This document shows positions 1 to 33,347 of a stretch of DNA of 33,347 bases, piece by piece. The translations under genes and the position numbers were made by a program. Location: positions 1 to 33,347 of IMG/VR virus record IMGVR_UViG_3300048015_000350. One strand, given 5' to 3'. How positions within the stretch are numbered: position 1 is the first letter of the stretch; every line of letters starts with the position of its first letter. Under the pieces are notes generated by a model. That model was given only the letters and a program-made list of their open reading frames with translations. It was not told the origin of the DNA and did not search any database. The DNA comes from a virus.

Positions 1-3000
1 TCACGACGCCGAGAAGCTGCTGCTGGTGACATTCTGGACGCCCAGGAAGGTGATCCGGGTATTATCGGGTAGCGTGACGGTGGTGTTTCCTCCGGAAGTG
101 GTCTGCCCGGCGAGGGCAGCGTTCAGTACGCTGGACGAGTAGTTCCAGAGCGCAATCTGGTCCTGGGTGGGATTGAAGTTTACGATCAAGGTGCTGCCGC
201 CGCCCGCGGCACTGGTGAAACCGTAGATTTCGGACGGGCCGCCGCCCATGATCGTCTGTTGGCCGGAGCTGGCGACAACGATACCGGGCGCGTCGGCGAA
301 GGTGAGTGTGTGGGCGCCGGCGAAGACGGTGGTGTTGCCGGCGTCCATGGTGACGACGTCATTGCCCAGGCCGGCCTGGATGACGGTGTTGCCCGGACCG
401 GCGAAATACTGATTGCCGCCGGTGGAACTGCCGCCCAGCAGCGTTTCGTAGCCGCCGCCCGCGGCCAGGACGTCGCTGGCGGCATTGTCGGCGACCAGAA
501 AGTTATTGTTGCCATTGCCACCGGCCAGCGTGCATGACCCCGAACCGGTGCCGGCTTCCAGGTAGCTGTTGCCGGCCTCCCCGCCCCAGTATTGGCCGCC
601 GCCGCTGGAGCCCCACACCGTGTCGCTGCCGGCCCAGCCGAGGACATTCATGGGCAGCGCTCCGCCGATGATGACCGAGCCGCCGGTGCCACCTAGGAAG
701 GTCAGGTTGCTGGAGTTCGCGAAGATCTCAATGCTATTGCCGTCGGCGCTGGCATTGACGGTGTCGGCGCCGCCCGTGACGGTGTCGCAGCTGACCACAT
801 CGGTGCCGGTATTCATCACGTAGTCGTTGCCGGACCCCAACAGGATGGTGTCCGAACCGGTGCCGGCGGCGATCGAGTCGTTGCCCGTGATGGCCTGGAT
901 GACGTTGGTGCCTGACCCGGTGTCGACGACATAGTTCCCGCTGGCGCCGGCTGCGCTGTTGTTGATGGTGACCAGGCTGTTGCCGGTCGTGGACGTGCCG
1001 CCTGCAGCCTGATTGGCCAGGTAGACACCAGAGCCGCCGTTACTTTCGAACGTTGTGGTGGCGTTGCTGCCGGTAGACAGGAAGAGCTGGTTGTTACCGC
1101 CGCCCACGAGGGTGACGGCGCCATTGGCGACGTCCGAGACGACATTGGTCGCCGCCGGCACGGTGATGATGTCGTTGAGGTCCGAATTGTCCACGGTCAG
1201 CCCAAGGCTGGAGCCAGCGGCAGGGGTGGGCGGGGTCTGCTGATACCTGTAGTAGGTCACCTCGCTCGGGATTGCGGCATTCGCGGCAATGCCGAACGGA
1301 AGGTTCGTGCCGATCTGCACGGGTTTCGCGAGATTGACCACCACGCTCAACTGGGCGGACTGGGCGCTAATGTCGCCGAAGGCATCGGTCGCCTCGGCGG
1401 TCAGCCCGTAGGTGCCGGAGTTGAAATTGTAGCTCGGCTGTACCGACCAGGAGCCGGTAGCCGCCGCCGTGGTGGTGGCGAGAATGGTGCCGTTGTTGAG
1501 CAGCGTGATGAGGTCACCAGCCGGCCCGGTGCCGACGATCGTGGGGTTGGCCGTCGTCGCGACCACGCTGCCGCTGCTGGCGACCGCGCCGCTGATGCCG
1601 CTGATGACCGGTGTGGCGGGGGTCGCGGAGACTGTCACGGTAGTGGCGACCGATGCGGCGCTGGTCTGACCAAGCAGGTTGGTCTGTTCGGCCGTGATGC
1701 TGTCCTGGCCGAGCGGGAGCGCGGTGGTGACGGCTACCGACCAGGAGCCGGAGCTGCCGACGGTACCGGTGCCCAGGACGGTCGTGCCGCTCAGCAGGGT
1801 TACGACATCGCCGACGATGCCGGTGCCGATCAGCGTGGGGCTGGCGAGGTTCGTATGGGTGCCGCCCGTGCCGGTTTGGCTGGCGGGCGCCAGCCCGCTG
1901 ATGGTCGGCACGGCGACCACGGGGGAGATAGCGTCGATGACGAGCGGGCTGGAGGCGGCGCTGCTATTGCCGGCGGTATCGTAGCGGACGGCGGCGGTCA
2001 GGGTGTTTTCACCCAGGACCAGCCCGACAGGGTCAGACCAGCTGCCGTTGTTGGAGACCACGGTGCCGACCGTCGTGGAGCCTTCGAGGATCGCGATCGT
2101 GGCACCCTGCTCAGCGGTGCCCGACAAGACGACGGTGCCGGCGTTGGTGATGTCGTTGCTGGTGATAGTGCCCGTGGTGGCCACAACGCCGGTGATCACG
2201 GGTGCCGGTGCCGTGGTGGTGATGGTGATGGTGAGCGGGTCGGAGGCGACCGTGTTGCCAGCCCCGACGGTGACCACGGCGACCAGCGTGTTGGAACCCT
2301 GGACCATCGCCGTGGCGGGGGTGAAGGTCCACTTGCCAGCCGCGTTGGCGGTGGTGGCGCCTATCGAGCCGCTGTTGTCCAGGATGCTGATGGCCGCATT
2401 GGCGACCGCGACCCCGTCGATCTGCGGGTTGACGACATTGGTGATGTCATCGCCGGCGACCCCGCTGTCGCTACCCGCATCAAGCGTGGGCGCCACCGGC
2501 CGGACGGTGACCACCGCGGTGCCGGCGTTGCTGACGTCGCCATAGGCGTTTGATGCCACTGCGACGATCGTGTTGAGGCCGATCGGTAGTGCAGCGGTTG
2601 GCGTGAAGGAGGCCGTCGAGCTTTGCTGCGGGCTCGGCAGAGAGCCGATCAGGCTGCCGTTGTCGTAGATCGTGACCGCGTTGTTCAGTCCGTTGCTCGA
2701 CGTGATTGAGAATTGCGGTTCCGTGCTGTCGGTGGTGGCAATACCTGAGGCCAGCGCGATGACGGGCTGTGCCGGTATGGCATCAATCGTCACGTCATAC
2801 GCGGTAGATGAGCCGCTGATGGTGCCAAACGGGTCGGTGATGGTCGCGGTGAGGGTGGCGGTGGCGGAAACCGGCAGCGCAGTGGTGATGGCGGCGGACC
2901 AGGTGCCGTTGCTGCCGACGGTGCCGGTGGCGACCACGGTGCCGGCATTCGTTACCGTGATGCGGTCACCGGGGGTGCCGGTGCCGACCAGGGTGGGTGT

Positions 3001-6000
3001 GGTGCTGTCAGTGCGGCTGTCGCCGAGCGTGCCGGTGTCGCTGCTGGTGGCGAGGCCGATGATGCTGGGCGCCGCGGGCTTGGCCGGAAGTGCATCAAGC
3101 ACGAGCGCGCTGGAGGGCGCGCTGCTGTTGCCGGCCAGATCGCGGCTGACCATCGCGGTGAGGGTGTTCTGACCCAGGGTCAGCGCGACCGTGTCGGCCC
3201 AGGCGCCGGTGCTGCTGGCGACCACGGTGCCGATGGTGGTGGTGCCGTCCATGATGGCGATCGTCGCACCCTGTTGGGTGGTGCCCGTCAGGACGATGGT
3301 ACCGGCGTTGGTGAGGTCGGTGCTGGTAATGGTGCCGGTGGTCGCGACGGCGTTGGTGATGGTCGGCGCGGCAACGGCGGTTTCGATAGTCAGCACGAGG
3401 GGAGACGAGACGATGCTACCGCTGATGCCGAGGCTGGCGATTGCGGTGAGCGTGTTGACCCCTTGCAGGAGCGCCGTGCCGGGCTGGAGGGCCCAGACCC
3501 CGCTGGCGTTGGCGGTGGTGGTCCCGATCGTGCCGCCGTTGTCGAGGACCGTGATCGCGGCGTTGGGGGTCGCGGTGCCGTCGATCTGCGGCTTGACGAC
3601 GTTGGTGATGAGGTCTCCCAGGATGCCGCTGTCGCTGGCCGGGTCGAGTGCGAGCGTCGTCGCCGTGCCGGTCACAGTGATCGTGGCGCTGGCCGGGTTG
3701 CTGACGTCGCCGTACTGATCGGTGAAGACGGCGGTGATCGTGTTCAGGCCCAGCATCAGCTGGCTGGTCGGGGTAAAGACCGTTCCAGCCGCCGAGATCG
3801 TGCCGATGGCGCGGCCGTTGTCGTAGAAGCTGATGGTGCCGGCAGCATTCTCGCCGTACGTAATCGTGGGGGTCAGGCTTTTGGTTGTGCTGCCCGCGGT
3901 CAGCGAGAGTGAGGGCGCGGCGGGAACTGGGTTGATCGTCAAATTGTAGGCCGCCGATGCGCCGCTGGTGTTGCCCAGCAGGCCAGCTGCGGTGGCAACC
4001 AGCGTGGCCGGGCTCGCGACGATCGAGCCGCTGACGAACCAGGTGCCGTTGACCCCGACGATGCCGGTGCCGACCACCGCGGTGCCCTGGACCGCGCCGT
4101 TCGCATATTCGATCTGGGTCAGGGTGACGGTGTCGCCCGGGGTGCCGGTGCCGGTGAAGGTCGGTGTGCTGATATCGGTCGCGTTGTCGCCCAGGATGCC
4201 GCTGTCGGTCGCCGGGGTGATGCCCAGGATCGTCGGCGTGGCCGGCGGGACGAGGTCGGCGGTCAGCATCAGCGGCGACGAGGCGGCGCTGCTGTTGCCG
4301 GCCGCGTCGTTGGTCACCTTCGCGGTCAGCGCGTTGGTGCCTTGGCTGAGAATGACCTGCTCGGACCAGGTGCCGCTGCTGTTGGCGATGACGCTGCCGG
4401 GGGCGGTCACGAGGTTATCCGACACGACGATCGTGGTCCCGGCAGCGGCGGTGCCGCTGACGAGAACCGTGCCGGCGTTGGTGAGCAGGCCGGCGGTGAC
4501 GACGCCGCTGCTGGCCGCGACCGCACCGGTGATGGCGGGCGCGGCCGCCGTGGTCTCGATCGTCAGGTCGAGTGTGGTGGCGGCACTGATGTTGCCGACT
4601 GTATCGGTCGCGGTGGCAGTGAGGACATGCATACCAGGCGTCAGCACGGTCGGGACGGCGAACGACCAGTCGCCGAATTGATCGGTGCTGACGGTCCCCA
4701 GATTGATGCCGTCGGCCGCGACGGTAATGATTTCCTTGGGCAGCGCCGCGCCGTCGATGACCGGGGACGTGAAATTCGTCAGATTATCGCCTACCATCCC
4801 GCTATCGCTGCCCGGATCGAGCGTGACGTTGGTGGGTGCCAGCGGTGGGGTGGTCTGGATGGTTACAACATAGACGCTGGAGGCCTGGCTGGTGAGACCG
4901 ACCGGGTCGGTGGCGACCGCTGTCAGGTTGTGGGCGCCGTTGGTGAGTGCCACCGTGCTGGTGACGGACCAACTACCGCTGGCGTTGGACACGGCACTGC
5001 CAATCGAGCTTGTGCCATCGTAGAGCACGATTGTGTCGTAAGGATCCGAGGTACCGTCGATCTCAACGTGGCGGACGTTGGTGATGCTGTCGCCGACCGT
5101 TCCGCTGTCGGTGCTGACATCAATGCCGGTAATGGCAGGTGTGTTGGGGCCGGTAGTGTCGATGACCACGGTGGACGAGTTGGAGGTGTTGCTCGACACG
5201 CCCGAGATGTCGAGGACTTCGGCCATGACGGTATGGGTGCCGCCGCTGAGTACCTGGCTGGCGGCGACGGTCCAGGCGCCACTGACGTTGGCAATCGTTT
5301 CGCCGATCTGGGTATATCCGTCCATGTACAGCAGGACTTCGTCGCCGGCGACCGCGGTGCCGGTGAAAGACGGCGTCGTGCTGGTGGTGAAGCCCCTGGT
5401 GCCCACGAGCAATCCGGTGACGACCGGCGTTGCCGGGGTGGGTATGATCGTGTTGCCGAAGGTCGAGGCGCTCGCGCCCGTGAGGTAGGACGTAGCGCTA
5501 CCGACCGTCTCGAAACCGTTGCCCAGCGCTACGGCTGGGCTGTTACCGACGGTGACCAGGGTGTGGCCGTAGCCGTCCGGCGTGGGAGCGACGGTGACGG
5601 TGGTGCCGGCGGTGGGGGTGAAAACCTCGTAGCCGCTGTTGTCCGAGGCCCAGATGGTGATGGCCTGGCCGTCGGCGGCGATCGTGATGATGCCGTTGCT
5701 GGGATGCAGCGTGAGTGCACCGGCCTGGGTGAGCTTGATGTTGCTCAGGCCGCCGGTGACGGTCTCGCCCGCGTTGCCGCCGGAGATGGTGGCGTTGCCG
5801 GTGGCGAAGAGCAGGGAGACGGCGAGCGAGCCTGAGCCGCCCACGACGTCGAGATTGTTGGTGTCGTTGAAAGCGAACACCCCGGCCGCGCCACTGCCCC
5901 CCAGGATGGTGTCCGTACCAAGGCCGACCACGACCGAGGCGGCATTGCTGCCCAGCTGGACGACCGTGTTGCCGGTGTGGTCCTGCAGCAGCCCGCCGGC

Positions 6001-6033
6001 ACCGCCGTTGATGGTCGTGGTCGATCCGGACAT
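1..6033 (-). CDS. Giant Ig-repeat adhesin, probable type I secretion substrate
   Basis: Complete 2010-residue gene, from ATG at 6031-6033 to TGA at 1-3. Residues 1-200 are Gly/Ala/Thr-rich beta-type sequence with no classical signal peptide. Residues 201-1569 hold fourteen bacterial Ig-like domains of about 90-100 residues; most carry a conserved G-[ST]-W motif, a NTLTA-like strand and a DxxGN-type turn. Residues 1610-1930 are rich in GGxG, GSGND and NDVV turns, like degenerate RTX/haemolysin repeats. The last 60 residues (NFNPTQDQI, then LPDNTRITFLGV, ending SSFSAS) resemble the C-terminal signal of type I secreted adhesins. The likely role is a surface or biofilm adhesin. No ABC transporter, HlyD or TolC gene is in the window. 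It lies beside a prophage but has no phage-protein features, so it is probably chromosomal. Family call is confident; substrate and true secretion route are inferred. Confidence 0.88.
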   Translation of the reverse strand: MSGSTTTINGGAGGLLQDHTGNTVVQLGSNAASVVVGLGTDTILGGSGAAGVFAFNDTNNLDVVGGSGSLAVSLLFATGNATISGGNAGETVTGGLSNIKLTQAGALTLHPSNGIITIAADGQAITIWASDNSGYEVFTPTAGTTVTVAPTPDGYGHTLVTVGNSPAVALGNGFETVGSATSYLTGASASTFGNTIIPTPATPVVTGLLVGTRGFTTSTTPSFTGTAVAGDEVLLYMDGYTQIGETIANVSGAWTVAASQVLSGGTHTVMAEVLDISGVSSNTSNSSTVVIDTTGPNTPAITGIDVSTDSGTVGDSITNVRHVEIDGTSDPYDTIVLYDGTSSIGSAVSNASGSWSVTSTVALTNGAHNLTAVATDPVGLTSQASSVYVVTIQTTPPLAPTNVTLDPGSDSGMVGDNLTNFTSPVIDGAALPKEIITVAADGINLGTVSTDQFGDWSFAVPTVLTPGMHVLTATATDTVGNISAATTLDLTIETTAAAPAITGAVAASSGVVTAGLLTNAGTVLVSGTAAAGTTIVVSDNLVTAPGSVIANSSGTWSEQVILSQGTNALTAKVTNDAAGNSSAASSPLMLTADLVPPATPTILGITPATDSGILGDNATDISTPTFTGTGTPGDTVTLTQIEYANGAVQGTAVVGTGIVGVNGTWFVSGSIVASPATLVATAAGLLGNTSGASAAYNLTINPVPAAPSLSLTAGSTTKSLTPTITYGENAAGTISFYDNGRAIGTISAAGTVFTPTSQLMLGLNTITAVFTDQYGDVSNPASATITVTGTATTLALDPASDSGILGDLITNVVKPQIDGTATPNAAITVLDNGGTIGTTTANASGVWALQPGTALLQGVNTLTAIASLGISGSIVSSPLVLTIETAVAAPTITNAVATTGTITSTDLTNAGTIVLTGTTQQGATIAIMDGTTTIGTVVASSTGAWADTVALTLGQNTLTAMVSRDLAGNSSAPSSALVLDALPAKPAAPSIIGLATSSDTGTLGDSRTDSTTPTLVGTGTPGDRITVTNAGTVVATGTVGSNGTWSAAITTALPVSATATLTATITDPFGTISGSSTAYDVTIDAIPAQPVIALASGIATTDSTEPQFSITSSNGLNNAVTIYDNGSLIGSLPSPQQSSTASFTPTAALPIGLNTIVAVASNAYGDVSNAGTAVVTVRPVAPTLDAGSDSGVAGDDITNVVNPQIDGVAVANAAISILDNSGSIGATTANAAGKWTFTPATAMVQGSNTLVAVVTVGAGNTVASDPLTITITTTAPAPVITGVVATTGTITSNDITNAGTVVLSGTAEQGATIAILEGSTTVGTVVSNNGSWSDPVGLVLGENTLTAAVRYDTAGNSSAASSPLVIDAISPVVAVPTISGLAPASQTGTGGTHTNLASPTLIGTGIVGDVVTLLSGTTVLGTGTVGSSGSWSVAVTTALPLGQDSITAEQTNLLGQTSAASVATTVTVSATPATPVISGISGAVASSGSVVATTANPTIVGTGPAGDLITLLNNGTILATTTAAATGSWSVQPSYNFNSGTYGLTAEATDAFGDISAQSAQLSVVVNLAKPVQIGTNLPFGIAANAAIPSEVTYYRYQQTPPTPAAGSSLGLTVDNSDLNDIITVPAATNVVSDVANGAVTLVGGGNNQLFLSTGSNATTTFESNGGSGVYLANQAAGGTSTTGNSLVTINNSAAGASGNYVVDTGSGTNVIQAITGNDSIAAGTGSDTILLGSGNDYVMNTGTDVVSCDTVTGGADTVNASADGNSIEIFANSSNLTFLGGTGGSVIIGGALPMNVLGWAGSDTVWGSSGGGQYWGGEAGNSYLEAGTGSGSCTLAGGNGNNNFLVADNAASDVLAAGGGYETLLGGSSTGGNQYFAGPGNTVIQAGLGNDVVTMDAGNTTVFAGAHTLTFADAPGIVVASSGQQTIMGGGPSEIYGFTSAAGGGSTLIVNFNPTQDQIALWNYSSSVLNAALAGQTTSGGNTTVTLPDNTRITFLGVQNVTSSSFSAS
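1327..4836 (-). repeat. Three tandem copies of a four-Ig-domain super-repeat in the adhesin
   Basis: The Ig-like domains are not simple tandem copies. They fall into four classes in fixed order: class A with DSGxxGDxxTN and IDG; class B with a TNAGT strand; class C with a GTG(T)PGD turn; and class D with a YDNG or LNNG strand and a GDVS or GDIS turn. The order A-B-C-D occurs three times, at residues about 400-788, 790-1178 and 1180-1569 (bases about 4836-3670, 3666-2500 and 2496-1327). The marker ccgct-tcgct of class A lies near 4799, 3626 and 2462, so the period is about 1165-1173 bases. Two further Ig domains precede the array (residues 201-399). The pattern implies duplication of a four-domain block. 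Confidence 0.8.
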
Positions 6034-6083
6034 TTCTCACTCCGCTCAAAACGCGGCACCCTGGGTGCTTGAGGTGAGAAATG
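6031..6083 (-). promoter_or_regulatory. Start-codon-masking hairpin in the adhesin leader
   Basis: Read on the minus strand, the last 53 bases up to and including the adhesin ATG can fold on themselves. CATTTCTCAC (6083-6074) pairs perfectly with GTGAGAAATG (6040-6031), which contains the start codon. CTCAA (6073-6069) pairs with TTGAG (6049-6045). GCACC pairs with GGTGC around a 3-base loop, within the palindrome 6056-6068. The Shine-Dalgarno-like GGAG sits partly in the bulge and partly in the stem. The fold would hide both ribosome-binding site and start codon. The pairing is directly visible; regulation is inferred. Two overlapping DNA-binding sites could also explain the symmetry. Confidence 0.6.
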
Positions 6084-6175
6084 CGGGACCGACCTGAATT
6101 CGCCGTAAAAATCTCCTTCTATGGCGCATTTATGAATAGTTAGCGCAGCTTGGGACGGTTGAGACTCGTCTGGCG

Positions 6176-6544
6176 TTAGCCGACCGGTTCCTCGATGGAG
6201 GCGATGCGACGAGCCATGAGCAATAACAATTGTTGGTCCGCCGGCGAGCAGGCGCGGTAGAGGCGCAGCATGGCCCGCTCGTCGCCGGCCTGGGCGACCG
6301 TCCCGATCGCGTGCCGTTCGTCGTCGCGCATCAGGTCATCGATCTGCACCCCGAGCGCATCGGCGAGGCGGCGCAGATGCAATGTCGCCTGTCCTGAGCG
6401 ACCGCTTTCCCATTGCGCAACAGCGCTGCGGCTGACGCCAACAGTGGTTGCCAACTCGTCCTGGGTGAGCCCGCGCATTTGGCGCAGCTGACGGAGACGG
6501 GAGCCGAGGTCCTTGGGACCGGAACCGGGTTTTATGCCTGACAT
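6176..6544 (-). CDS. XRE/Cro-CI family transcriptional repressor
   Basis: 122-residue protein with a canonical helix-turn-helix at residues 15-70 (LRQLRQMRGLTQDELA, then VSRSAVAQWESG, then LADALGVQIDDLM). The C-terminal 50 residues are helical (SPADQQLLLLMARRIASIE), suitable for dimer formation. There is no LexA-like protease domain, so induction by RecA cleavage is not expected from this sequence. Likely the prophage lysogeny repressor, acting at the palindrome between it and the divergent gene. I chose ATG at 6542-6544; a GTG two codons upstream (6548-6550) is the alternative. There is no Shine-Dalgarno sequence before either, and the predicted transcription start falls on the ATG, so the mRNA may be leaderless. 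Confidence 0.88.
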   Translation of the reverse strand: MSGIKPGSGPKDLGSRLRQLRQMRGLTQDELATTVGVSRSAVAQWESGRSGQATLHLRRLADALGVQIDDLMRDDERHAIGTVAQAGDERAMLRLYRACSPADQQLLLLMARRIASIEEPVG

Positions 6545-6550
6545 GGCCAC

Positions 6551-6579
6551 AGCCTAAGGGCAGAAAGTCTAACATTCAA
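6551..6579 (-). promoter_or_regulatory. Predicted repressor promoter
   Basis: On the minus strand, TTGAAT (6579-6574) and TAGGCT (6556-6551) are separated by 17 bases. The expected start point is about 6544-6545, the A of the repressor ATG. The -35 box lies inside the palindrome 6567-6587, consistent with autoregulation. Predicted from consensus only. Confidence 0.4.
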
Positions 6580-6587
6580 TGTTAGAC
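6567..6587. promoter_or_regulatory. Probable repressor operator (perfect 21-bp palindrome)
   Basis: GTCTAACAT (6567-6575) and its exact reverse complement ATGTTAGAC (6579-6587) flank a 3-base centre, TCA. The site lies between divergent regulator genes, overlaps the predicted -35 of the repressor promoter and ends four bases before the -35 of the rightward promoter. That is the expected place for a CI/Cro-type operator. No second copy was noticed nearby. The symmetry is certain; the binding protein is inferred. Confidence 0.72.
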
Positions 6588-6590
6588 ACA

Positions 6591-6619
6591 TTGACGTTCT
6601 TGTTTTGTTCGGATATTTG
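6591..6619 (+). promoter_or_regulatory. Predicted rightward early promoter
   Basis: TTGACG (6591-6596), a 17-base spacer and TATTTG (6614-6619) match a sigma-70-type promoter. Transcription would start near 6626, about 20 bases before the ATG at 6645. The match argues against an upstream start at 6579, which would lie within the operator. Confidence 0.5.
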
Positions 6620-6644
6620 GTCGGCGTCATTTGGGAGCCTGCCG

Positions 6645-6935
6645 ATGCACAGCCTGACAAAATGGTCCCCCGAGATGGATAACCGGCTGCGCTACCTGCG
6701 GGGCGCCGGCGAAAGCTGGGACGCGATCGCGGCGATGATGGGGTTGACCCGCTGGACAACGATCGAGCGGGGACGCCGATTGGGCGCACGGCGGCTGCCC
6801 CCCGCGCCGCGGCCGGTTGGCGAGGACCCCAACCGACCCCCGTTGCCGGCGGGCCACCCATTGACTTGGGGGCTGCTGACCGACGGGACGCTGTTGGACG
6901 GCGCCGCCTATCCCTATCCCGTATTCACTCGCTGA
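6645..6935 (+). CDS. GcrA-like small helix-turn-helix protein
   Basis: 96-residue protein. Residues 7-50 (WSPEMDNRLRYLRGAGESWD, then AIAAMMGLTRWTTIERGRRL, then GARR) have the layout of the GcrA N-terminal DNA-binding domain: W-[ST]-x-E, a helix, an AIAA helix, and a basic recognition helix ending in RLGARR. The C-terminal 30 residues (HPLTWGLLTDGT, YPYPVF) resemble short proteins seen in alphaproteobacterial prophages, and no GcrA sigma-binding tail is visible. The frame is open from 6579, but that ATG lies inside the operator, so ATG 6645, just after the predicted promoter, was chosen. Likely an early phage regulator, or a protein that recognises DNA during packaging. The exact role is unknown. 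Confidence 0.6.
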   Translation: MHSLTKWSPEMDNRLRYLRGAGESWDAIAAMMGLTRWTTIERGRRLGARRLPPAPRPVGEDPNRPPLPAGHPLTWGLLTDGTLLDGAAYPYPVFTR

Positions 6936-6946
6936 GGGCCCTGCAC

Positions 6947-7414
6947 ATGAGCGCCTTGCCGATGGTTGATCTGGATAACGGGCGCCGCTTCGCCGGCCAG
7001 GCCGCGGACAGCACTTACGTGGTTGCCCGGCTGGAGGAGGCGGGCGCGGCGATCCTGGCGCTGCCGCCGAGTGGGTACACCACAAAGTTGCGAACCAGTT
7101 CCCTAGACGTCGTCCGTGCCGCGGCTGAGAGCTACGGCTGGGGGCCGGGAAAGGTGCGGCCACCGATGCCGTCCAACGCGCGCATTAGCCGAATGGATGA
7201 AGCTTTCACATGGCTGCAGCTGATTCCCGATGACCGTTACGTGCTGCGGCGGATCGTCGGCGCCCGCAGCCTGGTGAGTCCGGTAACCGATCGGCATCTA
7301 TTTGCCTGGCGGCGGCTGGCGGCGGCGATCGGCGCCGACCACAAAGCGGTTCAACGCTGGCATGCGCAAGGCATCGACATCATTGTCGCTGGCCTGAATC
7401 GACGCCCTGCCTGA
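6947..7414 (+). CDS. DUF6362-like phage protein
   Basis: 155-residue protein starting at ATG 6947, 11 bases after the previous stop. It opens with a long amphipathic region (VVARLEEAGAAILALPPSGY). Residues 105-155 contain two helical segments ending in RLAAAIGADHKAVQRWHAQG and IDIIVAGLNRR, resembling a helix-turn-helix that reads DNA. The pattern matches, from memory, the DUF6362 family found near terminase genes of alphaproteobacterial prophages. No separate small terminase is visible, and this protein or the preceding one could take that role; that is inference. It belongs to the same early operon as the GcrA-like gene and converges on the lipoprotein gene, with 19 bases between the stops. 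Confidence 0.55.
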   Translation: MSALPMVDLDNGRRFAGQAADSTYVVARLEEAGAAILALPPSGYTTKLRTSSLDVVRAAAESYGWGPGKVRPPMPSNARISRMDEAFTWLQLIPDDRYVLRRIVGARSLVSPVTDRHLFAWRRLAAAIGADHKAVQRWHAQGIDIIVAGLNRRPA

Positions 7415-7433
7415 GCGGGCGCGCGTGGTGATG

Positions 7434-7922
7434 TCAGCCCCGCTGCAGGGCGACACGCCACGCGCATCGGCCGGATTCCAGTCGCCCGACGATGCTTTCC
7501 TCGCCGCGATCCGGTCGCTGTCCGATGCCGGAGAAGCTGAGCGAGCGTTCGACATGTTTACCGCTTTCGCCGGACAGCACCCGTTTCAGGACGCCGTGCA
7601 AGGCGCCGTCGTCAGAGACGGTGCCGGTCACAACGAAGGTGCCACCGAAGGGATCAAAGGCAAACCCGCGCGCCGTGATCGTCATGCTTCCCCGTGTCTG
7701 GACGCCGCAATCGGCGGCGACTGGAGTGACATCGCCGGCCCAACGGCCTTCCAGTCCATAGATTGCAAAGGTCCGGCCGGTGCCGAGGGATGCGGAGGCG
7801 CCCTCTCGGACGGATGTATAGGATTCACAGCCGGTTACGGTCAGCAGGGCAGCCAAAATGGCGCCGCGCAGGGCAGCCTGGTATGCCCGTTCAAGCCAAG
7901 AAAAGGAAATATGTCCGCTCAT
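7434..7922 (-). CDS. Putative outer-membrane lipoprotein
   Basis: 162-residue protein. It has a basic N-terminal segment (residues 1-20, with Arg12 and Arg19), a hydrophobic stretch AILAALLTV and a lipobox ending VTGC, which puts the lipidated cysteine at residue 32. The mature part is short beta-rich sequence with a GRWAGDV motif, two cysteines (in ADCGV and SGRCAWRV) and a C-terminal ALQRG. It does not match any phage lysis (Rz1) pattern. The same frame is open much further upstream, but only the start at 7920-7922 gives a signal peptide. The Shine-Dalgarno sequence is weak. It is inserted antisense between early and packaging genes, so it may be a lysogeny-expressed cargo gene (moron) or a remnant of host DNA. 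Confidence 0.65.
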   Translation of the reverse strand: MSGHISFSWLERAYQAALRGAILAALLTVTGCESYTSVREGASASLGTGRTFAIYGLEGRWAGDVTPVAADCGVQTRGSMTITARGFAFDPFGGTFVVTGTVSDDGALHGVLKRVLSGESGKHVERSLSFSGIGQRPDRGEESIVGRLESGRCAWRVALQRG

Positions 7923-8237
7923 AGGAAAATTGCCTTGCCCATCTACCCCAGCGAAGGGTATATCTTCCGCCATGATGGCCGTTTGCGCATCGACGCGACG
8001 GACGTTGCGAGCGGGCTGAGCGGCAATGCTCGTTAGTGTTTTGGGTTCGCGGCTTACTTTGACAACCCAGAGCGCAGGATGCGCCAGCGCGCGTAAGGCG
8101 GGCTGCTCACCTTTTGCAACACTGGCATTTTGTAAAACTGGGGCGAGCGCCTGTTTCCGATCTCGCCGAACCAGGAAAGCCGGCAAGCCGCCGCGCCGGC
8201 CGGGCTGGCTTGCGATCTTGCCGCGCCGCGCGACAGC
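7923..8237. other. Intergenic region between lipoprotein and terminase
   Basis: About 315 bases with no gene I can support. It must hold the lipoprotein promoter (minus strand) and probably the promoter for the late operon (plus strand), but I see no strong -35/-10 pair. A TTGACA at about 8060 has no good -10 partner. On the minus strand an open frame ends at 8054-8056. On the plus strand the terminase frame is open back to a stop at 8133-8135 but without ATG or GTG. No tRNA and no clear terminator were seen. Confidence 0.5.
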
Positions 8238-9590
8238 TTGACAAAATGGGTGACGGAGGTGCTGCGGCCGGCGGGCCTGGAACCGGCGCGTCACCACCTG
8301 ATGCTCCTTGCGGCGCTGGAGGATGTGGCGGCGGGGATCACCGATCGGCTGATGCTGCTGATGCCGCCTGGTTCGGCGAAGTCTACGTACACCTCGGTGC
8401 TGTTTCCGCCCTGGTGGCTGACGCGCCATCCGGCGAGTTCGATCATTGCGGCCTCGCACACCGCCGACCTGGCGGCACATTTCGGACGCCAGGTGCGCGC
8501 AACGGTGCGCGAGCATCAGGAACAGCTAGGCTACACAATCGCTGACCGCGGTGGCGGAGCGGCGACACGCTGGCAGACATCGACCGGCGGGCAGTATTTC
8601 GGCACTGGCGTGCGCGGGCCGATGATCGGCCGGCGCGCTGATCTGGTGATTATCGACGACCCGGTGAAGTCCCACCACGAAGCCGATAGCGCGCGGGCGC
8701 GCGCAAGGCTTTGGGAGTGGTATCGGGCCGAACTGCTGACACGCTTACGGCCGGGTGCACGCGTGGTCCTGATCATGACACGCTGGCACCTCGACGATCT
8801 CGGCGGTCGGTTGCTGGCGCAGGATCACGAGGACTGGCGCTGCCTGCGACTGCCGGCGGTGGCCGAAGCGGAAGACCCGATGGGCCGTGCGCCGGGTGAG
8901 CCGCTTTGGCCGGAGTGGGAAGATGCCAAAGCGCTCGCCCGCAAGCGTGCGGCGGTCGGTGAGCGGACATGGTCGGCGCAGTATCAACAGCGACCGATGC
9001 CGCTGGACGGTACACCATTCCCTATCGAGCGATTCGATCTGGTCAGCCGTCCGGCCACGTTGGTGGGTGCCCCGGTCGTGCGCGCCTGGGATTTGGCTGC
9101 CACGCCGATGGGCGCGAATGGCGACCCGGACTGGACCGTTGGTCTGAAACTGCTTCGTGAGCAGAGCGGTCGTTTCGTGGTGCTGGATTTGGTGCGGTTC
9201 CGCGGATCGCCTTTGGCGGTGGAGCAGACCATTCTGCGCACGGCTATCGAGGATGGCGGGACGGTTACCATTGGCATTCCGCAGGATCCGGGGCAGGCGG
9301 GCAAGTCGCAGATCGGCGCGTTGACAGGCCTTCTGGCGGGGTTCCGCGTGGTCTCCTCACGAGAGACGGGATCGAAATGGGTGCGGGCGTTGCCCGTGGT
9401 CTCGCAGGTCGAGGCCGGCAACTTTGCCCTGGTGCGTGCCGACTGGAATGCTGACTTCCTTGAAGAGCTGCGCGATTTTCCACATGGCGCCAAGGATGAC
9501 CAAGTAGACGCCCTGTCGCGCGCCTTCACCCTGCTGCTGGAACAGGGTGCTGCGGCGCGGCGCATCGACGTGCCGCTGCTGCAGCGCTGA
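8238..9590 (+). CDS. Phage terminase large subunit
   Basis: 450-residue DNA-packaging motor. The ATPase half shows a Walker A motif PPGSAKST (residues 43-50), a Walker B LVIIDD (136-141) followed by P, and a coupling motif VLIMTRWH (177-184). The C-terminal nuclease has RNase H-like acidic residues at D285 (RAWDLA), D350 (PQDPG) and D420/D421/D424 (KDDQVDA). All expected catalytic groups are present, so the enzyme looks intact. It binds the portal and cuts and translocates phage DNA. The start is uncertain: TTG at 8238 is used here, GTG at 8250 is possible, and no clear Shine-Dalgarno sequence precedes either. The portal follows after 18 bases. Confidence 0.95.
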   Translation: MTKWVTEVLRPAGLEPARHHLMLLAALEDVAAGITDRLMLLMPPGSAKSTYTSVLFPPWWLTRHPASSIIAASHTADLAAHFGRQVRATVREHQEQLGYTIADRGGGAATRWQTSTGGQYFGTGVRGPMIGRRADLVIIDDPVKSHHEADSARARARLWEWYRAELLTRLRPGARVVLIMTRWHLDDLGGRLLAQDHEDWRCLRLPAVAEAEDPMGRAPGEPLWPEWEDAKALARKRAAVGERTWSAQYQQRPMPLDGTPFPIERFDLVSRPATLVGAPVVRAWDLAATPMGANGDPDWTVGLKLLREQSGRFVVLDLVRFRGSPLAVEQTILRTAIEDGGTVTIGIPQDPGQAGKSQIGALTGLLAGFRVVSSRETGSKWVRALPVVSQVEAGNFALVRADWNADFLEELRDFPHGAKDDQVDALSRAFTLLLEQGAAARRIDVPLLQR

Positions 9591-9608
9591 TCGCCATCAA
9601 GGACATCC

Positions 9609-11027
9609 ATGTTCGAGACAATTTGCGACTTGGTGCCGCGCGACCGCGATCTGTCGCAACGTGCCCGCATGCTGGACATTCTGCGCCGCGTGCTGGACGG
9701 CACCATCTACGATGTTCTACGGCATGAATTCCACGAGGAGCGTACTGCCGGCGGTGAATATATCCCGCTGCGTGCGCGGCGGCCAAGCGTGCGTTACGGT
9801 CTGTGCCGCGTGGTGGTGGAAGATAGCGTCGCACTGCTGTTCAGCGAGGGGCATTTCCCGACCATCGATTGCGCGGACCGCGCGTTGCAGGCTCGCCTGT
9901 CCGACCTGGTGAAGGAAACCAGACTCAACCAAGTGATGATCGAGGCGGCGATACGTGGCAGCATCGGCTCGGTAGCGATCCTGCTGCGGGTGCTGCGTGG
10001 CCGGGTGTTCTTTAGCGTGCTTGATACGGCGAACCTGGAGCCGGTATGGGACCACGAGGCGCCGGACACCCTTGTGTCTGTTCGGGAACGATACAAGGTG
10101 GCCGGGCACCTGCTGGCCGAAAGCGGCTACGCAATCACCGAACCGGCTGCCGATTATTGGTTCACGCGGCAATGGGACGCCAACGACGAGACTTGGTATG
10201 AGCCGGTCCAGGTTGGCGTTGCTGCCGAGCCCGAGATTGATCTGCCACGATCGGTGCGGCACGGGCTGGGCTTCGTGCCATTGGTCTGGGTGCGCAACCT
10301 GCCGGGTCCGGCGGCGACCGGATCGACGCTGGATGGTGCCTGCACTTTTCGTCCTGCGGTCGAGACCTCCATTGAAATCGACTACCAGTTGAGCCAGGCG
10401 GGGCGCGGGCTTAAGTACAGCAGCGACCCGACGCTGATTATCAAGGAGCCTGCGGGATCGGACGGCGAGATCATCAAAGGCGGCGGCAACGCCTTGGTGG
10501 TGAGCGAAAAGGGCGACGCCAAGCTGCTGGAGATAGGCGGGACGGCATCGGCGGCGGTCATTGAATACGTTCGTACTTTGCGCGAGTTGGCGTTGGAGAG
10601 CCTGCATGGCAGCCGCGCCAACCCCGATCGTTTGACCGCCGCACAATCCGGCCGCGCGCTGGAGATGCTGAACCAAGGGCTGATCTGGCTCGCCGACAAT
10701 CTGCGCGTCAGCTACGGCGAGGGTGCGTTGGTTGCCCTGATGCGCATGGTCTTGCGCGCCGCTCAGGTCTACCGGCTCCAGATCCTGGGAGACGAGCTGT
10801 ACAAGCCCGATCCCGACATACGGCTCACTTTGAAGTGGCCGCGCTGGTACCCGCTCACTGCCGAAGATCGGCTGCGCGACGCGCAGACACTTGCGACGCT
10901 GATTTCTAATGGGACGATCTCGCGGGAGACCGCGCTGAAGGCAGTCGCCGATTCCTATGACCTTGAGGACATCGCGGCCGAGCTGACGCGTATCGCTACC
11001 GATCGACGCAACCACAGGAAGCACTGA
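9609..11027 (+). CDS. Phage portal protein
   Basis: 472-residue protein placed directly after the terminase. It has the alpha/beta layout of gp6/SPP1-like portals: an N-terminal wing (VVVEDSVALLFSEGHFP), a central region with beta strands and a long helix (LRELALESLHGSR, then LTAAQSGRALEMLNQGLIWL), and a C-terminal crown domain (LTAEDRLRDAQTLATLISNG, then ISRETALKAVADSYDL) ending in a basic tail RRNHRKH. The conserved signature of helices followed by a W-P region (LKWPRWYPLTAEDR) is typical of this fold. Portals form a 12-subunit ring at one capsid vertex. Its TGA overlaps the next ATG by one base (TGATG), implying translational coupling. Confidence 0.88.
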   Translation: MFETICDLVPRDRDLSQRARMLDILRRVLDGTIYDVLRHEFHEERTAGGEYIPLRARRPSVRYGLCRVVVEDSVALLFSEGHFPTIDCADRALQARLSDLVKETRLNQVMIEAAIRGSIGSVAILLRVLRGRVFFSVLDTANLEPVWDHEAPDTLVSVRERYKVAGHLLAESGYAITEPAADYWFTRQWDANDETWYEPVQVGVAAEPEIDLPRSVRHGLGFVPLVWVRNLPGPAATGSTLDGACTFRPAVETSIEIDYQLSQAGRGLKYSSDPTLIIKEPAGSDGEIIKGGGNALVVSEKGDAKLLEIGGTASAAVIEYVRTLRELALESLHGSRANPDRLTAAQSGRALEMLNQGLIWLADNLRVSYGEGALVALMRMVLRAAQVYRLQILGDELYKPDPDIRLTLKWPRWYPLTAEDRLRDAQTLATLISNGTISRETALKAVADSYDLEDIAAELTRIATDRRNHRKH

Positions 11028-11431
11028 TGTCCGATGTCGACGCGCCTTCCCCCGAGGCAATTGTCGCTGATCTGCGGCTCCGCGCCGAGGCACTGGAACA
11101 ACAGCTGACCGTCGTACAACGAGATGCTGAAAATCGACTGATTAGGGCCGAGCTGAAAGCCGAGGCGGTGCGCGCCGGCATTCTGGATCTGGACGGCCTG
11201 AAGTTGGTCGATACGTCCGGTTTGAAGCTGAACGACATGGGCGATGTAGAGGGCGCTCCGCAGATTATCGCGCAATTGCGGCAGGCGAAGCCTTGGCTGT
11301 TCGGCTCCGCGTCCTCGTCCTCAATCGCCGCGCCGCCGCCGTCGCAACCGCCGCGCCAGAAGCGCGCAACTGACATGACCGAGGCCGAGTGGCGAGCGGC
11401 TCGCGCCGACATCCTTCGGCGCCGCTTTTAG
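11027..11431 (+). CDS. Putative capsid scaffolding protein
   Basis: 134-residue protein located between portal and major capsid. Residues 10-55 form a charged helix suited to a coiled coil (ADLRLRAEALEQQLTVVQRD, then AENRLIRAELKAEAVRAG). It then has ILDLDGLKLVD and LKLND segments and a short PWLFG motif. Residues 97-112 are a Ser/Ala/Pro linker. The C-terminus is a basic amphipathic helix (MTEAEWRAARADILRRRF), resembling capsid-binding ends of scaffolding proteins. Length and position fit a scaffold that is lost or released during maturation. No protease domain is visible here or in neighbouring genes, so release without cleavage is possible. The family match is from pattern only. Confidence 0.6.
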   Translation: MSDVDAPSPEAIVADLRLRAEALEQQLTVVQRDAENRLIRAELKAEAVRAGILDLDGLKLVDTSGLKLNDMGDVEGAPQIIAQLRQAKPWLFGSASSSSIAAPPPSQPPRQKRATDMTEAEWRAARADILRRRF

Positions 11432-11470
11432 TCACCGCCTTCCGCGCAACCAGCATAACCGAGGACACAG

Positions 11471-12793
11471 ATGGGCATCCAAAACTTTCCGACCGCTTTG
11501 CAGCCGATCATCCAGCAGGGCTTCCTGGAACGGGAGTTCGAGCAGGCGCTGCGGTCGCGCCTTGGCTACCGTGCGGTTGCGGACCGCGAGGAGATCGCAG
11601 TCGGTATCGGTGAGACCTTGACCAAAACCCGCGCCGGGCTGAAGCCGAGCGTGACGACGCCGATGGCGGCGGCGTCGAACACCAACCTGGACAACGGGTT
11701 GACCTCCACCACCTGGGCGGTTGAGCAGTATACGCTTTCGATCAACAGTTACGCGGCCACCACCGATCTGAACATGGTGACTAGCCGTGTCGGCATCGCG
11801 AGCCAGTTCCTGCAGAATGCCTATGTGAACGGCGAGCAGGCTGCCCGCAGCCTGGACGAGCTGGCGCGCAATGCCCTGTTCGGCGCCTATTTCGGCGGCA
11901 ACACGCGGGTGCGCACCACGTTGGGTTCGGCTGGCACCTCGGTTGCGGTCGATGACATTCGTGGCTTTACCTCTACCTTCGTCTATGGCGTTCCGACAAC
12001 GGTGAGCGCGAGCGCACCGTTGACGGTGACGATCGGCAGTGATGCCTACCAGTTGGTTGGCACTTCGGCGGATGCAACCAACGTTTCGACCGCGCCGAAC
12101 GGCATTTCTGGAACACTGACGCTTGCCAGCAGCGTTTCTGTGGCTGATGGCACTGCCGGGAATACTGTGCAGTCCGCCACCGCTTCAGTGATCGTGCGCC
12201 CTTCGGACCGCGGCAACACCGCCGACCTTCAGGCCACCGATACGCTGACGATGTCCAACCTGCTGGACGCCGTGGCGACGCTGCGGGCCAATGCCGTGCC
12301 GGAGATCGACGGCGTCTATAATTGCTATCTCGATCCGGTTTCCGCCCGCCAGCTGTTCGCCGACCCAGACTTCCGGCAATTGTTCCAGGGTGCGACGTCG
12401 GCGAACCAGGTCTTCCGCCGCGGCATGGTGAACGACTTCCTGGGCCTACGTTTCGTCACCACAACAGAATCGTTCGTGCAGACCCATCCGACCCTGACGG
12501 GTCTGCTGGTCCGCCGGCCGATCGTCTGCGGCCAAGGTGCGCTGATCGAGGGTGATTTCGCGGGCATGGCCGCCGACGACGTGGCGCCCAAAGATTCGAT
12601 CATCGCCATTGTGGACGGCGTGGCGATGGTCACGCGTGAGCCGCTGGATCGACTGCAGCAGATCATCGCCCAATCCTGGTACTGGATCGGCGGCTTCTGC
12701 GCGCCGACTGATACGACCACGAACAGCACCACAATCCCGACCGCCAGCAACGCCGCTTACAAGCGCGCGGTGATGATCGAGCATATCGGCTAG
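11471..12793 (+). CDS. Major capsid protein with inserted beta-rich domain
   Basis: 440-residue protein with GAGG Shine-Dalgarno upstream of ATG 11471. The N-terminal arm (FPTALQPIIQQGFLEREFEQ) leads into a region with HK97-like features: an E-loop stretch around residues 45-80, a spine helix (GEQAARSLDELARNALFGAY, 121-140) and a P/A-domain region (LLDAVATLRANAVPEIDGVY, then DPVSARQLFADPDFRQLFQG). Residues 147-236 are a Ser/Thr/Val-rich insert (TSVAVDD, LTVTIGSDAYQL, GTLTLASS, ADGTAGNTV) that is absent from minimal HK97 folds and resembles a segment of the 914-residue fibre. It forms the capsid shell. There is no obvious cleavage site. Identification relies on position, length and fold-like pattern. 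Confidence 0.85.
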   Translation: MGIQNFPTALQPIIQQGFLEREFEQALRSRLGYRAVADREEIAVGIGETLTKTRAGLKPSVTTPMAAASNTNLDNGLTSTTWAVEQYTLSINSYAATTDLNMVTSRVGIASQFLQNAYVNGEQAARSLDELARNALFGAYFGGNTRVRTTLGSAGTSVAVDDIRGFTSTFVYGVPTTVSASAPLTVTIGSDAYQLVGTSADATNVSTAPNGISGTLTLASSVSVADGTAGNTVQSATASVIVRPSDRGNTADLQATDTLTMSNLLDAVATLRANAVPEIDGVYNCYLDPVSARQLFADPDFRQLFQGATSANQVFRRGMVNDFLGLRFVTTTESFVQTHPTLTGLLVRRPIVCGQGALIEGDFAGMAADDVAPKDSIIAIVDGVAMVTREPLDRLQQIIAQSWYWIGGFCAPTDTTTNSTTIPTASNAAYKRAVMIEHIG

Positions 12794-12807
12794 GCGAGGG
12801 CACGGCA

Positions 12808-13116
12808 ATGTCGATCGGGTCCAACCAGCCGTTTCGTGCGGCGGGCACGGCTAGCGTTTCGGCCAGCACCACGTCGTCGGTCGTGGCCTTGGTTGGCGGG
12901 GGGGAGACGGTGCTGGTGACGAATGCGGCGAACGCGGTTGCGTTCGTTGCCTTCGGAACGAGTGGTAGCACCACCGCAACGTCCGCAAGTCTGCCGCTGC
13001 TGCCGAATAGTAGAGCCTTGCTGGCCGCCAACGTCTATATGACCCATGCAGCGGTCGTCCTGGCCAGCGGCACCGGCACTGTCTACTTCACGCTCGGCGA
13101 CGGGTCCGTGATCTGA
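12808..13116 (+). CDS. Small head protein, possible decoration protein
   Basis: 102-residue protein that follows the capsid gene by 14 bases. It is almost entirely Ser/Thr/Val/Ala beta-type sequence (SVSASTTSSVVALVGGGETV, then LVTNAANAVAFVAFGTSG) with no charged helix, membrane segment or cysteine. The C-terminus LGDGSVI is typical of small beta-barrel virion proteins. Genes directly after major capsid genes often encode capsid-stabilising decoration proteins or head fibres, and the size fits, but I recognise no specific family. Its stop overlaps the next ATG by one base, so it is co-translated with the connector genes. Confidence 0.55.
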   Translation: MSIGSNQPFRAAGTASVSASTTSSVVALVGGGETVLVTNAANAVAFVAFGTSGSTTATSASLPLLPNSRALLAANVYMTHAAVVLASGTGTVYFTLGDGSVI

Positions 13117-13496
13117 TGGAACCGCTGACGGATGCGGAAAAGACCGACGCACGGCGGTTCTGTGGGTATCCGGCGTACGGCGCCGGGGCGGCCGGGTTCC
13201 AGGGCTGGCGGTTCTTCCAGGTTTACGGGCTTATGGAATACCGTCTGAACAATCTCTCGGATGCGGAACTCGCCGTCATCCGGACTTACCTGGCAACACT
13301 CAACACCCTGGAAACCGCGATCCCGAACGCGAGTGCCAATTTGGACACCGCCCAGGCGTCGGTCTGGCGGCATAACGCCAACGAACTTGATGATCGACTG
13401 CGCCTCTTCGACAGCTGGCGACGCCGGCTGTGTGGCTTTTTGGGTTTGCCGCCCGGACCGGCCTTGTCTGATGGCACTGTCACACTGGTGGTGTAA
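13116..13496 (+). CDS. Helical head-tail connector-region protein
   Basis: 126-residue protein of unknown family, ATG overlapping the upstream stop. It is mainly helical: TDAEKTDARRFCG at the start, LSDAELAVIRTYLATLNTLE in the middle and NELDDRLRLFDSWRRRLCGF near the end. A GxxGWRFFQVYGLMEYRL segment joins the first two. Small helical proteins at this position (after capsid and decoration genes) commonly serve as adaptors that sit under the portal (gp6/gp15 type). That role is inferred from position and helicity. The next gene starts on the base after its stop. Confidence 0.5.
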   Translation: MEPLTDAEKTDARRFCGYPAYGAGAAGFQGWRFFQVYGLMEYRLNNLSDAELAVIRTYLATLNTLETAIPNASANLDTAQASVWRHNANELDDRLRLFDSWRRRLCGFLGLPPGPALSDGTVTLVV

Positions 13497-14174
13497 ATGC
13501 GTCCTTTGCCGCCCGCGACGAATGCCGCCGATCCCGGTTGGCAGCGGCAGGACTTTGTGTCCCGTGGCCTGGGGATTGCGGCGCAGGCGATGGGGTTGAC
13601 CACCGATGTCTATCGCCCATCCGGGCCGGTCGCGCCGATGTCAGCACGTAACCGTCTAGTGCGTCTCCACGCGGCCTTTACGGATGCGGATGCGGCATTC
13701 GTGCGGCCTCCCGGCTATGGGGATGCGATCTGGTATGGGCTGTTCGATACGGCCTATACCCGATCGGGCGACTACCTGCTGCAGAACAACGACATTTGGT
13801 TTGTTGGATCGCAGCCTCGGTTGATGCCTGCCTTATGCGTTCGGGCCGACCGAGTTGTATCGTTTGCCCGACCTGTCACGACGCGGACGATCGGCGCGGC
13901 GGGCTATAGCGGGGTTGAGCTGAGCGAGGCCCAGCTGCTGCTGCGGGACTGGCCTGCCAGCGTGATCGGTGCGACGGGTGTCGTACGGACCCAAGGCCAC
14001 CTGCCGGCGGATGGCGGCATGACCGAGAGTGTTGTGCTGCTGCCGGCGACGCCTGGGGTGCATCTGGAGCCAGGCGACATCATGCTGGACGAGCTGGGTC
14101 GACGCAGCGTTGTGATTGCTACCGAACTGACGGAGCTGGGTTGGCGGCTAGGCGTGCGGCAGGCCATTCCCTGA
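13497..14174 (+). CDS. Conserved-type phage protein of the head-completion region
   Basis: 225-residue protein, not assignable to a named family. Residues 1-60 have Pro-rich and RxxFVSRGLGIAAQAMG segments; residues 75-110 contain the aromatic-rich WYGLFDTAYTRSGDY and ND[IW]WFVGSQPRLMP; the C-terminal half is beta-rich (LEPGDIMLDELGRRSVVIAT). The pattern QDFVSRGLG, YxPSGP, AF plus the order after an adaptor-like gene suggests a neck, stopper or minor head protein. It starts one base after the previous stop, and its own stop overlaps the next ATG by one base. No signal peptide or membrane segment. Only genomic context supports the role. Confidence 0.5.
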   Translation: MRPLPPATNAADPGWQRQDFVSRGLGIAAQAMGLTTDVYRPSGPVAPMSARNRLVRLHAAFTDADAAFVRPPGYGDAIWYGLFDTAYTRSGDYLLQNNDIWFVGSQPRLMPALCVRADRVVSFARPVTTRTIGAAGYSGVELSEAQLLLRDWPASVIGATGVVRTQGHLPADGGMTESVVLLPATPGVHLEPGDIMLDELGRRSVVIATELTELGWRLGVRQAIP

Positions 14175-14989
14175 TGGCGGACCAATCCGATGTAGAAACC
14201 GCGCTGGTCGGCCTTGTGCTGGCTGCCGTCTACCCAAACGGCACGGCAGCGCCAAGCGTGTGCAACGCGGACTGTCGCATCTATCGGGGCTGGCCGCTGC
14301 CGGCGACGTTGGATGCCGATTTGGCCAGCGGAGTGGTCAACGTGACCGTTCTGCCAGTTAGTGGAACGCTGCAGAACACAACTCGCTTTCCGTACGTCTG
14401 GCAGCTGCCGCCAGGGCAGGCTCCGACTTTGACCGCGACCGTGGCCGGCCAAACGGTCACGTTTGCAGGGACACCGCAGGTAGGGCAGTTGGCAGGTGTG
14501 ATCGTCAACGGCAACAGCTACGTCTACACCATCCAGACGGGCGACGATGCTGATCTGGTTGCGGCGAACATGGCGGTGCTGATTCGAGCGAACTTCGTTG
14601 CCAACTATAGCGGCGCGACCGTGACGGTCCCGACGGCCAAGCGGCTGATCGGGCGGGTGGTGGCGGGCAGCGAGGCGACCCGGGAGGTGCGCCGGCAGCG
14701 GCAGGACTTTCGCATAACCTGCTGGTGCCCGGACTATGCCACGCGCGATACGATTGCCGTCGCGATCGACGTGGCGCTGTCACAGATGGCTTTCATCGAT
14801 CTGCCGGACGGCACTTCCGCCCGGCTGATCTTCCGCAACGGCGCCACCACAGACAGGGCGGAAGATGCCGGACTATATCGCCGCGATCTGATCTATTCGA
14901 TTGAGTACGCAACGATCACGACCGAGAACCAGCCCGCGATGCTGTTCGGCGGCGGCACTGTGGATGCGGTCACCCCCTACCTCGGCTGA
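14174..14989 (+). CDS. Phage protein of the head-tail region, unknown function
   Basis: 271-residue protein. The start at 14174 overlaps the previous stop (TGATG); the frame is also open from 14141 but that start would lie deep inside the upstream gene. Residues 1-45 resemble tail-completion proteins (ADQSDVETALVGLVLAAVYP, then CNADCRIYRGWPLP). The central part, residues 50-165, is a beta-rich insert (LTATVAGQTVTFAGTPQVGQ). The last 80 residues look alpha/beta (QDFRITCWCPDYATRDTIAV, then AIDVALSQMAFIDLP) and end YSIEYATI. The ends together suggest a tail terminator-like fold with an added beta domain. That reading is tentative. Confidence 0.5.
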   Translation: MADQSDVETALVGLVLAAVYPNGTAAPSVCNADCRIYRGWPLPATLDADLASGVVNVTVLPVSGTLQNTTRFPYVWQLPPGQAPTLTATVAGQTVTFAGTPQVGQLAGVIVNGNSYVYTIQTGDDADLVAANMAVLIRANFVANYSGATVTVPTAKRLIGRVVAGSEATREVRRQRQDFRITCWCPDYATRDTIAVAIDVALSQMAFIDLPDGTSARLIFRNGATTDRAEDAGLYRRDLIYSIEYATITTENQPAMLFGGGTVDAVTPYLG

Positions 14990-15002
14990 CACGGGAGCAA
15001 CG

Positions 15003-15191
15003 ATGGATACGCAACTGGTTGTGGTGAGGCCGTTTGCCGGCTTTGCCCGCGGCGCCGTGGTCACGGACCCGGCGCAGGTAAAGGCCATTCTGGCCGGTGA
15101 GCATGCGCTGAATGTGGTGCGTGTCCTGGGTGCGGGCGCTGCCAAACCGCAGTCGCCGGCGCCCTTAGCCGGCAAGCAGGGAGGCCGTTGA
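15003..15191 (+). CDS. Small protein preceding the tail sheath
   Basis: 62-residue protein, ATG 15003 with a GGGAG Shine-Dalgarno sequence. An upstream in-frame start at 14901 is inside the previous gene and was not used. Residues 1-42 (VVVRPFAGFARGAVVTDPAQ, then VKAILAGEHALNVVRV) form a compact beta-alpha-beta-like unit, with an Ala/Pro/Gly tail. Mu-like phages also have a very small gene at this position before the sheath (DUF2635), but I see no clear sequence match to it. The stop overlaps the sheath ATG by one base. Function unknown. Confidence 0.6.
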   Translation: MDTQLVVVRPFAGFARGAVVTDPAQVKAILAGEHALNVVRVLGAGAAKPQSPAPLAGKQGGR

Positions 15192-16768
15192 TGCCGATTG
15201 TACAGCAAGGCAGCATCAATACCACCGCGCTGGTGGTGCCGGATCTGTATGTACAGATCGTGCCGCCGCAGAATCTCGTGCTGAATGGCGTACCAACCGA
15301 CGTTGTCGGGATCGTGGGCAGCGCTTCCTGGGGTCCGATCGGCCAGCCAGTGATCGTGGCGACGATGGCTGATTACGCCAGCCAATTCGGCCCGGTGGTT
15401 GCCCGCACTTACGACATGGGCACGCAGGTGGCGACCGCAGTCCAGCAAGGTGCGCAGAACTTCCGCTGCGTGCGCGTGACTGATGGGACCGATACGGCGG
15501 CGCAGAGTCTGGTGCAGAGTTCGTCCAGCACCGATTATGCCCTGCTGTTGACCGCTGCATACACCGGCACGCTCGGCAATTCGTTGGTGGCCAGCGTGAG
15601 CAACGGATCAGCGGCCCAGACCTGGCGGCTGACGATAACGCTGCCGGGACTGCAGCCTGAGCTGTTCGACAACATCCCCGGCACGGACCTACAGCTTTGG
15701 CAGAATATGGCCAACGCGGTGAACAATGGACTGAGCCTGCAGCGTGGTCCGTCGCAGTTGGTGACTGCGCAGGTCGGTTCTGGCAACTCCGTCGGCGGTA
15801 TGCCTGTGGTGGCCAGCTATACATTCGCGAATGGCACCGACGGCGCGGCCAGCATTACCGCGGCGAACTTGGTTGGTTCCGATACCCTGCCTCGGACGGG
15901 GATGTATGCCCTGCGCGGACAGGGCTGCAGCCTCGGACTGCTTGCTGACTCGACCGACTCGACACAGTGGAGCGTGCAGGCTGCCTTCGGCCTTTCCGAG
16001 GGTGTGTATATGATCCTGACCGGTCCGGCCGGCGACAACATCCAGAATGCGGTCAGAGTTGCCGCGTCTGCCGGGTTGGATAGCTATGCGGCTAAGCTGA
16101 TGTTCGGCGACTGGCTCTATTGGTCCGACCAAGTGAATAACACGGTCCGTCTGGTTTCGCCGCAAGGCTTCGTCGCGGGCCGGTTGGCGAATTTGTCGCC
16201 CGAGCAGTCGAGCCTGAACAAGCAGCTTTACGCCATCGTCGGTAGCCAGAAGTCAGGCACGCCGGGTTCGGGTCAGGCGACGACTTATGCCTCGGCCGAT
16301 CTGGCGGCGCTGCTGAGCGCGGGGATCGACGTGATCGCGAACCCGCAGCCAGGTGGCGCTTACTGGGGCGTACGTGGCGGCCATAATTCCAGCACCAATA
16401 CTGCCATCAACGGTGACAACTACACGCGCCTGACGAACTACATCGCAGCGACCCTGGCCGCCGGCATGGGCCAGTATGTCGGCCAGGTGATCAATGCCCA
16501 GCTGTTCCAGAACATCCGATCGACGCAGCTGAGCTTCTTTCAGAACATGCTGTCGCAGGGGATGCTGGGCAGCACCGACGGTTCCCTGCCGTTCAGCGTG
16601 GTGTGCGACACGTCGAACAATCCGACCAGCCGAACGCAACTTGGATATGTGCAGTCCGATGCACAGGTGAACTACCAGGCGATCAACGAGAAGTTTATCG
16701 TCAACATTGAAGGCGGCCAGACGGTCGAGGTGAGTCGGCAGACACTGCCGAGCGGACAGTCGAGCTGA
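15191..16768 (+). CDS. Contractile tail sheath protein
   Basis: 525-residue protein. The N-terminus has the sheath pattern: VPDLYVQIVPPQN, then TDVVGIVGSASWGPIGQPVI and YASQFGPV. The C-terminal conserved domain includes GVRGGHNSSTN and NYTRLTNYIAATLAAGM (both needed for interlocking sheath subunits) and a final strand VNIEGGQTVEVSR. The middle (residues 110-310) is the variable outward domain. ATG 15191 overlaps the upstream stop; a TTG one codon earlier is less likely. It forms the outer contractile tube around the tail and drives DNA injection, so this phage is a myovirus type. It is followed by the tube gene. Confidence 0.93.
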   Translation: MPIVQQGSINTTALVVPDLYVQIVPPQNLVLNGVPTDVVGIVGSASWGPIGQPVIVATMADYASQFGPVVARTYDMGTQVATAVQQGAQNFRCVRVTDGTDTAAQSLVQSSSSTDYALLLTAAYTGTLGNSLVASVSNGSAAQTWRLTITLPGLQPELFDNIPGTDLQLWQNMANAVNNGLSLQRGPSQLVTAQVGSGNSVGGMPVVASYTFANGTDGAASITAANLVGSDTLPRTGMYALRGQGCSLGLLADSTDSTQWSVQAAFGLSEGVYMILTGPAGDNIQNAVRVAASAGLDSYAAKLMFGDWLYWSDQVNNTVRLVSPQGFVAGRLANLSPEQSSLNKQLYAIVGSQKSGTPGSGQATTYASADLAALLSAGIDVIANPQPGGAYWGVRGGHNSSTNTAINGDNYTRLTNYIAATLAAGMGQYVGQVINAQLFQNIRSTQLSFFQNMLSQGMLGSTDGSLPFSVVCDTSNNPTSRTQLGYVQSDAQVNYQAINEKFIVNIEGGQTVEVSRQTLPSGQSS

Positions 16769-16781
16769 AGGAACGTAACAC

Positions 16782-17210
16782 ATGCCGATCAATAACTTTA
16801 ATATCGGTCGCGACTGTCAGCTCGTGCTGATCGGACCGGCCGGACGGGTAGACCTGTCGTACGTGACAGGGTTCGAAAGCCGGCAGATCACTCATTCGAT
16901 CCGAGTTGACAAGCTGGACGGCACACAGATTTCTGCTGAGCTGCCGCGCGGATGGGAAGGCACATTTGAACTCGAACGCGGCACCTCCGCAGCCGACGAC
17001 TTTATCGCGGCAGCGGAGCAGTCCTACTTCAACGGGGACGGCGTGCCGTTTGGAACAGTCTATCAGTACGTAACCGAGACTGATGGATCGATCTCAACAT
17101 ATCAATATAACACCGTCGTTTTCAAGCTGGCCAACGCGGGCAATTGGAAAGGCGATGCCAGTGTGAAGCAGAAGCTTGAATTCTTCGCGTCGCAGAGACA
17201 GCGCGTATGA
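16782..17210 (+). CDS. Tail tube protein
   Basis: 142-residue protein with an AAGGAA ribosome-binding site before ATG 16782. Its beta-rich sequence (QLVLIGPAGRVDLSYVTGFE, then SRQITHSIRVDKLDGT), a helix around residues 70-82 (AADDFIAAAEQSYF) and C-terminal strands (VVFKLANAGNWKGDASVKQK) match the tube-like fold of contractile phages. Length is typical of inner tube subunits (about 140-170 residues). It stacks in hexameric rings inside the sheath. The stop overlaps the next ATG by four bases (ATGA), which couples it to the chaperone gene. Confidence 0.9.
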   Translation: MPINNFNIGRDCQLVLIGPAGRVDLSYVTGFESRQITHSIRVDKLDGTQISAELPRGWEGTFELERGTSAADDFIAAAEQSYFNGDGVPFGTVYQYVTETDGSISTYQYNTVVFKLANAGNWKGDASVKQKLEFFASQRQRV

Positions 17211-17560
17211 TCGGCGGACCATCCGCTCAGATCATCGCGAGCACCGGTCAGCCGAACGTTGTGACCGCTGCCGATGGACGGCGTCTGACGCTGCGGCGCA
17301 TGAATGCCCTCGACAAACTGCGGCTCTTCAAGGCGGCTGGGCCGATGCTATCTCAAAATGAGCCGTGGTTGGGCATGGCACTGTTGGCATGTTCGGTTCT
17401 TGCGATCGACGACGTGCCGGTGCCCGTGCCCGCCAACGAGCAGCAGATCGAGGCATTGGTCGCACGGTTGGGCGACGCCGGAATCGCCGCTGCTGCTTCC
17501 GCGTTAACTACACATGAGACGGCTGACCCGCAGGCGATGGTGGCGTCCGCGGGAAACTGA
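17207..17560 (+). CDS. Tail assembly chaperone, short (zero-frame) form
   Basis: 117-residue protein. Residues 1-40 are beta-rich and basic (VVTAADGRRLTLRRMNALDK), residues 41-75 hold a hydrophobic helix (WLGMALLACSVLAIDDVPVP), and residues 78-100 form a further helix (NEQQIEALVARLGDAGIAAA). Short acidic or helical chaperones between tube and tape measure are known from lambda (gpG) and P2 (gpE). They bind the tape measure during assembly. The gene ends on TGA directly after a GGGAAAC heptamer, so a fraction of ribosomes should continue in the -1 frame. It overlaps the tube gene by four bases. Confidence 0.85.
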   Translation: MIGGPSAQIIASTGQPNVVTAADGRRLTLRRMNALDKLRLFKAAGPMLSQNEPWLGMALLACSVLAIDDVPVPVPANEQQIEALVARLGDAGIAAAASALTTHETADPQAMVASAGN

Positions 17561-17730
17561 GTCGGCACCCCGATCTGATCGACTGTCTTTACCTAGTGAA
17601 GAACGGGGTGCCGTTCGATGTGGCTTTCTCGCTGCCGCCGGATGAGCGGCTTGCGTACGTCGTAGTCCTGGGGACCTTACAGGGCAGCAGTTTCGATTGG
17701 GTGCATCTGCGTTGGGAGGAGGAACGTTGA
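17207..17730 (+). CDS. Tail assembly chaperone, -1 frameshift extension form
   Basis: If ribosomes slip back by one base on G-GGA-AAC (17551-17557), reading resumes at 17557 with CTG and continues to TGA at 17728-17730. This adds 57 residues (LSRHPDLIDCLYLVKNGVPF, then DVAFSLPPDERLAYVVVLGT, then LQGSSFDWVHLRWEEER) to make a 174-residue protein. The added part is well composed and protein-like, has no good start codon with its own ribosome-binding site, and otherwise leaves 170 bases without a gene. This matches lambda gpGT and P2 gpE+E', where the extension recruits the tail tube. The final residues overlap the Shine-Dalgarno sequence and TTG start of the next gene. Confidence 0.85.
17551..17557 (+). 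other. Slippery heptamer GGGAAAC (-1 frameshift site)
   Basis: In the zero frame it reads G-GGA-AAC, the X-XXY-YYZ pattern. The lambda GT site is GGGAAAG, one base different. The next zero-frame codon is the TGA stop (17558-17560). Only a weak 4-bp stem (17562-17573) follows, so no strong stimulatory structure is apparent. Confidence 0.85.
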
Positions 17731-18110
17731 GGCAGTTGCTGGAACGGCTGCGGGTGTTGGAGCGTTCGTTGCAGGCCCTTGATCTCGAAGCCGTACGCCA
17801 ATCGGCCGGCCAGGCGATCGCCCAGCGGATCGAGGCGACTGTGGCGGACAGCTTGTCCCATCGGCCAGGTGATGAGCATGGCAACCCATGGCAACGCACC
17901 GGCACATTGCGCGCCAGCATTGGAAGTAAGGTCACGGCGAATGCCATCGTGGTAGGTTCCACCGACCCTGCAGCGGTCTTTCAGGAAGAGGGAAGCCGGA
18001 CGGTGCCGCCACGACCGTTCCTGGCACCAGCCGGCAGCGCGGCTGCCACGGGGGCGATCCAAGCTCTCGGCACCGCGACAGCTGAGGCGTTGCGGGAGGC
18101 CCTACGATGA
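17727..18110 (+). CDS. HK97 gp10-like tail completion protein
   Basis: 127-residue protein. The start is TTG at 17727-17729, overlapping the upstream TGA (TTGA), with a strong GGGAGGAGGAA ribosome-binding site at about 17713-17723. The frame is open from 17697, but no signal supports an earlier start. N-terminal helix RQLLERLRVLERSLQALDLE, then a helix AIAQRIEATVADSL, then the conserved core HGNPWQRTGTLRASI, VGSTDPAAVFQEEGSRTVPP, RPFLAPA. The G-T-L-R-x-S and H/E-x-G-x-R-x-x-P-x-R-P-F patterns are diagnostic of HK97-gp10/virion morphogenesis families. It probably helps finish or terminate the tail. It overlaps the next ATG by four bases. Confidence 0.8.
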   Translation: MRQLLERLRVLERSLQALDLEAVRQSAGQAIAQRIEATVADSLSHRPGDEHGNPWQRTGTLRASIGSKVTANAIVVGSTDPAAVFQEEGSRTVPPRPFLAPAGSAAATGAIQALGTATAEALREALR

Positions 18111-19225
18111 ACGATGCATATACCGTCGGGCTGACGCTGGCGCTGGAAGATGGTGTATCAGCGGGTATCGAGACGATCCGCCGCGAGTTGGGTGCGCTGG
18201 ATCAAGCGATTGTTGCGTCGACCGCCAACTTGGTTCGCCTGCAAGAAGTGGCTCGCGGGGCGGTGAACGCAGGAGTGGCGCAGGCTGGCGCCATGGCGGC
18301 GCTGACGCGGGAATCGGCCGCAGCGGCAGCGCGGCAAGCGGCAGTGCCACCACGGACGCCGGTTGTGACCATGCCGGATGCAGCCTCCGCAGGTCCGGCG
18401 GCGCAAACCGGAACGCAGGACGCAGCGATTGCGACCCCGCCGCGGGCCTCAATGGCGGCCACCACCCAAGACGACGGCGAGGCGGCCCCCGCCGCACCTG
18501 TCATGAGGGCGAGCGCCGAGCCTTCCCCGCAGACACCGAAGACTTCCAGCGCTGCCGTTGTAGGCGCGCCAGTCCAAGGCTTGGCCGCTGGGATAGCCCA
18601 AGCGGCTGCACCGATAACGGTTGCACCGGCGGCCGCGTTCGAGCAGCCGGTGCGGGCGCGGCCGATTGCGGCCGAGCCCCCGGTTTCGATGGTGCCTTCG
18701 CCAGCGATTCGTGAGCCATCCGCGCCGCCGGCGCCTATGCCGACGTCGCTGACAATGATCGAACCGCCGGCACCACCGACTGCGCCACCACCATCGATCG
18801 GGATAGCGGCAATGCCGGTGGCGCTGCCGGTCGCATCTGAGAGAAGGCAGTCTGATCAAGCTGCGGCACCCGTGACGCGGATTGAAACCGCGGCCCCGGC
18901 GGCTTTCTTCGAAGCACCTCGACAGCCCGACATGACACCGGCGCCGAGCATGGCGCCGCCGCCCCGTGGCTCGCCAATGCCGCCGACGACCGAGCCGTCG
19001 CGTCGGCCGCCTCATCGGGAGCATGCTGCATCGGTGGCGCCCCGGCAGGCGACCGACCGCCACCGGGAGCAGGCGATGTCGGGGACAATCGTGATCGACG
19101 GTACGGAGTTGGGCCGCTGGATGGCCGACTATCTTGCCCATGCCGCTAGCCGGCCGCCGAGTGGTGGGGTCGGATTTGATCCGCGCATGACGCCGGTCTG
19201 GGCGGGTGCGCCGATCGGAGCGTGA
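18107..19225 (+). CDS. Short Pro/Ala-rich tail tape measure-like protein
   Basis: 372-residue protein that occupies the tape measure position, between the chaperone pair and baseplate genes. Residues 1-75 are helical (LEDGVSAGIETIRRELGALD, then QAIVASTANLVRLQEVARGA), like N-termini of tape measures. Residues 80-315 are low-complexity Ala/Pro/Thr/Ser sequence (many APPAP-type steps) with no hydrophobic transmembrane segment and no lytic domain. The last 50 residues are structured (GTIVIDGTELGRWMADYLAH, then FDPRMTPVWAGAP). If it sets tail length at about 1.5 angstroms per residue, the tail would be very short. It may instead have a different role, such as a spacer or sheath-initiator. The position gives the main support. 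Confidence 0.55.
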   Translation: MNDAYTVGLTLALEDGVSAGIETIRRELGALDQAIVASTANLVRLQEVARGAVNAGVAQAGAMAALTRESAAAAARQAAVPPRTPVVTMPDAASAGPAAQTGTQDAAIATPPRASMAATTQDDGEAAPAAPVMRASAEPSPQTPKTSSAAVVGAPVQGLAAGIAQAAAPITVAPAAAFEQPVRARPIAAEPPVSMVPSPAIREPSAPPAPMPTSLTMIEPPAPPTAPPPSIGIAAMPVALPVASERRQSDQAAAPVTRIETAAPAAFFEAPRQPDMTPAPSMAPPPRGSPMPPTTEPSRRPPHREHAASVAPRQATDRHREQAMSGTIVIDGTELGRWMADYLAHAASRPPSGGVGFDPRMTPVWAGAPIGA

Positions 19226-19282
19226 GAGCAGTGCACATGTTCGGCGTGACCAGGGGCCGCCGTATCTGCAGGAGGACGGGCC

Positions 19283-20023
19283 ATGTCTGATTCAGCCGTT
19301 GTTCTCGGCCCGGTGGTCCTTGACAATTTCGAGGTGGTGTCCGGGATCACCTTTGGGGGTACCCAGCGGCTGGTTGTTCATGACCTGCCGGGTGGCCGGC
19401 GCGTTGTGGACGCGCTGGGACGCCAGGATGCAGCGATCACGTTCCAGGGTTTTTTCTCGGGAACGGACGCGACCGAACGAGCTCGGCTTGTAGATGAGCT
19501 AAGAGCGGCCGGTGGGGTTTTATCGCTTTCCTGGGACGTGTTCATCTATTCGGTCATTATCCGAAGCTTTGCTGCTGACTTCCGATGCAGCTGGTGGATA
19601 CCGTACCGCGTTGAATGCCTGGTATTGCGAGATGACGCGGCGGCGCTTATCGAGGCCGCGATTGATCTGGGGACGAGTGTGCTGGATGACCTGGGCTCGG
19701 CGGCCGGGTTTGGTTTGCCGCCATCGGTCAGCCTAAAAGCGGCGCAGACCTATGCTGCGGCATCCGGCGCCGCCGTTGCGGGTACGACGTCCTACAACAC
19801 CGCGCTGGGCAGCTTGACCCAGGCGAACCTTGGCATTTCCGGTGCCATCACGGCGACAGGCAATCAGATTGACGCCGGAACGCTGTTCGGCTCGGCCACC
19901 GCGAGAACCGGAATCAATTCGCTGAACGCGATGGCTAGTACGACCGGGGTTCTTTCAGCCCTAACCGCGGCTTCAGGCTATACCGGGCGCGCGCTTCTGA
20001 ATCTAACAAACGCAAGCACGTAG
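19283..20023 (+). CDS. Baseplate-associated tail protein
   Basis: 246-residue protein, with Shine-Dalgarno AGGAGG before ATG 19283. Residues 1-60 are a beta-rich region (VLDNFEVVSGITFGGTQRLV), followed by a short helix (DATERARLVDELRAAG) and a beta-rich core (SWDVFIYSVIIRSFAADFRC, then WWIPYRVECLVLRD) of the kind seen in tail/baseplate connector proteins. Residues 120-246 are helical, low-charge and Ala/Ser/Thr-rich (TTSYNTALGSLTQANLGISG). It lies between tape measure and LysM genes, which in contractile phages is where the tail-to-baseplate connector or gpU-type protein is encoded. The family is not certain. No catalytic motif is visible. Confidence 0.6.
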   Translation: MSDSAVVLGPVVLDNFEVVSGITFGGTQRLVVHDLPGGRRVVDALGRQDAAITFQGFFSGTDATERARLVDELRAAGGVLSLSWDVFIYSVIIRSFAADFRCSWWIPYRVECLVLRDDAAALIEAAIDLGTSVLDDLGSAAGFGLPPSVSLKAAQTYAAASGAAVAGTTSYNTALGSLTQANLGISGAITATGNQIDAGTLFGSATARTGINSLNAMASTTGVLSALTAASGYTGRALLNLTNAST

Positions 20024-20031
20024 GCGCAGTG

Positions 20032-20217
20032 ATGCAGACCGTAACGGTGGCTGGTGGCAATCTATTTCAGATTGCCGCTCAGCAGCTAGGTGATGCGACG
20101 CAATGGATACGGATCGCGCAGTTGAATAAAATCAGCGATCCTGTGCTGCTTGGTGTCACCACGCTGCTGATCCCGATGGTCAACCCGCAGGCTGGGGGCG
20201 GGATTGTTAGCCAGTGA
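20032..20217 (+). CDS. LysM-like tail protein (gpX type)
   Basis: 61-residue protein from ATG 20032; a GTG one codon upstream is possible. The whole protein is one LysM-like domain: VTVAGGNLFQIAAQQLGDAT, then WIRIAQLNKISDPVLLGVTT, then LLIPMVNP. It has the start strand, helix and final IP turn. P2 gpX and related proteins have the same size and place beside gpD. The likely role is to hold the baseplate hub at the tail end, perhaps touching peptidoglycan. It overlaps the next gene's TTG start by 14 bases. Confidence 0.85.
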   Translation: MQTVTVAGGNLFQIAAQQLGDATQWIRIAQLNKISDPVLLGVTTLLIPMVNPQAGGGIVSQ

Positions 20218-21292
20218 CATCCTAACGCCGGCGCGCCAGCCGAGCCTGCTGATCGTTGCCAATGGCGTGCCACTGAACGGTAGCAGTAGCGCTCAGGTTA
20301 TTTCGACCAACTACCTGAGCGCCGACCGTTTTACGGCCGAGGTCGCACTGGGAGCGGATCCCGGCTTCGATGCGGCGTTTTGGGCGAACGAGGCTGATAT
20401 CTCGGTTGACATACGTGTGAGCGCCGACGGTTTGTCGGCGCCGCAGAGCCTGCTGCAAGGCACCGTGGATCTGGTCACGATCGAGCCGCTCCGCGGCCTG
20501 GTTGTCATCGAAGGACGTGACTTGACCGCCCGACTCATTCAGGCCCGAACGCAGGAGATTTTTGCCAACCGAACATCGAGCGAGATCGCCACCATCCTGG
20601 CGCAACGGGCGGGTCTGACGCCCGTGGTAACTGACACCACCACGTTGGTTGGCCGCTACTACCAGGATCAGCACGAGCGGATCACGCTCGACCAGTTCAG
20701 CAGGACGACGACCGATTGGGACCTGCTGGTATTGCTCGCGAAGCAGGAGGCGTTCGACGTCTTTGTGCAGGCTGACAATCTATACTTTCAGCCTCCCGCC
20801 TCTGACGGCTTGGCTTCGATCGTGCTGGATGTAGCCGATTTGGAGGCGTTGCGCCTGGATCGCGAGCTGACTTTGGCTGGGCCGATTACAGTCTCGGTGA
20901 AGAGCTGGAACACTACGCAGCAAACCGTGGTGACCAGTACCGCTAGCAACGCGACGGCAGGCGGATCGACGACACCCCAAAATTACGTCGTGGTGCAGCC
21001 CAATCTGACCGATAGCCAAGCCAGCCAGCTCGCACAACTCAAACTTAACGAATTGCTTGCTCACGAGCGTAGAGTCACTGCCAGGATGGCAGGAGAGCTG
21101 ACGATCTTTCCCCGCGCCCAGGTGCAGTTGCAGGGCACCGGCACTGCCTTCGACCAAGTCTACATGGTCGACGAGGTGACCCGGCGGCTCAGTTTCGCGC
21201 ATGGTTTTGCGCAGACCGTGCGTATGCGAAGCGCCAGTGAGTCCGGCTCATCCAGTCCGGGGAGCCTCACGGCGACAAGCATTTACGCTTGA
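20204..21292 (+). CDS. Late control gene D-like baseplate hub protein
   Basis: 362-residue protein beginning at TTG 20204, inside the LysM gene, with a purine-rich GGGGGCGGGA just upstream. The gpD/gp27 hub pattern is seen: a beta-rich N-terminal domain (DADIS-like ANEADISVDIRVSADGL), a domain with GRDLTARLIQARTQEIFANR and TSSEIATILAQRAGL, then a beta region with the hub signature WDLLVLLAKQEAFDVFVQAD. The last 100 residues contain LKLNELLAHERRVTARMAGE and a final beta region HGFAQTVRMR. It forms the central hub ring that carries the gpV spike. The start codon is uncertain; an alternative would need a downstream site. Confidence 0.85.
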   Translation: MLASDILTPARQPSLLIVANGVPLNGSSSAQVISTNYLSADRFTAEVALGADPGFDAAFWANEADISVDIRVSADGLSAPQSLLQGTVDLVTIEPLRGLVVIEGRDLTARLIQARTQEIFANRTSSEIATILAQRAGLTPVVTDTTTLVGRYYQDQHERITLDQFSRTTTDWDLLVLLAKQEAFDVFVQADNLYFQPPASDGLASIVLDVADLEALRLDRELTLAGPITVSVKSWNTTQQTVVTSTASNATAGGSTTPQNYVVVQPNLTDSQASQLAQLKLNELLAHERRVTARMAGELTIFPRAQVQLQGTGTAFDQVYMVDEVTRRLSFAHGFAQTVRMRSASESGSSSPGSLTATSIYA

Positions 21293-21337
21293 GGTGCTGC
21301 GGAAACCACCAAAACGGGCCTCAGGAACACAGTGGTG

Positions 21338-21841
21338 ATGCAGCAGCTTCTAAATGCACTCAAGGCGCAGGCCGGTGCCTTGGACCTGGGTGCGGCCCAG
21401 CCGCGGCTGGCGCTCGTCACATCCGTCGATCCGAGCACTGCGACTGCACGGGTGACGCTGCAGCCCGAGGGGGTTTTGAGCGGCTGGCTGCCGGTACTGA
21501 CACCCTGGGCGGGCAACGGCTGGGGGCTCGTCTGCCTGCCAAGCCCGGGCGCCCAAGTGTTGGTGATCGCGCAGGAAGGTCACGCCGATCACGGTATGAT
21601 CATTGGAGCGGCCTTCAGTGCAACGGCGACCCCCCCGGCGGCACCAGCCGGCGAATTCTGGCTGGTGCATCAGTCGGGCAGCTACATCAAGCTTATAGCA
21701 GACGGTACGATACAGATTAACGGCGATCTACATGTTGCTGGTGATGTGTACGATAGCCATGGTTCGCTCAACCGCTTGCGGCAGCACTACGACGTGCATG
21801 TGCACCCCGGTGTGAGCGGTCCACCGAACCCGCAGGATTAG
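21338..21841 (+). CDS. Baseplate assembly protein V, spike
   Basis: 167-residue protein (ATG 21338; GTG starts at 21332 and 21335 are in frame). The OB-fold domain is at residues 18-95 (RLALVTSVDPSTATARVTLQ, then GWGLVCLPSPGAQVLVIAQE, then HADHGMIIGAAFS). The beta-helix part follows (SGSYIKLIADGTIQINGDLH, then VAGDVYDSHGSL). It ends HYDVHVHPGVSG. The H-x-H pair is the metal-binding motif of gpV spike tips, which hold an iron ion. It pierces the outer membrane of the host. Size and motif make this a confident call, and it sits between gpD and gp25 genes as in P2. Confidence 0.92.
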   Translation: MQQLLNALKAQAGALDLGAAQPRLALVTSVDPSTATARVTLQPEGVLSGWLPVLTPWAGNGWGLVCLPSPGAQVLVIAQEGHADHGMIIGAAFSATATPPAAPAGEFWLVHQSGSYIKLIADGTIQINGDLHVAGDVYDSHGSLNRLRQHYDVHVHPGVSGPPNPQD

Positions 21842-21845
21842 GTGA

Positions 21846-22223
21846 ATGGGGGATCTTTCACATCAATGGGGGTCTGACCTTGTTGTGGGTCCGACTGGCG
21901 ATCTGGCTGTCGTCGACGGATCGGTGCTGGGCCAGCAACGCGTTCTGCGACGGCTGCTGACCAACCAGGGCGACTATATATGGCAATTGGCTTATGGCGC
22001 CGGGCTGCCGCAGTTCATCGGGCAGCCGGTCAGTTCGGCCCGCATAGCTGCCGTCGTGCGAAGCCAGATTTTCCAGGAGAGCAGCGTCGCCCGCACGCCC
22101 GAGCCCGTGATCGAGATCCAGCTTGCACCAGACGGCCTGCCCACCACCGTCTACGTGTATATTCGATATGTCGACGCGCCGAGCGGCCAGACGCAGACGC
22201 TTTCCTTTCAGGTAGGAGGCTGA
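21846..22223 (+). CDS. Baseplate wedge protein gp25/gpW-like
   Basis: 125-residue protein starting at ATG 21846, four bases after the previous stop. The gp25 pattern is clear: GSDLVVGPTGDLAVVDGSVL, then GQQRVLRRLLTNQGDYIWQL, then AYGAGLPQFIGQPVS. It includes the conserved R-x-L-L and G-x-L-P segments, and ends with a beta strand pair (VIEIQLAPDGLPTTVYVYIR). It forms part of the baseplate wedge that starts sheath assembly. Order V-W-J matches P2 and Mu. Confidence 0.9.
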   Translation: MGDLSHQWGSDLVVGPTGDLAVVDGSVLGQQRVLRRLLTNQGDYIWQLAYGAGLPQFIGQPVSSARIAAVVRSQIFQESSVARTPEPVIEIQLAPDGLPTTVYVYIRYVDAPSGQTQTLSFQVGG

Positions 22224-22227
22224 CGCG

Positions 22228-23352
22228 GTGCAGTTGTCATTGCAGAATTTTACCACGTTGGTGCAGAACGCAGCGGCCTCGGTGCAGGCTTCATCGTCGC
22301 AACTGCTGGACCTGACAGTCGGTTCTGCGTTGCGAGCGGTGCTGGAGGCAAACGCATCCCTGGGGCTGTGGATGCAATGGCTGATTGTGCAGGTCATGCA
22401 GGTGACGCGTGCGGCGACCAGCGTGGGCACGGATCTTGATACCTGGTTGGCCGATTACGGGGTCTCTCGTCTGCCGGCGGTCGCAGCCACGGGAACGGTG
22501 ACGGTGGGGCGCTACACGGCGCTTGGTAGCGCTGTGGTGCCGTTTGGGGCGGTGGTGCGGACCCAAGACGGCTCGCAGAGTTTTGCGGTGACGACCGACC
22601 CGACAGTGCCTGGCTACAATTCGGCCCTCGGCGGATATGTTATGCCGGCCGGCACGTACAGCATCGACGTGCCGGTAGCGGCCCAGACTGCAGGGCAAAG
22701 CGGCAACGTGCTGGCGGGTACTATCACTCTGCTGGTCTCGGCGACGCCTGGCCTGGACACAGTGGTGAATCAGGGGCCGCTTACAGGCGGCATTGACGTG
22801 GAGTCAGATGCGGCTGTACGAACCCGTTTTCAGAGCTTCCTGGATACCCGGTCGCAGGCGACACCGACGGCTGTCGGCTACGCGGTGCAAGGTGTGCAGC
22901 AAGGTTTGACTTATCTTCTCCAAGAAAACGTCAATACAAGCGGCGCAGCGCAATTGGGAAACTTCGTCGTTACGGTCGACGATGGGAGTGGCAATCCATC
23001 CTCGAATGTAATTACGGCAGTGAACAGCGCGGTCGACCTCGTGAGGCCCGTCGGAACGACCTTCACCGTTCAAGGCCCGGTTGTGACAGCGGCCAATGTA
23101 TCGATGACGCTTGGGCTGCCGGCTTCGGCGGACCGTCCATCGGCGGCCGCGGCCGTGACGGCGGCGGTGACGACCTATATCAACGCATTGGCGGTGGGTG
23201 CTCCGCTAGCTCTGACGCGCCTGGCGCAGGTCGCCTATGATGCCTGGCCGCCGGTCAGTAACGTGAGCAACCTGACGATCAATGGGAGCGGCGCCGACCT
23301 GGTGGTGCCCCCCAACGGTGTGGTCAAGGCCGGTTTGGTGTTGGTGAGCTGA
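22228..23352 (+). CDS. Baseplate J-like protein
   Basis: 374-residue protein beginning with GTG 22228 and preceded by AGGAGG. The N-terminus is helical (LLDLTVGSALRAVLEANASL, then GTDLDTWLADYGVSRLPA). The middle has a beta-rich domain (VPFGAVVRTQDGSQSFAVTT) and the conserved TAGQSGNVLAGTITLL and PLTGGIDVESDAAVRTRFQS segments of baseplate J. The C-terminus is alternating beta/alpha (LVRPVGTTFTVQGPVVTAAN). It builds the outer baseplate wedge that positions fibres. The TGA overlaps the next ATG by one base. Confidence 0.93.
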   Translation: MQLSLQNFTTLVQNAAASVQASSSQLLDLTVGSALRAVLEANASLGLWMQWLIVQVMQVTRAATSVGTDLDTWLADYGVSRLPAVAATGTVTVGRYTALGSAVVPFGAVVRTQDGSQSFAVTTDPTVPGYNSALGGYVMPAGTYSIDVPVAAQTAGQSGNVLAGTITLLVSATPGLDTVVNQGPLTGGIDVESDAAVRTRFQSFLDTRSQATPTAVGYAVQGVQQGLTYLLQENVNTSGAAQLGNFVVTVDDGSGNPSSNVITAVNSAVDLVRPVGTTFTVQGPVVTAANVSMTLGLPASADRPSAAAAVTAAVTTYINALAVGAPLALTRLAQVAYDAWPPVSNVSNLTINGSGADLVVPPNGVVKAGLVLVS

Positions 23353-24023
23353 TGACCGGCGATCAGTCCGACATGGTTTCTCGGCTGAAGGCCGTCCTGC
23401 CGCCAGCTTGGTTTCCTGACACGACGCCCGTGCTCGACAGCTTGCTGTCCGGCCTTGGGAGCGTATGGTCCTGGGTATACGCGCTGATCGCCTTTGTCGG
23501 GCAGCAGACGCGCATAGCGACAGCGGGCGGTGTTTGGCTTGACATGATTGCGAACGATCTGTTTGGGGCCAGTCTCCAACGCAATCAGGGCGAAGCTGAT
23601 GATCCGTTCCGAAACCGTATCACGCAAGAGATCACGCGCACCCGCGGCACTCGTGCGGCGATCATCGCCACTCTGACCGACCTGACTGGCCGGGCGCCGA
23701 CAGTGTTTGAGCCAGCGCGTTCAGCCGATACCGGCGGATGGGGTTCGCAGTCCGGCGGCTTTAATGGCTTCGCGTATGGGGAGGCTGGTGGCTGGGGCAA
23801 CCTGGATATGCCTTTCCAGGTGCTGGTGACAGCCTACCGCCCGGCCGGGACCGGCATTGCGTATGTGAGCGGCTGGGGTGGTCCCGGCGGCTACGGCGTG
23901 GGACCGATCGAGTATGGCGACGAGGCCATGATCGAGGGATCGGTCACGGATGCCGATATCTACGCCGCCGTGGCGGCCGTTCTGCCGACGACTGCGACAG
24001 CCTGGACCCAAATCAGCAACTGA
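23352..24023 (+). CDS. Tail protein I-like (baseplate wedge)
   Basis: 223-residue protein in the gpI position after gpJ. Residues 1-70 contain helices (VSRLKAVLPPAWFPDTTPVL, then DSLLSGLGSVWSWVYALIAF) and a segment GGVWLDMIANDLFGASLQRN typical of tail protein I / YmfQ. Residues 76-125 (DDPFRNRITQEITRTRGTRA, then AIIATLTDLTG) are the conserved core. Residues 130-190 are Gly/Trp-rich (GGWGSQSGGFNGFAYGEAGG), then helices at the end. The short gap after the stop leads to the fibre gene. It links the baseplate to the fibre. Family call is firm; the Gly/Trp part is an extra feature. Confidence 0.85.
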   Translation: MTGDQSDMVSRLKAVLPPAWFPDTTPVLDSLLSGLGSVWSWVYALIAFVGQQTRIATAGGVWLDMIANDLFGASLQRNQGEADDPFRNRITQEITRTRGTRAAIIATLTDLTGRAPTVFEPARSADTGGWGSQSGGFNGFAYGEAGGWGNLDMPFQVLVTAYRPAGTGIAYVSGWGGPGGYGVGPIEYGDEAMIEGSVTDADIYAAVAAVLPTTATAWTQISN

Positions 24024-24037
24024 ATGCCGAGGACACC

Positions 24038-25291
24038 GTGGATCGAAATCTGGTCTACCCAGGCGCCATACCGCTGGACACCGATATCCTGTCGCTCAAT
24101 CGCAACGCGATGGTGGCGCTGGGATTCTTGGCGCAGGCTTGTCTGGGAACGAACACGGTCGTCGATGGGCTAGCTTGCACGCCCACATCGCCGGCGTCGT
24201 TAGGCGTGCAGATCGGTCCCGGCAGCATCAGCCAGCTGAGTGTCGTGGACGCATCCGCCTATGGATCGTTGGCAGCGGATCCCAGCGATGCACTGGTCAA
24301 GATGGGGATCAATCTGACAGCCCAGACTCTCGGGGGCCTGCTGGCACCGACATCGCAGGGGCAGTCGATCGCCTATCTGATCCAAGCGACGCTAAGCGAG
24401 ATCGATATTGATCCGCTTGTACTCGCGTACTACAATGCTTCAAATCCGTCTCAGCCTTATTCCGGCCCGAATGGTAGCAACGTAGCACAGAAAACGCTTC
24501 GGACTCAGATTGTTGAGTTGGAGGTGAAACCAGGCGCCTCGGCGACCACCGGCTCACAAGCCCTGCCGCCCGTCGATGATGGCTGGGTGGGGCTTTATTC
24601 CGTAACTATCGCGTATGGTCAGCTTGGGGTTACTTCGAGCAACATCGCGGTCTTGCCCCAGGCGCCATTTATCAATTTTAAGCTGCCTCAACTGAGGCCG
24701 GGCTTCGCATCCGGGGTTCAGACATTTAATACCCCTGGTGAATTCACCTTCACGGTGCCGGATGGCGTAACCCAGGTCGAAGCCGAAGTATGGGGCGCGG
24801 GCTCCGGTAGTTTTGCTTCAGTCTCTGGTATGCCAAGCGGTGGGGCCGGCGGTGGAGGTTACGCACGCGGTCGCGTGATCGGCCTGACGGCCGGAGCCGT
24901 GATTGGTGTGGTGGTTGGGGCGGGCGGCTCTGGCGGCACGGGAAGCACTAATGCGACGCCGGGCGGATCATCGAGCTTCGGAACCATCAGCGCAACCGGT
25001 GGTGGGTTGAACCCGCAAGCCAATGCATCCTCTCCTCAGAACGGCGCGCCGGGTGGGCTTGGCGTCGGCGGTGATCTCAATGCCGGGGGGTCATCCGGAC
25101 AAGCCGGAATTTCCAATGTTGGTGGCCTCGGGGGAGCGGCTCCGCTCGGCGGGGCGCAGAACAGCGGAACGGCCGGCAACAGCGGCATATTTCCCGGCGG
25201 GGGTGCGTCGGGCGCCGGGACGGGGTCGGCTGGCACCCAGGCCAACCCGGGTGCCAGCGGTGCTCACGGTTGTGTGATCGTTAGGTGGTGA
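24038..25291 (+). CDS. Tail fibre with glycine-rich tip
   Basis: 417-residue protein beginning with GTG 24038 after a GAGG site. Residues 1-45 are an attachment region (VYPGAIPLDTDILSLNRNAM, then VALGFLAQACLG). Residues 46-225 form an ordered fibre part (SPASLGVQIGPGSISQLSVV, then NVAQKTLRTQIVELEVKPG). Residues 226-417 are a glycine-rich domain (QTFNTPGEFTFTVPDGVTQV, then WGAGSGSFASV, then GAGGGGYARGRVIGLTAGAV) ending HGCVIVRW. This tail end matches the PGxxTFTVP-type glycine-rich domain of phage tail tips and adhesins. Likely receptor-binding or adaptor fibre. A second frame from 24024 is a shadow. Confidence 0.85.
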   Translation: MDRNLVYPGAIPLDTDILSLNRNAMVALGFLAQACLGTNTVVDGLACTPTSPASLGVQIGPGSISQLSVVDASAYGSLAADPSDALVKMGINLTAQTLGGLLAPTSQGQSIAYLIQATLSEIDIDPLVLAYYNASNPSQPYSGPNGSNVAQKTLRTQIVELEVKPGASATTGSQALPPVDDGWVGLYSVTIAYGQLGVTSSNIAVLPQAPFINFKLPQLRPGFASGVQTFNTPGEFTFTVPDGVTQVEAEVWGAGSGSFASVSGMPSGGAGGGGYARGRVIGLTAGAVIGVVVGAGGSGGTGSTNATPGGSSSFGTISATGGGLNPQANASSPQNGAPGGLGVGGDLNAGGSSGQAGISNVGGLGGAAPLGGAQNSGTAGNSGIFPGGGASGAGTGSAGTQANPGASGAHGCVIVRW

Positions 25292-25294
25292 CCA

Positions 25295-25561
25295 ATGAGA
25301 ACGTATGTGCGCATTGAAGACGGCCGGGTCGCTGAGTTCTTCAGCACGGCCTCCGATATCAGACAGCTGTTCCATCCGAGTCTTATTTGGGTGGACGTGA
25401 CAGGCCAAGCCGATGTGAAGCTTGGCTGGACATTTGATGGCAAGACATTTGCCGCGCCGGCTACGGTCGTTCCGCCAAAACAAGAAGTCTTGACGGTCGC
25501 CGAGTTGCAGCGACGGTTGGAATTGCTTTCCGCGCAGATCAACAAACTGACGGGTCATTGA
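25295..25561 (+). CDS. Small tail/fibre-associated protein
   Basis: 88-residue protein, ATG 25295, three bases after the fibre stop. Its pattern (RTYVRIEDGRVAEFFSTASD, then IRQLFHPSLIWVDVTGQ, then GWTFDGKTF) recurs in short proteins next to fibres of proteobacterial phages. The C-terminal 25 residues are a helix (LTVAELQRRLELLSAQINKL) that could form a coiled coil with another fibre protein. Function is likely fibre assembly or a short fibre component; the family name is not certain. Confidence 0.65.
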   Translation: MRTYVRIEDGRVAEFFSTASDIRQLFHPSLIWVDVTGQADVKLGWTFDGKTFAAPATVVPPKQEVLTVAELQRRLELLSAQINKLTGH

Positions 25562-25612
25562 CAGGCCGGCTTTCATTGACTCCGGCTCCGCTGATCCTAA
25601 CTGGAGGCTTCC

Positions 25613-26095
25613 ATGGCGACGACCGCGACGCATGTCTGGATTCCAAGCTGCGCGCGTGTTGTGTTCCTGGACGGGTTTGTGCCCTATGCGCGCGGCAGCA
25701 CACCGCCGGCGCCACCCGTCCTGACTTGGCCGGACAAGGATCCGGCCGATGTGTTAGATTATCAATTAAACATCTCTGCCGCAGCGATTGGCAATGAGGG
25801 CGACAGCATTGCTACGCTCGATGTGGGGATCAGCCCGAACGCCACGGGTGATCTTGAGCTCATGCAATCGACCGCGAATGGACTGTCGGCCGTGTTATGG
25901 CTTCAGGGTGGCCAAGCTGGCACTACCTATAGCGTAACGATTGCTGTCGGCACAACCAACGGGCGCACATTGCAGCGGACGGTACTTCTTCCCTGTGTAG
26001 CGCTATCATCGACCATCTCGCCCCCGGACGCGTTGCAGACGAACAGTGGCGCGCCCGTTCTTGACGAGGATGGTGAACCCTTGTTGGCGTTTTGA
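25613..26095 (+). CDS. Phage fibre-tail adaptor-like protein
   Basis: 160-residue protein, ATG 25613 preceded by GGAGG. Residues 1-35 are a short N-terminal segment (VWIPSCARVVFLDGFVPYAR). Residues 37-130 hold an Ig-like beta sandwich with the signature LTWPDKDPADVLDYQLNISA, then SIATLDVGISPN and SAVLWLQGGQAGTTYSVTIA. That order, with W-x-x-K-D-P and a D-Y strand, matches the fibre-tail adaptor family as I recall it. The C-terminus, PVLDEDGEPLLAF, is likely a docking tail. It probably links baseplate and fibres. The call rests on the motif and position. Confidence 0.7.
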   Translation: MATTATHVWIPSCARVVFLDGFVPYARGSTPPAPPVLTWPDKDPADVLDYQLNISAAAIGNEGDSIATLDVGISPNATGDLELMQSTANGLSAVLWLQGGQAGTTYSVTIAVGTTNGRTLQRTVLLPCVALSSTISPPDALQTNSGAPVLDEDGEPLLAF

Positions 26096-26146
26096 TGCCG
26101 GATCCAATGCCTCTCATGCCATCCTCCGCCATGGGGTTCCATTGAC

Positions 26147-28891
26147 ATGCCCACCATTGACGAACTTCCAGCCGCCACAGCTTCCGCCGATACCGATGAG
26201 CTGATTGTTAGCCAGTCCGGGATCACACGCAAGCTGACGCGGGCGCAGCTGCTGGCGGGCCTTCAGTCGGAATTCACCGCCGGCGCCGGTCAGCTGCTCG
26301 GCAATTCGTCTGGAGGCGGAGGTACCGAAGGAATTTCCGTTGGCAACAACCTGATTCTGGCCAACGGAACGCTGTCGGCGACGTCGACGCCGTTTGTCAT
26401 TTCAGCGCTACCGACTGGCACGGCGCCGGCATCGACCGACCTGGTGGCATTCTCGCAGGGCGGAACTAACGTCGCCGTCACATACAACCAGTTTGTATCT
26501 GGGCTTTCCTCGCTTTCATCAATTAACGCCTCGCATTTTAACATTACGCCGACCGGAAGTACATCGGTTCTGCAGTTGGGGCAGTTCGCTGCCAATACCA
26601 TCCAGAAGAGTGGCGCCCAGATGTCTGGCCCACTGCTGCTGGCGAGCGACCCCACCTTGCCGCTGCAAGCGGCGACCATGGAGTACGTGCAGAACCAGGT
26701 GACGGCTGCCGCGGCCGGGGCCATCACCAACTCTGGCGGTACGATCTCCGGTCTTCTTTCGGCTCATGGTGGCCTGGACGTCAGTGTGACGCGCAATTGG
26801 TCTGGCGGGACCAACTACAACGACGCGAATCCGACGCAAGCTGGCCTTTCGGGCGTGCAGTCTTTCAGCGGTACCGTGGCAGCTCAGAGTCAGGCATCCA
26901 GCGGCACCATGCTCAATGAACTGCTGGTGCAGGACAGCCTGAATGCAGGTCTTGCCGGTGGTGCCGTCGGATTTAATATACAGCATAATGTGGCTGGCGC
27001 CACTGCGCAGGGTGCGCGCACGGCGTTGCAAAGCACGCTTCAAGTGCAGGGCCCGACCGGAAATACGGGGGGTTCATACAGCGGTATCGAGGCTTCCTGC
27101 ATCGCGTCAGGCAACGACAATGGAACAGCAGCCAACCCCTCCGGCGGGATCGTTGGTATTAACACGGTTTCTCAACTTGGCTCCACCTGCACTCACTGGG
27201 GTAGCTGCGTTGGGCATGAGCTGGACTTAGGTGTCGCTGCCGGGGCGAACGTCCAGACTCTATTTGGCTTGCATGTCGGGACGCCTGGCAATCATGCGGT
27301 CAACGGCTCGCTCGACGATATCGCCATTCACATATCGGGAAGCACTGGCCAATCCGCGTTCTGGAATACCGGGATTGGATTCGGTGCCAACACAAAGCCG
27401 ACTGCTTTTGGTCCAAACTCCACGCTTATCAAGGCCTATCCCGCGATCGGCGCCAGCACGCTGGCTGTGCAGTGCGGCCTGGATTGGACCGCTCTACAGA
27501 CGACCGGCAATATGATGCAAACGCCGGGCTACCAACTGAGCGGTTATGGGCAGATAACGCAGACCCTCACCAACCCTGGACCGTCATCGGCGGCGATTGT
27601 GCCGCATGAGATCACCTTCAGTCCGACGGCCGACCGTGGCGTGAACGGCTATACGGGCTTCTCCGCCCAGGTGATCGCCGGCACGATCAGTCAGAACCCT
27701 GACAATAGCGGGTCGCGCTTCAACACCGAGTACGTTTCAGTTCAGCTTACTACCCAGACAACTTCGGGTACTGGCAGCATTGGCCACTCAGCGATCGGGA
27801 CACATGTCTCGAAGCTGCTACCGGTGCAGGCCAACGGCACCGTTTACAACATGGGGAGCAACGATACTCTACCCGCTTGCTGGAGCCTATATGGCACGGC
27901 TGTCGATCAGAGCAATCTGCCGACCAGCAAGTCCGGTCCGCTGGCGTGTCAGGAATTTGACATGCAGGTGAATGCCATCGACGACCAAGGCGTGCGCGGT
28001 GGCTACGCCTTCAATGCCGACACGAAGCTGTCGCTTTCTTCGAACGGTATACCTGCCACGGTTGCGCAAGGCTTCTACACCTTCGGGCTGAATGACACCT
28101 GGATTTGGACAGGGCATCGCACCGGCGGTAATCATATCATGTCGGCGCACGACTGCCGTGCCGTGACCGGGCCGGAAACGTCAGTGCGCGTGGCCTCTAC
28201 GGGTACCACAGTTGCTGTAGCAAACGTCACGCCTTATACAATCGGAAGCAACGACAGCGGAACAGGGGTTACTCTGGGCGGCCCTGGGTCTAACCCGATC
28301 AACAATGTCAAGATCGGCTCCAATACCTATCAGGTTACTGCGGCAACGCTGGATGGTCCGGGCCAGCGGTCTGGGGTGTTAACCTTGTCGTCCGCGCTGC
28401 AAGGCACTGATGGGGCAGCGGGCAATGGCGTTGCGCGGCCCTTCTATGCGCTGATCATGCGGACCGGCGACAGGATCGCGTTCGACTACGATGGCAATGT
28501 TCAGATGTTTTATGACTCTTCCGTCTTCAACGGCGGAGGTGGTATTCATGTCAAATCTAGCCTGGATGTGGATGGTTCGATCGCGACTGGTGCCGGTAAC
28601 GGGCTTACCGTCGGCTCGGGTGGTATAACATCTTCTGGTGCTATCAGCGCGCTGGGTGGCCTTACCAGCAGCACAGGCGTCAATGTAACCGGTGGGTTTC
28701 TACAGCCTTCCTCATTCACGGTTGCGGGCTTGCCAAATGCAAGTTCCACCCCCGCTAATGCGATCATCTGGGTATCGAATGCCCTGAAACCGGGCGAGGC
28801 ATCCGGGTCCGGAAGCGGCGTTCTAGCTTGCCGCAACGCTGCTGGCACCGCTTGGTTACGGATAGGTGACTACACCGCCCTAGCCGCTTAG
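26147..28891 (+). CDS. Large tail fibre protein (914 residues)
   Basis: Starts at ATG 26147 with a weak ribosome-binding site. Residues 1-80 are an attachment module ([41 protein letters not shown]) shared with the next large fibre. Residues 85-120 repeat the ADL-like module ([25 protein letters not shown]). Residues 150-190 form a shaft-like stretch ([20 protein letters not shown], then [17 protein letters not shown]), a pattern common in phage fibres. The central part (200-670) is beta-rich and Gly/Ser/Asn-rich, likely the receptor-binding head. Residues 678-763 resemble the capsid insert. The end ([15 protein letters not shown]) is typical of fibre C-termini. No intramolecular chaperone or catalytic motif was recognised. 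Confidence 0.85.
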
Positions 28892-28901
28892 CCGAAGCTG
28901 C

Positions 28902-28920
28902 GGCCCCCTCGCGGGCGGCC
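28902..28920 (+). other. GC-rich hairpin after the 914-residue fibre
   Basis: GGCCCCC (28902-28908) can pair with GGG-GGCC (28913-28915 and 28917-28920, one bulged C) around the loop TCGC. It lies 11 bases after the stop, in the 125-base gap before the next fibre. No run of T follows, so a rho-independent terminator is doubtful; it may instead affect mRNA stability. Confidence 0.3.
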
Positions 28921-29016
28921 AGCCGCTTTCGTAGCGCAATCGACGAGGCAGAGCGGCGTCTGGCGTCTTCACGGCGGTTCGCTTTGGCGTGCCGGCATCA
29001 ACACACGAGAAGCGAC

Positions 29017-32000
29017 ATGCCAACCATACAGCAGCTTCCGGCCGCCACCAGCGTCGGTAACCAGGACGAGTTGCCGCTTTACCAGGATGGACAAACCGTC
29101 TCCGTCACGGTGGGGACGCTGTTGGCGGGCACCCAGCCTGTAATCAGCATCGCGTCACAGTCACTGCTTGGGCGCAATAGCATCGGGCCGGGCGGTCCCG
29201 AGCAAGTGGGTGTCGGGCTTGGCTTGGCGTTGGCGACAGGGACGCTGGCAAGCACGGGGCTTGATCATGCCAGCTTTGTCGAGCAGACAGCATTGACGCT
29301 GACTGACGAAGCGATCCTTAACAGCAGCGGCACACCGATGCGTATGCAGCTGCCGCTGCTTCGGGGTTTGTTTTCGGCCGGTGAGAATGTTACGATTGAT
29401 CAGAACGGAACGATCACCGCGACTGGGAATGGGTTGCAAGGCCCGCCTGGCACGCCGGGGACGGGGATCACGGTCGGCGTCGGCGCGCCTCAGGGAGCCG
29501 CCACGGTTAGTGGCAACAGCTACGTTGATGCCGCGACGGGCAATCTTTACTTTGCTGCCGGTACAGACTGGTCGCTGGTCGGCAACATCGCCGGTCCGGC
29601 CGGTCCGCAAGGTCCAACAGGGCCGGCCGGGCCTGCCGGGGTAGCGGGCCCCGCCGGTGTGGCCGGTCCTGCCGGTGCGCAAGGCCCGTTAGGGCTGATC
29701 GGCCCCGCTGGTCCAGCGGGCCCAGTGGGGGCGGCGGGCCCGGCGGGTGCCCAGGGCCCCGCCGGTGCCGCGGGGCCGGCGGGTCCAGCCGGCGCGCAGG
29801 GACCCGTCGGCGCCAGCGGAACTTCGCTGCTCAGCGGGTCGGGTGCACCGGCCGCCGGCCTGGGTGTGGACGGCGACACGTTCCTCAACACCGCTACAGG
29901 CGATCTTTATGTTCGCGCTGGTGGGGCCTGGACCAAAAGCGCCAACATCACCGGGCCGGCAGGCGCACCGGGGACGCCGGGATCATCCGTTACGATCACT
30001 GGCCTGCCGACGATAACCGCCCTGGGCGCGGCTGACCTGGTAGGGGTGAGTCACGGTGGCTCCGATCATGCGATCAGCTACGCCAACTTTCTGAGCGGGG
30101 AGACGATCGACGAGGTCCAGGCGGCGACAGCGGCCGGGGATACCGACGTAGTCCTGGTGGGCCAGGGAGGCAGCTCGCTCCTAGCCCAGACGTTTAGTGG
30201 TGTTTGGACGTGGATCAGCGGCAAGCTGCCAGGATACCGGCTACCGGTTGCGGAGCTGACCGCCAACACGACGCTGAATGTGGCGACCCATAACGCTCGG
30301 GTACTGGTCTGCTCGCTGCCGCTGACGCTGACGGCCAACCCGTCCGCCATGGGATCCGGCTTTGTCTGCGACGTCATCAACGCCTCCACCGGCGCGATCG
30401 TGCTGAGTTCCATTACGAGCTCGACCGGCGTGCCGAGCATCGCCGCCGGTCAGTCCGCGCGTATCTATGCGGCGACCTACTCGGGCGGCACTCTTGTCTA
30501 CGCAGCTCTGGCTGTTGCGAACGTCAATCCGCTTCCCGGGCAGGTTACCGCGGTAACGATTGGCACCACGACCTCGCAATCCGTGTCGCTGTCTTGGTTG
30601 GAGCCTGCAAGCGGCTTGGCAACGGGCTACATCATCCAGTCTCGCTTGACCGGCACATCGAGCTGGAGCCAGTTGGTCGTGAGCGGCACAAGTGGGACCG
30701 TGACCGGTCTGAACGCATCCACGTCCTATGACTTCACTGTGATCTCGACGAATAGCGCCGGGTTGGGACCTGCCTCGGCCCTCGTGCAGGCGACCACGCT
30801 GGCGACCGTGGCGGTGCTTTCGGCTCAGGTCACGGCGCTGACCGTCGGAGCGGCCACTCAGACGACGCTGGCCCTGTCATGGTCCGCGGCGAGCGGTGCG
30901 ACTAGCTACGTGGTGCAGTATCGACCCAGCGGGAGCACCACCTGGACGACATATGCCGCCAACGTGACGGCAACCAGCGTGACCGTCATGGGTTTGCTGG
31001 CCGGCACGGTCTATAGTTTCCAGGTAGCAGCCGTCAGCACCGGCGGAACCGGGCCCTATTCCGCGATCGTACAGGGTGAGACCACTGCGTCCGCAGTCGC
31101 GACAGTACCGGGGCAGGTTACTGGATTGGCGACAGGCGCGGTCACTACCGCTTCGATCGCGTTGAGCTGGACTTCAACGGCGGCCGCTACTAGCTATATT
31201 GTGCAGTATCGAACGCATGGGGGGTCGACCTGGAATACCGCTGCCAGCAGTATTGCGGGGACTTCAGATGTCGTTAACGGCCTGACTGCGGGTACGGCAT
31301 ATGATTTCCAGGTCGCTGCGACCAACAGTGCAGGGATAGGCGCTTATTCGTCGGTCGTCACGGCTACAACGACTTCGTCGACGCTGGCTTTGCCCGGCGC
31401 GGTCACCGGACTGGCGGTCGGGACGGCGACCAACACGACTTTGCCCTTGAGCTGGACCAATCCGGCCAGCGGAGGCGCTATCGCCGACATCACGGTGCAG
31501 TATCGCACGCCGAGCGGCACCGGCACCTGGGTCACCGCTAGCAGCACTGTCCCCGCGACGCAGACCAGTTTCACAATCAATGGCTTGACCGCCGGCACCG
31601 GCTATGACGTGCAGGTGTTCGCGACAAATGCCAGCGGCGCTGGCCCCGCCGATGTGCTTCCGGATGTAAGCACCAGTTCTGCGTCGACGATCCCGAACTA
31701 TTATCTGACCAATTTCAACAACGACTCACTACCGCCAAACACCAGCTATTCGATCGCCGCCGGCGGAACCCTCAATTGCTTTGTGAACACGAACAGCGAA
31801 GGCGGCGGCAGTTACGCCTTTCCAGCAGCGGTGTGGTTCTTCACCACTCAGGACCTCAGCACGATCCAGTCGGTGGGCGCGACGATCAACGGTACCGGCG
31901 GCAAGGAAACGCTGAGCAGTGGCTATGCCTACGGCTGGGTCGCGCCATGCTATGTGCCGATGCCGGCCAGCCCTGGCACATGGTATGTCTGGGCCGCCGC

Positions 32001-32064
32001 GGTCGATAGCAACGGCGTGATCGGCTCCACGGTGCACGGGCCAGCCTTCACGGTGACGGCATAA
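29017..32064 (+). CDS. Large fibre with collagen-like and fibronectin III domains
   Basis: 1015-residue protein; the frame opens at 28984, but ATG 29017 gives the same MPTI(Q)QLPAAT start as the preceding fibre. Residues 1-82 are the shared attachment module ([31 protein letters not shown]). Residues 139-150, 192-268 and 311-325 are Gly-X-Y collagen-like stretches, interrupted by [20 protein letters not shown] and [20 protein letters not shown] units. Residues 328-360 are an [20 protein letters not shown] module. Residues 508-885 are four fibronectin III domains, and the last 125 residues are beta-rich ([31 protein letters not shown]). Probable long fibre: the stem extends reach and the Fn3 domains may bind surface sugars. 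The stop overlaps the next ATG by one base (TAATG). Confidence 0.88.
29590..29820 (+). repeat. Collagen-like Gly-X-Y repeat region
   Basis: About 25 consecutive Gly-X-Y triplets, mainly GPA, GPQ, GAQ, GPV and GAA (residues 192-268), with one irregular step. In DNA it appears as repeated ggcccngcgggt-like 9-base units. The G-x-x periodicity is typical of phage collagen-like fibres that fold as triple-stranded stems. Confidence 0.88.
30538..31671 (+). repeat. Four tandem fibronectin III repeats
   Basis: Units at residues about 508-594, 602-690, 698-786 and 793-885 share a V-(T)-x-L/V start, an LSW strand, a YxVQYR-like strand, GLxAGTxYxFxV and ATNSAGxG(P/A) ends. The second and third are the closest pair ([14 protein letters not shown] versus [14 protein letters not shown]). 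Fn3 units of this style are common in phage fibres and secreted glycan-active enzymes. Confidence 0.9.
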
Positions 32065-33347
32065 TGCCGCCGTTTCTAGCACGGCCCGGCGTGCCATTTC
32101 TGGTGCGGCCTGGCGTGCCGTTTCTGATCGGGTCCGGGGCCGGCGCGGGTTCCGGCAGTGGATCTGGCAGCAGCAGCGGTTCCGGAAGCGGGAGCGGATC
32201 GAGTGGCGGTAGCGGGTCCGGGGGCGGATCGAGTAGCGGCAGCGGGTCAGGGTCCGGCGGCGCTTCGGGCAGCGCCACCCTCACGCTGCCCAGCGCGCCG
32301 CAGATCGTCGCCATGGGGCAAAGCAACCTATTCGCGCTCGCGATAACCGATGCCGATAACGTCTACGACCCCAGTGGCACCGGCCCGCTGCTGCCCGGCA
32401 TGGACGCCGCGCTGGTGTCATATCTGGGGCTGGCGGGCGCGGCGATTCTATACTCGTCCAGCGGCACCGATGTGGTCGGCAACGGCATCTATGCCAACTC
32501 GGCGAACGCTGGCGCCTCCGCCGGTTCGTGGCTTGACAACCCGAACACGATCTCTGGCGGCACGGCCAATCTGCCATCGCAGCTGGCCGATCCGTCCGCT
32601 TGGATACCGCCGACGCAATGGACCTGGGGTTCACCGGACGGTACCACATTCGAATCCTGGGTGACGGCGCTGCCGGCGCAGCAAAAGGCCGATGTTTGTT
32701 CCTTGCTGTTTATCTGGCACGAAAACGACTCTGGCCGCACCTACGCTGAAAAATCGGTCTGGAAGGCCGCCTGGCAGCGGTTCATTTCGCTGGTCCGTGG
32801 CGAATTCGGCATCACCACGCCGGCGCTGATGCCGGTATTTGACTGCACGCCGATGCCATCGGTCGGCAACGCCGGCGGCCACGCGATGGTCTACGAAGCG
32901 GTGTGCGAACTGGCGGCCGATCCGTCCAACGCGCTCTACATCGCGCTGCCGCAAATGGCCGACTGCGACCCCAGCACGATCGCCGCGCTCGCCGGCAGTA
33001 ACCACACGAACTACACCAGCTATCTGGACTTTTCTACCCGTGCCTCATTTTTCATGGGCCGCACGCTGGACAGCCTCGCCAGCATCTCGCGCATCCCGGC
33101 CGCCATGGGCACCGGCGCCGGCCCTGTCATTTCCGGCGCCAGCCTGTCGGGCAACGTGGTTACCGTCACCGTCACACATGACGCTGGGACCGCTCTTGTG
33201 CTCAATGGCGATGCGAATATTGGCGCCGGATGGTCTGTTCTGGATCAAAGCTACTCGCCTGACTTGCCCGGCACTGCAATACCGGCCACCGCGGTTGCGA
33301 TCGTCAACGCTACGACGTTCACGATCACGTTGGCCTGGGTTCCAATC
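32064..33347 (+). CDS. SGNH-type esterase, partial (runs off window)
   Basis: Open frame from ATG 32064 to the window end, 428 residues without a stop. Residues 5-22 carry repeated RPGVPFL units. Residues 23-70 are an almost pure Gly/Ser linker. The catalytic domain starts near residue 72. Block I is VAMGQSNLFAL (Ser at 87), block III is LLFIWHENDSG (residues 214-224; W-H-E-N-D where sialate O-acetylesterases usually have Q-G-E-S-D) and the His block is probably SNHTNYTSYLD (His314). The pattern is that of SASA/SGNH hydrolases. The likely activity is removal of acetyl groups from surface polysaccharide, as in phage tail enzymes. The C-terminal part is beta-rich (NVVTVTVTHDAG). Substrate is inferred. 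The TAATG overlap couples it to the fibre. Confidence 0.7.
   Translation, partial: MPPFLARPGVPFLVRPGVPFLIGSGAGAGSGSGSGSSSGSGSGSGSSGGSGSGGGSSSGSGSGSGGASGSATLTLPSAPQIVAMGQSNLFALAITDADNVYDPSGTGPLLPGMDAALVSYLGLAGAAILYSSSGTDVVGNGIYANSANAGASAGSWLDNPNTISGGTANLPSQLADPSAWIPPTQWTWGSPDGTTFESWVTALPAQQKADVCSLLFIWHENDSGRTYAEKSVWKAAWQRFISLVRGEFGITTPALMPVFDCTPMPSVGNAGGHAMVYEAVCELAADPSNALYIALPQMADCDPSTIAALAGSNHTNYTSYLDFSTRASFFMGRTLDSLASISRIPAAMGTGAGPVISGASLSGNVVTVTVTHDAGTALVLNGDANIGAGWSVLDQSYSPDLPGTAIPATAVAIVNATTFTITLAWVPI

Follow-up and report, generated by a model that had tools for sequence, protein, structure and literature searches.

A putative SGNH-family esterase gene coupled to a tail fiber gene, with an altered active site, at the end of a prophage tail operon

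The product of the last gene of a prophage tail operon in the sequence studied here is probably an ester hydrolase of SGNH fold, held on the tail through a short peptide and a tether, that deacylates host surface polysaccharide. The fold, a set of conserved residues, the pairing with an upstream tail gene and a common N-terminal peptide are what the analysis shows; docking, location in the virion, the substrate and the role of each residue are what we infer. The sequence, termed "the window," is an entire virus record of 33,347 bases. The stronger peculiarity of the enzyme is the loss of an Asp in block V of its active site, rather than the change in block III stressed in an earlier sequence-only reading, and our emphasis therefore lies on block V and on the docking arrangement.

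The esterase gene (positions 32064 to 33347, plus strand) stays open up to the contig end, and is thus cut at the 3' end of the record; 428 amino acids are seen, and approximately 610 are expected from a complete relative, L002. This relative, carried on a 12.5-kb viral contig, has 611 amino acids and is 72% to 75% identical to the window protein over their common part. The stop codon of the preceding fiber gene, TAA (32062 to 32064), overlaps the esterase ATG as TAATG (32062 to 32066, plus strand), which confirms the earlier description of an enzyme gene coupled to the fiber at what is, as far as seen, the end of the tail operon. Overlapping or near-overlapping junctions occur in nearly all relatives. 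The L002 gene retains the features of the window reading frame, namely, GQSN, WHENDS, the linker and the N-terminal repeat, and the same order of parts is kept in about 20 more-distant relatives. Moreover, dN/dS between the window and L002 is 0.19 over the SGNH domain, indicating purifying selection. Given these three observations, the set of features in the window is not a product of chance.

The SGNH hydrolase domain was delimited by predicted structure and alignment to approximately residues 77 to 346 (32292 to 33101, plus strand), and it is followed by the start of a beta domain (33123 to 33347, plus strand), which L009 and L044 carry on other tail proteins. In these two loci (L009, 5569 to 9557; L044, 527 to 4346), the SGNH gene ends without the beta domain, and a GTLTG-repeat protein or a concanavalin-like protein encoded 2 to 3 kb downstream bears it as a fusion instead. 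Two AlphaFold models were built, from 9 and 11 sequences, with modest confidence (pLDDT 54 and 59). When the pLDDT 59 model was compared with the PDB, the best 39 matches were all SGNH hydrolases (Z 14.4 to 8.2), several of them from phage tails, and the first unrelated fold appeared just below, at Z 7.4. The matches include the N4 tail protein (Z 14.4), the CE20 enzyme XAC1771 (11.5), the Pan3 tailspike (10.4) and Moo19 gp82 (8.2), and the earlier model (pLDDT 54) gave similar results. The modeled fold is accordingly the three-layer, flavodoxin-like fold of SGNH hydrolases, and the SGNH identity proposed in the sequence-only reading is supported at the level of structure, within the modest confidence of the models. 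With respect to CE20, whose members combine an SGNH fold and a beta domain with DxH and a water-mediated triad, the pLDDT 59 model gives a fold match (Z 11.5), and DxH is absent.

Sequence models, in contrast to these structural matches, miss the family. Profile searches with Pfam, PHROGs and NCBIfam and sequence searches of the PDB returned only linker or chance matches. One of these, DUF3693 in L002 (E 0.00011, just over the cut-off), was rejected as a chance match to a short helix after block III that is absent from other members. Comparison with SASA-family enzymes had been proposed as a check, and, at a threshold of E<=10, the SASA (CE6) profile PF03629 matched neither the window nor the records of seven relatives, whereas it did match four control genomes. 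No relative of the esterase was found by tblastn in 50,697 phage records, and scanning bacterial genomes twice gave none either. Approximately 25 relatives came from viral contigs, which were searched iteratively, and a plasmid set yielded two, both Rhodovastum proteins. Phage enzymes of this kind are known, and the esterase forms a new subfamily among them. In L004 (14800 to 14908), block I lies outside WP_250265872.1 as annotated, and GQSN is recovered if the protein begins at an in-frame GTG 108 bases upstream.

In an alignment of 21 sequences, from which the counts for blocks III and V were extended to more members, the residues Q86, S87, N88, G139, E220, D222, S223, R245, D300, H314 and R326 are invariant (21/21). 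They include Ser87 and His314, the predicted catalytic pair. Block I, GQSN (residues 85 to 88; 32316 to 32327, plus strand), with the presumed nucleophile Ser87, is intact as previously claimed, its Q, S and N being invariant. The block II candidate, Gly139, has a fitting place, but the model is of low confidence there.

Block III of the window reads WHENDS (residues 218 to 223; 32715 to 32732, plus strand). The sequence-only reading was right that the WHEND block exists and that His219, in place of the usual Gly, is uncommon, but the alteration is milder than it supposed, as the family norm is not QGE but WGE[TNA]DS, with W-x-E-x-D-S in nearly all members. The window thus differs from its relatives by one residue. 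Position 219 is Gly in most members and His only in the window and L002; elsewhere it is Ser (L047, L052, L065, L067 and L069), Leu (L066), Thr (L003) or Asn (L004). Because Glu220, Asp222 and Ser223 never vary, whereas G, S, L, T, N and H are all accepted at position 219, block III does not by itself support the unusual chemistry that had been suggested. We also considered HEND as a classical GxND block III and rejected it, because the column of Asn221 is variable (T, N, A, Y or S), whereas Glu220 is constant; the classical Asn is not present in all SGNH families, and the SASA type lacks it (PMC9487903). In SASA enzymes, block III is HQGE and keeps the Gln of block I in place within the oxyanion hole (PMC9487903). 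The window reads WHE and lacks the (H)QGE form; of the residues involved, the Glu and the Gln of block I alone are retained, and with these two a SASA-like oxyanion logic may persist.

In block V, which reads AGSNH in the window, His314 (33003 to 33005, plus strand) is present and the Asp at -3 is missing. Across 28 members, D-x-x-H occurs in 18, N-x-x-H occurs in four, and the acid is absent in six, among them the window and L002; within the 21-sequence alignment, it is lost in the window, L002, L004, L006, L011 and L013. Block V of L002 reads DGTYH, with an Asp one place further. Because the Asp of D-x-x-H is absent, the window enzyme likely uses a Ser-His dyad or a substitute acid. A candidate acid partner is the invariant Asp300 (32961 to 32963, plus strand), which is also invariant in members with an intact D-x-x-H. 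The sequence-only reading had treated a missing catalytic His or Asp as evidence against an enzyme; the Asp is indeed missing, but the His is in place. Nor does the loss of the Asp refute function, because active SGNH enzymes lacking it are on record: EcNanS is active without the block V Asp (PMC9487903), and, among related enzymes, CE20 members use a water-mediated triad, and a dyad has been reported for the eukaryotic SIAE (PMC12313940).

The N-terminus carries an anchor-like peptide (residues 1 to 22; 32064 to 32129, plus strand) whose tandem octapeptide contains RPGVPFL twice, at residues 7 to 21. The repeat noted in the sequence-only reading is thus real, and it is kept in L002; the form in the family is LGRLVLAAPGVxL. 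The peptide is common to nearly all complete starts, and Gly pairs spaced by 7 or 8 residues are present in 24 of 25 starts checked. In an earlier subset of the loci, the pattern occurred at these protein starts and in a single unrelated frame. A Gly/Ser/Ala linker follows (residues 23 to 71; 32130 to 32276, plus strand). It had been described as 45 residues of Gly and Ser; the linker stands, but its length is 49 residues. In relatives, a linker rich in Gly, Ser and Thr likewise comes after the peptide, and its length varies. In L047, L050, L052, L067 and L069, the anchor has the same position, and a GWWDAS domain of approximately 250 residues lies between the linker and the SGNH domain.

Nucleotide identity between the window and L002 is 83% to 95% in the fiber, anchor and linker and 66% to 83% beyond, and dS rises from values between 0.15 and 0.31 to values between 0.91 and 1.7. 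This step could reflect exchange or faster evolution, and the jump in dS favors exchange, as it fits replacement of a payload behind a constant joint.

The partner gene (28984 to 32064, plus strand) encodes a tail fiber of 1026 amino acids with collagen repeats, four FN3 domains and a C-terminal domain in common with the C-terminus of the L002 esterase; the fibers and the full-length L002 esterase match in this domain with E-values of 4e-7 and 1e-7. The fiber and its neighbor (26147 to 28891) have a common N-terminal segment (MPTI..LPAAT), 47% identical over 80 residues. Within the partner, residues 371 to 509 (30094 to 30510, plus strand) form a conserved domain, a homologue of which is carried by the directly upstream gene in 18/18 viral loci, the window included (E 4e-17 or better). 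A search with this domain alone found 29 loci, three of which (L050, L051 and L074) end before an esterase could appear. The esterase family lies downstream in 24 of the 26 informative loci and is absent from L054 and L072; many of the 29 loci were already known, and L047 and L048 look like one phage, so that independent support comes from approximately eight of 10 new loci. Throughout, the esterase gene adjoins a tail protein gene, nearly always overlapping it. In L066, downstream of position 6513, the partner gene is followed by a GDSL-type SGNH hydrolase (GDSR, GVVND, DGLH); two different SGNH enzymes thus stand in tandem, and the adjoining family member has its own anchor peptide.

We propose that the N-terminal repeat of 20-odd residues would dock on the co-translated upstream tail protein, probably via the conserved domain, and that the Gly/Ser linker would serve as a tether between the docked peptide and the catalytic domain. 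Anchoring of this kind, already suggested by the sequence-only reading, is supported by the conserved peptide, the conserved coupled partner domain and the divergence step after the linker. The catalytic domain would remove acyl, probably acetyl, groups from host surface polysaccharide during adsorption, the host probably being a relative of the acetic acid bacteria. In the active site, Ser87 would attack the ester with His314 as base, Gly139 and Gln86 would form the oxyanion hole lining, Gln86 being held by Glu220 in a SASA-like manner, and a dyad, water or Asp300 would make up for the missing Asp.

Two other explanations were weighed against this one. The protein could be a receptor-binding lectin, that is, a degenerate SGNH fold that binds glycan without ester hydrolysis. 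The six members that have lost the block V acid and the confinement of His219 to the window and L002 are compatible with such decay, and the title of PDB entry 2w9x describes a carbohydrate esterase active site with a noncatalytic binding function. We nevertheless judge a lectin unlikely, given that Ser87, Gln86, Asn88, Glu220, Asp222 and His314 are kept without exception, that dN/dS is low, and that EcNanS and SIAE provide precedents for activity (PMC9487903, PMC12313940). A second alternative is an enzyme that the prophage secretes or uses in lysogenic conversion, rather than a part of the virion, its N-terminus being an export signal. The window N-terminus is hydrophobic, and a bacterial relative, an SGNH protein encoded on the Rhodovastum plasmid RHOApa near glycosyltransferase and polysaccharide pyruvyl transferase genes, has a weak RTX-like repeat. 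However, the constant adjacency to a tail protein gene, the C-terminal domain that L002 has in common with the fiber, and a peptide with internal Pro and Arg and tandem eight-residue spacing, unlike a Sec signal, make secretion very improbable.

Beyond the tail-bound hydrolase that we prefer, a broader reading seems possible, if somewhat doubtful: a plug-in system in which a conserved tail partner domain would receive a repeat peptide of approximately 20 residues, while payloads vary behind an exchangeable Gly/Ser tether. The payload would be an SGNH domain alone, a GWWDAS domain with an SGNH domain, or an enzyme beside a separate GDSL-type hydrolase, and some, like that of the window, would have a Ser-His dyad and a remodeled block III. 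Deacetylation is emerging as a common answer of temperate phages to host surface sugars, and the family represents a branch of such esterases that sequence models miss. On a single scaffold, it also provides natural variants of the active site that have or lack the block V Asp, and its conserved pairing of two genes includes a short peptide whose candidate docking role is directly testable.

The tail is probably contractile, because the upstream tail genes include GPD-like and baseplate J proteins. The nearest baseplate J proteins in phage records are those of the Komagataeibacter phages phiKX1 and phiKX2 (44%), which, together with the Rhodovastum relatives, suggests a host in the Acetobacteraceae. 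At the left end of the window (1 to 6033, minus strand), a 2010-amino acid reading frame contains twelve Big_13 Ig-like repeats, together with a weak RTX repeat, and its product is probably a surface protein of the host, encoded beside the prophage.

Virion SGNH deacetylases are already well known (PMC11654681, PMC13123978), and a place for the window enzyme among them is suggested by gene order and by the conservation of the partner. Moo19 gp82, B2 gp48/gp49, G7C gp63.1 and the SGNH fibers of Klebsiella prophages are active esterases (PMC11654681, PMC13123978). As in the N4/G7C-like tailspikes (G7C gp63.1, Moo19 gp82 and B2 gp48/gp49), an SGNH domain occurs in a tail protein; the N4 tail protein and Moo19 gp82 match the window model in fold, and B2 has in gp48/gp49 a fiber paired with a separate 44-kDa protein (PMC11654681). 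Unlike these tailspikes, the window enzyme has no detectable sequence similarity to records of the phage collection, and it belongs to a prophage with a probably contractile tail and carries a short repeat peptide and a Gly/Ser tether. The SGNH receptor-binding proteins of Klebsiella prophages are also prophage tail enzymes, with demonstrated esterase activity and a link to capsule type (PMC13123978), but the SGNH domains tested there lie inside tail fibers, whereas that of the window is on a separate, coupled polypeptide. The SASA/CE6 and CE20 esterases (1ZMB, 2APJ, XAC1771, PpCE20_II and SIAE) have in common with it the GQSN block I, the block III Glu, the fold and a following beta domain, and some of them have the His without the classical Asp. 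The window enzyme differs from this group in lacking a PF03629 match, in its block III, where another residue, in the family usually Trp, takes the place of the Gln of HQGE and His that of the Gly, and in showing no sign of an inserted ancillary domain. Finally, WP_150041348.1 of the Rhodovastum atsumiense phage-plasmid RHOApe has a homologous SGNH domain (30% identity to L002), and its tail operon includes a sheath gene, but it has 1390 amino acids, an N-terminal SGNH domain, no anchor peptide and an intact D-x-x-H. In this protein (L003, 14977 to 19149), the SGNH domain is joined to a part annotated as a cellulase-family glycosylhydrolase, an annotation not confirmed by Pfam.
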